Source: Aquisphaera giovannonii (GTDB lineage: Bacteria; Planctomycetota; Planctomycetia; Isosphaerales; Isosphaeraceae). From it: DNA of 64,000 nucleotides. Both the position numbers and the translations under genes were made by a program. Positions 1 through 64,000 of this stretch are shown in pieces; within the stretch, counting starts at the first letter, position 1; each line of letters opens with the position of its first letter. The DNA is taken from assembly GCF_008087625.1 (NCBI RefSeq), contig NZ_CP042997.1:8990001-9054000 (forward strand), written 5' to 3'. The notes under the pieces are model-generated. The model worked only from the letters and a program-made list of their open reading frames with translations. It made no database searches and was not told the origin of the DNA.

Positions 1-783
1 GGAACCAGGGCAGCACCCCGGTGACGCACGCGTTGACCATCATCCCGCCGGTGTCCCACACGAGGAAGTCCGTGATCCGGAAGCCGACCCGGCCCGCCAC
101 GCGCTCCAGCCGGCGGCGGAGGGGCCCGTCGGGGAGCCTCCGCGTGGGCCAGGCCAGGCGGATGAACAGCGGCGAGGCGAAGAGGATCCCGAACCCCAGG
201 CAGGCCAGCTCCACGGGCTCGGCCGCGGGGTGCTCGTGCCAGCCGGGCCAGAGTCGGCCGAAGACGTCGTGGCGGAGCACGAAGATCAGGATCACCGGCA
301 GCGTCAGCCCGGCCGCCTGGCGCGTCTTCAGCGTCAGGTAGGTGTGCCAGGGGGGGCAGTTGCGGGCGTCGTGGAGCGCCCGCTCCGCCAGGTAGAGGCC
401 GCTCCAGGTGACGAGCTGGATCACGATGTACGGGGCGAAGATCGCCAGGTCGTCCAGCAGGATCGACCCCTCGAGCTTCCAGTTGGACAGGACCAGGTCC
501 GACCAGCCGACGCCGTGGACGATCCAGGCGTAGATCCCCAGCCCCGCCAGCGTCAGGAGCCGCGAGCCCTGGACGTACCGCCGGAAGACCCGGCCGGATG
601 CGTAGCCCGCCCTCGCCACCCGGGACGCCACCCAGCCCCCCAGGCCGAACGACAGGGCGGCGACCAGGAGCACCCCCCGGCGGCCTCCAGCAGGCGGAAC
701 GGCACGAGCGCCCCCGGGACCTCGGGCCCGCGCAGGTCGAGCCCGAAGGCGATCATCAGCGCGATCAGCAGGGGAATCGGCAT
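1..783 (-). pseudogene. M48-type zinc metalloprotease, N-terminal part, frameshifted and cut by window edge
   Basis: The reading starts with MPIPLLIALMIAFGLDLRG at 783 and soon loses its frame. At a run of six C (673-678 on the plus strand) the first frame turns into low-quality sequence and stops near 553. One base over, the frame is open without a stop from about 680 to the window edge. That second frame encodes several hydrophobic segments and ends with DFLVWDTGGMMVNACVTG, which resembles the region before the HExxH helix of membrane-bound M48 (STE24/HtpX-like) peptidases. The zinc motif itself would lie outside the window. The break looks like a single missing G in a homopolymer, so it is either a real inactivating mutation or a sequencing error. 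Family assignment is moderate. Confidence 0.6.
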
Positions 784-881
784 GGGCTCTCGTGCTCGGC
801 TCGGCTCGGTACGGATCGGCCCGGCGGCGGGCCGGCCCCGGTCGCGGCTCGCGGCCCGGGGTTCGCGCCCGGGGCCTCGGC

Positions 882-1571
882 TCAGGCGCCCTCGGACGCC
901 CCGACGAGGATGATGGAGACCGGATAGGGCGACGGCTTCGCCTCCCCTTTGACCGCCAGGCTCAGGGGCACGACCACCCGCCAGGTGTTCTTCTCCCCGT
1001 CGTGGATCATCGACGGCGCCTTGGCGTCGGCCGAGGCGGAGAGCATGAACAGGATCCCCGGATGGCTCGTGCCGGCCGCCTCGGCGCTCTGGGTCTCGAG
1101 CTGCTTCTTGGGCAGCACGCCGACCGTCTTGTCCTTGGCCGCCGGCAGCAGCATGGAGTAATCCCGGAAGGGGCTCACGCCGAGGTGATCGCCGTTGACC
1201 GGCTGGAGGCCGTAGCGGAGCGTGTAGAGGCCCTTGGGGATCGCCTGGTCGCGATAGTCGTGCCCCTCGCCGTCGAAGCGGATGACGCCGAGCAGCTCGC
1301 TGGATGCCAGGAACGGGAACTGGATCACCCCCTGCGGCGCGCCGGGCTTCGAGGCCGCCGGGACCTCCTTGCGCAGCCAGAGGCTGGCCAGCGGCTTGCC
1401 CTCGGCGTCGGTGATCCGATATCCGTGCGGATTCAGGGCCGAGGAGACCTCGGGGGCGAATCCCGACGGGGCCGCCTCCTTCAGCTCCTCGACCTTGTAC
1501 TCCTGCGCGGCCGCGAGGCCGGTCGCGAGGACGGTGACGGACAGGAACGACCCGTAGCGGAGCAATCGCAT
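882..1571 (-). CDS. Secreted hypothetical protein
   Basis: This 229-residue protein begins with a typical signal peptide (MRLLRYGSFLSVTVLATGLAAAQ), so export is expected. The mature part contains a stretch reading GLYTLRYGLQPVNGDHLG around the middle and a C-terminal segment rich in beta-type residues. It has no membrane segment after the signal and no catalytic motif I recognise. Similar small exported proteins of unknown function are common in planctomycetes. It lies 98 bp downstream of the M48-like gene on the same strand. The start is the only ATG that gives an intact signal peptide; a strong ribosome binding site is not obvious. I assign no function. Confidence 0.8.
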   Translation of the reverse strand: MRLLRYGSFLSVTVLATGLAAAQEYKVEELKEAAPSGFAPEVSSALNPHGYRITDAEGKPLASLWLRKEVPAASKPGAPQGVIQFPFLASSELLGVIRFDGEGHDYRDQAIPKGLYTLRYGLQPVNGDHLGVSPFRDYSMLLPAAKDKTVGVLPKKQLETQSAEAAGTSHPGILFMLSASADAKAPSMIHDGEKNTWRVVVPLSLAVKGEAKPSPYPVSIILVGASEGA

Positions 1572-1833
1572 CGAAGAACGCCTCTGTGGCTGCGGAAAGG
1601 CCGTGCGACGCGGGGAAGTCCCCGCGCTTCGGGCCGATCGGGGACGGGCGCGTCCCCCGGGCTAAGGACGCGGACCTGCCGCGTCCCGGGGGGGTCGCAC
1701 CACTGAATATTGTACAAGCACGGGAAGGGCGTGAGGAAAGGCAGTCCGGCCCCGCGAGGCGGCGGGGAGGCCGCGCCCATCTCGAGGAGGGGGCCGCGGC
1801 GGCGCCTGCGGGCCGGCGGATCGGGCCGCGGAA

Positions 1834-2538
1834 TCAGAGGGCGAAGCGGCCGACGAAGCTGCTGCGGCAGTTCGGGTCGCTCCACCGCGAGGGCAGGCCC
1901 TCGCCCTTGAATTCGTGCCCGAGCGTGTAGGCCGGCTTCGCGACCACACCCTGCGAAAGCGGCTGGTACGCGATCACCTCATTGCCGCAGAAATGGTCAT
2001 TGTCGTCGAGCGGGCGGGTGATGACCTGGGCCAGGCCGGCGGCCCAGAACGAGGCCCGGGGCGCCTGGGGCATGCCGTGGGCCGCGTGCGCCGAGTCGGC
2101 CTCGGACGCGACGTGCTCCTCCACCTTCAGGGCCATGGACGCGACCTTCACGGCCTTGATGTTGCCGAGCCGGGCGCCGCCCAGCTCGCGGGCCATGGCC
2201 ACCAGCGCCTCGCGCTGGGCCGGGCTGGCCTTCCGGTCGACGATCACGACGGCGGTGGCCGCTTCGGGCCGGTCCTGGGAGAAGGTCGTCGTCCCCTCGA
2301 CGGCCGCCGCGACGCAGAGGCCGCCGACGTCGACCCCCTTCCAGGCCCCCTGGCGGACCTTCCAGGCGAGCACGGCCTGATGCCCGGTGGTGAAGACCTC
2401 GGAATTGGAGATGCATGGGCCCGTGAACACATCGGCCGTCCGCGCCTCGACGTAGTCTCCCTCGAGGCCGGCCGCGCCCGCGACGCCGGCCGAGGCCATC
2501 AGCAGGGCGCCGCACAGGGCTGCCAACGAATACCGCAT
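1834..2538 (-). CDS. Secreted DUF1326-like protein
   Basis: The 234-residue protein has a signal peptide (residues 1 to about 22, ending AGVAGAA). The start of the mature chain, GDYVEARTADVFTGPC, and the following LAWKVRQGAWKGVDVGGL match the general layout of DUF1326 proteins, which carry a conserved cysteine after an EAR/EAC-type start. The C-terminal half has further cysteines (DDNDHFCGNEV and DPNCRSSF), so a disulphide or metal site is possible. DUF1326 has no settled biochemical role. The ATG has GGGAG about nine bases upstream. It faces the same way as the secreted gene at 882-1571, with about 260 bp between them. Confidence 0.75.
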   Translation of the reverse strand: MRYSLAALCGALLMASAGVAGAAGLEGDYVEARTADVFTGPCISNSEVFTTGHQAVLAWKVRQGAWKGVDVGGLCVAAAVEGTTTFSQDRPEAATAVVIVDRKASPAQREALVAMARELGGARLGNIKAVKVASMALKVEEHVASEADSAHAAHGMPQAPRASFWAAGLAQVITRPLDDNDHFCGNEVIAYQPLSQGVVAKPAYTLGHEFKGEGLPSRWSDPNCRSSFVGRFAL

Positions 2539-2628
2539 GGTGCAAAGCTCCCGGAAAGGGTGGGTGGGACGAGGCGAGGCGCCCGACGAGGTTATGCCGC
2601 GAATTATCCGAGCCGGGCCGGCGACAAG

Positions 2629-3270
2629 TCAAGGCTTGCCGACACCCTCGGCATCCTCGTCGCGGGGAGGACGAGTCGCCGACCGGGAGGGGAGCCAGCC
2701 GCCTGAGCTCCTCGCCCCGCCCTTCCGCCGCGATCGCGGCGGGTCGTCCGCCGGCTCGATCGGGTCGGCCTCGTCCCCGTCCTCGCGACCGGATCTCGCC
2801 AGCGACGGGGAGGACCTGGGGATCGCCCTCGAGCGAGGCTCCGCCGGGGCCGGCGGGGGCGTATCCCTGGCGGGGGGCGGCGTCTCGTCCGGGTCCTTCA
2901 ACGAAAGCTGCGTCTGGGGGGCGCCGGGGATGCTGTCGCGGAGCTGCCGGAAGGCGGACTCCAGCTGACTCTTCTGGTCCTGGTAGGCCATCACCGAGGA
3001 TTCGAGCTGCCGCCTCGCCTGCTCGAGCTGCGCGAGCCGCTTGCCATCATCCACCGCCCGCTCGGCGTACTCCTCGTTCTGGGTGCGGAGGGCGAGCACC
3101 TCGTCCTTGAGCCGGGCATTCTCGGTGCGGACGTCCTGGCTGAACCGTCGGCATTCCTCGACCTGCGCGCGCGTCGCCAGGGTGCAGCCGGATTGCATGG
3201 CCGCGAGCAAGGCCGCGAACGCCGCGAGGGCGAGCCGGCCCCTTCCTTGAAGACGATCGGCGCGGGCCAC
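2629..3270 (-). CDS. Coiled-coil lipoprotein-like protein
   Basis: The 213-residue protein starts at a GTG (3270) preceded by AAGGAGAACGAAACGA, a good Shine-Dalgarno match. The same frame stays open far upstream, but that part looks like non-coding shadow. Residues 1-29 form a basic then hydrophobic leader ending AAMQSGC, which fits an export signal with an imperfect lipobox, so the cysteine may be lipidated. Residues about 35-105 are charged, Leu/Gln/Glu-rich heptads typical of a coiled coil (EECRRFSQ, RRQLESSV). The rest is Pro/Ser/Arg-rich and probably disordered. Function is unknown; a structural or envelope role is inference. Confidence 0.65.
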   Translation of the reverse strand: MARADRLQGRGRLALAAFAALLAAMQSGCTLATRAQVEECRRFSQDVRTENARLKDEVLALRTQNEEYAERAVDDGKRLAQLEQARRQLESSVMAYQDQKSQLESAFRQLRDSIPGAPQTQLSLKDPDETPPPARDTPPPAPAEPRSRAIPRSSPSLARSGREDGDEADPIEPADDPPRSRRKGGARSSGGWLPSRSATRPPRDEDAEGVGKP

Positions 3271-3591
3271 TCGTTTCGTTCTCCTTCCGTGCCCGCAGGC
3301 GACGGGATCGCGAGAATGACGCGATCGACGGGCGAGGACGAGACATGACGCGGACGCCCCCGCCGGTGGCCGCGAGGGCTGGCGGGAGGGTCCGACGGCA
3401 TCTCTACCCCAGAACCCCGACCGGGACAAGGCCAGCCTGCAAGGGCCACGAGCCCTCACGCCCTGCGAGATCCATCGCGCCACAATATCGGGAATGGGAG
3501 ACACGGGACGGCCCGGAGGGCGAGAACTTGTGCCATCATGGTAATGAGAACGTCGAGGCGATGCCTGGCGAGGCCCGTGGAGTGCCTGGCG
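3271..3591. other. Intergenic region between divergent genes
   Basis: This 321-bp gap separates the coiled-coil lipoprotein (minus strand) from the gene at 3592 (plus strand), so promoters for both should be here. I see no convincing -35/-10 pair, no RNA gene and no repeat. Confidence 0.5.
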
Positions 3592-4383
3592 ATGACCGAG
3601 GGCGAATGGATGTCCACGGCCGGCCCGTGGGAAATGCTGGAGTTCCTCCGAGGCAAGGAAAGCCCGCGCAGGTTCCGCCTGCTGGCCTGTGCGCTCGTAC
3701 GGTCCGTGCCGCTCCATCGCGACGGCCGGTCGATCTGGGAGCTGGTCCCGGCCTTCGAGTGGTTCCGCGACCCCATCCCGGGGGGTCGGCTGATGACGTG
3801 CCACGAGCTGGTCGAGATCGCCGAGCGCGAGGCCGACGGGGAAGCCTCGGCCGGCGACTGGGCCGCGGCGAAGACCTTCGCCCGGGCCGTCCTCATCCGG
3901 GCCGAGGCCGACGCCTCCGAGCACGATCCCGCCCTGGGGACGGGCATCCACTATCGGGGCTCCGCACTGCGACTCGCCGCGGCCGAGGCCCTCGTCCACA
4001 TCACCGAGGAGGACCCCGACCGGCTCTGCCTGGGCATGCTCGACTACCAGAGCCTGAACGAGCCGAGCGACCGGCGGTCCAGGGACGTCCTCCATCCCGA
4101 CATGGCCACGCCGACCCGGGGGCTCATCCGTGAGGTCTTCGGCGACCATCCGCGACCTCGCGACCCGGAACCGGCCCGGCTGCCCCCCGAGGTGACGAGG
4201 CTGGCCGGGCTGATCTACGCGGAACAGGCCTTCGATCGGATGCCCGAGCTCGGGGCCGCCCTGGCCGCCGCGGGCTGCCACCGGGCGGACATCCTCTCTC
4301 ACTGCCGCTCGCGTGCCGGCCACGTCCGCGGCTGCTGGGCCCTGGATGACCTGAGGGAGAGCGGCCTCCCCTCGCGCCGATGA
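3592..4383 (+). CDS. Planctomycete MTE-W-type hypothetical protein
   Basis: This cytoplasmic protein of 263 residues opens with MTEGEWMSTAGPWEMLEFL followed by a helical, Arg-rich stretch (RFRLLACALVRSV). That N-terminal block is a recurrent planctomycete theme (MTE.EWL...P..MLEFL, then LFACACCRR), found in many paralogues of unknown function. The C-terminus also carries the family end motif GHVRGCWALDDL. An upstream GTG at 3538 would add 18 residues, but the ATG at 3592 matches the family start. No enzyme motif is visible. I cannot assign a function; recognition of the family pattern is from memory. Confidence 0.75.
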   Translation: MTEGEWMSTAGPWEMLEFLRGKESPRRFRLLACALVRSVPLHRDGRSIWELVPAFEWFRDPIPGGRLMTCHELVEIAEREADGEASAGDWAAAKTFARAVLIRAEADASEHDPALGTGIHYRGSALRLAAAEALVHITEEDPDRLCLGMLDYQSLNEPSDRRSRDVLHPDMATPTRGLIREVFGDHPRPRDPEPARLPPEVTRLAGLIYAEQAFDRMPELGAALAAAGCHRADILSHCRSRAGHVRGCWALDDLRESGLPSRR

Positions 4384-4767
4384 CGGCCTGATCGCATCGC
4401 CCGCGACGGACCGCCTCGGGGCCGGCCCCGCCCGGCGACCGCGTCGGCCCCGGCGTGCCGGGCGACCGGGCAGGTCCGGCTCGCACGTCAGTGCGACCCG
4501 GGGCGCCGGGGCATCGAAGCGAGGACGAGCCTCCCCCCGGCGGGCCGAGGCTGCCCCCCCGGTCCGGCTCACGCCGGAGGCTGGAGGCTTCGCCCGTCCG
4601 AACCACCCGCTCACGCGGGTGGTCACGTGTTCATGGATTCCCCGACGAACTGTCAAGCTGGGGCTCCAGCATTTGGGACGATCCCCGAACGCGTTCTACA
4701 GTTCGGTCGGAGGGCCACGGCGCCCGAGCCTCGACGGGCGGTACGATAGCCGGATGAAATTCCTGCG
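4384..4767. other. Intergenic region with one perfect hairpin
   Basis: This 384-bp gap holds no credible gene. The one structure I see is a perfect hairpin at 4602-4623 (nine-base stem ACCACCCGC, loop TCAC). It lacks a T-run, so calling it a terminator for the upstream gene would be a guess. Confidence 0.5.
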
Positions 4768-5292
4768 ATGAACGAGAGCGACTACATCCGTGCGGCCTCC
4801 CGACTCTGGCCTCGCGAGGGAGAGGTCCCGGCCGACGCGTTGATCTCGCTGGTGGAGAGGGCGGTGCGCGAGCACCCGCGGTCCCCGGAGCTATGGTGCC
4901 TGAAGGGTGATTTGCTCCAGCTCCGGTTCCGCCCGTTCGATCGCGACTTCGACCCCCGACTGCCGCTGGAATGCTACGAGACGGCGATCGCGCTCGACGA
5001 CCGTTGCGCGGACGCCCACAACGAGATCGGCTACCTGTGCGACGTCTACCTCGACGACTTCGAGCGTGCCGAGGCGGAGTTCCGGCGGGCGATCGAGCTT
5101 GGCCTGGATCACACCGCCTACATGGGGCTCGCGAGGGTGCTCGCCCAGACCGGACGAGCCGCGGAGGCGCTCGCACTGCTCGATTCGTGTCCCCACGGCG
5201 ACAACCCCGAGGTCGTCAGGCTCCGAGGTGAGATCTCCGACGGAGACTGGGGCGACAGCTCCGGCGGGTCGCGCGGCGCAGGCCCCTCGTAG
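4768..5292 (+). CDS. TPR-repeat protein
   Basis: The 174-residue soluble protein contains tandem helical repeats of TPR type. One covers about residues 30-75 (ELWCLKGDLL then LECYETAIALD), another 75-115 (DAHNEIGYLCDVYLDDFERA, EFRRAIELG) and a third 115-150 (YMGLARVLAQTGRAAEAL). Such repeats usually form a protein-binding scaffold. There is no signal peptide or membrane segment. The C-terminal 20 residues are Gly/Ser-rich. It stands alone on the plus strand and converges with the phosphatase gene. The partner is unknown. Confidence 0.75.
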   Translation: MNESDYIRAASRLWPREGEVPADALISLVERAVREHPRSPELWCLKGDLLQLRFRPFDRDFDPRLPLECYETAIALDDRCADAHNEIGYLCDVYLDDFERAEAEFRRAIELGLDHTAYMGLARVLAQTGRAAEALALLDSCPHGDNPEVVRLRGEISDGDWGDSSGGSRGAGPS

Positions 5293-5297
5293 GGGCC
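5281..5297. terminator. Short hairpin at the stop codon, between convergent genes
   Basis: The sequence GGCCCCT CGT AGGGGCC forms a perfect seven-base stem with a three-base loop and spans the TAG stop of the TPR gene. It lies between convergent genes, where a bidirectional terminator is plausible, but there is no T-run on either side. Confidence 0.3.
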
Positions 5298-5408
5298 GCC
5301 TCCGTGCGGCGACCGCCCGGAGCGGATACCCGGCCGTACGGGGGACGGAGCCCCGCCGAGTCGCCAGGCGGGTGTCATGTGCCGGACGGCGCGGGCTCGG
5401 GCGCGAAG

Positions 5409-5966
5409 TCAGCCGTCAGGCTCGGGAAGGCGGAGGCGCCAGTCCCGCTTCTCGACGGCCCGGAGGTCCTCGACATCCCGCAGGAAGCCGAGGTAGGGGA
5501 TGAGGTTGCGCAACTCCACGTCCCCTGCCTGACCTTCGAAGGGCAATACTCTGAGATGGTTGCCGTAGTTTCGCTCCAGCTTCGCGGGCGTGTCGTCGAT
5601 CATCAGCACCCGCTCCAGGGCGAATCCGGCTCGCTTCACCTTCTTCAGGTCCTTGACCCAATAGTATTCCTGGGTCTCGGGGTGGTATCGGCGGGTACAT
5701 CGCTCGCTCGACCAGATGAACCGGAGGGCCGGGCCGTCGGCGAAGAGGCGGCCGACGAGGCCCGCGACGTACGGAGCACTCGCCGACGACCACACGGCCA
5801 GGTCGTACCAGCTCGCGACGGTTCGCAGGAACTCGCCGAGGTAGGGACGCCGATGGACGGCGAATTCGCCGACGCGGAAGTCCGGCACACCCAGGTCAGG
5901 CCGCGCCTCGGTCGTGGCGAAGGCCAGCGTCTCGTCGAGATCCAGGATCAGGAGCGGCCTCTGCAA
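5409..5966 (-). CDS. NLI-interacting-factor (FCP1/SCP)-like HAD phosphatase
   Basis: This 185-residue protein carries the DxDxT motif of FCP1/SCP phosphatases at its N-terminus (LILDLDETL, nucleophile Asp9 and Asp11). It also has the conserved RPYLGEFL, the motif-2 region LAVWSSAS and the C-terminal acidic motif VLMIDDTP. These HAD enzymes remove phosphate from Ser or other phospho-substrates; in eukaryotes they act on RNA polymerase II. The bacterial substrate is unknown. The start is a TTG at 5966 preceded by GGGAGGGATCG, a strong ribosome binding site. It follows the nitrilase gene by 72 bp on the same strand, so co-transcription is likely. Confidence 0.85.
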   Translation of the reverse strand: MQRPLLILDLDETLAFATTEARPDLGVPDFRVGEFAVHRRPYLGEFLRTVASWYDLAVWSSASAPYVAGLVGRLFADGPALRFIWSSERCTRRYHPETQEYYWVKDLKKVKRAGFALERVLMIDDTPAKLERNYGNHLRVLPFEGQAGDVELRNLIPYLGFLRDVEDLRAVEKRDWRLRLPEPDG

Positions 5967-6038
5967 CGATCCCTCCCGTGTGGAGCCTCTCGAGGGATGG
6001 GCCGAACGGCTCCCGTCGCCCCCGAGAGGCCGCGATGC

Positions 6039-7025
6039 TCAGCCCGCCGCCGGGCCTCCGCTCGCCTCGTAGGCGAGCCGCCAGCCCGGGGTCGTCTCGG
6101 CCTTCCGCCCCTCCGGGTGCGGCGCGACGAGCCCGCCGTAGAGCTCGGGCCGGCGGGCACGCAGGTAGCGGCGACCCGGGGCGTGCTCCAGGGCGGAGGC
6201 CGTCAGGAGGGCGACCACGACGTCATCGCCGAGCGCCTGGCTCTCGACGAGGACCTCGCCGCTGGGGTCCAGGACCATCGCCAGGCCCGGCTTGATCGTG
6301 TCGTAGTCGCGGCCGATGTTGTTCGCGAAGACGGCGAACACGCCGTTCTCCCAGGCCCGCGCCGGCAGCCAGCGCATCAGCCATCCGCGCCCCTTCGGCC
6401 CCTGGAACTCCCCGCGGAGCCTCGCCGGGTCGCGCTCGCGATTGTCCCACAACGCCGGGTCGACCGGTCCGCGCCCCGGCATCGGGGACGGCGTGCATCC
6501 GGTCACGTGCGGCATGACGATCACCTCGGCCCCCATGAGCGCCGTGGCCCTGACATTCTCCGGCAAGTTGTTGTCGTAGCAGATCAGGAACCCGAACTTC
6601 ACGCCCCGGATCTCGACGACGTTGTAGCCGCGGCCCGGCGTCAGGTGCGGGCTGATGAACGGGTGGAGCTTGTGGTACTTCGTCAGGAAGCCCTCCGGGC
6701 CGACCGCTGCGTAACTCTTGTAAAGGCGCCCGTCCGGCTCCCGCTCGATCAGCCCGGCCATCACGACCACGCCCGACTCGCGCGCGATGTCGATCAAGGC
6801 CGCCGTCGAGGGCCCATCCGGCACGGGCTCGGCCAGTGCATCGAGCTCCTCGCGTGACAGCGTCTGCAGGAACGTATAGGCGGTGACGCTGCACTCGTGG
6901 AAGCAGACGACCTCGGCCCCCTGCCCCGCGGCACGACGGGTCAGATCGCGGATCCGCCCGAGGTTGTAGGCCTTGTCGCCGTCGCGATGCTCGAACTGGG
7001 CGGCGGCGATCCGGATGTCCCGCAT
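6039..7025 (-). CDS. Nitrilase-superfamily carbon-nitrogen hydrolase
   Basis: The 328-residue protein shows the full catalytic triad of the C-N hydrolase fold: Glu44 in CFHECS, Lys119 in TKYHKLH and Cys149 in LICYDNN. Enzymes of this type hydrolyse nitriles, amides or N-carbamoyl compounds through a thioester on the cysteine. The LICYDN..PE variant fits amidase or carbamoylase branches more than lipoprotein acyltransferases. There is no signal peptide, so it should act in the cytoplasm. The ATG is preceded by AGGGGAAAACGATCG. It probably heads a two-gene transcript with the FCP1-like phosphatase. The substrate cannot be read from the sequence. Confidence 0.85.
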   Translation of the reverse strand: MRDIRIAAAQFEHRDGDKAYNLGRIRDLTRRAAGQGAEVVCFHECSVTAYTFLQTLSREELDALAEPVPDGPSTAALIDIARESGVVVMAGLIEREPDGRLYKSYAAVGPEGFLTKYHKLHPFISPHLTPGRGYNVVEIRGVKFGFLICYDNNLPENVRATALMGAEVIVMPHVTGCTPSPMPGRGPVDPALWDNRERDPARLRGEFQGPKGRGWLMRWLPARAWENGVFAVFANNIGRDYDTIKPGLAMVLDPSGEVLVESQALGDDVVVALLTASALEHAPGRRYLRARRPELYGGLVAPHPEGRKAETTPGWRLAYEASGGPAAG

Positions 7026-7269
7026 CGATCGTTTTCCCCTGTCCCCGGGTCCTGAGTGGTCCCCTCAAAGGATCCGGGGCGGAGCGGCAGGGGTCAAGAA
7101 GCGAGCAGGCCGGAAGCAGGCCCCGGATTTCCGAAGCCGCGTGCACGGACGGCGGCGGGTCCTTCATAATGGGCGTGCCGGTGGAGGTTGGCGCCGTCGC
7201 CTGATTGTGCGGGGTGCGACGTCCTGCACCCTCCATCCATTCGTCACCTGTCCCGGGAGTTCTCGCACC

Positions 7270-8226
7270 GTGAAGATCGTGATCCTAGATGGCCGGACGC
7301 TGGCGCCCGATAGGGCGGCATGGGCGGGGCTGGAGGAGTTCGGCGAGGTCGTCTATCACGACGTGAGCACCGCCGAGCAGGTCGTCGAGCGGGCCGCGGG
7401 CGCCACGGTCGTGGCGACGAACAAGACTCCGATCCGGGAGGAGACGCTCGCCCGGCTCCCCGAACTGCGGCTCATTACCCTCCTGGCGACCGGCTACGAT
7501 TGCGTGGACGTGAAGGCCGCACGGGCGCGAGGCGTGACGGTCTGCAACGTGCCCGTGTACGGCACTCGGTCGGTGTCGCAGTTCGTCTTCGCCTTGCTGC
7601 TGGAGCTCTGCCATCACGCCGGGCTCCACGACGAGGCCGTACATGACGGGGAATGGACGAACCAGCCGGACTTCTCGCTCCGCAAGACGCGACAGGTCGA
7701 GCTCGCGGGCAAGACGATGGGGATCGTCGGCTACGGGCGCATCGGCAGGCAGACGGCGGTGCTGGCCCGCGCCTTCGGCATGGATGTCCTGACCCACTCG
7801 CGGTCGGGCGGGGACAACTCCCCGGCCGAGGGCGTCCGCTTCTGCGGGCTCGACGAGCTATTCGCCGGCTCGGACGTCATCAGCCTGCACTGCCCGATGA
7901 CCGAGCAGACCGCCGGCCTGATCAATCGGGACCAGCTCTCGAGGGTGAAGCCGGGCGCCTTCCTGATCAACACGGCGCGGGGCGGCCTCGTGGTCGAGGA
8001 GGACCTTGCGGAGGCCCTGAATTCGGGCAGGCTCGGCGCCGCGGCGCTCGACGTCGTCTCGAAGGAGCCGATCCGCCCCGACAACCCGCTCCTGAAGGCG
8101 AAGAACTGCCTGATCACCCCGCACATCGCCTGGGCGACCGACGAGGCCCGCGGCCGCCTCATGGAGACGACCGTCGCCAACGTCGCGGCATTCCTCGGCG
8201 GCAAGCCGATCAACGTGGTGAATTAG
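7270..8226 (+). CDS. D-2-hydroxyacid dehydrogenase (NAD-dependent)
   Basis: The 318-residue protein has the two-domain layout of D-isomer 2-hydroxyacid dehydrogenases. The Rossmann fingerprint GYGRIG lies at 154-159. The catalytic Arg237 is in INTARGG, Glu266 in SKEP and the catalytic His285 in TPHIAW. It should interconvert a 2-keto acid and a D-2-hydroxy acid with NAD(P); hydroxypyruvate or glyoxylate reductase and phosphoglycerate dehydrogenase are related activities. The start is a GTG at 7270. A longer frame upstream overlaps the divergent nitrilase and lacks family sequence. It is divergent from the nitrilase across about 245 bp. Confidence 0.9.
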   Translation: MKIVILDGRTLAPDRAAWAGLEEFGEVVYHDVSTAEQVVERAAGATVVATNKTPIREETLARLPELRLITLLATGYDCVDVKAARARGVTVCNVPVYGTRSVSQFVFALLLELCHHAGLHDEAVHDGEWTNQPDFSLRKTRQVELAGKTMGIVGYGRIGRQTAVLARAFGMDVLTHSRSGGDNSPAEGVRFCGLDELFAGSDVISLHCPMTEQTAGLINRDQLSRVKPGAFLINTARGGLVVEEDLAEALNSGRLGAAALDVVSKEPIRPDNPLLKAKNCLITPHIAWATDEARGRLMETTVANVAAFLGGKPINVVN

Positions 8227-8234
8227 GAGGGACT

Positions 8235-8422
8235 CACCACAGAGGCACAGAGGACACGGAGAAGAGAAAACCGAGACGAAGGATCGAAGAGCGGGAGAGA
8301 CTTCGCCGCGAAGACTGGACGGCCACGGAAGGCATCGTTGGAGGCAGCACAAGCCCATCTTTCCGGTTCCTCGAACTCGCTCCTCTCCGGGTCTTCTCCG
8401 TGCCCTCTGTGCCTCCGTGGTG
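8235..8422. repeat. Palindromic repeat element with about 32-bp inverted arms
   Basis: Left arm 8235-8266 (starts CACCACAGAGGCACAGAGG) and right arm 8391-8422 (ends CTGTGCCTCCGTGGTG) are reverse complements at 29 of 32 positions. The 124 bp between them has no coding potential I can support. The arm sequence resembles the CACCACAGAGGCACAGAGG repeats that recur in many bacterial genomes. It begins eight bases after the dehydrogenase stop codon. It encodes no transposase, so it would be a non-autonomous MITE- or REP-like element. Confidence 0.75.
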
Positions 8423-8437
8423 AACTCCCCAATGAGG

Positions 8438-8479
8438 GACGGCCCCGGCACCCTCCAGTTGGAAGATGCCGGGGCCGTC
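8438..8479 (-). terminator. Strong hairpin downstream of the 484-residue protein gene
   Basis: GACGGCCCCGGCA (8438-8450) and TGCCGGGGCCGTC (8467-8479) form a perfect 13-bp stem with a 16-base loop. It lies about 35 bp past the minus-strand stop at 8513. There is no clear T-run, so it is a terminator or RNA-stabilising hairpin by position only. Confidence 0.45.
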
Positions 8480-8512
8480 GGGTTTGAGTCCGGGTGCTCG
8501 CGGTTCACCCGC

Positions 8513-9967
8513 TCAGCGGCCGGCGGGCGCCGCGGGGCGGGAGGGGGCGGGGGCGCCGGTGGTCTCCGGGCCGACGCCGAGCATCTCGATCGCGTCGAAC
8601 GGGTCGACGGTCGTGTCGGCCTTGGCGGCCTCGAGCAGCTCCTTGAACGGGAAGTTGTCCGGGAGCTTCTGCTGGAGCTGCGTCAGCACGCGCTCGTAGC
8701 GCTTGACGATCAGGCCCGTCTCCTTCTTGTTGATGTCGTCCTCGGTGAAGACGGGGAAGCCCTTGAGGTTGTCCTTCCAGAGGAGCAGGCCCTCGCGGAA
8801 CTTGACGGCGGCCTGGGCGAAGTCGCCGGTCTTGTAGGCCTTGGTCCCCTCGTAGAAGAGCTGGCGGGCCTGGACGCCGGTGGGGGTCTTCTCGGCCTCG
8901 CAGCGCTGCTTCCAGTAGGGGTAGTTCATCTGGCTGGCCCAGCGGTCGGCCCAGTACTTCTGGTTCTCGTTCAGCTCCTTGCCGTTGTACTTCTCCGGGA
9001 TCGTCCGGTCGTCGATCCGGATCTTGTCGCGCTCGAACTTGCCGTTGCGGTCGATGACGTTGGGCGACTCGAACACGTGCTCGCCGAACTTGACCCACTG
9101 GTCCAGCGCCTTCTGCCACTCGTTCATCGCGACCTCGCCGAAGGTCGCCTCGATGCCGGCGGTGCTCATCTTCTCCAGGGCGGAGGCGTAGTGCGTCTGG
9201 GCGTGGGCCGGCATGGAGCGGAAGGCGATGTCGTCCGGCCGGCCCTTGCGCTGGGGCGTCGGGTCCACGTACTGGACCTGCTGGACGTCCGCGGTCGTCC
9301 CCTCCGTGAGTCGGGAGGAGCCGGTGTCCACGAGGTTGACGGCCTTGGTGAACCAGCCGTAGCCGAGCTGGAAGTTGTCGTGCTTGACCACGTTGAGCCC
9401 GGCGTCCGGGTCGTAGTAGGTCTTGAACTCCTCGTCCTCGTCGTCGCGGAAGAGGCGGCGGAGGATGATCGACTCGTCGGCGAAGCCGAGCTTGTGGTAG
9501 TAGTACCAGGCGGTGTCCCAGACGAGGTCCGGGGAGTTCCGGTTGTAGTCCACGCCGCGCTGGACGAACTTGATCCCCTGCTTGATCCACTCGTACTTGT
9601 CCTCGGGCGCGTCCCACTCCACCGAGACGTTGTACGCGAGGTTCCAGCTCTGGAAGGTCCAGATCGCCAGGAAGTGCGGCTGGAGCTTGGTGATCATGTC
9701 CACGTTCGTCTTCAGGCGGTCCCAGTCGTGGTCGCGCTTGTTCTCCTCGGCCTTCTGCCAGAGGTAGTTGGCGACGATGCCGCGGAAGCCGCCCAGGAGG
9801 AACAGCTTCATCATGAAGCTGCCGGTGTCGATCTGGCCGATGGCGGCCTCGCCGAGGTCCCGGCGCTTCTTCTCGTAGGCGAGCCACTCGCCGTAGGGCC
9901 ACATGGCGGCGAAGAGCATCAGGATGACCAGGCCGTAGATGATCTTCTTGGTCTGGTTGCTTCTCAT
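8513..9967 (-). CDS. Membrane-anchored protein of unknown function, ABC-transporter partner
   Basis: The 484-residue protein has one N-terminal membrane segment (residues about 9-28, KIIYGLVILMLFAAMWPYGE) and then a long, probably extracytoplasmic helical domain. Aromatic-rich helices such as NLAYNVSVEWDAPEDKYEWI and a TPR-like segment near 365-400 (LFYEGTKAYKTGDFAQAA) suggest a repeat scaffold. The tail is Pro/Ala-rich. Its start codon overlaps the end of the permease gene by four bases (ATGA), so the two are translationally coupled. I know of no characterised family. Its place after an ABC-2 ATPase and permease suggests an accessory part of that transporter, which is inference. Confidence 0.8.
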   Translation of the reverse strand: MRSNQTKKIIYGLVILMLFAAMWPYGEWLAYEKKRRDLGEAAIGQIDTGSFMMKLFLLGGFRGIVANYLWQKAEENKRDHDWDRLKTNVDMITKLQPHFLAIWTFQSWNLAYNVSVEWDAPEDKYEWIKQGIKFVQRGVDYNRNSPDLVWDTAWYYYHKLGFADESIILRRLFRDDEDEEFKTYYDPDAGLNVVKHDNFQLGYGWFTKAVNLVDTGSSRLTEGTTADVQQVQYVDPTPQRKGRPDDIAFRSMPAHAQTHYASALEKMSTAGIEATFGEVAMNEWQKALDQWVKFGEHVFESPNVIDRNGKFERDKIRIDDRTIPEKYNGKELNENQKYWADRWASQMNYPYWKQRCEAEKTPTGVQARQLFYEGTKAYKTGDFAQAAVKFREGLLLWKDNLKGFPVFTEDDINKKETGLIVKRYERVLTQLQQKLPDNFPFKELLEAAKADTTVDPFDAIEMLGVGPETTGAPAPSRPAAPAGR

Positions 9968-12435
9968 GCGGCCACCTCACGGTTCTTGAGGATGAAGTAT
10001 CCGACGATCGAGAACGGCAAGGCGTAGGCGATCGCGAGCAGCGTGTTGGAGAGCATCGCGCCCCAGGTGACCGCGAAGCCGTCGGCGACGGTGTTGCTGA
10101 CGTCGAGGGCCTGGAAGTTGGGGACGAGGTAGACCAGCGGCGACATCAGCGGCATGACGAGCGAGTCCAGGGTCTTGGCGATCAGGGCGCCGGCGGTGGG
10201 CGCCAGCTCGCTCATCTGGTTGTCGTGCGTGAGCAGCCGGACGAGGGACTCGAACGGGCCGCCGCCGAGGATCGACTGGCGGGTGAAGTCGATCAGGAAG
10301 CTGTAGGCGAGCTGGCCGGCGAAGAAGAAGGCGATGGTGGTCAGCAGGGCGACGGGCCAGCTCAGGAAGGTGCCGGCGAAGACGCCGATGGCGGTGAGGA
10401 CCATCGCCTGGAGCCAGACGCCGAAGAGGCCCTTCATGTAGTTGACGCCGAAGTTGCCCTTGCTGGAGAGGAGGTACAGGTCGCTCTCGGCCATGCCCAG
10501 GTACTGGGTGGACGGGATGCAGCGGATCTCCACCTTCAGGTCGCCGCCGCCGCCGGCCAGGACCGCCGCCGGGATGAACTGGCGGTTCGTGTAGTATTCC
10601 TTGACGGCGAAGATCGAGACGTTCTCGGCGCCGGTGCGGGGGTTCTGGACCCGCATCTCGGCGAGGACGGGCTCGCCCACCTTGCCCTTGGTGGTCCGGT
10701 AGACGTTGAACGTCATCTCGATGGCGATGGGGTCGGAGTGGAGCTTGCGGAGCTGCCTCTGCAGGTCCTCCTTCCGCGTCGGGTCGGCCTCCGCGGCGAC
10801 CTGGGCCTCGAGGTCGGCCGACTGCTTGCGGAGGGCCTCGTACTCGCCGCGGACCCGCTCCACCTCGGCCTGGTTCCTCGCGAGGCTCTGCTCGGCCTTG
10901 CTGACCTCGGCGGCGGAGAGGTTCGGGTTGCCCTTGGCACGCTGCTCCTGGACGACCAGCGACTGGAGGCCGTACAGCCGATCGAGCTGCCCCTCCACCG
11001 TGCCGGGGGCGAGGAACTCGTCGACCGGGATCCGGCGGTCCAGCGGCCGCGGCCGGGTGGCCGGCGAGAACGGGTCGGGGACGATCCCGAAGCTCCAGAT
11101 CGCGGTCGCCGCCGTGGCGCCCTCGATGTGGCTGCGGGGCTCCCTCATGTTCTGCTCCATGCCCACGTCGATCCCCATCGCGTGCGGCGTGCCCCGCGAG
11201 TCCAGGAACGAGAGGGAGCCCTTCACCGGCACGCGGGCCTGCATCCGGGAGCGGAGCTGGTCGGCCTGGTCGCTGAGCAGCCGGTAGTCGCGCTGGCGGT
11301 TCTCGGCCTTGGCCTTCACGGCCGCCTGCTCGGTGGTCCGGATCGTCGAGCCGACCGTCCGCCAGAGGTACGCCAGGCTGATGCCGCCGAAGACCACGAT
11401 CAGGACCGTGACCAGGAACATGTACCCGAGCATCCGCCCCCAGATCATCTCCAGGCGGCGGACCGGCTTGGAGACGACGGTGTAGATCGTCTGCTGCTGG
11501 ATGTCCGTGGGGAGGCTGAGCGGGGTCAGCAGCGTGACCATCGCCGTCAGCAGCATCGAGCAGAGCAGGGTCAGCGTGCCGACGAACAGGCGCCCCATCT
11601 CGGCGGGCCGCGGGGGGACGAGGAACCAGTGCGTGAAGGCCAGGATCAGGGCGAAGACGGTGAGCACCACCCAGGGGGCCCACATCCGCCGGTTGGCCTC
11701 GTGCACCGTCAGCCGGGCGATCGCGAACAGCCGGCGGCCGCGGACCGAGAAGAGCTCGCGGAGGATCGCGACGACCATGCGGAGGAGGATCACGTACCCC
11801 ATGTACGTGGCGCTCAGCCGGGCGCCCAGGAGCAGCCCGTCGGCCAGGGTCGCCTCCTTGCCGCCGGCCGTGACGCCCGAGAGGAAGCCGAAGTGGTGCA
11901 TGCCGTAGCCGACGCCCAGGCCGAACAGCAGCGCCAGGTGGACGCCCAGGAGGACCAGGACGTCGCCCGCCTTGCCGAAGCGGCGGATCGTCCGCCAGAG
12001 CCCGAGCTCGGCCCAGAGCACCAGGACGAGCACGACCGCGTACGAGAGCAGGGTCGTGAGCCCGAACGCCCCGACCTTGTAGGCCGGGATCTGCTTCGCC
12101 TCCTCCAGGGTGCGGAGGAGCACCGAGACGAAGATCATGAAGAAGGCGCCGAGCGCCACGTAGTCGTACCAGCGATTGCGGACCAGGTAGCGTTCCTTGA
12201 TGGCGGTCACCAGCCAGTAGCCCACCCAGCCGATCAGGCAGAGCAGGCTGATCGACCGGATCCAGACCAGCCAGCCGCCGAGGTAGCCGCCGCCGGAGTC
12301 GGGCACGATGCTGGGCTCGCCGTAGAGGAACGCCCAGAAGAGGAAGTTCCTGAGCCACGGGCTGGGGACCCCCTGGCCGGCCGGGCTGGCCGTCGCCTGG
12401 GCCCAGAGAGTGGGCAACGCGAGAAGCGGGGACAT
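9964..12435 (-). CDS. ABC-2-type transporter permease, large
   Basis: This 823-residue membrane protein has clusters of hydrophobic segments in its N-terminal half, about residues 45-350. A large soluble region of about 250 residues follows, including a coiled-coil stretch (about 480-560). A final membrane block (about 640-820) ends in FSIVGYFILKNREVAA. The segment IYTVVSKPVRRLEMIWGRM resembles the coupling region of ABC-2 permeases, which normally contact the ATPase. At over 800 residues it is longer than usual. The ATPase gene lies 217 bp upstream on the same strand and the 484-residue partner overlaps downstream. The substrate is unknown. Confidence 0.85.
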   Translation of the reverse strand: MSPLLALPTLWAQATASPAGQGVPSPWLRNFLFWAFLYGEPSIVPDSGGGYLGGWLVWIRSISLLCLIGWVGYWLVTAIKERYLVRNRWYDYVALGAFFMIFVSVLLRTLEEAKQIPAYKVGAFGLTTLLSYAVVLVLVLWAELGLWRTIRRFGKAGDVLVLLGVHLALLFGLGVGYGMHHFGFLSGVTAGGKEATLADGLLLGARLSATYMGYVILLRMVVAILRELFSVRGRRLFAIARLTVHEANRRMWAPWVVLTVFALILAFTHWFLVPPRPAEMGRLFVGTLTLLCSMLLTAMVTLLTPLSLPTDIQQQTIYTVVSKPVRRLEMIWGRMLGYMFLVTVLIVVFGGISLAYLWRTVGSTIRTTEQAAVKAKAENRQRDYRLLSDQADQLRSRMQARVPVKGSLSFLDSRGTPHAMGIDVGMEQNMREPRSHIEGATAATAIWSFGIVPDPFSPATRPRPLDRRIPVDEFLAPGTVEGQLDRLYGLQSLVVQEQRAKGNPNLSAAEVSKAEQSLARNQAEVERVRGEYEALRKQSADLEAQVAAEADPTRKEDLQRQLRKLHSDPIAIEMTFNVYRTTKGKVGEPVLAEMRVQNPRTGAENVSIFAVKEYYTNRQFIPAAVLAGGGGDLKVEIRCIPSTQYLGMAESDLYLLSSKGNFGVNYMKGLFGVWLQAMVLTAIGVFAGTFLSWPVALLTTIAFFFAGQLAYSFLIDFTRQSILGGGPFESLVRLLTHDNQMSELAPTAGALIAKTLDSLVMPLMSPLVYLVPNFQALDVSNTVADGFAVTWGAMLSNTLLAIAYALPFSIVGYFILKNREVAA

Positions 12436-12652
12436 GGGTGGCAGGGCTCCGGGTATAGCGACGGATGAAGGCGCGGTGAGCGTGTCGATGCGTGGCCTCG
12501 CGGCCGCGGCCGGGCGTCCCGCGCGCCGGCCCCTCGCCGGGACGGCGCGGCGGGCCCGGGCGTCGCGGGGGGGGCGACGGCCGGGCCGGCGGTGTTGTCT
12601 CTCTTGCGATGGCCTCGGATGCGGTGCGATTCGGGGCGGCTTCGGGCGGGGC

Positions 12653-13603
12653 TCAGGACGTCGAGCGGGACTCCGCCAGCTCCGGCGTGGCCGCCGGCTT
12701 GGGGCTCTCCACGCGGTCGCCGGCCACCTTGCGGCGGCCCGGGTGCAGCTCGCTCTCGCGGACGATCCGGAGGAAGAGCTCCTCGAGCGTGGTCGTTGGG
12801 TGGTCGATCGTCAGGTCCTCGCCGCCGTGCCGCTGGATCACCTGGCGGACCTCCTCGAGGGCCGCCGGCGGCAGGTTGCGCACCTTGACCTGGGTCACGT
12901 CCTGCACCGTCAGCAGGTCGGACACCTTGCCCAGCTCCTTGAGCTCGCCGCGGTGGAGGATCGCGATCCGGTCGCAGATGTCCTGCATGTCGGCCAGCAG
13001 GTGGCCGGAGAGGACGACCGTCTTGCCCTGCTCGCGGAGGTCGCGGATCAGCTCCTTGATCTCGGCGGTGCCGATCGGGTCCAGCCCGGAGGTCGGCTCG
13101 TCCAGGAGGATCAGCTCGGGGTTGTTGATCAGCGCCTGGGCCAGGCCGATCCGGCGCTGCATGCCCTTGGAATACTCGCGGAGCTGCCGGTGCTTGGCCC
13201 CGGAGAGCCCCACCATGTCGATGAGCTGGCCGACCCGCTTGTTCCGCTCCGAGGCCGGGATCTTGAACAGCCGGCCGTAGAACTGGAGCGTCTCCTCGGC
13301 GTTGAGGAACTTGTACAGGTACGACTCCTCGGGGAGGTAGCCGATCCGCTCGTTCTTGGTGACGTTCGAGGTGGGCTCGTTGAAGATCAGGGCGTCGCCC
13401 TCGGTCGGGAAGAGCAGGCCGAGGAGGAGCTTGATGGTCGTCGTCTTCCCCGAGCCGTTGGGCCCGAGCAGGCCGAAGATCTCGCCCCGATGCACCTGGA
13501 GGTCCAGCGCCTTGAGCGCCTGGACCTTCTTCCGCCCCCAGAAATCGCGGTAGACCTTCGTGAGGTTCCGCGTCTCGATGATCACCTCAGGAGTCATAGT
13601 CAT
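12653..13603 (-). CDS. ABC transporter ATP-binding protein
   Basis: The 316-residue protein has all nucleotide-binding motifs: Walker A GPNGSGKT at 47-54, the Q-loop region around 89-95, signature YSKGM at 144-148, Walker B ELILLDEP at 163-170 and the switch histidine in VVLSGHLL. The NLTKVY start and the roughly 90-residue C-terminal extension are typical of ABC-2 exporters with a separate permease. It should hydrolyse ATP to drive the permease at 9964-12435. The three genes form one minus-strand block. The export substrate cannot be inferred. Confidence 0.92.
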
Positions 13604-14248
13604 CAGATGAGGCCTTCTCTACGCGATGGATCGTGAGGGAAAAAGGCGCTTCGGGGGCCCGGCGGCCGGCCACGATCGGGGCGTTGCGGGCCACGAGCCA
13701 TCGGTCGCGGGCACGATTCGGGATGATGTACGGGACAAGGGCGCCGTCTCGACCGAACGATCATGGTGCAGGAGCACGGCCCCGGGGCCGGCGGCGGCCC
13801 GTCGTGCGGGCCGGGCGAAGGCCGCCGCGGGTATGCCCCGCGTGGATCCAGGCCTTGGCTCTGCTACGAACGACCGCGGGGCAAGGTTCGAATCCAACGG
13901 GGACGATTTCCTCGCCGCGTCGGAGCGTCCCGGCCGCGGCCCGGCCCGCGCGAAGGAGGCGGCCGGCGGCGGGACACAATCATGCTAACGCAAGCTCGGC
14001 GGGCTTGGCAAGGACCGCCGGCTGTGCACCCTCGGCGGAGTGCGGGCCCTCGGGGGCATCCCCGCGGCGCCTCCCCGGCCGGCCTCCCCGCGGGCCGGCG
14101 CTCGCCCGGTCGCCGCACCGAGGCGGCCCGCTCGGAGGGCAACGGCGGACCGACGAACCGCCGATCGCGGGGCGAAGCTTGCCGCCCCACGCGATCTTTA
14201 TCCCGCGGGGGGGCGGCGGCACCGATGGAGCGCCCTTTACGGCCGGGA
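13604..14248. other. Intergenic region, 645 bp, no gene supported
   Basis: The region lies upstream of the ABC ATPase and downstream of the small secreted gene at 14249. Open frames exist in several phases, but their products are Arg/Pro/Gly-rich shadows without family features. It presumably holds the ATPase promoter. A GGTTCGAATCC string near 13876 resembles a tRNA T-loop but has no paired stem. Confidence 0.5.
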
Positions 14249-14758
14249 TCAGGGGGTCAGGCCGGTCTTGCCAGAGGCCGTCTCCGGCGTGGCCTCCACC
14301 CGGCCCCGAAGCCTGGGGACGGTCGTCACGGGCCGCTCGTTGTTCAGGGAGCTGTACGGGCGGACGGCAACCGAGGCCGAATCCGGCGGGAGGCCCCCCG
14401 CCGGGTGGCAGCCCCCGCCCCCCGAGTACGGGATGTAGCGCTGGCCGGCCGTCACGTAGGGGTTGTAGTAGATCCCCATGAACATCTGCTGCGGCGGGTA
14501 GGCGAAGTAGCGGGGGAAGTAGTAGGCGTCGGTCCGGTTGCCCCCCAGCGGCAGGTAGGGCGCGGGGTCGAACCAGCCGTATCCGTCCGGGTTGCCGTTG
14601 GGATAGCCCCATCCGTCGCCCGGCCCGTCCGGGAGGATCCAACCGCCGGAGCCGTGGCGATGGGCCGCGTGCCCGTGAGGGCAGCGCCCGGCGCCGGGGC
14701 ACTGGCCCGCCCCTCCCACCGCGAGGGCCAGCGTGATGGTCATGATCGTCGTGGACAT
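14249..14758 (-). CDS. Small secreted Gly/Pro/Tyr-rich protein
   Basis: The 169-residue protein starts with a short signal-like segment (MSTTIMTITLALAVGGAG). It then has a Cys/His-rich patch (CPGAGRCPHGHAAHRHG) and a Gly/Tyr/Pro-rich body (YFPRYFAYPPQQMFMGIYYN). A GGAGG six bases before the ATG makes the start firm. There is no catalytic motif. The composition suggests a surface or matrix protein, and the His/Cys cluster could bind metal; both are inference. It is divergent from trpG/pabA. Confidence 0.7.
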   Translation of the reverse strand: MSTTIMTITLALAVGGAGQCPGAGRCPHGHAAHRHGSGGWILPDGPGDGWGYPNGNPDGYGWFDPAPYLPLGGNRTDAYYFPRYFAYPPQQMFMGIYYNPYVTAGQRYIPYSGGGGCHPAGGLPPDSASVAVRPYSSLNNERPVTTVPRLRGRVEATPETASGKTGLTP

Positions 14759-15007
14759 CTCGATCCTCCGTGTCGGGGCCTCGCGGCGGCCGGGCCAGAT
14801 GAACCCGCGATCCCCCGGGCCCGCGCGTCACGCGGCCGCGGCGGCGCGGATCGTACCAGGGTCAATCTATCACGCGCCCGGGGCCGTGCCGGCGGATCGG
14901 CCGCGGATTCTCTTCCGGCGGGACGGCAGGGACGGTACGATCGCATCGTCCGGCAACGCGGCGGCGGGCCTCGCGCCGCCTTCTCCCGGGTGGCCCTGGG
15001 TTCCGCC

Positions 15008-15577
15008 ATGATCCTCCTGATCGACAACTACGATTCGTTCACTTACAACCTCGTCCAGCGGCTCGGCGAGATCGACCCGGCGATCGACCTGAAGGTCATC
15101 CGCAACGACAAGGTCACCGTCGGGGAGGTGGAGGCGCTGGCCCCCTCCCGGCTGATCATCTCCCCGGGCCCTTGCACGCCCCGCGAGGCCGGCGTCTCCA
15201 ACGACCTGATCAAGGCCCTGGCGCCGAGGATGCCGATCCTCGGGGTCTGCCTGGGCCACCAGTGCATCGGCCACACCTTCGGCGCCAACGTGGTGCGGGC
15301 CGACCGGATCATGCACGGCAAGACGTCGTGGATCCACCACGACGGCAAGGGCATCTACAAGGACCTGGCCAACCCGTTCGAGGCGACCCGCTACCACAGC
15401 CTCGTGATCCAGCCGAATACGCTCCCGCCGGAGATCGAGGTCGTCGCCTGGACCGACCAGGGCGAGATCATGGGGGTCCGGCACCGGGCCTACCCGCTGG
15501 AAGGCGTCCAGTATCACCCCGAGAGCTTCCTCACGTCCGAGGGCACCAAGCTCCTGAAGAACTTCCTCGAGCGTTGA
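15008..15577 (+). CDS. trpG: Anthranilate/aminodeoxychorismate synthase glutamine amidotransferase subunit
   Basis: The 189-residue protein is a class I glutamine amidotransferase of normal length. It starts MILLIDNYDSFTYNL and has the oxyanion region ISPGPCTP, nucleophile Cys81 in GVCLGHQ and the His170/Glu172 pair in YHPESFLT. It releases ammonia from glutamine for anthranilate synthase (tryptophan) or aminodeoxychorismate synthase (folate). TrpG and PabA cannot be told apart from sequence alone, and one protein often serves both. No synthase large subunit lies next to it. moeA follows after 104 bp. Confidence 0.92.
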   Translation: MILLIDNYDSFTYNLVQRLGEIDPAIDLKVIRNDKVTVGEVEALAPSRLIISPGPCTPREAGVSNDLIKALAPRMPILGVCLGHQCIGHTFGANVVRADRIMHGKTSWIHHDGKGIYKDLANPFEATRYHSLVIQPNTLPPEIEVVAWTDQGEIMGVRHRAYPLEGVQYHPESFLTSEGTKLLKNFLER

Positions 15578-15681
15578 GCCCGGGCCTTCACCGCCGGCCC
15601 TCGGAGGCGGCCCGAGCCCGGCGGCTCGCCCTCCCGGCGTCTTCTTCTCGCATCAGGGGCGATGACCGGGATGGAGCCGAC

Positions 15682-16908
15682 ATGCTGAGCGTCGAAGAGG
15701 CCCTGGCCCTGGTCCTGGAGACGGCCACCCCCCTGCCCCCCGCGACCGCCGGGCTGGCCGAGGCCGCGGGGCTCGTCCTCGCCGAGGACGTGCCGGCCGA
15801 CGCGGACCAGCCCCCCTTCGACAAGGCGCTCATGGACGGCTACGCGGTGCGGGCCTCGGACGTCGTCGAGGCGGGCCGGCCCCTCCGGCTGGCCGGCACG
15901 ATCCACGCGGGGGAGGTCGCCGCGGGCGCCCTCGGGCCCGGCGAGGCCGCGGCGATCATGACCGGCGCGCCAATGCCCGCCGGGGCCGACGCGGTCGTGA
16001 TGGTGGAGCACTCCGAGGAGCGTGACGGCGCCGTGCGGCTGCGGCCGCCGCGTGCGGTCGCCCCGGGCCAGAACGTCCTGGGGCGGGGCCGGGTCTACCG
16101 CCTCGGGGACCGGCTGCTCGCGGCCGGCGACCTGCTGACGCCGCCCCGAATCGGCCTCCTCGCCGCCGTCGGGCACGCGAAGGTCCGCGTCGTGCCCCGC
16201 CCCACGCTGGCCATCGTGCCGACCGGCGACGAGCTGGTGGAGCCCGACCAGGTCCCCGGACCGGGCCGCATCCGCAACTCGAACGCGGCCATGCTGGCGG
16301 CCGTGGCCATCGGGCGGGGGCTGGCCCCGCGCGTCGGCCCGATCGCCGCGGACGAGCCGGCGGTCCTCGCGCAGGCCCTGGCGGAGGGGCTCGAATCCGA
16401 CGTGCTTCTCGTGACCGGCGGGGTCTCGGCCGGGCGGAAGGACCTGGTCCCGGCGGCCCTGGAATCGAGGGGCGTCCGGCAGGTCTTCCACAAGGTCGCC
16501 ATGAAGCCGGGCAAGCCGCTCTGGTTCGGCAGCGGTCCCGGTCGCGGCGATCGGCCCGGGACGCTCGTCTTCGGCCTGCCGGGCAACCCGCTCAGCGGGC
16601 TGGTGGGGTTCCTCCGCTTCGTCGGGCCGGCGCTCGGGCGGCTCGCGGGCCGGCCGGAGGCGGACGAGACGGTGCCGGCCCGGCTGGCCGCCGATTGCAC
16701 GCAGCACGGCGACCTCACCCACTTCCGGCCGGCGGCGCTGGCGTCCCCCCCCGGGGAGGCCGGCGAGCCGGCCGCGATCGAGCTGCTCGACTCGGTGGGT
16801 TCCGCGGACGTCCTGGCGGCGGCGAGGGCCGACGGGTTCGCCGTCCTCCCGCCGGGAGACCGGGTTTTCCGCCGGGGTGAAATTGTTCGATTCCTGCCCC
16901 TGCGTTAG
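15682..16908 (+). CDS. moeA: Molybdopterin molybdenumtransferase MoeA
   Basis: The 408-residue protein has the MoeA architecture. Its N-terminal part contains PPFDKALMDGYAVRA and ITGAP-like IMTGAPMPAGAD. The central MoCF-binding domain has IVPTGDELVEP, IRNSNAAML, TGGVSAGRKD and KPGKP. The C-terminal domain ends with a beta-rich stretch. It inserts molybdate into adenylylated molybdopterin to give active molybdenum cofactor. It is close in length to the E. coli protein (about 411 residues). It lies in a run of plus-strand housekeeping genes between trpG and lnt, not with other moa genes. Confidence 0.92.
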   Translation: MLSVEEALALVLETATPLPPATAGLAEAAGLVLAEDVPADADQPPFDKALMDGYAVRASDVVEAGRPLRLAGTIHAGEVAAGALGPGEAAAIMTGAPMPAGADAVVMVEHSEERDGAVRLRPPRAVAPGQNVLGRGRVYRLGDRLLAAGDLLTPPRIGLLAAVGHAKVRVVPRPTLAIVPTGDELVEPDQVPGPGRIRNSNAAMLAAVAIGRGLAPRVGPIAADEPAVLAQALAEGLESDVLLVTGGVSAGRKDLVPAALESRGVRQVFHKVAMKPGKPLWFGSGPGRGDRPGTLVFGLPGNPLSGLVGFLRFVGPALGRLAGRPEADETVPARLAADCTQHGDLTHFRPAALASPPGEAGEPAAIELLDSVGSADVLAAARADGFAVLPPGDRVFRRGEIVRFLPLR

Positions 16909-17033
16909 GATCAACGCTCGCCCTCCCGGCCGGCCAGGCCGGCCCGCGGAGGCGCCACGTCCCTGGGCCGCGGGCGCCGTCGAAGGATCGACCCCGCCGT
17001 CGCGGCCCCCATCTCCGGGGAATCGAGGCCGCC

Positions 17034-18752
17034 ATGACCTCTCAGCAGGACACCCCTCGCGACCGTCCCGGGGGGCGGTTGGCGAGCCATCCGCTGGCCG
17101 CGGGGCTGCTCTCGGGCCTCATCCTCTGGACCGCATTCCCGCCCCTGGAGTGGAGCTGGCTGGCCTGGGTGGCGCTGGTGCCCCTCTTCTGGCTGGCCGT
17201 CCAGCCGAGGGGGCGGAAGCTCTTCTATCTCTCGGCCTGGCTCGGCGGCCTGGCCTTCTGGCTCCCCGCCGTGCAGTGGCTCCGCCTGACGGACGACACC
17301 GCCTGGCTCGCCTGGCTGGCCATGGCGACCTTCCTCTCCCTCTGGTGGCCGACGTTCCTGGGGCTCTGCCGGGTCGCGGTCTTCCGCCTCCGTGTCCCCC
17401 TCATGATGGCGGCGCCGATCATCTGGGTGGGGCTGGAGTACTTCCGCGCCCACGTCCTGACGGGATTCCCCTGGTACTACCTGGGCCACAGCCAGTACCG
17501 CTTCCTCCCGCTCATTCAGATCGCCGACACGACGAGCGCCCTGGGCGTCAGCTTCCTGGTGGCACTCGTCAACGCGTGCGTCGTGGACCTGATCACGCTG
17601 CCGCTCCTGTACGCCACGCCCCGGGGCCCCAGGCTGCGGCCCAGGCAGGCGGTCGGGATCGCGATCGCCGGCGGGCTCGTCCTGGCGGCGGTCGGCTACG
17701 GGTCCGTCCGCATCGCGTCCTCGAGCTTCCGCGACGGGCCGCGGGTGGCCCTCCTGCAGACGAACTTCGAGCAGCGGTACAAGATGGGGGCCGAGCCGGA
17801 GCTGATCCGCGAATCCATCGGGAGGCTGGTCGAGAAGGCCGCCGCCGGAACGCCCCGCCCGGACCTGATCGTCTGGCCGGAGACCGCGTACCCGTACCGA
17901 TTCATCATGGTGGACCCGGCCGTCCCGGCGGACGAGATGAAGCGGCAGGTGGCGGCCGTCGCGGGCGCCAGGTCGGTCGAGAGCTGGCTGGATTTCCGCC
18001 GCTGGAACGATGAGGTCCTGCACGGCCTGGCCGACGCGACCGGCGTCGCCATGCTCGTGGGCACGACGGCCCACGAGCACACGCCGACGAGGATGAACAA
18101 GTACAACTCGGCGATCCTGTTCGAGCCCCACGCCGCGTCCGTGCACGCCTACCACAAGATCCACCTCGTCCCCTTCGGCGAGTACATCCCCTTCTTCCAG
18201 TCGATGCCCTGGCTGCGGGCCCTCACGCCCTACGGCGACGATTACATCCCGACGCTGACCTTCGGCCAGGACGCGACGATCATCCCGTTCGGCCCGTACC
18301 GCCTGGCGGTCGGGATCTGCTTCGAGGACACGGTCCCGCACGTGATCCGCCGGTTCTTCGCCGAGGCGAATGGGCCGGAGCCGGACGTCCTGGTGAACAT
18401 GTCCAACGACGGCTGGTTCCACGAGTCGGAGGAGCTGGACATGCACCTCGCCGTCAGCGTCTTCCGGGCGGTCGAGCACCGCGTCCCGCTGGTCCGGGCG
18501 GTGAACACCGGCATCTCCGCCCTCGTGGACGGCAACGGCCGCATCCGGGAATCGCTGGGCCGAGGCATCGAGGGCGTCCTCTCCGTCGCCGTCCCGCTCG
18601 ACGACCGCTCCAGCGCCTTCACCGCCCTGGGCGACTGGCTGGGCCTCTCCTGCCTGGCCGTCGCCATCGGCCTGGTACCGATGGGGTTGATGAAGCGGTT
18701 GCGCCAACCGCGGCCGTCATCGTCGCCGGACAGCAGGCCGACGGGGGCCTGA
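17034..18752 (+). CDS. lnt: Apolipoprotein N-acyltransferase
   Basis: The 572-residue protein has about seven N-terminal membrane segments (residues 20-235) followed by a nitrilase-fold domain. The catalytic triad is Glu283 in VWPETAYP, Lys375 in YHKIHLVPFGEY and Cys429 in GICFED. It adds the third acyl chain to the N-terminal cysteine of lipoproteins in the inner membrane, which implies a Gram-negative type envelope. A hydrophobic segment near the C-terminus (SCLAVAIGLVPMG) closes the fold. The 3' end of this gene, from about 18499 onward, is repeated in diverged form at 19606-19858. Confidence 0.92.
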   Translation: MTSQQDTPRDRPGGRLASHPLAAGLLSGLILWTAFPPLEWSWLAWVALVPLFWLAVQPRGRKLFYLSAWLGGLAFWLPAVQWLRLTDDTAWLAWLAMATFLSLWWPTFLGLCRVAVFRLRVPLMMAAPIIWVGLEYFRAHVLTGFPWYYLGHSQYRFLPLIQIADTTSALGVSFLVALVNACVVDLITLPLLYATPRGPRLRPRQAVGIAIAGGLVLAAVGYGSVRIASSSFRDGPRVALLQTNFEQRYKMGAEPELIRESIGRLVEKAAAGTPRPDLIVWPETAYPYRFIMVDPAVPADEMKRQVAAVAGARSVESWLDFRRWNDEVLHGLADATGVAMLVGTTAHEHTPTRMNKYNSAILFEPHAASVHAYHKIHLVPFGEYIPFFQSMPWLRALTPYGDDYIPTLTFGQDATIIPFGPYRLAVGICFEDTVPHVIRRFFAEANGPEPDVLVNMSNDGWFHESEELDMHLAVSVFRAVEHRVPLVRAVNTGISALVDGNGRIRESLGRGIEGVLSVAVPLDDRSSAFTALGDWLGLSCLAVAIGLVPMGLMKRLRQPRPSSSPDSRPTGA

Positions 18753-18865
18753 CGGACCGACTGCCGTCCCGCGTCCCTGTGCTGCGAGGCGCCGCCGGGT
18801 TACAATGAGATCTGAGGCCTCACCCGGAAGGGGCGTTCTCCCACCCTCGAGAACGAGCGTCAGGC

Positions 18866-19354
18866 ATGCCGCGGCCCCGCGTGTACATCGAGACGACGGT
18901 GCCCAGCTACCTGACCGCCTGGCCCAGCCGGGACCTCGTGCGGGCCGCGCATCAACAGGTCACGCGCGAGTGGTGGTCGAGACGCCACGAATTTGAGCTG
19001 TTCTCGTCGCGACTGACCGTGCAGGAGTGCCAGGCGGGCGATCCGCAAGCGGCGGCCGACCGTCTGGCGGCGCTGGCCGGAATTCCCCTCCTGGAGCCCA
19101 CGACCGAGGCCGCGGCGCTGGCCGACGCGCTCGTGCGTGAGATCCCGCTGCCGGAGCGGGCGACCGCCGATGCCCTGCACATCGCGATCGCCGCCGACAA
19201 TGGGATCGATTACCTTCTTACGTGGAATTGCAACCACATCGCCAATGTGACTCTACGTCCCAGGATCGAGGCGGTGTGCCGGGCGATGGGCCTGGAAGCC
19301 CCCTTGATCTGCACACCGGAAGAGCTACCACCCGGAGGACGGGACGATGAATGA
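18866..19354 (+). CDS. PIN-domain toxin, VapC-like
   Basis: The 162-residue protein has the acidic pattern of PIN ribonucleases: VYIETTVPSYL at the start, a conserved Glu in the middle (VQECQAGD), and ATADALHIAIAADNGIDYLL near residues 110-130 followed by TWNCNHIAN. PIN toxins cleave RNA using a metal bound by these acids. A TACAAT string at 18803-18808 could be a -10 element. The small gene downstream overlaps by eight bases and is the likely partner. The pair sits between the full lnt gene and a diverged duplicate of the lnt 3' end, which suggests acquisition by transfer. Confidence 0.82.
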   Translation: MPRPRVYIETTVPSYLTAWPSRDLVRAAHQQVTREWWSRRHEFELFSSRLTVQECQAGDPQAAADRLAALAGIPLLEPTTEAAALADALVREIPLPERATADALHIAIAADNGIDYLLTWNCNHIANVTLRPRIEAVCRAMGLEAPLICTPEELPPGGRDDE

Positions 19355-19568
19355 GGACGATGTTCTGAAGGGCGTACGAGAGGCAAGGGAAGCCTACGCG
19401 CGATCGCACGGCTTCAACGCGTGGGCGATGGTGGCCGACCTGCGAGAACGCGATGCGAGCGGCGATTGGCCGGTCGTGCGCCTGTCGCCACGGCGCCTGA
19501 CGGCCCCTCATCGGCCGTCACCCGATCCGTTGCCGGCATCCACGCCGATCCAGTCCCTGGCCGACTGA
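19347..19568 (+). CDS. Putative small antitoxin partner of the PIN protein
   Basis: This 73-residue basic/acidic protein starts MNEDDVLKGVREAREAYARS and continues FNAWAMVADLRERDASG, a helical pattern. The same kind of short protein commonly follows PIN toxins of this type in planctomycetes and cyanobacteria. It overlaps the toxin gene by eight bases, so the two are coupled. The last 25 residues are Pro-rich and unlike the helical part, so the end may have been altered by whatever joined the lnt fragment downstream. The antitoxin role is inferred from position only. Confidence 0.6.
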   Translation: MNEDDVLKGVREAREAYARSHGFNAWAMVADLRERDASGDWPVVRLSPRRLTAPHRPSPDPLPASTPIQSLAD

Positions 19569-19605
19569 GACTCTGTCCCGGAGGTCCGGTTCCGAGGCAA
19601 GCGGG

Positions 19606-19858
19606 GGGCGTCAACCCCGGCATCTCGGCCCTCGTGGACGGCAACGGCCGGATCCGGGAGACCCTCGGCCGCGGCATCGAGGGCGTCCTCGCCGTCGCCG
19701 TCCCGCTCGACGACCGCTCCAGCGCCTTCACCGCCCTGGGCGACTGGCTCGGCCTCTCCTGCCTGGCCGTCGCCATCGGCCTCGTCCCCATGGGCCCGCT
19801 GAAGACGGTTCGGCGTGCGAGACCGTCGCCGGAGGGCGGCTCGTCGCCAGACGTGTGA
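19606..19858 (+). pseudogene. Duplicated, diverged 3' end of lnt
   Basis: This stretch encodes NPGISALVDGNGRIRETLG through LGLSCLAVAIGLVPMG, the last 80 or so residues of Lnt, and ends in frame with a stop. Compared with 18499-18684 the nucleotide match is about 92% over 186 bp. Most differences fall in third codon positions; only a few residues differ (for example S/T and S/A). It lacks the membrane and catalytic parts, so it cannot be a working acyltransferase. The pattern of silent changes suggests it came from a related but distinct lnt allele, not from a recent local duplication. Confidence 0.8.
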
Positions 19859-19917
19859 CGGACCACCCGGGCACAAAAGTTGGCGCCGAGATCAGCCCTC
19901 GGCGTACAGCGGCCGGG

Positions 19918-21096
19918 TCATGGGCGAGGCCGTTTCGGCTTCCTTGGTCCAGAACGCAGCGGCCTCTGAGCGGGCCGATTCTCGATAGCCTCGGGCTCGG
20001 CTCGCTGACTCGCGATGGCCAGCCGCTCTCGCGCCCGGCGGACGGATTCGTGCAGCGTCTTCTCAAGCAGCTCGCGAGGAGGCAGCTCGGTCAGGTACTG
20101 GGCGACGCGGATGCCGCTCCGGTCGAGCTGGAGCAGCTCGACGTGATCGTCCGACTTGTCGGCGCAGAGGATCAGGCCGATGGGAGGCTCCTCACCGGGC
20201 CGCGTCTCGTATCTCTCCAGCCAGCGGAGATAGAGCTCCATCTGTCCCTTGTGCGCGGCCTCGAATTTGCCAATCTTCAGCTCGACCGCCACGAGCCGGC
20301 GCAGCCCTCGGTGGTAGAAGAGCAGGTCGAGGTAATAGTCGATGCTGTCCACCGAGATGCGTTTCTGCCGGGCGACGAAGGCGAAGTCGCTCCCCAGCTC
20401 CAGGAGGAACGCCTCCAGTTCGCGGAGGATGGCCGTCTCGATCTCCTTCTCGTCGAAACCACCCGCGGGCAGCCCGAGGAAGTTCAGGAAGTAAGGGTCC
20501 CGGAAGACCAGGTCAGGGGTCATCCGGTCCTCGTCACGCAGGGCCGAGAGGTCGCGGACGATGACCTCATCGGGCTGCTTGCTCAGGGCTGTCCGCTCGA
20601 AGAGGAAGTGGGCGATCTTGTGGCGAAGGGCACGCACGCTCCAGCGCTCGGTTCGGCACAATTCGGCATAGAAGTTCCGCTTCAGGGGATCAGCGATGGC
20701 GATCAACTCGATGAAATGGCTCCAGCCCAATTGTGCCGACAGCGCCGACACAATTCGCTCGTCCGCGAAGAACTCCGCGAACTGGATCATGCGAAAGAGG
20801 CTGCGACGCCCGAAACCCCGCCCGTACTCGGCGGTCAACTGCCTCGACAGCGCCGCGACGATCTCCTCGCCGTAGGCGGCTCGCTTCGCCTTGAGGATGT
20901 CCCGTCGGATGCGGGCGCCGATGTGCCAGTAGAGGCCGACCAGGGCGGAGTTGACAGCACGGGCAGTCTGCTCGCGCGCGGCCTCGATCAAGGCCCGCAC
21001 GTCCCCCAGCAGTGCGCCGTCCCGGTCCGCCGACGGGACGGGCGACGCCGGGGATTCTCGGCCAGAAACTGGCGCACGCTTCTTCGGCTTCGGCAT
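19918..21096 (-). CDS. DUF1016 / YhcG-type PDDEXK nuclease
   Basis: The 392-residue protein has the two-part layout of DUF1016 proteins. The N-terminal helical domain (about 30-180) includes ALVGLYWHIGARI, LSRQLTAEYGRGFGRRSLFR and WSHFIELI. The C-terminal PDDEXK nuclease domain (about 190-350) has DLVFRDPYFLNFLGL, the strand FYHRGLRRLVAVELKIGKF with the E-x-K pair, and GLILCADKSD. Such proteins are thought to be DNA nucleases linked to mobile elements or defence, but a firm role is not known. Pro/Lys/Arg-rich ends flank the domains. It converges with the lnt fragment. Confidence 0.9.
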   Translation of the reverse strand: MPKPKKRAPVSGRESPASPVPSADRDGALLGDVRALIEAAREQTARAVNSALVGLYWHIGARIRRDILKAKRAAYGEEIVAALSRQLTAEYGRGFGRRSLFRMIQFAEFFADERIVSALSAQLGWSHFIELIAIADPLKRNFYAELCRTERWSVRALRHKIAHFLFERTALSKQPDEVIVRDLSALRDEDRMTPDLVFRDPYFLNFLGLPAGGFDEKEIETAILRELEAFLLELGSDFAFVARQKRISVDSIDYYLDLLFYHRGLRRLVAVELKIGKFEAAHKGQMELYLRWLERYETRPGEEPPIGLILCADKSDDHVELLQLDRSGIRVAQYLTELPPRELLEKTLHESVRRARERLAIASQRAEPEAIENRPAQRPLRSGPRKPKRPRP

Positions 21097-21557
21097 ACCG
21101 CGCCTTCGAGATGATCCCAGGGAACGCCCGCTGGCCCCGTCGAATCACATCGGCCACGCCGCGGGCCGACTCGCGGGGGAGGGTCCGGGGCGTCTTCGTG
21201 AACCGTACTCTGATTGTGCCCATTCCCCAATGGCCTGCTTGGCGAGTCGATGGCTTTCTTGGTATGGGCGGCCTCCTGGAGGGACACTCCAGATCGCTTG
21301 TCCCGGCCGTGATTCGGCCTCCGGAATCCTCGTCGAGGCCCGAAACGGAGACGGGATCGGGTCCGGATGTTGAAGAAGCCAGAGGGGCCATTTTACCGCC
21401 AGAAATACTTCAACATCGTCCGAGGGCTCGCCACCGCCGGGCGCCAGGAACCTGACAGACCGGCCGGGAATAATGGCATCGGCTTTGCATCACCGGCACG
21501 CCGATTCGGAGCCATGGCCGGACTTGCCCTCCCTTGAAGCCGAGGCGCCTCCCGACG
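21097..21557. other. Intergenic region upstream of RND operon
   Basis: This 461-bp gap separates the divergent nuclease and RND operon. It has no gene with recognisable product. The right end holds a sigma-54-like motif (listed separately). Confidence 0.5.
21474..21489 (+). promoter_or_regulatory. Sigma-54-type -24/-12 promoter candidate
   Basis: TGGCAT CGGCT TTGCA matches the consensus TGGCAC-N5-TTGCA at all key positions (GG and GC, correct spacing) with one change. Transcription would start near 21500, about 55 bases before the adaptor ATG at 21558. No enhancer-binding protein is encoded nearby, and a chance match is possible. Confidence 0.4.
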
Positions 21558-22892
21558 ATGAGATGGAAAGCCCTTGCGTGCGGTTGCGGCCTCGGCCTGG
21601 TGCTCGCCGTCGCGGCCCCGGGCTGCGCCCGGCGGGCGCCCCAGGCGGCGCCGGCGGAGCCGCCGTCGGTCCCGGTCAGCCGGCCCGTGACGCGGAAGAT
21701 CACGGACTTCGTCGAGTTCACGGGCCGGACGGAGGCCATCCACTCCGTGGACATCCGCCCCCGGTCCACCGGCTACCTCGTCGAGATGCCGTTCAAGGAG
21801 GGGACCGAGGTCAAGGCCGGCGACCTGCTCTTCGTCATCGACCCGCGCCCGTACAAGGCCCAGCTCGACCAGGCGGCCGGCCAGGTGAACCTCTACCAGG
21901 CCCAGCTCAAGCTCGCGAAGTCCACGCTCGCCCGCGACGTGGCCATCAACCGGATCACGCCCAACGCCGTCAGCCGCCAGCAGCTCGACCAGGAGGAGGC
22001 CGCCGTCGAGGAGGCGCAGGCCCGGGTCGATGCGTACCAGAAGAACATGGAGGTCTACCGCCTCAACCAGGAGTTCACCCGCGTCGTCTCCCCCATCGAC
22101 GGCATGGTCAGCCGCTACTTCCTGACGCTCGGCAACCTGGTCAACCAGGACCAGACGCTGCTGACGACCGTGGTCTCCCTGGATCCCATGTACGCCTACT
22201 TCGACGTGGACGAGCCCACGCTCCTCCAGGTCCGCAGGGCCATCAACGAGGGGCGGATCCGGCCCCGCAGCAGCGGGCGGCGGCTCCAGGTCTTCATGGG
22301 CCTCCAGGGCGAGGCCGGCTTCCCCCACGAGGGGGAGATCGACTTCATCAACAACCAGGTCAACCCGACGACCGGCAGCATCCTCCTCCGCGGGATCTTC
22401 GCGAACCCGAAGCCGCCCAACGGCGTGCGGGTGCTCTCGCCCGGTATGTTCGTCCGGATCCGCCTGCCGATCGGCGAGCCCCACGACGCGTCGCTCGTGA
22501 TCGACCGGGCGATCCTCTCCGACCAGGGCATCCGGTACGTCTTCGTCGTCGGGCCGGACCGCACCGTGGAATACCGCCGGGTCACGACCGGCGCCCTCCA
22601 GGAGGACGGCCTGCGGGTCATCACCCAGGGGCTCAAGGGGGACGAGTCGGTGGTCGTCGGCGGCCTCCAGCAGGTCAGCGCGAAGGCGGCCATCGTCCCC
22701 GAGGAGGTCCCCATGCCGTCGCTCGCCCAGCCCGCCGGCGACGGGACGGGTGCGGGCGCCGTCGCCGCTCCGACCTCCGGCTCGGGAACGGCCGCCGCCC
22801 CGGGGACCACCGCGGCGGGACCGCCCCCGGCCGTGCCCCAGGGGACCCGCAAGGCGGACGCCGGGCAGCCGGCCGGCCGACCTGCACCCTGA
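21558..22892 (+). CDS. RND efflux periplasmic adaptor (membrane fusion protein)
   Basis: The 444-residue protein starts MRWKALACGCGLGLVLAVAA and has a lipobox-like APGC at about residue 27, so it is probably a lipoprotein. The order of parts fits an adaptor: beta-barrel/lipoyl strands (FTGRTEAIHSVDIRP, GYLVEMPFKEGTEVKAGDLL), a helical hairpin (about 95-165, NLYQAQLKLAKSTL), the second lipoyl half (TRVVSPIDGMVSR) and a beta-barrel with LSPGMFVRIRLP. The tail is Ala/Gly/Pro-rich. It bridges the pump to an outer-membrane channel. An upstream TTG is possible, but the ATG at 21558 fits the signal. The first pump gene follows after 12 bp. Confidence 0.92.
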   Translation: MRWKALACGCGLGLVLAVAAPGCARRAPQAAPAEPPSVPVSRPVTRKITDFVEFTGRTEAIHSVDIRPRSTGYLVEMPFKEGTEVKAGDLLFVIDPRPYKAQLDQAAGQVNLYQAQLKLAKSTLARDVAINRITPNAVSRQQLDQEEAAVEEAQARVDAYQKNMEVYRLNQEFTRVVSPIDGMVSRYFLTLGNLVNQDQTLLTTVVSLDPMYAYFDVDEPTLLQVRRAINEGRIRPRSSGRRLQVFMGLQGEAGFPHEGEIDFINNQVNPTTGSILLRGIFANPKPPNGVRVLSPGMFVRIRLPIGEPHDASLVIDRAILSDQGIRYVFVVGPDRTVEYRRVTTGALQEDGLRVITQGLKGDESVVVGGLQQVSAKAAIVPEEVPMPSLAQPAGDGTGAGAVAAPTSGSGTAAAPGTTAAGPPPAVPQGTRKADAGQPAGRPAP

Positions 22893-22904
22893 GGACGGCC
22901 GCCC

Positions 22905-25900
22905 ATGATCTCCCACTTCTTCATCGATCGGCCGATCTTCGCGACGGTCCTCTCGGTCTTGATCACGCTGGCCGGCGGCCTGGCGCTGCTGGCGCTGCCG
23001 ATCGCGCAGTACCCGCCCATCACGCCGCCCACCGTGCAGGTCTCGATCAACTACCCCGGGGCCAGCGCCCAGGTCGTCGCCGACACGGTCGCGGCGCCCA
23101 TCGAGCAGCAGGTCAACGGCGTCGAGAACATGCTCTACATGTCCTCGAGGATGGGCAACGACGGCTCCTACACCCTGACCGTCACGTTCGACCTGGGCAC
23201 GGACCTGAACACGGCGCTCGTGATGGTCCAGAACCGGGTCTCGCTGGCGATGCCGCTGCTGCCCAACTCGGTCCAGAACCAGGGCATCACGATCAAGAAG
23301 AAGACGCCCGACATCCTCATGGTGATGGCGATCTCGTCGCCGGACGGCCGCTACGACGACATCTACCTGAGCAACTACGCGATGGTGAACCTCCGGGACG
23401 AGCTGCTGCGCGTGCCCGGGGTGTCGGACATCAACTTCGTCGGCCAGCGGGACTACAGCATCCGGGCCTGGCTCGACCCGCAGAAGCTGGCGGCCCGCGA
23501 CATGACCGCCATGGACGTGGCCGCGGCGGTCCGCCAGCAGAACCTCGCGGCCGCTCCCGGGCAGATCGGCCAGCCGCCCATCACGCGGGGCCAGGCCTGG
23601 CAGCTCCCCATGGACACCCTGGGCCGGCTCTCGACCCCGGAGCAGTTCGGCGAGATCATCGTCCGGGCCGAGACCGCCAGCCCGATCAGCGGGCCGGCCG
23701 AGGGCTCCGCGGCGATGGGCACCACCGCGACGATGCCCCGGCCCGGCCCCTCCTCATCCGGCTCCTCGGGCGCGATGTCCGCCGAGGACCAGGCCCCCTC
23801 CCTGCTCTCCCAGATCCTCGGCGGCACGCTGCCCGGCATGTCCTCGGTGGACGCGAGCCGGACCAACCCGCCGGTCTCGGTCACCTCGGGGACGACCGGG
23901 ACCCTGAGCGTCTTCACGCCCGCCGGCGCGACCGGGCTGACCGGGACGACCAGCGTCTTCTCGGGGGCCTCGTCGACCGGCGGGGGCGGCACCACCCAGG
24001 CCGGCGCCAGCACCGGGGCCGGCGGGACGACCGGCGGGGGGGCGACCGGCACGACGGTGCAGCCCGGCCAGGGGGAAGGCGACGAGCTCTCCGCCGCCAG
24101 CGGCCGGCGCGTCGGCTCGGCCCTCGGCTCCGGCCAGGCCCACGGCGGCTCCACGATCTCGGGCCCTCGCCGCCCCACCGACGCCATCGTCCGGCTCCGC
24201 GACGTCGCCCGCGTCGAGCTCGGCGCGCAGAACTATAACCAGTCGTGCATCTTCGACGGCCGCCAGGCGGTCGGCCTGGCGATCTACCAGCTCCCCGGCA
24301 CCAACGCGCTGGACGTGGCCGATGCCGTCAAGCTGCGGATGCGGCAGCTCTCCTCGCGATTCCCGGAGGGCGTCGAGTACGCGATCCCGTACGACACCAC
24401 GCCGTTCATCCGCGAGTCCGTGGAGGAGGTCGTCCGGACGCTCTTCGAGGCCGTCGTCCTGGTGGCCATCGTCGTGCTCGCCTTCCTCCAGAACTGGCGG
24501 GCCGTGCTGATCCCGCTGGCCGCGGTGCCCGTGGCCATCATCGGCACGTTCAGCGTCATGGCTGCGCTGCGGTTCAGCCTGAACAACATCTCGCTGTTCG
24601 GCCTGGTGCTGGCGATCGGGATCGTGGTGGACGACGCCATCGTCGTCGTCGAGAACGTCGAGCGATGGCTCGAGGAGGGGCTGGCCCCCCGCGACGCGGC
24701 GCGCAAGGCCATGGACGAGGTCACCGGCCCCGTCGTCGCCGTCGCCCTGGTCCTCTGCGCCGTCTTCGTCCCCTGCGCCTTCATCAGCGGCATCACCGGC
24801 CAGTTCTTCCGCCAGTTCGCCGTCACCATCGCCGTCTCCACGGTGATATCCGCCTTCAACTCCCTGACGCTCAGCCCCGCCCTCGCCGCCATCCTGCTGA
24901 AGCCGCGACACGCCAAGCCCGACATCCTCACCCGCGCCCTGAACCTCACCCTCGGATGGTTCTTCAGGCTCTTCAACGGGGCGTTCAACCGGACCACGTC
25001 CGCCTATGCGGGAGTCATCGGCCGGCTGCTGCGAGGGTCGTTGATCGTCGGGCTCGTCTACGCGGGGCTGCTCTTCCTGACGTACCGGGTCTTCGGCTCG
25101 GCGCCGACGGGCTTCGTGCCGGAGCAGGACCAGGGGCGCCTGATCGTCAACGTGCAGCTCCCGGACTCGGCCTCGCTCGAGTGGACGCAGCGGGTGATGG
25201 CGGAGGTGAGCCGGATCACGCTCGAGACGCCGGGCGTCGCGCACGCGATCGCGATCTCGGGCATCTCGTTCGTGCAGTCGGCCAACAGCTCGAACTTCGG
25301 CTCGATGTTCGTGATCCTCAAGCCGTTCGACGAGCGGCAGAGCCCCGCGCTGCGGGACACGGCGATCATGGCGAGGCTCCGACGCGAATGGCGGCGGCAG
25401 CTCAAGGACGCCCAGGTGGTGGTCTTCGGGGCGCCGGCGATCCCGGGCCTCAGCGTGGCCGGCGGCTTCCGCCTGATGATCGAGGACAAGGCGGGCATGG
25501 GGGCGGCCAACCTCCAGCAGCGGACCGACGCCCTGACGGCGAGCGTCGCCAGGATCCCGGGCCTGACCGGGGTCTCCACGCAGTTCCGCTCGAACACGCC
25601 CCAGTACTTCATGGACATCGACCGGACCAAGGTCCAGGCCCTCGGGATCCCGCTGGACGACGTGAACCAGACGCTCCAGATCTACCTCGGGTCGCTGTAC
25701 GTCAACAGCTTCAACGCCTTCGGCCGGTACTGGCAGGTCAACCTCCAGTCCGAGGGGACGTACCGCGACCGGGCGGAGAAGATCAACCTCCTGGAGGTCC
25801 GCAACCGCTGGGGCGGCATGGTCCCCATGGGGACGCTCGCGAAGGTCCGCGAGATCGGCGGCCCGGTCTTCCTGACGCGATACAACCTGGCGGTCGCGGC

Positions 25901-26807
25901 CCCGATCACCGGCAACATCCTGCCCCAGATGAGCTCGGGCGCGGCCATCGAGCAGATCGAGGCCCGAGCCGGGGCCGAGTTGCCGCGGTCCATGCTGACG
26001 GAATGGACCGAGCTGATGTTCATGCAGATCCGCGCCGGGAACACCGCGATCTACGTCTTCGCCTTCGCCGTCGCCTGCGTGTTCCTGGCGCTCGCGGCGC
26101 TTTATGAGAGCTGGTCGCTGCCGCTGGCGGTGATCCTCGTGGTGCCGCTCTGCCTGCTCTGCTCGGTGGTCGGCGTGCTGTACGCCGGGTCGTCGGTGAA
26201 CATCTTCGTGCAGATCGGCCTGGTCGTGCTCGTCGGGCTGGCGTGCAAGAACGCGATCCTGATCGTCGAGTTCGCCCGCGAGCTGCGGCAGCAGGGGCGG
26301 CCCGTGCACGAGGCCACGGTGGAGGCCTCCCGGCTGCGGCTGCGGCCCATCCTGATGACCTCGTTCGCCTTCATCCTCGGCGTCGTGCCCCTCGTGACGG
26401 CCCACGGCGCCGGGGCGGAGATGCGGCGGTCGCTCGGGACGGCCGTCTTCAGCGGCATGCTGGGCGTCACGCTCTTCGGCATCTTCCTGACGCCCGTCTT
26501 CTTCGACGTGATCCAGGGGATGAGCGAGTCCCGCCTCTTCGACGCCCGGCGGGTCCGCTGGGTCGGCTCGCTGGCGATCGCCGCGGCGCTCGGGGCGGCC
26601 CTCGGCTGGCTGGTGACCCGGGTCCGCCCCGAGTCGCCCCACTGGCTGCCGTGGGCCGCCGCCCCGGCCGCGATCTTCCTGGCGGCCCTGGCCGTCGGCC
26701 GCCTCGACGCCCGCCGGGCCCGCGAGGCGGAGGCCGGGGAGGCGGGCCGGGCGGAGGGCCACCACGACCCCGACGACACGCAACCGCCGGGAGGCGCATC
26801 GGCATGA
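22905..26807 (+). CDS. RND multidrug-type efflux pump, HAE1 family (first copy)
   Basis: The 1300-residue inner-membrane pump starts MISHFFIDRPIFATVLSV. Twelve membrane helices are expected around two large periplasmic loops. The proton-relay residues are present: the Asp pair near 575-576 (IVVDDAIVVVENVERW) and Lys near 1115 (LACKNAILIVEF). It is about 250 residues longer than AcrB. Most of the excess is a Gly/Ser/Thr-rich insert at about 257-427, between EQFGEIIVRAET and IVRLRDVARVEL, in the first periplasmic loop. It overlaps the second pump gene by four bases (ATGA). The substrate is unknown. Confidence 0.93.
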   Translation: MISHFFIDRPIFATVLSVLITLAGGLALLALPIAQYPPITPPTVQVSINYPGASAQVVADTVAAPIEQQVNGVENMLYMSSRMGNDGSYTLTVTFDLGTDLNTALVMVQNRVSLAMPLLPNSVQNQGITIKKKTPDILMVMAISSPDGRYDDIYLSNYAMVNLRDELLRVPGVSDINFVGQRDYSIRAWLDPQKLAARDMTAMDVAAAVRQQNLAAAPGQIGQPPITRGQAWQLPMDTLGRLSTPEQFGEIIVRAETASPISGPAEGSAAMGTTATMPRPGPSSSGSSGAMSAEDQAPSLLSQILGGTLPGMSSVDASRTNPPVSVTSGTTGTLSVFTPAGATGLTGTTSVFSGASSTGGGGTTQAGASTGAGGTTGGGATGTTVQPGQGEGDELSAASGRRVGSALGSGQAHGGSTISGPRRPTDAIVRLRDVARVELGAQNYNQSCIFDGRQAVGLAIYQLPGTNALDVADAVKLRMRQLSSRFPEGVEYAIPYDTTPFIRESVEEVVRTLFEAVVLVAIVVLAFLQNWRAVLIPLAAVPVAIIGTFSVMAALRFSLNNISLFGLVLAIGIVVDDAIVVVENVERWLEEGLAPRDAARKAMDEVTGPVVAVALVLCAVFVPCAFISGITGQFFRQFAVTIAVSTVISAFNSLTLSPALAAILLKPRHAKPDILTRALNLTLGWFFRLFNGAFNRTTSAYAGVIGRLLRGSLIVGLVYAGLLFLTYRVFGSAPTGFVPEQDQGRLIVNVQLPDSASLEWTQRVMAEVSRITLETPGVAHAIAISGISFVQSANSSNFGSMFVILKPFDERQSPALRDTAIMARLRREWRRQLKDAQVVVFGAPAIPGLSVAGGFRLMIEDKAGMGAANLQQRTDALTASVARIPGLTGVSTQFRSNTPQYFMDIDRTKVQALGIPLDDVNQTLQIYLGSLYVNSFNAFGRYWQVNLQSEGTYRDRAEKINLLEVRNRWGGMVPMGTLAKVREIGGPVFLTRYNLAVAAPITGNILPQMSSGAAIEQIEARAGAELPRSMLTEWTELMFMQIRAGNTAIYVFAFAVACVFLALAALYESWSLPLAVILVVPLCLLCSVVGVLYAGSSVNIFVQIGLVVLVGLACKNAILIVEFARELRQQGRPVHEATVEASRLRLRPILMTSFAFILGVVPLVTAHGAGAEMRRSLGTAVFSGMLGVTLFGIFLTPVFFDVIQGMSESRLFDARRVRWVGSLAIAAALGAALGWLVTRVRPESPHWLPWAAAPAAIFLAALAVGRLDARRAREAEAGEAGRAEGHHDPDDTQPPGGASA
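24604..24978 (+). repeat. Near-identical segment shared by the two RND genes (copy 1)
   Basis: This 375-bp segment aligns without gaps to 28136-28510, with 15 mismatches (96% identity), mostly silent. It covers the TM4 Asp-pair region through the cytoplasmic end of the first membrane block. Flanking parts of the two genes are far more diverged, which suggests gene conversion. Confidence 0.8.
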
Positions 26808-29800
26808 TCTCGCACTTCTTCATCGACCGGCCGATCTTCGCCTCGGTCCTCTCCATCGTCTTCGTCCTCGCCGGGGGCGTGGCGGTCTGGACGCTCCCCG
26901 TGGCCCAGTACCCGGAGGTCGCCCCGCCGACCGTCCAGGTCACGGCGCTCTACCCGGGGGCTAACGCCAGGACCGTGGAGGACACCGTCGCCGCGCCCAT
27001 CGAGGCCCAGGTCAGCGGCGTCGAGGGCATGATGTACATGGCCTCGCAGTGCACCAACGACGGCGGCTACAACCTCACCGTGACCTTCCAGGCCGGCGTC
27101 GACTCCGACATGGCGCAAGTCCTGGTGCAGAACCGCGTCTCGCTGGCCCTGCCGGTCATCCCCGCGCTCGTGCAGAGCGAGGGCATCAACGTGCGGAAGA
27201 TGTCCCCCAGCACGATGATGATCATCAACCTGGTCTCGCCCGACGGCCGCTACGACAACCTCTTCCTGAGCAACTACGCCACGATCTACCTGAAGGACGA
27301 GATCGGCCGATTGCCGGGCGTCGCCGGGATCAACTACATCGGCCAGCGGGATTACAGCCTCCGCGCCTGGCTGGACCCGGACAAGCTCGCCTCGCTGGGC
27401 CTCTCGGCGACGGACGTCGCCACGGCGATCGCCCAGCAGAACGTCCAGGTCGCGGCCGGCCAGGTCGGCCAGCAGCCGGTGCCCAGGGGCCAGCAGTACC
27501 AGCTCACGATCAACACGCTCGGCCGCCTGACCGACCCCGAGCAGTTCGCCGACATCATCCTCAAGGCCGGGACCGACACCCCGCTCACCCAGGAGTCTCC
27601 GGTCGGCGCGGCCGCCGGGGGCGGCGCGACGGGCTCGTCCGGCGGCTCCTCGGCCTCGACGGCCGCCGGCTCGGCCGCGACCGCCGGGACCTCCGCGCCG
27701 CCGCCCCAGGCGGTCGGCATCGTCCGGCTCCGCGACGTCGCCCGCGTCGAGCTCGGGTCGCAGCAATATAACCAGTCGTGCACGCTCGACGGGAAGCCGT
27801 CCGTCGCCCTCTCGATCTTCCAGCTCCCCGGCTCGAACGCCCTGGAGACCGCCCGCGGCATCTACGCCCGGATGGAGGAGCTGAAGCAGCGGTTCCCCGA
27901 GGGCCTGGAATACCGGATCGTCTACGACACCACGCCGTTCATCCGCGAGTCGATCGGCGAGGTCTTCAACACGCTCCGAGACGCCATCATCCTCGTGGCC
28001 ATCGTCGTGCTCGCCTTCCTCCAGAACTGGCGGGCGGCGATCATCCCGCTGGTGGCGGTCCCGGTCGCGATCATCGGCACCTTCCCCGTGATGGCGGCGC
28101 TCGGATTCTCGCTCAATAACCTCTCCTTGTTCGGGCTGGTGCTGGCGATCGGGATCGTGGTGGACGACGCCATCGTCGTCGTCGAGAACGTCGAGCGATG
28201 GCTCGAGGAGGGCCTCTCCCCACGCGACGCCGCCCGCAAGGCCATGGACGAGGTCACCGGCCCCGTCGTCGCCGTCGCCCTGGTCCTCTGCGCCGTCTTC
28301 GTCCCCTGCGCCTTCATCAGCGGCATCACCGGACAGTTCTTCCGCCAGTTCGCCGTCACCATCGCCGTCTCCACCGTCATCTCGGCCTTCAACTCCCTGA
28401 CGCTCAGCCCCGCCCTGGCCGCCATCCTGCTGAAGCCGCGACACGCCAAGCCCGACATCCTCACCCGAGCCCTGAACCTCACCCTCGGATGGTTCTTCCG
28501 ACTCTTCAACAGGACCTTCGAGGCGGGCACGAACCTGTACACGAGGATCGTCGCGGGCCTGCTGCGGGCGAGCCTGATCGCGCTGCTGGTCTATGCGGGG
28601 CTGCTGGCCCTGACGTACTTCGAGTTCGTCCGCATGCCGACGGGCTTCATCCCGCAGCAGGACAAGGGGTACCTGCTGCTCAACGTGCAGCTCCCGGATT
28701 CGGCCTCGATGGAGCGGACGCAGAGGGCGATCGAGCGGATCGAGAAGATCGCCGGCTCGACGCCCGGCGTCGCGCACACGGTCGGGGTCGCGGGGCAGTC
28801 GCTGATCCTCAACGCCAACTCGGCGAACCTGGGGTCGCTGTACGTGATCCTCGAGGAGTTCGAGCACCGGGCGGGCCCCGGGATGACGGCCGACGCGATC
28901 GCCGCGGAGGTCCTCCGGCGGTGCCGCCGCGAGGTCCGAGGCGCCGTGGTCACGCCGTTCCTGCCGCCCCCGATCGAAGGCCTGGGCACGACCGGCGGGT
29001 TCAAGCTGATCGTCGAGGACCGCGGCCACCTCGGCCCGGACGAGCTCTCGCGCGTCGTCGATCGCGTGTCGTCGCGGGCCAACCGGACGGAGGGGCTCCG
29101 CGACGTCGCCGGCAGCGTGCGGTCCAACACGCCGTGGCTGCGGCTGGAGATCGACCGGACCAAGTGCGCCGCGCTCGGCGTGGCGGTCAGCGAGCTGTTC
29201 AACACGCTCCAGCTCTACGTCGGGTCGTATTATGTGAATAATTTCAACGAGTTCGGCCGCACCTGGCAGGTGAACATCCAGGCCGACCAGTCCTTCCGGG
29301 AGAGCCCGGCGGACATCGAGCGCCTCCGCGTCCGCAACCGCCGCGGCGACATGATCCTCCTGGGGACGCTGATGGCCATCCGCAACACGAGCGGCCCGGT
29401 GATGGTCCTGCGGTACAACATGTACCCGGCCGTGGCCCTGACCGGCTCCCCCGCGCCCGGGACGAGCTCGGGCGAGGCCAACGCCCTGATGGACCAGATC
29501 GCCCGCGAGGAGCTGCCGCGGTCGATGGCGACCGAGTGGACCGAGCTGACCTACCTGGAGCGCGCGGCCGGGAACACGGCGATCTTCGTCTTCGCCCTGG
29601 CCGTCGTCTTCGTGTTCCTCGTCCTGGCCGCCCAGTACGAGAGCTGGTCGCTGCCCATGGCCGTGATCCTCGTCGTGCCGATGTGCCTGCTGAGCGCGAT
29701 CATCGGCCTGAACGTCGCCGGATCGGAGATCAACCTGTTCACGCAGATCGGCTTCGTCGTGCTCGTGGGCCTCTCGAGCAAGAACGCGATCCTGATCGTC

Positions 29801-30136
29801 GAGTTCGCCAAGCAGCGCGAGGAGGACGGCGAGGATCCCTACCGGGCCTCGGTGGACGCCTCGAGGCTGCGCCTCCGCCCGATCCTCATGACCTCCTTCG
29901 CCTTCATCTTTGGGGTCGTGCCGCTGGTCATCGCCCGCGGCGCGGGGGCGGAGATGCGGCGTGCCCTGGGCCTGGCCGTCTTCAGCGGCATGCTCGGCGT
30001 CACCTTCTTCGGCATCTTCCTGACGCCGATCTTCTTCTACACCATCCGCCGCCTCCGCCGCCCCGCCGTCGCCGAGAGGCACCCGTCGGATGGCCCAGGC
30101 CATGGCGAGGGGGCCCGGCCATCGAGTCACGAGTAA
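26804..30136 (+). CDS. RND multidrug-type efflux pump, HAE1 family (second copy)
   Basis: The 1110-residue pump begins at the ATG overlapping the stop of the first pump, MISHFFIDRPIFASVLS. The proton-relay Asp pair is near 453-454 and the matching Lys near 993 (LSSKNAILIVEF). It also has a low-complexity insert in the first periplasmic loop, but shorter (about 257-305, Gly/Ser/Ala-rich). Two different pump genes behind one adaptor recall the MdtABC arrangement, in which two RND proteins form a heterotrimer; that comparison is inference. No outer-membrane factor gene follows. The downstream side is a palindromic repeat. Confidence 0.93.
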   Translation: MISHFFIDRPIFASVLSIVFVLAGGVAVWTLPVAQYPEVAPPTVQVTALYPGANARTVEDTVAAPIEAQVSGVEGMMYMASQCTNDGGYNLTVTFQAGVDSDMAQVLVQNRVSLALPVIPALVQSEGINVRKMSPSTMMIINLVSPDGRYDNLFLSNYATIYLKDEIGRLPGVAGINYIGQRDYSLRAWLDPDKLASLGLSATDVATAIAQQNVQVAAGQVGQQPVPRGQQYQLTINTLGRLTDPEQFADIILKAGTDTPLTQESPVGAAAGGGATGSSGGSSASTAAGSAATAGTSAPPPQAVGIVRLRDVARVELGSQQYNQSCTLDGKPSVALSIFQLPGSNALETARGIYARMEELKQRFPEGLEYRIVYDTTPFIRESIGEVFNTLRDAIILVAIVVLAFLQNWRAAIIPLVAVPVAIIGTFPVMAALGFSLNNLSLFGLVLAIGIVVDDAIVVVENVERWLEEGLSPRDAARKAMDEVTGPVVAVALVLCAVFVPCAFISGITGQFFRQFAVTIAVSTVISAFNSLTLSPALAAILLKPRHAKPDILTRALNLTLGWFFRLFNRTFEAGTNLYTRIVAGLLRASLIALLVYAGLLALTYFEFVRMPTGFIPQQDKGYLLLNVQLPDSASMERTQRAIERIEKIAGSTPGVAHTVGVAGQSLILNANSANLGSLYVILEEFEHRAGPGMTADAIAAEVLRRCRREVRGAVVTPFLPPPIEGLGTTGGFKLIVEDRGHLGPDELSRVVDRVSSRANRTEGLRDVAGSVRSNTPWLRLEIDRTKCAALGVAVSELFNTLQLYVGSYYVNNFNEFGRTWQVNIQADQSFRESPADIERLRVRNRRGDMILLGTLMAIRNTSGPVMVLRYNMYPAVALTGSPAPGTSSGEANALMDQIAREELPRSMATEWTELTYLERAAGNTAIFVFALAVVFVFLVLAAQYESWSLPMAVILVVPMCLLSAIIGLNVAGSEINLFTQIGFVVLVGLSSKNAILIVEFAKQREEDGEDPYRASVDASRLRLRPILMTSFAFIFGVVPLVIARGAGAEMRRALGLAVFSGMLGVTFFGIFLTPIFFYTIRRLRRPAVAERHPSDGPGHGEGARPSSHE
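28136..28510 (+). repeat. Near-identical segment shared by the two RND genes (copy 2)
   Basis: Partner of the segment at 24604-24978; the same reading frame and no gaps. The stretch of identical bases from CGCAAGGCCATGG onward runs for over 100 bp. Confidence 0.8.
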
Positions 30137-30152
30137 TGGATGTCAATCTTTT

Positions 30153-30287
30153 GTAGGGTGCGTCTTGACGCACCGGATCGCCGCGTCATGAACCCGATGC
30201 GGCGACGAGGGGGCGTGCCCCGCCGAGCGAGACGGCCGGGGCCCTCCGCGGTGCCGAGCCGGTCCGGTGCGTCGAGACGCACCCTAC
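30153..30287. repeat. Palindromic repeat element with GTAGGGTGCGTC arms
   Basis: Left arm 30153-30176 (GTAGGGTGCGTCTTGACG then CACCGG) and right arm 30264-30287 are reverse complements at 23 of 24 bases. Each arm is itself a small palindrome (GGTGCGTC..GACGCACC). The 87 bp between has no coding support. GTAGGGTGCGTC-type repeats occur in many bacteria as small non-autonomous elements. It begins 16 bases after the stop of the second pump gene. Confidence 0.75.
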
Positions 30288-30391
30288 GAAAATCGGCGAT
30301 CCGCCGCCCAGGGCCCAACCCGATGCAGATCGGGCCGAGCCTGACGGACCCCATCTATTCGAGCAGCCCCACATGCCCCGTCGCTCCCGCG

Positions 30392-30814
30392 TCAGGTGGG
30401 ACGGCCGGGCCGATCTCGCCATCCCGACGCCAGATCCCAGAGGCTCTCGCCCATCACGCCGAGCCCGACTCCGACCGCGTAGCAGGCGAGGTCGCTCCAG
30501 ACGAAGTCGAAGCCGAGGATCAATCCTCCCAGGGTCGTGCGCCGGATCGCCTCGATCCAGGGGGCGTGGTACAGCTGGCTCAACTCGACGGCGACGGAGG
30601 CGGCCATCGCCATGGCGGCGACCGTCCGGATCTGCGCCCGGGGCAGGATGAGGCCGAATCCCAGGAAGGCCGCGAGCGCCCAGAGCGTGTCCCCCGCATA
30701 AGCGGCGACGAGGCCGGGGAGGAGCCGGCCGAACCGCCGGGAGCCGAGGCCCAGGGCGCACGCGACCGCGATCAGCAGCAGCTGGACGATCGGGTTGCGT
30801 CGTCGCATCGTCAT
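30392..30814 (-). CDS. DUF2809-like small membrane protein
   Basis: The 140-residue protein has about four membrane segments (LLLIAVACALGLGSR, LWALAAFLGFGLIL, VAAMAMAASVAVELSQL, LACYAVGVGLGVMG). The motif pattern LVAAYAGDTLWALAAFLGFG near the N-terminus matches DUF2809, a family of small bacterial integral membrane proteins without known function. The ATG at 30814 (MTMRRRNPIVQ) gives the family length; the same frame runs longer upstream but is Arg-rich and overlaps the next gene. It follows the LLM flavin gene by 70 bp on the same strand. Confidence 0.75.
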   Translation of the reverse strand: MTMRRRNPIVQLLLIAVACALGLGSRRFGRLLPGLVAAYAGDTLWALAAFLGFGLILPRAQIRTVAAMAMAASVAVELSQLYHAPWIEAIRRTTLGGLILGFDFVWSDLACYAVGVGLGVMGESLWDLASGWRDRPGRPT

Positions 30815-30884
30815 GAGGTCCGCCCGCGGAGGTGACGGTGACGCCCCGGAGGCGAGGGCGCCGACGGATCGGCCGCGGCGCAGG

Positions 30885-31898
30885 TCACGCCGCCTGCCCC
30901 GGCTCGCGGAGGCCGGCGGCGATCTCGTACGAGCGGAGCCGCGCCTCATGATCGTAGATCTGCGAGGCGAGGATGAGCTCGTCGGCGCCGGTCGCGCGGA
31001 CGAGCTCCCGGAGGCCCAGGCGCACCGTCCCCGCCGAGCCGACGGCCGAGCATCGCGTCATCCGGTCGACGTGGAACTGCTCCTGCGGCGTCCACAACGG
31101 GTCCATCGACTCGACCGGCGGCGGGATCTCGCGAGGCGTGCCGCGGACGAGGTTGAGGAACGCCTGCTGAAGCGAGGTGAACAGCCGACGGGCCTCCTCG
31201 TCCGTGTCGGCCGCGAAGACGTTCACGCCCACCATCGCATGAGGCCGCTCGAGCACCTCCGACGGCTCGAATTCGCGGCGGTAGAGGTCCAGCGCCGCGA
31301 GCAGGTAGTCGGGCGCGAAGTGCGAGGCGAAGGCGAAGGGGAGCCCGAGGCGGGCCGCGAGCCGGGCGCTGAAGTCGCTGGAGCCGAGCAGCCAGAACGG
31401 GACCGAGAGCCCCTCGCCGGGGACGGCGTGCACGCCGTTTCCCGGGCCGCCGGGGCGGAAGTAGGCCATGAGCTCCCGGAGGTCCTCCGGGAACGCGTCG
31501 CCGCTGCTCCCCAGGCTCCTGCGGAGCGCCCGGGCCGTCCGCATGTCGCCGCCCGGCGCGCGGCCGAGGCCCAGGTCGATCCGCCCCGGGAAGAGGGATT
31601 CCAGGGTCCCGAACTGCTCGGCGATCACCAGCGGCGCATGGTTGGGCAGCATGATCCCGCCCGAGCCCACCCGGATGCGCGTCGTCCCGCCGGCCACGTG
31701 GGCGAGCAGGACGGCCGTCGCCGAGCTCGCCACGCCCGGGATGCTGTGGTGCTCCGCCAGCCAGAAGCGGCGATACCCCCACCGCTCGGCATGCCGGGCG
31801 AGGTCCAGCGTGTTGCGATACGAGTCGGCCGCCGTGCCGCCGCGGCGGATGGGGGACAGGTCGAGGATCGAGAAGGGGATGTCCAAGGCGTTCTCCAT
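30885..31898 (-). CDS. LLM-class flavin-dependent oxidoreductase, MsnO8-like
   Basis: The 337-residue protein has the bacterial luciferase-like TIM-barrel pattern. It starts [17 protein letters not shown], with [39 protein letters not shown] and [13 protein letters not shown]. These segments are shared by the MsnO8 subgroup. Such enzymes use reduced FMN and oxygen for monooxygenation. No flavin reductase is encoded nearby and the substrate is unknown. The gene is divergent from the coiled-coil membrane protein at 32642, with over 700 bp between them. Confidence 0.9.
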
Positions 31899-32641
31899 GA
31901 GGTCACTCCATCGCGTCGCCCCCGCCCCACCCGGTCGCGACCGGTCACCCCGGCTCGCGCAGGCGATCGGCGTGCCGCGGCCGGCCCGTGCCGATGCTGC
32001 TGCCCAGGTCCGAGACCACGGCCGGACTTGCCCGTCGCGGGGCCCTCGGGCTCATTCTACGGGCCGGATATCCTCCGAGGTGCCGGCGAGGGAGGACGCG
32101 AGGGCCACGCCCGCCGACCGCATCGATCCCTCCTGACGACTCGACGTGGAGCGCCTGTTTCCGCCCCGCGCCGGGCGCGACTCGGGAAAGGAGCCTCCCC
32201 CGCCGTGCAGATTCGGCAAAATCCTTCGGAATGTATCCGCCGGCCCTTGACGTGATAGTGTTCAAAGGTATACTAACAGTGAAGTCAAAGTGACCGGGGA
32301 AGTGAAGGTAGGGAAAGAGGGGGTTCTTCCGGCATCGTGGTAACTTGCCATGGCATCCGGTGTGGGGTAGATTTGGGCAAGCCGGAGCCGGGAGACGCGC
32401 GGGGAAGGGTCCTTTCTCGTTGTGAGTGCCCACGTTCCGACGTGGAAATGGCTTGCCGCTGAGGGTTGGGCAGCGTTACATTCAAACAGGGGTTCCTCAC
32501 CTCGCGGGCAGAACCGCCAGAGGCATCCCCGCCTCATCTCCGGGAAATCTCGGTCCAAGCCGCATCCTTCCCCCGACTCGTGGCGGCGACGTCGCACGGG
32601 TGTCCGGCCGGCCGATTCACTTTGAATGGTAGGATCGAACC
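31899..32641. other. Long intergenic region with a promoter and untranslated leader
   Basis: No protein gene is supported in these 743 bp. The region has a lower GC patch near 32230-32300 holding a sigma-70-like promoter (listed separately). If that promoter serves the gene at 32642, the leader is about 360 nt. I looked for known RNA motifs (RNase P, tmRNA, cobalamin riboswitch) and found no convincing match. Confidence 0.5.
32247..32274 (+). promoter_or_regulatory. Sigma-70-like promoter
   Basis: TTGACG at 32247-32252 and TATACT at 32269-32274 are separated by 16 bases, close to the bacterial housekeeping consensus (TTGACA, TATAAT). It stands out in a 70% GC background. Start of transcription is expected near 32281, about 360 bases before the next plus-strand gene. 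Confidence 0.6.
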
Positions 32642-33499
32642 ATGACATTCGTAGGCAAGATCCTCGTCATCCTGATCATGGCCCTCTCGCTGATCTTCCT
32701 GGGCATCTCGACGGTCGTGTTCACGACGTCGCAGAACTGGCTGGTCGCGGCGAATGCCCAGAAGAAGGCCGCCGGCGAGCTGAAGACCAAGCTCGACGAC
32801 GCGAACGCCAAGGTCGCCGCGGCGGAGAAGGACCTGGAGGCGGAGAAGGTCAAGTATGAAGCCTTGACCAAGCAACAGGACAACCAGATCAAGGCACTGG
32901 AGGCGGAGAACGCCCGCCAGCAGCAGGAGATCACCCGCGCCGGCAACGAGGTCGCCGGGGCCGAGGCGACGGCGAAGACGGCCCTGGCCGAGGCCGAGGC
33001 CCGCCGCAACGAGGCCATCCAGCTCCGCGAGAAGCGGGCCGCGGTCGAGGACCAGGCCAACAAATTCAAGCTCAAGCAGGCCGAGCTCTTCGACCGCATC
33101 CGCGAGCTCGAGCGGATCATGGAGACGGCCAACAAGAACAACGCCGACCTGAAGGACCGCGTGGCGCGCTACTCCACGCTGCTCCGCCAGAACGGCCTCT
33201 CGGAAGATATCACCCGCGTCAAGGGGACCGAGGCCGCGCCTCCGGTCGTCGGGAAGATCAAGCAGGTCGACCCGGCGAACCGCAACCTGGTGATCAGCAT
33301 CGGCTCGGATGACGGGCTCTCGGTGGGCAACGAGCTGTACCTGTTCCGCCAGGATCCGCGGCCCGAGTACCTCGGCAAGATGAGCGTGACGATCGTGGAT
33401 CCGGACCAGGCCGTCGGCCGGGTCATCGGTGGGACCTACCAGGGCAAGAAATTGCGGGAGGGCGACATTGTCTCGTCTACGATCAACCCGCGGGGCTAA
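32642..33499 (+). CDS. Membrane-anchored coiled-coil protein
   Basis: The 285-residue protein has an N-terminal membrane anchor (residues about 5-28, GKILVILIMALSLIFLGIST). A long coiled coil follows (about 38-160), rich in Ala/Glu/Lys/Gln heptads (AAGELKTKLDDANAKVAAAE). The compact C-terminal domain (about 195-280) reads VVGKIKQVDPANRNLVISIG and GLSVGNELYLFR, resembling a small beta-barrel. The architecture resembles cell-division or envelope scaffold proteins, but I know of no named family. It likely forms an operon with the overlapping small membrane gene at 33468. Confidence 0.85.
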   Translation: MTFVGKILVILIMALSLIFLGISTVVFTTSQNWLVAANAQKKAAGELKTKLDDANAKVAAAEKDLEAEKVKYEALTKQQDNQIKALEAENARQQQEITRAGNEVAGAEATAKTALAEAEARRNEAIQLREKRAAVEDQANKFKLKQAELFDRIRELERIMETANKNNADLKDRVARYSTLLRQNGLSEDITRVKGTEAAPPVVGKIKQVDPANRNLVISIGSDDGLSVGNELYLFRQDPRPEYLGKMSVTIVDPDQAVGRVIGGTYQGKKLREGDIVSSTINPRG

Positions 33500-33767
33500 G
33501 GGTGCCGCCCCGGCCGGACGCGGCGGCGCCGCCGCCGCGGGCCGTCGGCCCGGCGGCGTCCTCGTGCCGGCCGCCAAGAGCGACGTCTACGTGGCCATGC
33601 TGGGGATCGCCCTCGGTGCCATCCTCATCGCCTGCCTGCTGATGCTGCTGATGCTCTGGCGCTACGACTTCAAGGTGAGCGCCAAGCTCGGCTCGCTGGA
33701 CCGGCCCCCCGCGGCGACGGCCCTGGCGAGCCTGGAAGCCCCCGCCCCGCCCGGGGCGGCGTGCTGA
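33468..33767 (+). CDS. Small single-pass membrane protein
   Basis: The 99-residue protein has a basic Ala/Gly/Arg-rich N-terminus, then VPAAKSDVYVAMLGIALGAI and a membrane segment (about 47-70, GAILIACLLMLLMLW), then a short tail beginning RYDFKVSAK. I chose the TTG at 33468 because GGGAGG lies six bases upstream, inside the end of the previous gene; the overlap is 32 bases. A GTG further upstream at 33429 lacks such a site. The gene pair with 32642-33499 suggests a membrane complex. The function is unknown. Confidence 0.6.
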   Translation: MSRLRSTRGAKGAAPAGRGGAAAAGRRPGGVLVPAAKSDVYVAMLGIALGAILIACLLMLLMLWRYDFKVSAKLGSLDRPPAATALASLEAPAPPGAAC

Positions 33768-33792
33768 CCCCGGCCGGGCCGTGACCTTCCAT

Positions 33793-33840
33793 CGTCCGTT
33801 CGGCCGGAGGGCCTCACCTTCCGCATCGAACGGACGTTTT
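33793..33840 (+). terminator. Intrinsic terminator after the coiled-coil operon
   Basis: CGTCCGTTCG (33793-33802) pairs perfectly with CGAACGGACG (33827-33836), and TTTT follows directly. The 24-base loop contains a further GGCC..GGCC pairing. It lies 26 bp after the stop at 33767. The remaining gap to 34085 holds nothing else I recognise. Confidence 0.65.
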
Positions 33841-34084
33841 CGTTCCGGCCCCCGTCGGGCGGGGGACCGATCGTCGTCCGTGGGGCCGGCCCCCTCTCGG
33901 GCCCCCCGGCCCATCCCATCCTTTCCCATCACCACACCAATCGAGGGACGTAGGACGTGGGACCTGCCGCGGCACGGTCCTCTCGAGCGGGACGGATCCT
34001 ACACTTCAACGGAATGAACGCGGGAGATGGATGTCTCCCCGAGACCCCCAGGCGTCGCCTGGTCTCCTGTCCGTCGCGAGCACC

Positions 34085-35038
34085 ATGGAACAGCATCTCG
34101 ATCTCTTCGCCGCCCTCGCCGCTCCCTTCGAGCACGACGAGGTCCGCATCCGCCCCCAGGGCAACCAGAAGCTGCAATACGTGACGGCCCGGACGGTGAT
34201 GAACCGCCTCGACGACGTCCTGGGCCCGTCGAACTGGTGGGATGAGTACATCCCCCAGGAGAAGTCCGTGATCTGCAAGCTGACCATCCGCCTTCCGGAC
34301 GGCAGCACCCTGACCAAGTCCGACGCCGGCGGTTACGCCGGGATGTCCGACCAGGGCGACGACGACAAGAGCGGGTTCAGCGATAGCTTCAAGCGCGCCG
34401 CCGTGAAGTTCGGCATCGGCCGCTACCTGTACCGCGACGGCATGCCCCGCTACGTCCGCGACCGGCTCCACGCGGGCGCCCAGCAGGCCCGGGAGCGGGC
34501 CAACGGCCAGCACGCCCCGGCGCACGCCGAGGCAGCTGCCCCTCCGCAGGGCGACGAGGGCCCGGCGGTGCACGGTGCCCACGGCGACGGCAACGGCCAC
34601 GCCGGTGCCCACGGCAACGGCAATGGCGGCGGCCCGATGGCCCGGCCCGCGGGCGAGGGTCCGACGGTGCCCCAGAGCGGCAAGGCCCTCTTCGCCTGGC
34701 TCAAGCAGCAGGACGAGAAGCACGACTACGGGCTCCTCCGGATCGTCAGCGACTGGGCCAAGCGGCAGGACTTCCCCGCCCGCATGGTCGAGTGGGACGC
34801 GGCCCAGGTCCAGCTGGCCTTCTCCGAGGCCCGCGACGCCCTCAAGGCCTCGCGTCCGGCCGCCAAGCCGGCCCCCGTCGCGTCGAGGAAGGAGGCGGAG
34901 CCCGCCGCCGATGGCCCTCCGGCGGGCGGCAAGGCCGCCGCGGGGCGTGACGGCGGCACGGCCGTTGCATCGAGGTCGGCCCCGGCCGCCCGCCGCGAGC
35001 GGGAACCGGCCCAGCCCCGCGCCAGCCGGAGCCGTTGA
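34085..35038 (+). CDS. Rad52/Rad22-like DNA recombination protein
   Basis: The first 130 residues follow the Rad52/Rad22 domain pattern: QYVTARTVMNRLDDVLGPSN W, then CKLTIRLPDG, DAGGYAGMSD and FSDSFKRAAVKFGIGRYLY. Proteins of this fold anneal single-stranded DNA. The middle is a Gly/His/Asn-rich linker (about 150-205). A second small helical domain follows (about 215-265, LFAWLKQQDEKHDYGLLRIV) and an Ala/Pro/Arg-rich tail. Such proteins are more typical of phages and eukaryotes. The ATG at 34085 fits the domain start; an upstream ATG at 34031 would add 18 residues. Confidence 0.8.
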   Translation: MEQHLDLFAALAAPFEHDEVRIRPQGNQKLQYVTARTVMNRLDDVLGPSNWWDEYIPQEKSVICKLTIRLPDGSTLTKSDAGGYAGMSDQGDDDKSGFSDSFKRAAVKFGIGRYLYRDGMPRYVRDRLHAGAQQARERANGQHAPAHAEAAAPPQGDEGPAVHGAHGDGNGHAGAHGNGNGGGPMARPAGEGPTVPQSGKALFAWLKQQDEKHDYGLLRIVSDWAKRQDFPARMVEWDAAQVQLAFSEARDALKASRPAAKPAPVASRKEAEPAADGPPAGGKAAAGRDGGTAVASRSAPAARREREPAQPRASRSR

Positions 35039-35305
35039 GGCGGCCGCGGGGGGCATCCCGCGGCGACGAACCGGTGCGGGCCATGGTGGCGAGCGGGGAG
35101 ACGCGGTATTGTGTCTCCTCGCGAAGCCCGGCGGGGCGGTCCAGGCAAGCCGCCCTGTGGGCCCGAACCCCTTATCGCCGCTGGCCATGCTCGACCCACG
35201 ACCCGCGACGCCGCCATCCGGTCCCCTCCGCCCACGGTTGGGGGGAGACCGGATGGTGCCGCTTCGCTCGATGGCGGGGCGCAGCCTCGTGGGAGCCGCA
35301 TCGTC

Positions 35306-36787
35306 ATGAACATCGTCTGCGTCGCCTCGGAGGCCGTGCCGTTCGCCAAGACCGGCGGCCTGGCGGACGTCGCCGCCGCCCTGCCCCGGGCCCTGCGGAA
35401 GCTCGGGCATGACGCCCGGCTGTTCCTCCCCTGCTACCGACGCGTCTGGTCCGCCGGACCGGAGATCGCCGGCACCGGCCTGACCCTGGAGGTGCCCGTC
35501 GGCTCCCAGGTCGTCCGCGCCTTCCTGCACGAGAGCCACCTGCCGGGATCCGACGTCCCGGTCTACCTCATCGACCGGCCCGAATACTTCGACCGCGACG
35601 ACCTCTACCAGTCCGGCGGCAAGGACTTCGACGACAACTGCGAGCGTTTCGTCTTCTTCGACCGCGCCGTGCTCGAGGCGATCCGCCTGCTGGGCCTGCG
35701 CCCGGACGTCGTCCACTGCAACGACTGGCAGACCGGGCTGATCCCGCTCTACCTCAAGACGCTCTATCGCCGCCACCCCGAGCTGGGCGGGGCCGGCAGC
35801 CTGCTGACCGTCCACAATCTCGCCTACCTGGGGCTCTTCTGGCACTGGGACATGCCGCTGACGGGGCTCGACTGGAAGTACTTCAACCACCGGGCGATGG
35901 AGTTCTACGGCCAGATCAGCTTCATGAAGACGGGCCTGGTCTTCTCCGACCTGCTCAGCACCGTCAGCCCGACCTACGCCCGGGAGATCCAGACCCCCGC
36001 GCTCGGCTGCGGGCTCGACGGCCTGCTCCGCGACCGCTCGGCCGACCTGCACGGGATCGTCAACGGCATCGAGCCCCACCTCTGGAGCCCCGCCCGCGAG
36101 TCGATGCTCGCCCGCAACTACGACGCGACGACCTTCCGCGAGGGCAAGGCCGCCTGCAAGGCCTGGCTCCAGCAGCGTGCGGGCCTGCCCATGCGGCCGG
36201 ACGTCCCCCTGCTGGCCCAGATCGGCCGCCTCGACCCCCAGAAGGGCTGGGACCTCCTCGCCGAGGTCGCCGACCGCCTCCTCGACCGCGACGTCCAGCT
36301 CGTCGTCCTGGGGACGGGCCACCCCAAGTACCACGAGCTCCTCGGCCAGCTCGCCGGCCGGCACGAGGGGAAGGTCTGGGCCTACCTGGGCTTCTCCGAC
36401 GACCTCGCCCACCAGATCGAGGCCGGCGCCGACCTCTTCCTCATGCCCAGCCTCTTCGAGCCCTGCGGCCTCAATCAGCTCTACAGCCTGACGCACGGCA
36501 CCGTCCCGCTGGTCCGCGCCACCGGCGGGCTCGCCGACACCGTGATCAACCTCAACCCCTGGACCCTGGGCGACGGCACCGCCAACGGCTTCTCGTTCGC
36601 GGAGCCCAACGCGGGCGCACTCTGGAACGCCATCGAGGTTGCGCTGGCAACCTGGAAGAACCGCACGGTCTGGGAGAGCCTGATCCGGAACGGCATGAAG
36701 GCGGACTGGTCCTGGGCGCACAGCGCCGCGGAGTATGTCCGCCTGTACCAGGAAATCGCCCGCCGCGTCCAACGTCCCGCCGCCTGA
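35306..36787 (+). CDS. glgA: Glycogen synthase (ADP-glucose type), GT5
   Basis: The 493-residue protein starts MNIVCVASEAVPFAKTGGLA; the KTGGL motif (Lys15) binds ADP-glucose. Further signs are DVVHCNDWQTGLIPL, TVHNLAYLG, NGIEPHLWSP, IGRLDPQKGWDLL and the acidic catalytic region LFEPCGLNQLY followed by RATGGLADTV. It transfers glucose from ADP-glucose to the end of an alpha-1,4-glucan. The ATG at 35306 gives the family start. It is followed on the same strand by a GH57 enzyme (139 bp gap) and a GalT-like gene, so this is an alpha-glucan cluster. Confidence 0.95.
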   Translation: MNIVCVASEAVPFAKTGGLADVAAALPRALRKLGHDARLFLPCYRRVWSAGPEIAGTGLTLEVPVGSQVVRAFLHESHLPGSDVPVYLIDRPEYFDRDDLYQSGGKDFDDNCERFVFFDRAVLEAIRLLGLRPDVVHCNDWQTGLIPLYLKTLYRRHPELGGAGSLLTVHNLAYLGLFWHWDMPLTGLDWKYFNHRAMEFYGQISFMKTGLVFSDLLSTVSPTYAREIQTPALGCGLDGLLRDRSADLHGIVNGIEPHLWSPARESMLARNYDATTFREGKAACKAWLQQRAGLPMRPDVPLLAQIGRLDPQKGWDLLAEVADRLLDRDVQLVVLGTGHPKYHELLGQLAGRHEGKVWAYLGFSDDLAHQIEAGADLFLMPSLFEPCGLNQLYSLTHGTVPLVRATGGLADTVINLNPWTLGDGTANGFSFAEPNAGALWNAIEVALATWKNRTVWESLIRNGMKADWSWAHSAAEYVRLYQEIARRVQRPAA

Positions 36788-36926
36788 TCCTTGGTCAGGA
36801 CCCGCACATCGGGCCCCACCTCCCATTTCGCCTTAAGTTGCCGCGTCCGCATTCCGAGCCTAATTGGAGCGGTCCCGGTCACTCTCGCCGGTGGACGGCT
36901 GGTTCCTCCATTCGCAGGTCGCCCCC

Positions 36927-39116
36927 ATGCCCGTAGTCTCCCTGTCCCTCATGTGGCATCAGCATCAGCCCTACTACCCCGACGACGTCGCCGGGGAGAA
37001 CCCGATGCCCTGGGTCCGCCTGCACGCGACCAAGGACTACCTCGGGATGGCGATGCACCTGGACGAGGTGCCCGAATTCCGCTGCACGATCAACCTGGTC
37101 CCGAGCCTCCTGACGCAGCTCGAGGCGTACGTGGCCGGATCGACGGACACGCACCTGACGATGTCCCGGCGGCCGGCGGACGGCCTGGGGCACGACGACG
37201 CCTGCTACATCCTGGACAACTTCTTCATGGCCTTCGCGGACTCGATGATCCGCCCGCACGCGCGGTATCACGAGCTCTACATGCTGCGGGCCTCGTGGGC
37301 GGGCCCGGCGGACCAGGCCAGGGGGCGGTTCCGCGCCCGGGACTTCCGCGACCTCCAGGTCTGGTCGAACCTCGCCTGGTTCCACCCCCTGCTCTTCGAG
37401 AAGGAGCCGGAGCTCGCCGAGTTCAAGGCCAAGGGCCGGCACTACACCGAGGACGAGAAGCAGTGGCTGCTGGACAAGCAGCGAGAGCTCCTCGGCCGGG
37501 TGATCCCGCTCCACCGCAAGCTCGCCGAGCGCGGGCAGGTGGAGCTGACCACGACGCCGTACTACCACCCGATCCTGCCCCTGCTCCTCGACAAGAAGCT
37601 GGCGAAGGAGGCGATGCCCGACGTCGCGCTGCCGGCCTATCGCGAGGGCTACCCGGAGGATGCGGAGGTCCACGTCCGCCGCGCGGTGGAGAGCCACATC
37701 GAGCGGTTCGGCTCGGCGCCCCGGGGGATGTGGCCGAGCGAGGGCTCGGTCTGCCAGGCGATCGTCCCGCTGCTGGCCCGGAACGGGATCGAGTGGATCG
37801 CGACCGACGAGGAGATCCTCGGCTGCTCGACCGGCGGCATGGTCGGGCGGGACAGCCGGGGCCACGTCCGGCACCCGGAGCTGCTCTACCGGCCCTGGAA
37901 GGTCCGCGAGGGGGACCACGAGATCGGGATCGTCTTCCGCGACCATTCGATGTCCGACCAGGTGGGCTTCCACTACCAGCGTAGCCCCGGGCCGACGGCC
38001 GCCGGCGACTTCATCGGCAAGCTGCACGCGATCGGCGACGCCTGCCGGCACAACCCGGCGACGCTCGTCTCGGTGATCCTGGACGGCGAGAACTGCTGGG
38101 AATACTACCCCGACGGCGGCGTCTCGTTCCTCCGCTCGCTCTACCAGGGCCTCGCGAAGGACGCGTCGATCCGGCCGGTGAGGGCGGGGGACTTCCTCCG
38201 CGAGCATCCCCCGCAGGACACCGTGCCGCGGCTCTTCGCCGGGAGCTGGATCAGCCACAACTTCGCCATCTGGATCGGCCACCCGGAGGACAACCGGGGC
38301 TGGGACGCCGTCCACGCCACGCGCCAGTTCCTGGTGGCGGAGCAGGCCGCCGGGCGGCACGACGAGGCCACGCTGGCCAGGGCCTGGGAGGAGATCTACA
38401 TCGCCGAGGGCTCCGACTGGTTCTGGTGGTACGGCGACGACCACTCGAGCGCGCAGGACGGCCTGTTCGACCACCTCTTCCGCAAGCACCTGCGGAACGT
38501 GTACACGCTGCTGGGCTGCGACCCGCCCGGCTCGCTGTTCACGCCGATCTCCCAGGCCGGTAGCCACCGGCCGATGAACGACCAGCCGACGAGCTTCCTC
38601 AACGTCAAGGTGGACGGCCGGGCCACGTATTTCGAATGGATCGACGGCGTCCGCTACCTCTGCGGCAACGACCGCGGCACCATGACCCTCGTCACCAGGG
38701 GCGTGATGCACTGCGTCTGGTTCGGCTTCGACGCCGACCGCTTCCTCGTCCGGATCGACACCGAGGGGGCCCCCGCCGCGGAGCGGCTCGCCGAGGTGGA
38801 CCGCCTGCGGATCGGCTTCGTGGACCCGGCGGAGCGGGAGATCGTCGTCGTCCGCCCCTCCGCCGCCCGGCCGGTCGCCTACCTGAACCACGCCGGGAAC
38901 CAGGTGGCCAACGGCACGACGGTCAGCGTGGCCACCGGCGCGATCCTCGAGCTGGCCGTCCCCTTCGCGCGGCTGGACCGCAATCCGGGCGACCCGATCC
39001 GGTTCTATGTCGAGCTCCTCAAGGGGGATGCGAGCGTGGACCGCGCCCCCCGCGAGGGGATCTTCGAGGTCACGGCCCCCTGCCCCGACTTCGAGCGGAT
39101 CCTCTGGCAGGTTTGA
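36927..39116 (+). CDS. Glycoside hydrolase family 57 protein
   Basis: The 729-residue protein begins VVSLSLMWHQHQPYYPDD, a typical GH57 start. The GH57 nucleophile is Glu272 in GMWPSEGSV and the acid/base candidate is Asp386 in VILDGENCWEYY. GH57 enzymes act on alpha-glucans (amylase, branching or debranching, glucanotransferase). This long type with the DGENCWEYY motif is close to amylopullulanase-like proteins. A C-terminal beta domain follows (about 560-729). It has no signal peptide, so it should act on intracellular glycogen. An upstream start at 36864 is possible, but the ATG at 36927 fits the domain. Confidence 0.9.
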   Translation: MPVVSLSLMWHQHQPYYPDDVAGENPMPWVRLHATKDYLGMAMHLDEVPEFRCTINLVPSLLTQLEAYVAGSTDTHLTMSRRPADGLGHDDACYILDNFFMAFADSMIRPHARYHELYMLRASWAGPADQARGRFRARDFRDLQVWSNLAWFHPLLFEKEPELAEFKAKGRHYTEDEKQWLLDKQRELLGRVIPLHRKLAERGQVELTTTPYYHPILPLLLDKKLAKEAMPDVALPAYREGYPEDAEVHVRRAVESHIERFGSAPRGMWPSEGSVCQAIVPLLARNGIEWIATDEEILGCSTGGMVGRDSRGHVRHPELLYRPWKVREGDHEIGIVFRDHSMSDQVGFHYQRSPGPTAAGDFIGKLHAIGDACRHNPATLVSVILDGENCWEYYPDGGVSFLRSLYQGLAKDASIRPVRAGDFLREHPPQDTVPRLFAGSWISHNFAIWIGHPEDNRGWDAVHATRQFLVAEQAAGRHDEATLARAWEEIYIAEGSDWFWWYGDDHSSAQDGLFDHLFRKHLRNVYTLLGCDPPGSLFTPISQAGSHRPMNDQPTSFLNVKVDGRATYFEWIDGVRYLCGNDRGTMTLVTRGVMHCVWFGFDADRFLVRIDTEGAPAAERLAEVDRLRIGFVDPAEREIVVVRPSAARPVAYLNHAGNQVANGTTVSVATGAILELAVPFARLDRNPGDPIRFYVELLKGDASVDRAPREGIFEVTAPCPDFERILWQV

Positions 39117-39172
39117 TCGATCGCGAGTAGGATTCGCCGCGTTTTGTCCCCATCGGGGCCAAGGAGGGAACG

Positions 39173-40249
39173 ATGCCCGAGCTGAGGAAGGATCCGATCG
39201 TCGGCCGCTGGGTGATCATCGCGCACGAGCGGGCCAAGCGGCCCGACGACTTCCGCTCCACGCCCTCCGCCTCGAATGAGCCCAAGGTCTGCCCCTTCTG
39301 CGAGGGGCACGAGGAGCTGACGCCGCCGGAGATCCTCGCCTACCGCGACTTCGGATCCCGGCCCAACGGCCCCGGCTGGCGGCTCCGCGTCGTCCCCAAC
39401 CGCTTCCCCGCCCTGAAGATCGAGGGCAACCTCAACAAGCGCGGGGACGGCATCTACGACATGATGGCGGGCATCGGCGCCCACGAGGTCATCATCGAGA
39501 GCCCCCGCCACGAGATCAGCATGGCCACGCTCCCGGAGGACAACATCCGGGAGGTCCTCTGGGTCTACCGCGACCGCCTGGTGGACCTGAAGAAGGACAA
39601 CCGCCTCGTCTACGGCATGCTCTTCAAGAACGTCCGCGAGGGGGGCGGCGCCAGCCTGGAGCACACCCACAGCCAGCTCATCGTCACGCCGATCGTGCCG
39701 ATCTCCGTGTGGGAGGAGATGACCGGCTCGCTGGAGTTCTACAACTACCGCGGCCGCTGCATCTACTGCGACATGAACCAGCAGGAGCTCGCCGTCGAGA
39801 AGCGGGTCGTGCTGGACTCCACGCACTTCACCGCGTTCTGCCCGTACGCCAGCCGCTTCCCGTTCGAGACCTGGATCGTCCCCAAGAACCACGCCAGCCA
39901 CTTCGAGAACATCCCCAAGCCGGGCGTGGACGACCTGGGCCACGTGCTCCACCAGGTCCTCAACAAGCTGGAGCTGGCCCTCGACAACCCCTCCTACAAC
40001 TACATCATCCACACGGCCCCCTTCGACCAGCCCGAGCTGCCGCACTACCACTGGCACATCGAGGTGATCCCCCGCCTGACGCGGATCGCCGGCTTCGAGT
40101 GGGGCTCCGGCTTCTACATCAACCCCGTCCCGCCCGAGCACGCCGCAGCCTTCCTCCGCGAGATCGAGGTGAACGCCCCGTCGCCCATCTACGCCGGCCC
40201 CCACCGCCCCGCCTCGGCGCGGACGCCGGCGGAGCGGGGCCGGGCCTGA
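39173..40249 (+). CDS. galT: GalT-family nucleotidyltransferase (GalT or ADP-glucose phosphorylase type)
   Basis: The 358-residue protein starts [20 protein letters not shown]. It has zinc-type cysteines at 40 and 43 (CPFC), a second pair in CIYCD, and the active site His-x-His at 164-166 (HTHSQ), where classical GalT has HPHCQ. A C-terminal [11 protein letters not shown] completes the HIT-like half. Proteins of this kind exchange a nucleotide between UDP- or ADP-sugars and sugar phosphates. The place after glgA and GH57 favours a role in nucleotide-sugar supply for glycogen; ADP-glucose phosphorylase activity is possible. The gene follows GH57 by 56 bp. Confidence 0.88.
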
Positions 40250-40284
40250 GGCATCGGGGCCCCGACGCGAGACCGATCGGGTCC

Positions 40285-40809
40285 TCACTCCTCGGACGGG
40301 TCGAGTCCCTCGGCAGCGACGCCCAATGCCCGGGCCAGCTTCTCGAGGGTCAACCGGGTCGGGCTGTGTTCCGCGTTCTCGAGACGGCTGACGTGGCTCT
40401 GCGTCAGCCCGGCCCTCTCGGCCAGCTGGGCCTGGCTGAGGCCGGCCCGTTCCCTGGCCGCGCGCAGCCGCCCCCCGACGCCTTGCGCCCACCGACTCAG
40501 GCCGCCCGGCATCGGCTGGCCCTCGCCCCCGGGCAGCTCCCTGTACGTCGGGCGGGCCTGCCCCAGGATTTCCTCCATCGCGCGCCGGATCGACTCCCGC
40601 TCCTCAGGCCGTTCCGACCCGCGCCACTCCTCGAGTAGTTCGAAGAGATCGTCCCGATCCGCCCTCGGCATCGCCGAAATCCGGTCCATCAGGATCGACA
40701 GGGCGAGCAACGCCGGCCGAGCATCGTTCGACAGGCCCTCGGAGGCCGGCGGAATAGGCCGCGTCAACATGGCTCGAATCTCCATTTCCCATCGCGTGCC
40801 GTCGGTCAC
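40285..40809 (-). CDS. XRE-type antitoxin with long N-terminal extension (HigA-like)
   Basis: The last 65 residues form an HTH_3 domain (RLRAARERAGLSQAQLAERA, QSHVSRLENAEH), the DNA-binding part of HigA-type antitoxins. The first 105 residues are helical and unusual in length; they include a stretch of acidic and Arg residues (DDLFELLEEW, RESIRRAMEE). The GTG start at 40809 overlaps the toxin stop codon (GTGA), so the toxin comes first, as in HigBA. It should bind and silence the toxin and repress the operon. It converges with galT. Confidence 0.8.
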   Translation of the reverse strand: MTDGTRWEMEIRAMLTRPIPPASEGLSNDARPALLALSILMDRISAMPRADRDDLFELLEEWRGSERPEERESIRRAMEEILGQARPTYRELPGGEGQPMPGGLSRWAQGVGGRLRAARERAGLSQAQLAERAGLTQSHVSRLENAEHSPTRLTLEKLARALGVAAEGLDPSEE

Positions 40810-41255
40810 GAGCCGCCGCCCGACGGATCGGGGGCGCGGTCGAACGTCGCGAGATAACTCCTCATGCGATATCGCATCAGCACCTTCACGGCCGTCGGCG
40901 TCTGCCCCTCGTTCTCCTTCTTGACGGCGCCGAGGACGACGATCGAGCGTGCGGGGTGCTGGACGAAAAAGAAGACCCGTACGTTGATCCGTCCCAGGAT
41001 CCCTCCCTTGTCCCGGAGCTCGTGGTAATCCTCGATGGGCCGAATATCGACCGTCTCGCAGCGTGTCGGTTCTTCCTCCCGCGCCATCTCCTTGAATTGC
41101 AGGGCCAGGTGGGCGTATTGATCGGCGGAGAGGAACTCCCGTGCGTCGTCGATCGCCCTATCGAGGATCCTCACGGTCCATCGATAACCGGGCGGCTCGC
41201 CCCCGCCTCGACGTACCCCGATCTTGACGCTCTTCCGACGCGGCCGATCCGCCAT
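40806..41255 (-). CDS. RelE/HigB-like toxin
   Basis: The 149-residue basic protein contains a small alpha/beta fold like RelE-family ribosome-dependent mRNA interferases: a helical N-terminal part, then YHELRDKGGILGRINVRVFF and a hydrophobic strand (SIVVLGAVKKENEGQTP). This GDRVRVFF-like strand followed by KKxxxTP is typical of HigB toxins. I chose the ATG at 41255 because GGAAGGGGGG lies a few bases upstream. The gene overlaps the antitoxin gene and is divergent from the ECF sigma gene at 41405. Toxin activity is inferred from the family pattern. Confidence 0.75.
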   Translation of the reverse strand: MADRPRRKSVKIGVRRGGGEPPGYRWTVRILDRAIDDAREFLSADQYAHLALQFKEMAREEEPTRCETVDIRPIEDYHELRDKGGILGRINVRVFFFVQHPARSIVVLGAVKKENEGQTPTAVKVLMRYRMRSYLATFDRAPDPSGGGS

Positions 41256-41404
41256 GACGGCCCCCCTTCCGGCGATCCTCGTTGAATAATATGCAATCCG
41301 ATACAACGGGGGAACCCGACTCCGCCGACGCGACGCGCGAACGCGCGACCCACTTTATAGAAAGAGATGGGCCCGCGCCCGCCGCTTCCCGCATAGTAGT
41401 CGCG

Positions 41405-43075
41405 ATGGCTACGAGGGCGGTGACGGGGCGGACGACCATGCGAAGCGGACAGCCGGGCTCGGCACTGAGGCAATTGCGGGCCCTGTTCGCGGCGGGCACG
41501 GCGGCCGCGAGGACCGACGGCGAGCTGCTGGCCCGCTACGCGGCCCGCCGCGCGGAGTCGGCCGAGGCGGCGGCCTCGGCGGAAGACGCCTTCGCGGCGC
41601 TCGTGGATCGCCACGGGCCGATGGTCTGGGGCGTCTGCCGCCGCGTGCTCGGCGACGCCCACGAGGCCGAGGATGCCTTCCAGGCCACCTTCCTGATCCT
41701 CGCCCGCAAGGCCGGCTCGGTCCGCGTGGACGGCTCGCTCGGCCGCTGGCTCTACGGCGTCGCCCACCGCGTCGCGGCGAGGGCCCGGGCCGAGTGCCGG
41801 CGTCGCGAGGGCTGGATGGAACGGGCCGAGCCGGAATCCTCGGACGATCCCGCCGCGGCGGCCGAGGCGACCGAAATTCGCGCCGTGGTCGGCGAGGAGC
41901 TCGACCGCCTGCCGGCCAAATACCGATGCCCGCTCGAGCTCTGCAACCTCCTGGGGATGACCTACGAGGAGGCCGCACGCCAGCTCGACTGGCCCGTGGC
42001 CACGGTCAAGAGCCGGCTCGCCAGGGGCCGCGATCGGCTGCGGCGGAAACTCGTCCGCCGCGGCCTGGCACCGGCCGCGGCGGGGGCAATCACATCCGTC
42101 GCCGCCGAGGCCCGGGCGGCCGTCCCTGCCCATCTCGCCCACGCCACGGCCCGGGCGGCCGCGATGCCCGGGGCCGTCGCCCTGCCGGCGTCGATCACCA
42201 ACCTCTCGGAAGGAGTGAGCAGCATGATGATGTGGGAGAAACTCCGCCTCGTTGCGGCCGTGGCCGTCGTCGCCCTCGGGCTGTCGGCCCACGCCATCTC
42301 TCGGGCGGCACCCGGCGGCGAAGCCGGGGTGCCGCAGCCGCCGCGGGCCGAGGGGCCCGGCCCCGCGAAGGCCGGCGACCAGCCCGCGGACCCCCGCTGG
42401 ACCCGGACGCTCCCCTGCGGGGCCACGATCGAGATCGTGGGCGTCTCCGACTGCCCCACGGGGCCGACCACCTGGTGGCGACCCGACGGCTCGCCCTGCC
42501 CGGCCCTTTGCGACCCCGCGGACGGCCGCATCCAGTTCGACTCGGGGACGCTGAGGGCGGTCGTGGCCCGCGTGGCCAACGTCCCCGACGGGGCCCAGAA
42601 CGACTGGTCGATCGACCAGGGCGGGAGCTCGATGCGGCGTCAGGCCGTCCGGGGCGGGAAGCGAGTGCCCGGGCTGAGCGAGGTGATCACGGTGCTGCCG
42701 TCCGAGGCCGCATTCGCGACGGCCCGGTTCGAGGTCGCCGCGGGGCCCTGGAAGACGATGCAGACGTGGGGCCCATCGCCGGGCGCCCGCGGCTCGCGGG
42801 ACGCCTCCTATGTCTTCAGCGCCCCGATCCCGACCCGCGAGGGGACGGCGCTCTCGGTCAGCCATAACATCCAGGACAAGTCGGTGCGGCTCATCGCGAT
42901 CGAGGTCGGCGGCCGGGAGGTGCCCGGCAAGGTGTTGTCCGGATCCGGCGCGAGCGACTTCCACCAACTCACCGTGGAATTCGACCTCCTCCCCGCGCGC
43001 ATCACGGAATTCCGCCTCCAGGCCCGGCCGTTCGAGAAGGTCGATATCGCGGGCATCGCCCTCAGGCGGAGGTGA
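41405..43075 (+). CDS. ECF sigma factor with membrane segment and C-terminal domain
   Basis: The 556-residue protein starts with an ECF sigma factor. Region 2 (about 55-120) has FAALVDRHGPMVWGVCRRVL and DAFQATFLILARKAG. Region 4 (about 165-215) has LDRLPAKYRCPLELCNLLGM and TVKSRLARGRDRLRRKL. A hydrophobic segment follows (about 280-300, LRLVAAVAVVALGLSAHAI). The last 250 residues form a beta-rich domain with no enzyme motif. Planctomycetes have such sigma factors fused to putative sensors. The C-terminal part is probably outside the membrane and could control the sigma domain, which is inference. Confidence 0.85.
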   Translation: MATRAVTGRTTMRSGQPGSALRQLRALFAAGTAAARTDGELLARYAARRAESAEAAASAEDAFAALVDRHGPMVWGVCRRVLGDAHEAEDAFQATFLILARKAGSVRVDGSLGRWLYGVAHRVAARARAECRRREGWMERAEPESSDDPAAAAEATEIRAVVGEELDRLPAKYRCPLELCNLLGMTYEEAARQLDWPVATVKSRLARGRDRLRRKLVRRGLAPAAAGAITSVAAEARAAVPAHLAHATARAAAMPGAVALPASITNLSEGVSSMMMWEKLRLVAAVAVVALGLSAHAISRAAPGGEAGVPQPPRAEGPGPAKAGDQPADPRWTRTLPCGATIEIVGVSDCPTGPTTWWRPDGSPCPALCDPADGRIQFDSGTLRAVVARVANVPDGAQNDWSIDQGGSSMRRQAVRGGKRVPGLSEVITVLPSEAAFATARFEVAAGPWKTMQTWGPSPGARGSRDASYVFSAPIPTREGTALSVSHNIQDKSVRLIAIEVGGREVPGKVLSGSGASDFHQLTVEFDLLPARITEFRLQARPFEKVDIAGIALRRR

Positions 43076-43142
43076 GCCGCAAGGTCGGCCCGCTTCCCGG
43101 CCCGGGATGACGGCTCCCGCGGCCGGGCCTCGGACCGCCCGG

Positions 43143-44498
43143 TCAGCCGGCGGGCCGGCGACCGAGCAAGTGCTCCGCCAGGTCGCGGGCCTGGACGCGG
43201 AGCTCGCGGACGGCGGTGGTCTCCCAGAGGCCTTCCTTCAGGAGGGGGCCGATCGCGAAGACGCGATCGCTGGGGTTCCCGTCGCGGTCGAGGAGCGCCC
43301 CGGACGCCCCGGCGTCCAGTCCGAGCGCCAAGGGGCCGGGGCGGGCGATCCCGCGGCCGAAGAGCGAGCGGACGAGCATGGGGGCGCGGTCGCGGATGTC
43401 CCGCGACGGCCCCGTGCAGTTGATCAGGCGGCCGAAGGCGAGGACCTCGGAGTCGGCCCGGCCCCGGCCGCGGACGCGGACCGCGAGCGAGTCGCCGTCG
43501 GGCTCGATCGATTCGACGCGGCCCGCGACGACCCGGAGCCGGCCGGCGAGCGTCGCCGAGGCGAGCACCTCCTCGACCTCCGGCGCGATCCGGTGGCGAT
43601 GGACGTCCCATCGCGAGGCGAGGTGGCGGAGGAACCGATCGCGCTCGGGGACTTCGAGCGAACGCCAGACGTCCTGGGCCACGGGCCGGATGCCGTCGAT
43701 CACGGACCGCCAGTCGCCCCCCTCGGACCGGCATCGATCGGCCTCGGCCCGGACGGTCCGCAGCAGCGCCCGGGCCGTCGCCGGCCTCCCCGCGGCCAGC
43801 ACGTGCGGGCGGGGCGGGCCGGCCGACGGGCGGTGGGCCTGGGGCAAGGAGCCATGCCGCGAGATCGCCACGATCGGGCCGCGATGCCCCTTCGCCATTG
43901 CCTCGACGACGAGGTCCACCGCGGTCAGGCCGGTGCCGATCAGGCCGATCGGCTCGTCCCCGGCCAGCCCGTCGAGCGCGCCGGGCTCCCACGGGTTGGG
44001 GACGTAGCCGCGCAGGCCGGGCGTAATGGCCATGCCGGCGGGCTCGCCGGGCGGCGGGTTGCCCAGGGCCAGGACGACGCGCTCGGCCTCGATGGCGCGG
44101 CCGCCGGAGGTCCGCAGCACCAGCCGCGGGCCGGCCTCGAGGTCCACGACCTCGTCGCGGATGAGGTCCACCCGCCCCGTCGAGGCCGCGTCCCCGAGGA
44201 GGCCCGCGAGGTAGTCGCCGTAGGTCATCCGGGGCGCGAACGTGCCCGCGCCGGCCTCCGGGTCCCGGCCCCTCAGCCAGTCGAGGAAGTGCGACGGCTC
44301 GTCCGGCAGCGCGCTCATCAGGCCCGCCGGGACGTTGAGCAGGTGACGCTCGCAACGCGAGCCGTAGGCCGCGCCCCGCGCGAGGCGGTCCCCCTTCTCG
44401 GCGAGGACGACGCGCACGCCCCCGGCCCTCGCCAGGTGGACGGCCACCATCGTGCCGCTGAACCCCCCGCCGACGATCGCCACCCTCAGCTCTTCCAT
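43143..44498 (-). CDS. FAD/NAD(P)-binding oxidoreductase
   Basis: The 451-residue protein begins LRVAIVGGGFSGTMVAVHLA, a dinucleotide-binding Rossmann motif, followed by an acidic strand end and ERHLLNVPAGLMS. A second GxG motif (IGLIGTGLTAVDLV) lies near 190. This fits the FAD-NAD(P)-binding (NAD_binding_9) group, often single-component oxidoreductases. The ATG at 44498 is preceded by GGAGGAAGTC. It overlaps the end of the cysteine dioxygenase gene by 13 bases, so the two are likely co-translated. A role in sulphur amino acid oxidation is inferred from that pairing only. Confidence 0.85.
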   Translation of the reverse strand: MEELRVAIVGGGFSGTMVAVHLARAGGVRVVLAEKGDRLARGAAYGSRCERHLLNVPAGLMSALPDEPSHFLDWLRGRDPEAGAGTFAPRMTYGDYLAGLLGDAASTGRVDLIRDEVVDLEAGPRLVLRTSGGRAIEAERVVLALGNPPPGEPAGMAITPGLRGYVPNPWEPGALDGLAGDEPIGLIGTGLTAVDLVVEAMAKGHRGPIVAISRHGSLPQAHRPSAGPPRPHVLAAGRPATARALLRTVRAEADRCRSEGGDWRSVIDGIRPVAQDVWRSLEVPERDRFLRHLASRWDVHRHRIAPEVEEVLASATLAGRLRVVAGRVESIEPDGDSLAVRVRGRGRADSEVLAFGRLINCTGPSRDIRDRAPMLVRSLFGRGIARPGPLALGLDAGASGALLDRDGNPSDRVFAIGPLLKEGLWETTAVRELRVQARDLAEHLLGRRPAG

Positions 44499-45097
44499 GA
44501 CTTCCTCCGCGAAGGACGGGCCGGGGCGATCGGGCCGGCGGCCGGATGGGCCAGGTCCACCCGGACGGTCGCCGGGCGTTCCTGGATCAGGCGGTCGTTG
44601 GCCGCGAGCGTCGTCTCGTCGAGCGCGTGATAGCGCCACCCTGACGGGGGCGGCGAGTACACGTGGAGCGTCACGAGGTCCTCGCCCGGGGCCTGGAGGT
44701 TCGCGAGCTGGTGCGTGCAGCCTCCGCAGCAGCCGATGACCGCCCCCGCCGCGGACGACTCCGCGCGGACCGGCGCGAGCTGCCCGCTGGCGGCCCGCCG
44801 ATAGCGAGTCTCCGTCGCCTCCCCGTGGACCACGAGCACCACGCATGAGGATCCGTGATGGTCGTGGATCGGGCTGGCCTGCCCGCTCCGCCAGCACATC
44901 ACGAACGCCTCGTAATGCGGCCGGGAATGGATCGCGGCACGGCGGTAGGCCCGGTCGTCGAAGCCGATCGCGTCGGCCAGGTCCTCGACGCTCAGGTCCA
45001 ACCCGGCCAGGCCCTGTTTCAGGACCGCCAGCGGGATGGCCCGTTCGTGCGCATCCCACAGCCGGAGAAGCTCCGCGAGTCGCGAACGCCCATCCAT
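44486..45097 (-). CDS. Cysteine dioxygenase family protein
   Basis: The 203-residue cupin has the iron ligands of cysteine dioxygenase: His78 and His80 in SPIHDHHGSS and His129 in CTHQLANL. Arg59 (HSRPHYEAF) matches the Arg that binds the cysteine carboxylate, which favours cysteine over 3-mercaptopropionate. Cys85 and Tyr147 sit where eukaryotic enzymes form the Cys-Tyr crosslink; most bacterial enzymes lack that Cys. The reaction is cysteine plus oxygen to cysteine sulfinate. It overlaps the FAD oxidoreductase downstream and lies next to a LysR regulator on the same strand. Confidence 0.88.
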   Translation of the reverse strand: MDGRSRLAELLRLWDAHERAIPLAVLKQGLAGLDLSVEDLADAIGFDDRAYRRAAIHSRPHYEAFVMCWRSGQASPIHDHHGSSCVVLVVHGEATETRYRRAASGQLAPVRAESSAAGAVIGCCGGCTHQLANLQAPGEDLVTLHVYSPPPSGWRYHALDETTLAANDRLIQERPATVRVDLAHPAAGPIAPARPSRRKSWKS

Positions 45098-45213
45098 GAC
45101 CTACCTCCATGCCCCGGTCGCCACGCGACGACATGCCCGCGATCAGACGCCTTCGCATCCCGGCCCGACCTGAGATGCCTCTCCTATCGTGAAACGGTTC
45201 GCCGGCCTAGAGG

Positions 45214-45238
45214 AATTCCCACCAAATCAGTAGGAATT
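45214..45238. promoter_or_regulatory. Possible LysR operator upstream of cysteine dioxygenase
   Basis: AATTCC at 45214-45219 and GGAATT at 45233-45238 form a dyad separated by 13 bases in a low-GC patch, about 120 bp before the dioxygenase start. The same GGAATT core occurs twice upstream of the LysR gene. Binding is not shown. Confidence 0.35.
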
Positions 45239-45314
45239 ATGACCGCGAGAGGCGATTTCGTCGGTCGCAGGTAAAGATTCGCGGCGGGTACCGCAGGGGG
45301 CGGTCGGGGCCGGC

Positions 45315-46229
45315 TCAGTTGAGGTGGGACTCTGGGTCCAGGCCCACTTCCGCCAGCAGCTCGCGGGCGAAGGCCAGGGCGGCCGGGGAGAGGCTCCGGT
45401 CGGAGAGCCAGGCGAGGCCGGAGTCGAAGGCCAGCGGCGGCGCGTCGAGCTCGAGGGTCGCGAATTCGCCGGAGCGGAGCTCCGCGCGGACGCTGGCCGG
45501 ATGGACCAGGGAGACGGCATCCCCCTCGCGGATCATCGCCTTGACCATCGTCATCGAGGTCGTGTCGATCTTCCGGGCCAGCACCGACGGGTGGGCCCTC
45601 GTCCCGGCCTCCAGCCATCGCAGGATCGACTCGGGCATGTGCGGGCCGATCAGGGGGTATGCCAGGAGCGCCGCGCGCCCGGGCTTCTCGCGCAGGGCGA
45701 GCGGATGGCCGGCGCGGCACACCCAGATCCCGGGCTGGGACGGGAACTCGACGACGCGGAATTCTCGGCGTCCCCGCACCGGCTCGCTATTGGCGACCGA
45801 GAGGTCGATGCGGCCGCTCCGCAGCGCCTCGGGCAGGGCCTCCCAGGGCTCGACGTGGAGCGTGATCCGGAGGCCCGGGTGCGCGCGGAGCACGCGCCCG
45901 GCCACCTGGCCGAACCAGACGTCCGCCGCATACGGGCCGGCGCCCACCGACAGCTCGCCGGCGTCCAGGGCCGTCGTCTGCTCGATCGCCCGGGCCAGCC
46001 CGTCGATGGCGTCCACGACCTGCCGGGCCGCCTTCGCGGCGAGCGTGCCGAAGACGGTCGGGGCCACGGCCTTGCCGTGGCGGTCGAAGAGCCGCACCCC
46101 CAGCTCCCGCTCGATCCCCTGGATGCTCTTCGAAAGCGCCGGCTGCGTGACCCGCAGCGATTCGGCCGCCTTATGGAAATTCCCGCATTCGACCAGCGCC
46201 AGCACATGGCGGAACTGCCTCGCCTCCAC
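45315..46229 (-). CDS. LysR-family transcriptional regulator
   Basis: The 304-residue protein has the N-terminal winged helix (FRHVLALVECGNFHKAAESL, RVTQPALSKSIQGIERELG) and a LysR substrate-binding domain (about 90-295, GELSVGAGPYAADVWFGQVA). The GTG start is preceded by GGGAGGAATCGGC. It lies 218 bp upstream of the cysteine dioxygenase gene on the same strand, so it may control that operon in response to a sulphur or other small metabolite. The effector is unknown. The other side is divergent from the SnoaL-type gene at 46416. Confidence 0.9.
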   Translation of the reverse strand: MEARQFRHVLALVECGNFHKAAESLRVTQPALSKSIQGIERELGVRLFDRHGKAVAPTVFGTLAAKAARQVVDAIDGLARAIEQTTALDAGELSVGAGPYAADVWFGQVAGRVLRAHPGLRITLHVEPWEALPEALRSGRIDLSVANSEPVRGRREFRVVEFPSQPGIWVCRAGHPLALREKPGRAALLAYPLIGPHMPESILRWLEAGTRAHPSVLARKIDTTSMTMVKAMIREGDAVSLVHPASVRAELRSGEFATLELDAPPLAFDSGLAWLSDRSLSPAALAFARELLAEVGLDPESHLN

Positions 46230-46265
46230 GCCGATTCCTCCCGATCATCGCCCCGATAACTCCCA

Positions 46266-46295
46266 GGAATTTCTCGTGACGGGCCCTGGAATTCC
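46266..46295. promoter_or_regulatory. Paired GGAATT motifs upstream of LysR gene
   Basis: GGAATT at 46266-46271 and GGAATTCC at 46288-46295 recur 37-66 bases before the LysR start. They match the core found before the dioxygenase gene, which would fit autoregulation. It is a weak motif and could be chance. Confidence 0.3.
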
Positions 46296-46415
46296 GGGAA
46301 GCGGAGATTATAACTGAGCAATCGTGATGACATCGAATGAGACGATTCCATCACGACTACGACGGATCGCGAGGACGCGAGACACCGAAGTTCGCCCCCT
46401 TGGTGAGGCCACATC

Positions 46416-47420
46416 ATGAGACCGCTCCATCCCCGGCCGCGGGCCGCCCGCTCGCGCCTGCTCCTGGCCGCGGGGTTCGTCGCCATCGCGTGGGGCCTGC
46501 CGGCCGCCGCGTCGGATGCCGATGGCCCGGCGAACGAGGAGGCCGCCATCCGGGCCGTCGACGAGGCGTTCGTCCGCAAGTTCAACGAGGGCGACGCGAA
46601 GGCGATCGCCGCCCTGCACACCGCCGACGCCGAGGCCGTGGAGGCCGACGGCGCCCGGTATCGCGGCCGCGACCTGATCGAGCGCAGCTACGCGGACACC
46701 TTCGCGGCCGAGAAGGGCGCGAAGATCCAGCTCGACGTCGCCTCGATCCAGTTCCTCTCGCCGACCGTCGCGAAGGAGGAAGGGCGGACGATCATCGCCC
46801 CCGCGAAGGGCGCCCCCGTCTCGCGCTTCTACACGGTGCTCTACGTCAAGCAGGACGACCGCTGGCTCATGGCGAGCGTCCGCGAGGAGTCCGACCCGCA
46901 GGTCCCGCCCAGGGAGCGGATCAAGGAGCTCGAATGGATGGTCGGCGAGTGGGTGGACGACGCCCCCGACTCGCAGTCGAAGGTCACCTGCCGGTTCTCC
47001 GACGACGGGAACTTCCTGCTCCGCGACCTGACCGTCCGGAGGGCGGGCAAGGTCATCCTCAGCGGCACCCAGCGCGTGGCGTGGGACCCGGTGACGGGCG
47101 AGTTCCGCTCCTGGGAGTTCGACTCCCAGGGGGGCTTCGGCGAGGCCACCTGGAGCCGCGACGGCGACCGCTGGGTCGTCAAGGAGCGGGGCGTCCGGCC
47201 GGAGGGGGCGACGGCCTCCTCGACCCGCGTGCTGACCCGGCTCCGCCCCGACATTGTGAAGTGGACGCTCTCCGACCGCGTGATCTCCGGCCAGGCCGTG
47301 CCGGGCGAGGTCGGCTCCATGCTGACCCGCGTCCCGCCCGCCCCCAGCCTGGGCGGCACGCCGACCGCGGCTCCTACCACGACGACCGCGACTCCTGCGA
47401 ACGAGAGGGGTGACCGATGA
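46416..47420 (+). CDS. Secreted SnoaL/SgcJ-type protein with second beta domain
   Basis: The 334-residue protein has a signal peptide (about 1-33, ending AAAS). A SnoaL-like domain follows (about 40-150) with the pattern AIRAVDEAFVRKFNEGDAKA, LHTADAEAVEADG and RFYTVLYVKQDDRW. A second domain (about 165-300) begins IKELEWMVGEWVDD and is beta-rich. SnoaL folds form a cone that can bind or isomerise small molecules; many secreted forms have unknown roles. The tail is Thr/Ala/Pro-rich. Its end overlaps the next gene by four bases. Confidence 0.8.
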   Translation: MRPLHPRPRAARSRLLLAAGFVAIAWGLPAAASDADGPANEEAAIRAVDEAFVRKFNEGDAKAIAALHTADAEAVEADGARYRGRDLIERSYADTFAAEKGAKIQLDVASIQFLSPTVAKEEGRTIIAPAKGAPVSRFYTVLYVKQDDRWLMASVREESDPQVPPRERIKELEWMVGEWVDDAPDSQSKVTCRFSDDGNFLLRDLTVRRAGKVILSGTQRVAWDPVTGEFRSWEFDSQGGFGEATWSRDGDRWVVKERGVRPEGATASSTRVLTRLRPDIVKWTLSDRVISGQAVPGEVGSMLTRVPPAPSLGGTPTAAPTTTTATPANERGDR

Positions 47421-49186
47421 CCCGCGACGGATTCCGGATTCTGGGTGCGGTCGCGCTGGCCGCGGCCCTCGCGAGCGGCGCGGCCCACGGCCGCGGGTTC
47501 GGCGGCGGGGGCCGGGGCTTCGGCGGCGGCGGCTACGGCGGCGGCGGCTACGGCGGCGGCTACCGCGGCGGCATGGGGGGCGGCTACGGGGGCGGCGGGG
47601 CCTACCGGGGCGGCTATGGAGGCGGAGGCGCCTACCATGAGAGTGCCGGGGCCTACCACGGGAGCTACGGCGGCGAGGCCTACGGCGGCCACGCCTCGTA
47701 CGGCGCCACGGGGGCCTACGGGGGCACGGCCGAGCGGTCCGGGGGCGCCTACCGCGGCTACAACCCCTATTCCGGGGTGAGCCAGGCCGGCGGGTACCGG
47801 ACGGGCTCGTACACCGGGTCGAGGGGCGGCAGCGTCGATTACGCCGCGGGAGGGCGGGCCGCGGCCGGGCCGGGCGGCGGCGAGGCCGCGAGGGGCGCGG
47901 GGGCCGTCCAGGTGACGACGCCGGGCGGGAGGACGTACACGGACGCCGGCCGGGTCGGCGGCGTGCAGGGCCCCGGCGGGAACGCCGCCGTCGGGCGATC
48001 CAACGTCGGGGCCATCTCCGGGCCGAATGGGACCGCCGTGGCTGGCTCCCGCACCGGCGCCGCGGGGTACAACGGCTACGGGGCCTACGGCCACAACGCC
48101 TACGGGGCCTATCACTCCGGCTGGGTGAACGGGGCCTGGAACGGCCACGGCGCCGCCGCCTGGGGCTGGCACGACCCGTACTGGGGCGCCATGGGCACGG
48201 GCCTGGGTTGGGGGCTGCCGGCCTGGGGCTACGGCTCCTCGCTCTACGGCATGGGATACATGCCCTATTCCAACCCGTACTACGGCGCGGGGCTCGGCGG
48301 GATCGGGGCCGGCGGCGGCTCGTACGACTACTCGCAGCCGATCGACACCAGCAGCCCGCCCGCCGCCCAGGACGTCACGAGCCAGTCCGTCTCCACCTTC
48401 GACGCGGCCCGCGGATCGTTCCGCCAGGGGGACTACGCCGGGGCGCTCCAGCAGGCGGACTCCGCGCTCTCCCAGACCCCGTCCGACACGGCCCTCCACG
48501 AGTTCCGGGCCCTCTGCCTCTTCGCGCTCCAGCGGTACGACGAGGCCGCCGCGTCCCTCTACGCCGTCCTCTCGGTCGGCCCGGGATGGGACTGGGCGAC
48601 CCTGATCGGGCTCTATCCGGACGTCGGCACCTACACGGCGCAGGTCCGCGCCCTGGAGGCCGCCTGCAAGGCCTCGCCGACCTCGGCCTCGGACCGCTTC
48701 GTGCTCGCCTATCACTACCTGACGCAGGGCCACACCGACGCGGCCGTGAACATGCTCCGCGCGGTGGTCGGGCTCAAGCCCGACGACAGCCTCTCGGCCA
48801 AGCTGCTGACCATCCTCTCGCCGCCCGCGACGCCCTCGGCCCCGGCCGCGGCGACGAGCGTGGCCGCGGCCCCGGCGAGCCCGGCCCAGCCGGCGAGCCC
48901 GCCCGCGGGGGCGACGATCGCCGGGACGTGGACCGCCCAGCCGGCCGCCGACACGGCCATCACGCTGGACATCAAGCCCGACGGCCCGTTCACCTGGGGC
49001 GTCACGAAGGGGGGACAGACCCGGACCTTCTCCGGCCAATCGAGCTTCGGCTCGGAGCTCCTGACCCTCTCCCAGGCCAACGGCCCCGCTCTGGTCGGCC
49101 GGGTGACCTGGGCCGACCCGACGCACATGACCTTCCGGGTCGCCGGCGACGGGCCGAGCGACCCCGGCCTGACCTTCTCGAAGTGA
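47417..49186 (+). CDS. Secreted Gly/Tyr-rich protein with TPR-like and C-terminal domain
   Basis: The 589-residue protein has a signal peptide (about 1-25) and then a long Gly/Tyr-rich region (about 26-310; many GGGYGGG and GGAY repeats). A helical TPR-like part follows (about 325-460: FRQGDYAGALQQADSALS, HYLTQGHTDAAVNML). A small beta domain closes the chain (about 495-589, IAGTWTAQPAADTAITLDI). Gly/Tyr-rich exported proteins often form surface or matrix material. It is coupled to the SnoaL-type gene upstream (ATGA overlap) and precedes a sulfatase on the same strand. The role is inference. Confidence 0.8.
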   Translation: MTRDGFRILGAVALAAALASGAAHGRGFGGGGRGFGGGGYGGGGYGGGYRGGMGGGYGGGGAYRGGYGGGGAYHESAGAYHGSYGGEAYGGHASYGATGAYGGTAERSGGAYRGYNPYSGVSQAGGYRTGSYTGSRGGSVDYAAGGRAAAGPGGGEAARGAGAVQVTTPGGRTYTDAGRVGGVQGPGGNAAVGRSNVGAISGPNGTAVAGSRTGAAGYNGYGAYGHNAYGAYHSGWVNGAWNGHGAAAWGWHDPYWGAMGTGLGWGLPAWGYGSSLYGMGYMPYSNPYYGAGLGGIGAGGGSYDYSQPIDTSSPPAAQDVTSQSVSTFDAARGSFRQGDYAGALQQADSALSQTPSDTALHEFRALCLFALQRYDEAAASLYAVLSVGPGWDWATLIGLYPDVGTYTAQVRALEAACKASPTSASDRFVLAYHYLTQGHTDAAVNMLRAVVGLKPDDSLSAKLLTILSPPATPSAPAAATSVAAAPASPAQPASPPAGATIAGTWTAQPAADTAITLDIKPDGPFTWGVTKGGQTRTFSGQSSFGSELLTLSQANGPALVGRVTWADPTHMTFRVAGDGPSDPGLTFSK

Positions 49187-49248
49187 TCCCCCGACCCACG
49201 ACGCCCGACCGGGCGGGCCCAGGCACCGAGGCAGGTACGGAGCTTCCC

Positions 49249-51654
49249 ATGCGAATCGGATCCCTGAGGACCGCCCTCGCGGCGACCGCCCTGGCGGCGG
49301 GCGTCGGAATCGCCGGCGCGCAGCAGGACGACCGCCCGCGATCGGCCCTGCCGGTGCCGGACGCGCCCTTCGGCGGCGTCAGCAATCGCACACTCGCCGG
49401 CTCCCGGCCGGACTACCCGACGCCGGTCGCGGCCCCGAAGGGGGCCCCCAACGTCCTCCTCGTCCTGATCGACGATGCCGGCTTCGGCAACCCGTCGACC
49501 TTCGGCGGCCCCTGCCAGACGCCCACGCTCTCGAAGCTCGCGTCCCAGGGGCTCCGCTACAACCGCTTCCACGTCACGGCGCTCTGCTCGCCGACGCGGG
49601 CCGCCCTGCTCTCCGGCCGGAATCACCACGCGGTCGGGTTCGGGTCCATCGCCGAGTTCGCCGGCGGCTGGCCCGGCTACAACGCGACCTGGCCCAAGAG
49701 CGCCGCGGGCGTCGCGCAGATCCTCCAGGCCAACGGCTACTCGACGGCCGCCTTCGGCAAGTGGCACCTCACGCCCGACGACCAGCAGGGGGCCGCCGGC
49801 CCGTTCGACCGCTGGCCCTGCGGGCTCGGCTTCGACTACTTCTACGGCTTCCTCGGCGGCGCCTCCGGGCAGTACGACCCGGTGCTCGCGGAGAACAACA
49901 AGGTCATCGGCGTGCCGAAGGGGAAGGGCTACTACCTCCCGGACGACCTCACCGACCGCACCATCACCTGGATCCACGACCAGAAGATCCAGGCCCCGGA
50001 CAGGCCGTTCTTCATCTACTACGCCACCGGCGCCACGCACTCGCCGCACCACGTCCCGAAGGAGTGGGCCGACCGCTACAAGGGCAAGTTCGACCAGGGC
50101 TGGGACAGGCTCCGGGAGGAGACGTTCGCCCGCCAGAAGGCGCTCGGCGTGATCCCCGCCAACGCGAAGCTCACGCCCCGCGACCCGGCCTTCCCCGCCT
50201 GGGATGGCCTCTCGCCGGACGAGAAGAAGCTCTACGCCCGCCAGATGGAGGTGTACGCCGGGTTCCAGGAGAACACCGATCATCAGGTCGGCCGGGTGGT
50301 CGAGGCCCTCGAGGCGATGGGCCAGGCCGACAACACGCTGGTTCTCTATATCTGGGGCGACAACGGCTCGAGCATGGAGGGGACGGAGACCGGCACCTTC
50401 AACGAGCTGACCACCCTCAGCGGCATCCCGCTGACGCCCGGGCAGCAGATGAAGCTGATGGACGCCTACGGCGGCATCGACGCCTGGGGCGGGCCCGTCA
50501 TGCAGCCGCACTTCGCCTGCGCCTGGGCGTGGGCCGGGAACACCCCCTTCCGGTGGGGCAAGCAGGTGGCCTCGCACCTGGGCGGCACCCGCAACCCGAT
50601 GGTCGTCTCGTGGCCGAGGCGGATCCGGGACCGCGGCGGCATCCGCAGCCAGTTCAGCCACGTCATCGACGTCACCCCGACGATCCTGGAGGCGGCCGGC
50701 ATCGCGGCGCCCTCGCGGTTCAACGGGATCGAGCAGATGCCCATCCACGGGACCAGCTTCGCCTACACGTTCGACGACGCCGCGGCGAAGGAGCGGCACA
50801 CGCAGCAGTACTTCGAGATCTTCGGCAACCGCGCCCTCTACAAGGACGGCTGGATCGCCTGCGCCCGGATCGACCGCATCCCCTGGAGGCTGGACCCCGC
50901 CACGGCCGCCCGGCTCGCCCCCGGCAAGTATGACCCGGAGCAGGATCGGTGGGAGCTCTACAACCTGGCCGAGGACTTCTCCGAGTCCGAGGACCTCGCC
51001 GCGAAGTATCCGGAGAAGCTCCGCGAGTTGCAGCAACTGTTCTGGCAGGACGCGGAGACGTACCACGTCACGCCGCTGCTGGCGGGGTTCTCCAAGTTCT
51101 TCGGGATCAACCCGCCGCAGGCGGGCCGGAAGTCGTATGCGTTCTTCCCCGACAGCGAGAACATCGGCTCGGGGATGATCCCGCCGATCTACAACGAGTC
51201 GTACTCGATCGCGGCGGACGTCGAGGTCCCCGAGGCCGGCGCCGAGGGGGTGATCGTGGCCGAGTCGGACGTCATGGGCGGCTTCTCGCTGTATGTCCAG
51301 GACCGCAAGCTGAAGTACACCTACAGCTTCCTGGGGCTCCAGGTGGAGACGCTCGCCGCGGCGGAAGACCTGCCGGCGGGCCGAGTGAAGATCCGGCTCG
51401 AATTCGCCGCGGACGAGCCCGGCAAGCTCGGCACCGGAGGCCGGAACCGACTGTTCGTCGGGGATCGCCTAGTCGCGGAGGGCCGCCTGGAGCATACTTG
51501 TCCGATGCGATTCACGACCTACGCGGGGATGGACATCGGCAAGGACAACGGCGAGCCCGTGGTCCCCTCGTACGCGGCGAGGTCGCCCTTCGCGTTCACG
51601 GGGAAGATCGGGGCCGTGGTCTTCGACCTCGGGCCCGCGGCCGCCCCCCGCTGA
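49249..51654 (+). CDS. Arylsulfatase-type sulfatase
   Basis: The 801-residue exported protein (signal about 1-24) has the sulfatase signature CSPTRAALLSGR with Cys113, which is converted to formylglycine. It also has the metal-binding NVLLVLIDDAGFG (Asp75, Asp76), FGKWHL and IWGDNGSS. It should hydrolyse sulfate esters, probably of polysaccharides, in the periplasm. The C-terminal 180 residues add a beta-rich domain. Sulfatases are abundant in planctomycetes. The ATG at 49249 fits the signal peptide; longer frames upstream overlap the previous gene. The channel-like gene follows after 16 bp. Confidence 0.92.
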   Translation: MRIGSLRTALAATALAAGVGIAGAQQDDRPRSALPVPDAPFGGVSNRTLAGSRPDYPTPVAAPKGAPNVLLVLIDDAGFGNPSTFGGPCQTPTLSKLASQGLRYNRFHVTALCSPTRAALLSGRNHHAVGFGSIAEFAGGWPGYNATWPKSAAGVAQILQANGYSTAAFGKWHLTPDDQQGAAGPFDRWPCGLGFDYFYGFLGGASGQYDPVLAENNKVIGVPKGKGYYLPDDLTDRTITWIHDQKIQAPDRPFFIYYATGATHSPHHVPKEWADRYKGKFDQGWDRLREETFARQKALGVIPANAKLTPRDPAFPAWDGLSPDEKKLYARQMEVYAGFQENTDHQVGRVVEALEAMGQADNTLVLYIWGDNGSSMEGTETGTFNELTTLSGIPLTPGQQMKLMDAYGGIDAWGGPVMQPHFACAWAWAGNTPFRWGKQVASHLGGTRNPMVVSWPRRIRDRGGIRSQFSHVIDVTPTILEAAGIAAPSRFNGIEQMPIHGTSFAYTFDDAAAKERHTQQYFEIFGNRALYKDGWIACARIDRIPWRLDPATAARLAPGKYDPEQDRWELYNLAEDFSESEDLAAKYPEKLRELQQLFWQDAETYHVTPLLAGFSKFFGINPPQAGRKSYAFFPDSENIGSGMIPPIYNESYSIAADVEVPEAGAEGVIVAESDVMGGFSLYVQDRKLKYTYSFLGLQVETLAAAEDLPAGRVKIRLEFAADEPGKLGTGGRNRLFVGDRLVAEGRLEHTCPMRFTTYAGMDIGKDNGEPVVPSYAARSPFAFTGKIGAVVFDLGPAAAPR

Positions 51655-51670
51655 GCCCCCGGAGAGCCCG

Positions 51671-52387
51671 ATGAGGCCCCTGGAACCGTTCCGCCGGCTT
51701 CACGCGACCATCGGCAAGTTCGGCATCCTCTTCCTCGCGATCGTCGCCCTGTTCGTGGCCACGCCCCAGCTCATCGCCGGCCGGGGCCACGTCGCGATCC
51801 TCGGGGTGCTCACCGGGGCGGTCCTCGTCGCGGGCCTCTACGCGGCGAGCCCCGGGCTCTCGTCGATCCTCCTCGGGCTGGCCCTGGCGGTCGGCGACTT
51901 CGCGGTCGGCCGCTTCGCCTTCGCCGTCGACCTCCGATGGCTGGTGTTGCTGCAGAGCCTCTTCTGGTTCGGGACGCTCGTCTACGTCGTGGCCACGATC
52001 CTCGGCGTCGTCTTCCGGAGCCGGTCGGTGACGGAGGAGACCCTCGGCGCGGCCCTCTGCGTCTACCTGCTGATCGGCATGATCGCCGCCTTCGCCTTCA
52101 GCGTCGTGGAGATCGCCCTGCCGGGCTCGTTCGCGACCCCGGACGGCCCCGCCTTCACCTGGGCCGACGAGCGGTCGAGGGCCGGCGAGTTCCTCCACCT
52201 GTTCGTCCTCAGCTTCGGGATCCTCTCCGGCTCGGGCTTCGCCGCCGTCACGCCGGCCACCGGGTTCGCGAGGAACCTCGCCTCGCTCGAGGCGATGATC
52301 GGCCAGATCTACCTCGCCGTCGTCATCGCCCGCCTGGTCGGCATCCAGGTCGCCGCCAAGGTGGAACCGACCGGGGGGCCCGAATAG
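51671..52387 (+). CDS. Ion-channel-like membrane protein with degenerate selectivity filter
   Basis: The 238-residue protein has about six membrane segments (for example ILFLAIVALFVATPQLIAG, VYLLIGMIAAFAFSVVEIAL). Its last part follows the two-helix potassium channel pattern: FLHLFVLSFGILSGSG, then TPATGFARNLASLEAMIGQ and IYLAVVIARLVGIQ. Where channels have GYGD, it has GFAA (189-192), and the preceding TTL is GS-like. The protein may be a non-selective channel or a channel-derived membrane protein. It lies 16 bp after the sulfatase on the same strand. The family is clear; ion selectivity is not. Confidence 0.8.
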   Translation: MRPLEPFRRLHATIGKFGILFLAIVALFVATPQLIAGRGHVAILGVLTGAVLVAGLYAASPGLSSILLGLALAVGDFAVGRFAFAVDLRWLVLLQSLFWFGTLVYVVATILGVVFRSRSVTEETLGAALCVYLLIGMIAAFAFSVVEIALPGSFATPDGPAFTWADERSRAGEFLHLFVLSFGILSGSGFAAVTPATGFARNLASLEAMIGQIYLAVVIARLVGIQVAAKVEPTGGPE

Positions 52388-52568
52388 GGGCGGTCACGGC
52401 CGGCGCCCGCGCCTTCCGCCTCCCGAGCCGGCCCCGGGCCGACGTCTGTCATGTTCTTGCCCGAATCGCCGTGCAAGGCTGGCGAATCGGAGCTATCATG
52501 GCTGCGTCTCCTGCTGCTGAGCGGGCGGCCCGGTTGCGGCCCCGGGATGACGCGTCGAGGTCGCACGG

Positions 52569-53300
52569 GTGGCCTCCGTGCACGGCGAGCCGGCCCGATA
52601 CTCGGCCCGGAATTCGGGGGTAGCTGTTCCCTTGTCTGCCTCGTCGAGCGAGCCGGAGAGCGGCGGGAGTCACGCCGCGAATGCGCCCTCGACGCCCGGC
52701 CCGGGCGTCGAGCAGGCGGCCGGTCGGCTCCTCGCGATGGTCTACGATGAGCTCCGCGTGCTCGCGGCCCGCAAGCTGGCCAAGGAGAAGGCCGGGCAGA
52801 CGCTGCAGGCGACGGCCCTGGTCCACGAGGCCTTCCTGCGGCTCGTCCGCGGCGGCGACGCCGCGAGCTGGCAGGGCCGAGGGCACTTCTACGCCGCGGC
52901 GGCCGAGGCCATGCGCCGCATCCTGATCGAGAACGCCCGGCGCAAGGGGGCGGAGAAGCACGGCGGCGGCCGCACGCGGATCGAGCTCGACTTCGCGCTC
53001 GACGCGGCCGATCGGGCGATCGGCCATTCGCCCGAAGAGCTGCTCGACCTGGACGAGGCCCTCAGGGCCCTGGCCGTCGAGGATCCGGACGCCGCCCGGA
53101 TCGTCGAGCTCCGGATCTTCGCGGGGCTCTCCGTCGAGGGGGCCGCGGAGGTGATGGGGATCTCCCGCGCGGGCGCCTACGAGCAATGGACCTACGGGCG
53201 GGCCTGGCTCACCGCCCGCCTCCGCGACGGGGATCCGTCCGGGCCTCGCGGAAGAAATCCGCGCGACTTCGTGGACATTCCCGAGCCGGATTTCGCATGA
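52569..53300 (+). CDS. ECF-type sigma factor (planctomycete TIGR02999-like)
   Basis: The protein carries a compact sigma-70 core: [31 protein letters not shown] and [20 protein letters not shown] in the first half, and LALAVEDP-like region 4 ([39 protein letters not shown]) in the second. This pattern matches the ECF group found beside Ser/Thr kinases in planctomycetes. It directs RNA polymerase to a small regulon. The N-terminal 50 residues are poor in family signal; a TTG at 52632 or a later start may be the true one. The kinase gene starts 31 bp downstream. Confidence 0.85.
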
Positions 53301-53331
53301 CTCATCGAGGGAGTCATCCGAGGACCGCACC

Positions 53332-56300
53332 GTGAACGTCGAAGCCGCCAAAGCCAAGGCCCTCTTCCTCCGGGCCGTCGAGCAGCGACCGCCACACGAC
53401 TGGCCGCGTTTCCTCGACGAGGCCTGCGACGGCGACGCCCCGCTCCGCGGCCGGGTCGAGGCCCTGCTGCGGGCCCACGCGAACTCCGCGGGGCTGCTGG
53501 ACGTCCTCGGTGGGACCTGGGACGCGGTCCCTCCCCCGCCCGCGCCGGCCGACGCCCCGTTGCCCCTCGGGTCGATGATCGGCCCCTACAAGCTCCTGGA
53601 GGTCATCGGCGAGGGGGGCATGGGCGTCGTCTACATGGCGGAGCAGCAGGCGCCCGTCCGCCGCATGGTGGCGCTGAAGGTCATCAAGCCGGGGATGGAC
53701 ACTCGTCGGGTGATCGCCCGCTTCGAGGCCGAGCGCCAGGCCCTGGCGCGGATGGACCACCCGCACATCGCCCGCGTCCTGGACGCCGGCACCACCGAAC
53801 CGGGGCGCCCCTACTTCGTGATGGAGCTCGTCCGCGGCGTCCCGATCACCGAGTATTGCGACGGCCACAACCTGCCGATCCGCGACCGCCTGGAGCTGTT
53901 CGAGCTCGTCTGCCGGGCCATCCAGCACGCCCACATGAAGGGCATCATCCACCGCGACCTGAAGCCGACGAACGTGCTGATCACGGTCGTCGACGGCGTG
54001 CCCTCTCCCCGGGTGATCGACTTCGGCATCGCCAAGGCGATGGGCGGCGAGGCCCTGACCGAGAAGACCCTCTTCACCGGCTTCGCCCAGGTCGTGGGCA
54101 CGCCCGCCTACATGAGCCCGGAGCAGGCCGAGCTGGCCGGCTCCGACGTGGACACGAGGTCCGACGTCTACTCCCTGGGCGTCCTCCTCTACGAGCTCCT
54201 CACCGGCACGACCCCCTTCGAACCATCCACCCTCCGCGCCGCCGCCATCGACGAGGTCCGCCGCATCCTCCGCGAGGACGACCCGCCCACCCCCAGCCGC
54301 CGCCTCCAGACCCTGGGCCGTTCGACGCCGGCCGGGCCCCGCAGTGAGCACGGGGAGGGCCTCGACGACTCGCATCTCGCCGCGATCGCGTCCCGACGCA
54401 ACATCGACCCGCGCAAGCTCTGCCGCTCCATCCGGGGCGACCTCGACTGGGCCGTGATGAAGGCCCTGGAGAAGGACCGGCGTCGCCGCTACGAATCCGC
54501 CGGCGCCTTCGCCGGCGACATCCGCCAATACCTCGCCGGCCGCCCGCTGGAAGCCGGCCCGCCCTCGACCTGGTATCGGTGCCGGAAGTTCCTCGGCCGC
54601 CATCGGACGGCGATCGCGGCGACGACGGCCGCGCTCATGCTCCTGGGTCTCGCCGGCGCCGGCCTCTGGCAGGTGGCTCGCGTCCGTCGAGCCGAGGAGG
54701 TGGCGCGACGGCAAGGGGAGGAGATCCGCCGCCACCGGCGTGAGATCCGGCTCGCCCGCTACTCCGCCGACATCCGTCGCGCCGCGTCCCTGGTCGCGAC
54801 GGGCGAGGCCGCGGCCGCCCGGGACATCCTCGCTCCCCATCGCGAGGCGACAGGGGCCGAGGACCCACGCGGTTTCGAGTGGCATTACCTGGACAATGTC
54901 CTGGACGCGAGCGCGGCCTCGTGGGTCGCCCACGACGGCCGCCCCGTGTACCACGTCGAGTACTCCCCCGACGGCAAGGCGATCGCCACCGCCGGCGCCG
55001 ACGGGACCGCACGGGTCTGGGATGCCACGACCCACCGGCTGATCCACGTCCTGGCGGGCCACGACGCCGAGGTCAACTGGGTCAGCTTCGCCCCGGACGG
55101 TCGCCGCCTGGTCAGCGCCGGCGAGGACGGCAAGCTGCGGATCTGGGACGCCGCCTCGGGCCGCCAGCTCGCCGCGCTCGCGGACCGCGGGGGGGAAGAG
55201 GTCGCCGCCGCGTTCACCCGCGACGGCCGTGAGTTGATTTCCCTGAACCGTGATGGCACGACCGTGCGGTGGGCCGAGAGAACCGCCTTCGAAGTGACCG
55301 GCCGCTTCGCATACCCCGCCAAGTTCATCGGGGACACCCTGGCGATCTCGCCCGACGGCCGATTCGCGGCGATCGGCATGCAACGCGACGCACAGAGTCC
55401 TTCCGCCCGGACGGTCGTTTACGGGCTCCGCGACCGGCAATTGACGGTCGAGAAAATCATCGACCTGGAGCCGAGGATAGGGTGCGTCGCCTTCTCCCCC
55501 GACGGCCGGATGTTTGCCGTGAGCTCGGGTGGTGATGCCCGGATTCATCTCTTCGAAGCGCACCACTGGGAATCCATTGGGGTGATAGCGATGGCAGGCG
55601 ACAAACCCCTCTCGCTGAGCTTCGCCCCCGACGGGAAGACCCTCGCGGCGGACAATCGGGGGGCGGCCATCCGCCTGTGGGACGTCGCGACCCGGACCAG
55701 CCGAGAGATCTTGCTGGGGCACTCCGACCGCATATGGTGCCTCGCCCATTCCCCGGACGGCCATCGCCTGGCCTCGACGAGCTCCGATGGTACCGTCCGA
55801 CTCTGGGATCTTGATCGTCGCGTGAGTCGTGACGCCTATCACTGGCTGCATCGCGACGGCACGAACGTCCCGACGTCCCTGGCGTTCCTGGCGGATTGCG
55901 ACAGGCTGCTCGTGTCCACCGCGCGGGGAGATGTCCTCGCCTGCGACCTCGCCGCGGGCTCGTCGAGTGTCGTGCGGAAGGAGCCCGACCCGACGCCTTG
56001 TACGTATTCGAGCATCTCCCCAGACGGATCAACCCTGGCCCTCGCCCGCAGGGACGAGTTGCATGCCGTGGAGACGGAGCACTTCGTCCTCCACGACCTG
56101 GCGGGTCATCGAGGACCCGTGACGCTGGGTCGTGGAGTCCTCGGCTCCGAGTCGTGCTGGTCTCCCGACGGATCCCGGCTGGCGGCCTTCGACCTCCTTC
56201 CCGGGACTGCCCTTCACGTCTGGGATCGTCACGGCCGCAGCGTGGCTCGGGCCGACCTTCGAGCCGGGTGGGGGAGGAGCATCCCGACCTTCTTGCCTGG

Positions 56301-56814
56301 AGAGAGCCTGCTCTTCTTCAGCGAGCCGTCACCGGCCAGGGGGCCATTCGACATGGTCATCTGGGACCCGGCCAGGGGGGGCGAGGAGGACCGGAGGTCC
56401 GCCGGCCCGGGCCTGGGCGTGAGCATGGGCAGGATGGTGCTCTCGCCGGACGGCAAGACCGTCGCGAGCGCCGCGTTCGCCGCGGCGTGGGATTTCCCAT
56501 CGCTGGAGTTCCGCTACCGGCTCATCGGCCATAGGGGCACGGTGAACGACATCGCGTTCTCCCCGGACGGCCGCACGGTGGCCACGGCGAGCCAGGACTG
56601 CACCGTCCGCCTCTGGAACGCCGAATCAGGACATGAGCTCTTCACCCTGGACGGCCACACCGGGCCGGTCCGCCTCGTGGCCTTCTCCCCCGACGGTCGC
56701 GTCCTGGCCTCCTGCGGCAACGCCCCGGAAGGCGGTGTCGAGGTCATCGCCTGGCGGGCCGGCCCCCGGCCTCGCGGCGACCCGACCGTGAGCGACGGAA
56801 CCGCTGCGCCCTGA
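53332..56814 (+). CDS. Ser/Thr protein kinase with WD40 repeats
   Basis: The 1160-residue protein has a kinase domain (about 85-350). The Gly-loop is GEGGMGVV at 93-100, Lys116 lies in VALKVIKP, the catalytic loop HRDLKPTN holds Asp209, Asp230 is in DFGIA and SPEQ follows the activation loop. A membrane segment (about 427-450, [19 protein letters not shown]) leads to WD40-type repeats (about 500-1150) with recurring [20 protein letters not shown]. The repeats should fold outside the membrane and sense a ligand or protein. The GTG start is 31 bp after the ECF sigma gene, so the kinase may regulate that factor. Confidence 0.92.
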
Positions 56815-57023
56815 CCGAGCATCGGCCGGGCGGCGGAGATTGACGGGACGACGAAGGGAGCCGGCGTCTGCGCCCGGGCGTTCGGGTTGCGCGCATTCGA
56901 AACGATCGGGCCGCCCCGCGGCTCCCCCGATCTCGATCCCCCTGGGCTCTCGACCGCGGGCGATAGGCCCGCGATCGGTGGCCGAACTGACCCCATCACC
57001 AGAAGCTTCAGCAACCGGAGACG

Positions 57024-57713
57024 ATGTCGCACATGCGCAACTTCGCAATCAGCCTGGCCGCCCTGGCGGCGATCTCCCTGGTCGGTCCTCCCCCCGCACG
57101 GTCCGAGTCGATCACTTACAAAATGCAGGCGACGGCGTCGGGCACCCTGGGCGGGACGGCCTTCATCAATTCTCTCGTGACGATTTGGGCGACGGGAGAC
57201 ACGGACGACGTGGCGGCCGGCGGCACCGCGGACCATCAGTTTCTGCTGAGCAATGTTGCCTACTCCGGTTCGATCGCCGGATTGGGGAACTTCGAGATCC
57301 TCGGCAGCGGGACCATCGACGTCCGGACCTTCGCGACCGCATCGGGTAGGGAGTCGGGAGGCATCGGTTTCAACGTGTTCGACGGCTCCAACGGCGTGTT
57401 CGGCAAGAACATCTTCGGCATGTCCTCGTTCCCCCTCGCCGGATACGAGCTGAAGGCCCCGATCGTGGCGCCGGCCTGGAATGTGGTCGTTGCGGCGCTC
57501 GACAACGACTTCAAGGGCTTCGGCACGACCGCCGGGAAATTGGTGTTCACCGGTGTCGATCCCGCCTCGGGCGTCTTCACGGCGACCACGGCCGCCGTCC
57601 CCGAGCCGACCGGGCTCGTGATGCTCGCCCTGGGCGTGGGGGCCGTCATCACCCTCCGCCGCACCGCTCTGACGGCGATTCCGGCTTTCAGCCGGCCTTC
57701 TCATCGATCCTGA
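57024..57713 (+). CDS. Exported protein with PEP-CTERM-like sorting tail
   Basis: The 229-residue protein has a signal peptide (about 4-27) and a beta-rich body (SGTLGGTAFINSLVTIWATG, NFEILGSGTIDVRTFA). Its C-terminus has VPEP at 192-195 followed by a hydrophobic segment (GLVMLALGVGAVITL) and Arg-Arg, the PEP-CTERM pattern used for sorting by exosortase-type enzymes. Unusually about 16 residues follow the RR, longer than the normal tail. No exosortase is encoded in the window. It is likely surface exposed; the function is unknown. Confidence 0.85.
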   Translation: MSHMRNFAISLAALAAISLVGPPPARSESITYKMQATASGTLGGTAFINSLVTIWATGDTDDVAAGGTADHQFLLSNVAYSGSIAGLGNFEILGSGTIDVRTFATASGRESGGIGFNVFDGSNGVFGKNIFGMSSFPLAGYELKAPIVAPAWNVVVAALDNDFKGFGTTAGKLVFTGVDPASGVFTATTAAVPEPTGLVMLALGVGAVITLRRTALTAIPAFSRPSHRS

Positions 57714-57892
57714 TCGAGTGGGCGGCGGGGGACGGATCGGAGGCCCAGCCCTACGTCGTAACCTCCATCGAGCCTGGGAGGGTCAGAGCCCGCGAGGGTC
57801 AAGAGCGTGCGAACATCCGACTTTGTTCCTGGCTCCATGACGCCAAGCCCTGGAAACAAAGTCCCAGGCCTCGAGCTCCCAAGGATACCGCG

Positions 57893-58018
57893 GTGGTCGT
57901 CACCTTGATCCTCGTCTTCTCCGCCCTGGCGCTGCTGCTGGCCCTGGCGTGCGCGCCGAGCTGCTTCGCCGGTCGCTCACGCCGCGCCGCCGTCTCCTCC
58001 CCATCCCCGACCCGTTGA
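57893..58018 (+). CDS. Possible small membrane protein, 41 residues
   Basis: A GTG at 57893, preceded by AAGGATA about six bases upstream, opens a 41-codon frame starting VVVTLILVFSALALLLALAC. The first 20 residues would span the membrane and the rest is basic and Ser/Pro-rich. It lies in the 325-bp gap between the PEP-CTERM-like gene and the TolB-like gene. High GC makes short open frames common, so this is a tentative call. The remaining gap holds nothing else I see. Confidence 0.25.
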   Translation: MVVTLILVFSALALLLALACAPSCFAGRSRRAAVSSPSPTR

Positions 58019-58038
58019 TCCCTCGAACAGGACAACCG

Positions 58039-59160
58039 ATGAAAACCATGAGAACACGAGGACGCGTCGTGAGCCTGGCCCGGGCCCTGGTCCTTATGCT
58101 GCTGTCGGCCGCCCCGGCCTGGGCGCAGGACCGGATCTACTGGACGGTCCCGCAGCCCGGGAACGCCAAGGAGGTCTGGTCGATGAACGCCGACGGCTCG
58201 GGCAAGACCAACCTCTTCCCGGCCGGCATCGCACCGCCGCCGGGCTACGACTCCATCAGCTCGATCGCCGGCCCGAGCGCCGGGGCCTACCCGATCGACC
58301 CGAGCTCCCCCGGCTCTCCCTCGGCCCGGTGGTGGCTGGCCAGCGTGAGCGGGGCCGGCGCCACCGCCGTGTTCGCCTTCGCCCCGAACGGCCAGGGAGG
58401 GGTCGCCTGGCGGCAACTGAGCGACATCCCGCTCTCCCCGTCGCCCGACGTCTCCCGGTCGATCACCGGCCTGCTCGCCCTCCCGACCGGTGCCTCCGAT
58501 GACTTCGCCTCATTCCAGTTCCTCGAGGCCGTCCACGACGGGACGGCCTGGACCAGCACCTACAGCCTGGTCCGCTTCGCCAACCCATTCACCCGTCCGT
58601 CCGGCTCGGTGACGCTCGACCAGCTCCAGTTCCTCACCTCCGCCGGCCCCGGCGACGCCCCCGGGGCGCAAACGTGGAGCCCCGACGGGCGGTTCCTCGC
58701 CTACATCGGCAGCCAACCCTATCCCAACGGCTCGACCCGCCGAGCCCTGCGGATCCTCGACACGATGACGGGCGTCGATCACTTCGTGCTCGACACCATC
58801 ACGGCCGGCGTCCAGCCCAACCGGCCGAGATGGTCGAACAACGGCGAGGAAATCGCCTTCGACTCGAACAGCTATTTCGGCAGCAATTCGGGCGTCTATG
58901 CGGTCAACCCATCCAGCGGGGCGGTCCGCGCGATCGCGACGGCGGGCAACTCCACCGACTTCTTCTCCGCCCCGGTCTGGTCTCCCGACGGGACGGCCTT
59001 GGCCGTCATGCAGAGCTATCAAGGGTCCAAGGCGAGCCTGCGCAACCGGGGGATGATCTCGCGCATCCCATCCTCGGGAGTGACCAAGAAGAGCGGCCCC
59101 GTCCCCCTCACGGCCAACTCGGATGCCTACCTGATACCGACCCCGCTGGGCTGGCGCTGA
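58039..59160 (+). CDS. Exported TolB-like beta-propeller protein
   Basis: The 373-residue protein has a signal peptide (about 1-30, ending APAWAQ) and repeated propeller strands: EVWSMNADGSGKTNLF, TWSPDGRFLAYIGSQP, RWSNNGEEIAFDSNS and VWSPDGTALAVMQSY. These W-SPDG motifs are shared with TolB/PD40 repeats. TolB-type propellers bind other proteins in the periplasm. The ATG at 58039 gives the signal; longer frames upstream lack it. It has no membrane segment after the signal. The role is unknown. Confidence 0.8.
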   Translation: MKTMRTRGRVVSLARALVLMLLSAAPAWAQDRIYWTVPQPGNAKEVWSMNADGSGKTNLFPAGIAPPPGYDSISSIAGPSAGAYPIDPSSPGSPSARWWLASVSGAGATAVFAFAPNGQGGVAWRQLSDIPLSPSPDVSRSITGLLALPTGASDDFASFQFLEAVHDGTAWTSTYSLVRFANPFTRPSGSVTLDQLQFLTSAGPGDAPGAQTWSPDGRFLAYIGSQPYPNGSTRRALRILDTMTGVDHFVLDTITAGVQPNRPRWSNNGEEIAFDSNSYFGSNSGVYAVNPSSGAVRAIATAGNSTDFFSAPVWSPDGTALAVMQSYQGSKASLRNRGMISRIPSSGVTKKSGPVPLTANSDAYLIPTPLGWR

Positions 59161-59568
59161 GCCGTCGACGAACGGCCGTCTGGCACCACGCCCCCGGTCG
59201 TCCAAGCCGTTCCTGCCCCTCGCCCATCGCGGGCCGCGGCTGTCCAGGCCGCGGCCCGCCGAGGAGGGGCCGGGGAAGGCCCTTCGAATCGGCCTCTCGG
59301 GCAGGTCTGCTCTCCGGTTTCTTGACGCGCTGGAATTGCAAAAAGCCCCGGAGAACGTGATAGCCGCGCGACCTGTCGGAGCCGACTGGCGTCCCGGTCC
59401 AAGACCGGCGTTTCGTCAGCATCGTCCGATTACGCGGGGTGCAGGCCGAATCCGAGATACGACACGGCATAGTGATTCCGAACTCGCTCTCGCACTGACC
59501 TTCTGCTTTGCACCGGAGAAGCCCCTCTCCTAACCCGCGAAGCCGCCAAAGTTCAGCTCGGAGGTTCG
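59161..59568. other. Intergenic region with a strong hairpin
   Basis: This 408-bp gap has no gene. A 12-bp hairpin lies at 59229-59259 (listed separately). The GC content drops toward the CAP gene at 59569. Confidence 0.5.
59229..59259 (+). terminator. Strong hairpin after the TolB-like gene
   Basis: GCGGGCCGCGGC (59229-59240) pairs perfectly with GCCGCGGCCCGC (59248-59259), loop of seven. It lies about 70 bp after the stop at 59160. There is no T-run, so termination is inferred from strength and position. Confidence 0.45.
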
Positions 59569-60339
<771 letters not shown>

Positions 60340-61066
60340 CCCTGCTTTCCGCGGATCGCGACATATTACCCCGGCGAGGAAGAAGATCACGTTGTGCGGG
60401 TCCTGAGGCTCTCATACCCCTCGGTGAGGGGCGGGCCGGATTCGATTCCCCCCTTACGAAGGGGGGATACAGGGGGGTATTCGACCGCCTCGGCCTGAGG
60501 AATCCACCCCCTCCCACTCCCCCTTCGTAAGGGGGAGAGCCGGATTGGCTCCCCCTGCCGGGGGATGAACAGCACTTCCGGTAGCCGGAGCCCGACCTCC
60601 TTTCTCGCCGGGGTAATAATCAGCCGGCCCGGCCGGCAGCCGCTCGGCGGCGGAGATTCCCGCCTCGATCTGCCCGGGGCGGCGAAGCCCAGGGGAGCCA
60701 GCGGGGTCATTCCGATTCCGGTCACCGGAGCCGACGGAGTTATTCCGATTCCCCGCGGCCGGATGCGTGATCTGCGGGCTAATCTCATCGAAAGGCTTGA
60801 GGGTGCGGGGACCGATATCGAAGCGGGCCACCCCGGTGCCGGACACTCTACGCCTTGCCCAACCCGCCCGCTCGGACCGGGGCCCGACACGGCCGGCAAA
60901 GCGGGCTTGGGCTGACGCCCGCGATCGGCCAGAATAGAGCGGATGCGGATCCCGGCGAACCGGTCAGCTCGTCCGCCGATGGCGGCCATGCCGGGGGATC
61001 CCGCCCGTTCGCCGTGATCCGCCCCGACCGGGTGAGACGGCAAGAGGCCCCACGCGAGGCTCGTTC
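60340..61066. other. Repeat-rich intergenic region
   Basis: The 727-bp gap has no credible gene. Its left part holds the palindromic element at 60364-60618. Further right, ATTCCGATTCC occurs at 60709-60719 and again at 60742-60752. The rest shows nothing I recognise. Confidence 0.5.
60364..60618. repeat. Nested palindromic element with TATTACCCCGGCGAG ends
   Basis: The ends TATTACCCCGGCGAG (60364-60378) and its exact reverse complement (60604-60618) flank 225 bp. Inside are two perfect hairpins that are inverted copies of each other: CCCCCCTT..AAGGGGGG (60447-60465) and CTCCCCCTT..AAGGGGGAG (60517-60537). Further parts of the two halves also match in inverted orientation (GCCGGATT, GCCAATCC). 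It encodes no protein, so it looks like a MITE-type or composite REP element. Confidence 0.7.
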
Positions 61067-63268
61067 ATGTCCACGGTCCGACTGATCCTCACCCTGCACA
61101 ACCACCAGCCGGTGGGGAACTTCGACGGGGTGTTCGAGGCCGCCTACAGGGACAGCTACCTCCCCTTCCTCGAGGTGCTGGAAGGATATCCCGAGATCCC
61201 TTTTGCCCTGCACACCTCCGGGCCGCTCATGGAGTGGCTCGTCGAGCGGCGGCCGGAGTACGTGGCCCGGATCCGGGCCCTGGTGGAAGCCGGCCGGGTG
61301 GAGATCCTCGGCGGGGGGTTCTACGAGCCGATCATGACGATGATCCCCCACCGCGACCGCGTGGGGCAGATCCGGGACTACTCGGCCTACCTGGAGGAGA
61401 TCTTCCCGACGCGGATCCGCGGCATGTGGATGCCGGAGCGCGTCTGGGAGCAGCACCTCGCCTCGGCCATCGCCGAGGCGGGGATCGAGTACACCATCCT
61501 CGACGACTTCCACTTCCAGCGCGCGGGGGTCTCCGGCGACGACCTCTTCGGCTACTACCTCACCGAGGACGAGGGCCGTCTCCTGAAGGTCTTCCCCGGG
61601 TCGGAGACGCTCCGCTACACGATCCCGTTCCAGGAGCCGCACGCGACCTACGAGTTCCTCCGCCGCCTGGGCGAGCGAAGGCCGGGCTCGACCGTGGTGT
61701 TCGCCGACGACGGCGAGAAGTTCGGCTGCTGGCCGGACACCCATGACCACGTCTACAAGAACGGCTGGCTGCACCGGTTCTGCGACATGATCGTGGGGAA
61801 CCGCGACTGGCTGGAGCCCACCACCTTCGGCCGCGCCGTGGGGGCGACGATCCCGCTGGGCAAGGTCTACATCCCGGACGGCTCGTACCGCGAGATGACC
61901 GAGTGGGTCCTGCCGCCCGCCGTGCACGAGGAGTACCTGGCCGCCAGCAAGCGGCTCGCGGCGGGGCCGCTCGAGGAGGCCGCCCGCCCCTTCTTCCGCG
62001 CGGGGGGCTACTGGCGGAACTTCAAGGCCAGGTATCCCGAGAGCGACGAGATGTACGCGCGGATGCTCGGCCTCTCGCGGCGGCTCGGCGAGCTCGAGGC
62101 GGCCGGCTCGGCGGACCCGGACTACCTGGACGTCGCCCGCCGCGAGCTCTTCCGCGGCCAGTGCAACTGCCCCTACTGGCACGGGGCGTTCGGGGGGCTC
62201 TACCTGCCCCACCTGCGCAACGCCATCTACCGGTGCCTGATCTCCGCCCACAACGCCCTCGACGAGGCCGCCGGGGCGGCCGGCCCGCGGGTCTCGCTGG
62301 AAGTCGGCGACTTCAACCTGGACGCCCGCCAGGAGGTCAAGCTCGAGAACGAAAGCCTCGTCGCCCTGGTACGCCCCGCGCAGGGCGGCCACCTCTACGA
62401 GCTCGACGCGAGGAAGGCCGGGGTGAACGTCCTGGCCACGCTCGAGCGCCGGCCGGAGGCGTACCACCACGCGATCCTCGAGGCCATCCGCCGCGGGGCG
62501 TCGGGGGAGGCCCTCGAGGCGGCGACGGCGAGCATTGGCGACAAGGTCGTGCTCAAGCAGGAGGGGCTGGACCGGATGCTCGTGTACGATCGCCATCCCC
62601 GCAAGGCGCTCGTCGATCACTTCTACCCGGTGGACGCGACCCTGGACGACCTGGCCGCCTGCCGCGACATCGAGCGGGGCGACTTCGCCGCCGGGACGTA
62701 CCTCTCGCGGGTCCACCGGGACGCGAAGCGGGTCGCCCTGGTCATGGAGCGGCCCGGCCACGCCGACGGCCGGGACTTCCGGATCCGCAAGACGATCGAG
62801 CTGGCCGCCGGCTCGCCGGCGATCGAGGTCCGCTACGAGCTCTCCGAGCTCCCCCGCGACGCCTGCCTGCATTTCGCCGTCGAGCTGAACCTGGCCGCGA
62901 TGGCCGGCCACGCCGACGACCGCTACTACGCCGACCCCCGCGGCGGCCGGCTCGGCATGCTCGACGCGCGGATCGACCGGGAGCACGCGGAGGGCGTCTC
63001 GCTCTCGGACGAGTGGCTGGACCTGAGCCTGGGGCTGTCCTGGTCCCGCCCGGGCGGCCTCTGGTGCCACCCGATCGAGACCGTCAGCCAGAGCGAGGGG
63101 GGCTTCGAGGGGGTCTACCAGTCGTCCGCCGTCATCCCCCACTGGCACGTCACGGCCGACGACGAGGGGCGGTGGGACGTCCTCATCCGCCTGGAGGTCG
63201 GCGCGTGCCGGCCGACTTCATCGGCCGCCGAAGTGCAGGCTCGCGACTCGACCCTGGCCGGCGTGTAA
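61067..63268 (+). CDS. GH57 4-alpha-glucanotransferase / alpha-amylase-like protein
   Basis: The 733-residue protein starts VRLILTLHNHQPVGNFDGVF. The GH57 nucleophile is Glu124 in GMWMPERVWEQ and the acid/base is Asp214 in FADDGEKFG, at nearly the same numbers as in the Thermococcus litoralis glucanotransferase. The C-terminal half (about 400-733) fits the DUF1926-type beta domains of that subgroup. It transfers or hydrolyses alpha-1,4-glucan segments. It has no signal peptide, so it works on cytoplasmic glucans, together with the glgA cluster 22 kb away. It is a different GH57 subgroup from the 36927 gene. Confidence 0.92.
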   Translation: MSTVRLILTLHNHQPVGNFDGVFEAAYRDSYLPFLEVLEGYPEIPFALHTSGPLMEWLVERRPEYVARIRALVEAGRVEILGGGFYEPIMTMIPHRDRVGQIRDYSAYLEEIFPTRIRGMWMPERVWEQHLASAIAEAGIEYTILDDFHFQRAGVSGDDLFGYYLTEDEGRLLKVFPGSETLRYTIPFQEPHATYEFLRRLGERRPGSTVVFADDGEKFGCWPDTHDHVYKNGWLHRFCDMIVGNRDWLEPTTFGRAVGATIPLGKVYIPDGSYREMTEWVLPPAVHEEYLAASKRLAAGPLEEAARPFFRAGGYWRNFKARYPESDEMYARMLGLSRRLGELEAAGSADPDYLDVARRELFRGQCNCPYWHGAFGGLYLPHLRNAIYRCLISAHNALDEAAGAAGPRVSLEVGDFNLDARQEVKLENESLVALVRPAQGGHLYELDARKAGVNVLATLERRPEAYHHAILEAIRRGASGEALEAATASIGDKVVLKQEGLDRMLVYDRHPRKALVDHFYPVDATLDDLAACRDIERGDFAAGTYLSRVHRDAKRVALVMERPGHADGRDFRIRKTIELAAGSPAIEVRYELSELPRDACLHFAVELNLAAMAGHADDRYYADPRGGRLGMLDARIDREHAEGVSLSDEWLDLSLGLSWSRPGGLWCHPIETVSQSEGGFEGVYQSSAVIPHWHVTADDEGRWDVLIRLEVGACRPTSSAAEVQARDSTLAGV

Positions 63269-63300
63269 GATGAAGTGCAGCCCGAACGATCGGCGCCCCT

Positions 63301-63376
63301 CCGTGGGAGCCGGCTTCGTCCGGCGACCGGCTGAGCCTTGGCCGGCGCGGTCGCCGGACGGAGCCGGCTCCCACGG
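63301..63376. repeat. Long hairpin repeat downstream of GH57
   Basis: CCGTGGGAGCCGGCTTCGTC through 63329 and its partner 63348-63376 pair at 28 of 29 positions, with an 18-base loop. The arm sequence resembles the GTGGGAGC-type REP families seen in other bacteria. It lies 32 bp after the GH57 stop and may stabilise or end its transcript. Confidence 0.7.
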
Positions 63377-63468
63377 GGCCCGCCGGGATTTGGGGCCCGG
63401 GCACCGGGAGGGCGGGGAATAGCCGCCGGCAGGCCCGACAATTCAGCCAGGACTGAGCCACCGTCCCC

Positions 63469-64000
63469 ATGATCTGGCCCTTCCGACGCAGCAAGCCGAA
63501 CGAGCCCGCCCGCCAGGCGGTGGACGCCGCGCAGATCGTCCGCCGCGCCCGGCGGCTGCGGTATCGGGTGCGGCCGGAGGCCGTGGCGCAGCTCGCCGGC
63601 GCCTACCACGGGGCGAGGCCCGGCGTGGGCCTGACCTTCGCGGAGCTGCGCGCCTACGAGCCGGGCGACGACGTCCGCCACCTGGACTGGAACGTCACGG
63701 CCCGCCAGGGGCGGCCGTTCGTGCGACGGTTCGTGGAGGAGCGATCGCTCACCGTCTGGCTCGTCCTGGACGTCTCCGCGAGCATGCGGTTCGGCGCCGA
63801 GGGCCGGACCAAGGCCGACCGCGGCGCCCAGGCCGCGGCGCTGCTGGCCACCGCGGCGGTGTACAACGGCGACCGGGTGGGCCTGGCGATGGTCAGCGAC
63901 CGGATCGAGGTCGAGCTCCCGCCCAACGGCGGGATCCGGCACCTCTCGCAGATCGTCCGGGCGCTCGTCGCCACGCCGACGACCTCCGCGAAGACGCAGC
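63469..64000 (+). CDS. DUF58-domain protein, cut by window edge
   Basis: The visible 177 residues start MIWPFRRSKPNEPARQA and show the DUF58 pattern: RRLRYRVRPEAVAQLAGAYH, LTFAELRAYEPGDDVRHLDW and WNVTARQGRPFVRRFVEER. A VWA-like segment follows, LTVWLVLDVSASMRFG with the DxSxS metal motif. DUF58 proteins often sit with MoxR ATPases and VWA/BatA proteins and are thought to take part in envelope assembly. No MoxR gene lies to the left; the rest of the cluster would be to the right. The gene has no stop in the window. Confidence 0.9.
   Translation, partial: MIWPFRRSKPNEPARQAVDAAQIVRRARRLRYRVRPEAVAQLAGAYHGARPGVGLTFAELRAYEPGDDVRHLDWNVTARQGRPFVRRFVEERSLTVWLVLDVSASMRFGAEGRTKADRGAQAAALLATAAVYNGDRVGLAMVSDRIEVELPPNGGIRHLSQIVRALVATPTTSAKTQ

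Follow-up and report, generated by a model that had tools for sequence, protein, structure and literature searches.

The stretch of the genome of the planctomycete Aquisphaera giovannonii analysed here (64,000 nucleotides, called the window) carries a gene for a cysteine dioxygenase (CDO) in which a Cys and a Tyr are placed like the two residues that are crosslinked in the mammalian enzyme. The locus raises the questions of whether such a pair marks a eukaryotic enzyme in a bacterium, whether the two residues are likely to be joined, and what the gene has to do with the flavoprotein gene that overlaps its end. In the accessible parts of the literature, bacterial CDOs are described as using an unmodified Tyr and eukaryotic CDOs as crosslinked (PMC8050391), the crosslink Cys is called prototypical of eukaryotic CDO and missing in many bacterial CDOs (PMC4019311), and use of the crosslink is tied to the mammalian fed state, said to be absent in bacteria (PMC8503633). 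The features of the CDO gene are as follows.

44486–45097, minus strand: CDO coding sequence, 203 amino acids, start ATG at 45097–45095 and stop at 44488–44486 (open reading frame, profile match, dN/dS)
45104–45108, minus strand: GGAGG, 6 nt ahead of the ATG, a likely ribosome-binding site for the CDO (sequence)
44939–44941, minus strand: codon of Arg53, counterpart of the carboxylate-binding rat Arg60 (alignment, homologue counts)
44858–44866, minus strand: codons of His78-Asp79-His80, in which His78 and His80 are iron ligands 1 and 2 (alignment)
44843–44845, minus strand: codon of Cys85, counterpart of the crosslink residue Cys93 of the rat enzyme (alignment)
44711–44713, minus strand: codon of His129, iron ligand 3 (alignment)
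44657–44659, minus strand: codon of Tyr147, within YSPP, counterpart of the crosslink residue Tyr157 of the rat enzyme (alignment)

The frame scores 49.3 bits against the CDO_I model (PF05995), for which the curated cut-off is 23, and it is the single match to this model across the 10.5-Mb genome; NCBIfam returned no name for it. The CDO of Aquisphaera insulae is 80% identical, and the dN/dS ratio of 0.20 between the two genes indicates purifying selection. An AlphaFold2 model computed from 65 aligned sequences has a pLDDT of 89.0 and a pTM of 0.81, with a weak C-terminal tail. In structural comparison it is closest to rat CDO (Z 22.1, 175 residues aligned) and to Bacillus subtilis CDO (Z 21.7). 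Dioxygenases of 3-mercaptopropionate (Z 19.8), ergothioneine (17.0) and mercaptosuccinate (16.5) rank lower, and the N-terminal cysteine oxidases of plants and animals reach a Z of at most 15.1.

In the alignment with human CDO1, His78, His80 and His129 fall on the three iron-binding His residues, Cys85 on C93, His145 on H155 and Tyr147 on Y157; the roles of the mammalian residues are taken from the accessible parts of PMC8050391 and PMC4019311 and partly from general knowledge. The three iron ligands are invariant in the 65 rows of our alignment A2. The second-sphere Ser-His-Tyr triad appears here as Thr143-His145-Tyr147, and Thr is the commonest residue at position 143 (98 of 142 homologues, with Ser in 39). 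Family membership, active-site residues and predicted fold are established by the sequence, and on these features the product of the frame is a cysteine dioxygenase. The earlier note on this DNA had proposed this identity, a Cys85 seven residues past the first iron ligand and a Tyr147 in the YSPP segment, and all three proposals stand. It had also named Arg59 as the substrate-binding Arg. An Arg is indeed found at that number, but rat Arg60 pairs with Arg53, and Arg occupies position 53 in 146 of 155 homologues as against 12 of 155 for position 59. The alignment and the low count rule out Arg59 as the carboxylate-binding residue. Replacement of the carboxylate Arg by Gln is the mark of the Gln-type 3-mercaptopropionate dioxygenases; none of the 155 homologues has Gln at position 53, and the mark is absent from the CDO of the window, which has Arg53 in that place.

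Two samples were used to find how common a Cys is at the position seven residues past the first iron ligand (+7). The phylum sample of 294 genomes was searched with the Pfam model, which has no bias to the gene of the window, and gave matches at 114 places in 110 genomes. The class sample of 397 genomes was searched with the window protein as query, which favours its kin, and gave 44 places in 42 genomes. The +7 residue was counted from the anchored first His after the rows had been cut to at most 90% identity. The counts include 16 places that were added later (14 of the 114 and 2 of the 44), of which 14 gave a CDO frame, one too partial to score. Among the 69 phylum rows that share the loop length of the window protein (in-register rows), 34 have Cys, 25 Gly, 4 Ser, 3 Asn and 3 Ala, and every one of the 34 Cys rows also carries the Tyr. 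A further 34 rows have a loop shorter by one residue (the H-D-H-x-x-W-G type), with 23 Gly, 10 Cys and 1 Ser. Cys is thus common but not dominant in the phylum, and by these sequence counts it occurs in about half of the in-register CDOs, about as often as not.

The class sample, with its search biased to the kin of the window protein, has Cys in 38 of 41 rows. When both samples are pooled, a pool that carries the same bias, Cys is found in 70 of 108 in-register rows and Gly in 26; the Cys share is 63 of 94 at a 70% identity cut-off and 30 of 45 at 50%. No other of the 155 columns of alignment A2 that are filled in at least 70% of the rows is as rich in Cys as column 85 (55 of 65 rows, with a mean of 2.1% for the others), and hence the Cys there is not a matter of chance, although the figure is a favourable one because the rows of this alignment were picked from in-register sequences and include many close relatives. 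Beyond the phylum, for which plasmid matches (Vibrio, Priestia, Burkholderia, Microcystis) and PDB sequences served as the representatives, two Vibrio proteins have both Cys and Tyr, and the Priestia and B. subtilis enzymes have Gly. The premise of the earlier note that most bacterial enzymes have Gly here therefore fails among the in-register CDOs of the phylum and gains ground when the short-loop rows are added (Gly in 48 of 103, +7 Cys in 34 of 103). Its description of the pair as eukaryote-like is apt for the placement of the two residues. As a label it misleads, for about half of the in-register phylum CDOs and the two Vibrio proteins have the Cys, and it does not extend to lineage.

The question of lineage was addressed with two trees, both built from the places that preceded the 16 later additions. 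In a tree of 115 rows computed with the trait residue masked, the Cys label changes 8 times as compared to a mean of 34.3 for shuffled labels, a clustering that is made easier by related rows. In a tree of 63 rows, human CDO1 falls in a clade of 12 rows with planctomycete sequences (support 97/97), of which 11, the human one included, are of the Cys type. A branch with support of 97/93 separates the CDO of the window from this clade, in an unrooted tree that represents the eukaryotes by one sequence over a 120-residue stretch. As human CDO1 falls in another clade, the CDO of the window appears not to be a eukaryotic import, and horizontal transfer from eukaryotes, which we had considered, is unsupported. 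The Cys/Tyr pair is present on both sides of the 97/93 branch; it is either old or has more than one origin. No relative was confirmed in viral contigs.

A crosslink between Cys85 and Tyr147 is likely to form in this enzyme, to judge by the residues in place. A single mutation reportedly yields the crosslink in B. subtilis CDO. The PDB entry 4wvz bears the title 'artificial crosslinked thiol dioxygenase G95C variant', and hence a bacterial scaffold that is given a Cys at this place can crosslink. We regard it as rather unlikely that Cys85 remains free and that Tyr147 acts unmodified, as in the Gly-type bacterial enzymes. Such a reading draws on the bacterial forms with an unmodified Tyr (the accessible part of PMC8050391) and on the slow formation of the crosslink even in mammals (likewise PMC4019311), and it is opposed by the crosslinking of the engineered bacterial Cys dioxygenase. 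The joint presence of Cys and Tyr in 68 of the 70 pooled Cys-type homologues, 64 of which carry the complete set of Cys, Tyr, Arg and three iron-binding His residues, also speaks against it, but weakly, because Tyr is found at position 147 in 140 of 142 homologues and is near-invariant in the Gly types as well.

The second peculiarity of the locus is the gene that follows, which the earlier note does not mention and which is more informative on function. Its features, and those of the nearest gene on the other side, are these.

43143–44498, minus strand: partner flavoprotein, FAD/NAD(P)-binding (PF13454), 451 amino acids, class B flavin monooxygenase-like fold (profile, model)
44486–44498, minus strand: 13-nt overlap, in which the flavoprotein ATG (44498–44496) falls within the last nucleotides of the CDO gene
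44504–44508, minus strand: GGAGG within the CDO gene, a likely ribosome-binding site for the flavoprotein (sequence)
45315–46229, minus strand: LysR-family regulator, 217 nt upstream of the CDO gene and on the same strand, of doubtful membership

In A. insulae, the flavoprotein ATG likewise lies inside the end of the CDO gene, and the dN/dS ratio of 0.22 between the two flavoprotein genes indicates purifying selection. The LysR gene was rejected as part of a conserved unit, since tblastn against the 5 kb that precede the CDO gene in A. insulae gave no match to it. When the CDO loci were searched with a profile, the flavoprotein turned up directly after the CDO in at least 12 genomes (12 of 135 non-redundant CDOs), a lower bound given that 80 of the loci had a flank of only about 0.5 kb. 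These are the window and L032, L035, L036, L038, L061, L062, L064, L065, L066, L068 and L120; a match at L162 was not counted, as it consisted of two short pieces about 2 kb away with an E-value of 6e-4. The linked CDOs have the +7 Cys in 11 of 12 cases, with Ser in L068. In seven of the 12 loci, CDO and flavoprotein are joined in one frame (L035, 722 amino acids; L061, 690; L062, 647; L064, 659; L065, 649; L066, 715; L068, 698). In all seven, the search for the CDO half and that for the flavoprotein half gave the same frame length, and Pfam found both domains in each of the three fusions scanned (L035, L061 and L062). The fusions are spread over three families (f1, f94 and f3).

When the linked CDOs and three decayed clade-mates were constrained to a single clade, the resulting tree was not rejected (p-AU 0.733, with a likelihood above that of the free search, for a group chosen after the tree had been seen), and hence one origin of the CDO–flavoprotein pair is allowed. 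In the flavoprotein tree of 35 rows, 23 of them unlinked, the linked proteins and the unlinked L174 and L176 form a clade of 14 rows, and the other 21 unlinked relatives stand apart. Genomes G302 and G504 have a flavoprotein of the linked type without an adjacent CDO.

The fate of the CDO in genomes with and without the partner could be compared within the Isosphaeraceae, the family to which the genome of the window belongs. A search of 45 genomes gave a CDO match in 10 and a flavoprotein in 8, and in 5 of these 8 the flavoprotein adjoins the CDO. A weak CDO remnant in G388 was dropped after a further scan and count left it unconfirmed. The CDO of G357, which is intact, has no partner and belongs to the sulfite-oxidase-type clade, was left out of the comparison. 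In the clade of the window protein, the catalytic residues are kept in all five CDOs with a partner and are partly lost in all three whose genomes have no partner match (G304, G335 and G341); the losses are H129R and C85S in one, Y51C and Y147C in another, and H78R, R53E, H145L and Y147S in the third. By counting alone, such a split would arise by chance in 1 of 56 cases, but it rests on 8 related genomes and perhaps on only two or three independent events. The conserved overlap, the fusions and the loss of CDO residues in the absence of the partner can be read directly from the sequences, and a coupling of the two proteins is well supported.

The model of the flavoprotein (pLDDT 89.8, pTM 0.90) suggests what kind of enzyme the partner may be. 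Its best structural match is the aspartate N-hydroxylase FzmM (Z 28.9, rmsd 2.9 over 437 of 451 residues, 22% identity), and further matches include other N-hydroxylases (27.7 to 26.0), YpdA (26.1), flavin-containing monooxygenases (25.4) and thioredoxin reductases (24.5). Amine N-hydroxylases or monooxygenases take up the first ten rows of the structural list and cover 375–437 residues, whereas YpdA covers 313–315; SsDesB, which is in this list, we take to belong to the N-hydroxylase/monooxygenase class. A sequence search of the PDB with the flavoprotein alone gave no match at E 0.001, and a profile of 24 relatives placed FzmM first with an E-value of 9.1e-12. The structural match indicates FAD and NADP domains with a helical substrate domain, and in this the flavoprotein resembles the FzmM type.

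In FzmM, a cluster of arginines holds the aspartate and Asn62 lies in the catalytic centre (accessible part of PMC10404684). Asn62 aligns with N55 of the flavoprotein, which is invariant in 35 of 35 sequences. Arg13 of FzmM falls, as read from the profile alignment, on Ser14, and hence substrate binding differs from that of FzmM at least there. In the regions of FzmM Arg276, Asn413, Arg416 and Arg577 the alignment is unreliable, and the flavoprotein conserves arginines of its own (R264, R271, R288, R301 and R303). Three residues, W263, R264 and H300, are present in all 12 CDO-linked flavoproteins and R288 in 11 of 12, at positions where the 23 unlinked ones mostly have Pro, Gly or Ala, Ile and Glu; the pattern could reflect the substrate or only descent. 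Homologues of the flavoprotein occur in 554 plasmid records. Of eight neighbourhoods picked from these, three have sulfonate genes (Sphingobium, Nostoc and Mesorhizobium), and a profile scan of the eight stretches found no CDO.

Sister CDOs of the Cys type are joined to a different partner, a molybdopterin sulfite oxidase-like domain. All five fusions scanned with Pfam at L044, L046, L049, L053 and L054 combine PF05995 with PF00174 and PF03404, the profile search added L050 and a partial one at L063, and a CDO lies directly before a separate sulfite oxidase-like gene at L039, L042, L043 and L051. Many of the plasmid matches to the sulfite oxidase domain are annotated as sulfite oxidase. Genome G522 carries both systems (L042 and L064). 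Because sulfite arises in the breakdown of cysteine sulfinate (accessible part of PMC4019311), these fusions speak in favour of cysteine as the thiol on which the Cys-type lineage acts. The genome of the window has sulfite-oxidase-like genes and PLP decarboxylases elsewhere, unlinked to the locus.

As the overall explanation, we consider it reasonably probable that the locus encodes a bacterial Cys-type CDO that forms a unit with the flavoprotein for a two-step oxidation of cysteine. In the scheme that we infer, from the substrate and the crosslink to the flavoprotein chemistry and the order of the steps, Fe(II) on His78, His80 and His129 would bind L-cysteine and O2 and yield cysteine sulfinate, and Arg53 would hold the carboxylate of the cysteine. 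Cys85 and Tyr147 would most likely form the thioether cofactor by themselves during turnover, as they do in mammals. The CDO would work as a unit with the overlapping class B monooxygenase-like flavoprotein, which would consume NAD(P)H and O2 to oxidise the cysteine sulfinate either on N, in the manner of FzmM with aspartate, or on S, in the latter case to cysteate. Cysteine sulfinate has SO2H in place of the COOH of aspartate. It is owing to this resemblance to the substrate of the nearest solved relative that we propose it as the substrate of the flavoprotein. A version that joins all the details, namely a fused or linked oxidase in which a crosslinked CDO makes cysteine sulfinate, the flavin monooxygenase N-hydroxylates it to a nitroso or oxime product or S-oxidises it to cysteate, and the Cys–Tyr pair is an old bacterial trait, is put forward tentatively, as possible rather than probable.

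This scheme has competitors. The flavoprotein might be a reductase that reduces cystine or another disulfide to supply the CDO, or that keeps its iron ferrous, and the bacillithiol disulfide reductase YpdA (Z 26.1) and thioredoxin reductases (up to 24.5) are indeed among its structural matches. However, the N-hydroxylases and monooxygenases fill the first ten rows with a longer coverage than that of YpdA, and the counterpart of the catalytic Asn62 is invariant, which makes a reductase improbable. It is more doubtful still that the CDO stands alone in cysteine catabolism and that its overlap with the flavoprotein gene is operon packing with no shared pathway. The partner is found at just 12 of 135 non-redundant CDOs, itself a lower bound, and its family also occurs without a CDO, but packing sits poorly with a conserved overlap, with seven natural fusions in three families and with the decay of catalytic residues in the CDOs of the three clade members that lack a partner in their genome. 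Equally hard to credit is a CDO whose true substrate is a different thiol, such as 3-mercaptopropionate, mercaptosuccinate, ergothioneine or cysteamine. The fold is common to the dioxygenases of the first three (Z 19.8, 16.5 and 17.0, respectively), yet CDOs top the structural list, the counterpart of rat Arg60 is an Arg in this CDO as well as in 146 of the 155 homologues, and sister CDOs carry a fused sulfite oxidase domain.

If the two-step unit with its Cys-type CDO is the correct reading, the Cys–Tyr pair, which occurs in the clade of human CDO1 as well as in bacterial clades far from it, would not be a eukaryotic invention. A phylum in which 34 of 69 in-register CDOs have the Cys and others have natural Gly, Ser, Asn and Ala versions offers a native series on the purpose of the crosslink, and the natural fusions to a flavoenzyme or to a sulfite oxidase domain link bacterial CDO to the next steps. 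In a literature search that covered mostly sources other than subscription journals, we found no description of a CDO fused to either kind of enzyme and no route of cysteine metabolism made up of CDO and a flavin monooxygenase. The enzyme described here can be summed up as a CDO of bacterial lineage that natively carries the Cys/Tyr pair and is tied to a flavin monooxygenase-like partner.

In comparison with known systems, the mammalian type 1 CDOs (rat, 4pix and 2b5h; human, 6bgf) are alike in their three-His site, +7 Cys, Tyr of the SHY type, Arg and fold. They differ in sequence (18% identity in the structural alignment), in clade, in the triad Ser that is Thr here, and in the overlap with a flavoprotein gene that is seen here. 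The B. subtilis CDO YubC (3eqe, 4qm9) is a bacterial enzyme of the Arg type with the same fold (Z 21.7), but it has Gly at +7. In the Pseudomonas aeruginosa thiol dioxygenase G95C (4wvz), the parent of which was deposited as a 3-mercaptopropionate dioxygenase, a Cys likewise lies in the loop after the iron His, but it is engineered, whereas that of the CDO described here is native. For the partner, the nearest solved relative by both structure and profile is the Streptomyces FzmM (8cp2, 8cp5; accessible part of PMC10404684), with which it shares the counterpart of Asn62 and the FAD and NADP folds; FzmM has 601 amino acids as compared to 451, and the partner has no counterpart of its Arg13 and adjoins a CDO. 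In the planctomycete CDO–sulfite oxidase fusions (L044, L046, L049, L053 and L054), a Cys-type CDO also has its partner fused or adjoining, but there the partner is a molybdopterin sulfite oxidase-like protein and not a flavoprotein.

The cysteine dioxygenase (CDO) of the window carries three Cys residues directly ahead of the third iron His.

44711-44731, minus strand: CCGGCTH motif, CDO residues 123-129

Both Cys123 and Cys127 are retained in A. insulae. They are missing from the other relatives compared for their catalytic residues, except that Cys123 is present in locus L035.

In short-loop homologues, where the loop after the first iron His is one residue shorter, a Cys is found one residue before the position of the putative crosslink Cys of CDO, within the motif H-D/G-H-x-x-W-C, the relatives having Gly there. 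It occurs at loci L100, L107, L111, L114, L123, L124, L129 and L137, as well as L231, L233 and L234, and possibly forms a second, displaced Cys-Tyr pair. A Y-G-C motif, with Cys at +2 from the active-site Tyr, is seen in the short-loop homologues L085, L092, L102, L104, L118 and L137.

Among Cys-type homologues (Cys at +7 from the first iron His), L067, L071 and L072 have Phe or Tyr in place of the substrate Arg in an otherwise intact site, and another thiol is a candidate substrate for them. Planctomycete Cys-type CDOs are also fused to a molybdopterin sulfite oxidase-like domain (L044, L046, L049, L050, L053, L054, L063) or lie immediately 5' of one, unfused (L039, L042, L043, L051). The fusion would let a single protein oxidise cysteine and probably sulfite as well.

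The CDO genes L037, L045 and L056, all from one Isosphaeraceae genus, no longer encode some of the iron ligands or the catalytic Tyr, and the flavoprotein partner is without a match in each of their genomes (G304, G335 and G341, respectively). Plasmid flavoprotein homologues L213, L214 and L220 (Sphingobium, Nostoc, Mesorhizobium) have alkanesulfonate monooxygenase or sulfonate transporter genes nearby. The CDO-flavoprotein pair itself has a convergent neighbor.

41282-43075: ECF-type sigma factor whose C-terminal extension is long

Outside planctomycetes, the native Cys/Tyr pair is present in Gammaproteobacteria, namely in the Vibrio CDOs L144 and L146, which show the motifs HDHLNT[SA]C and HVYSPP.
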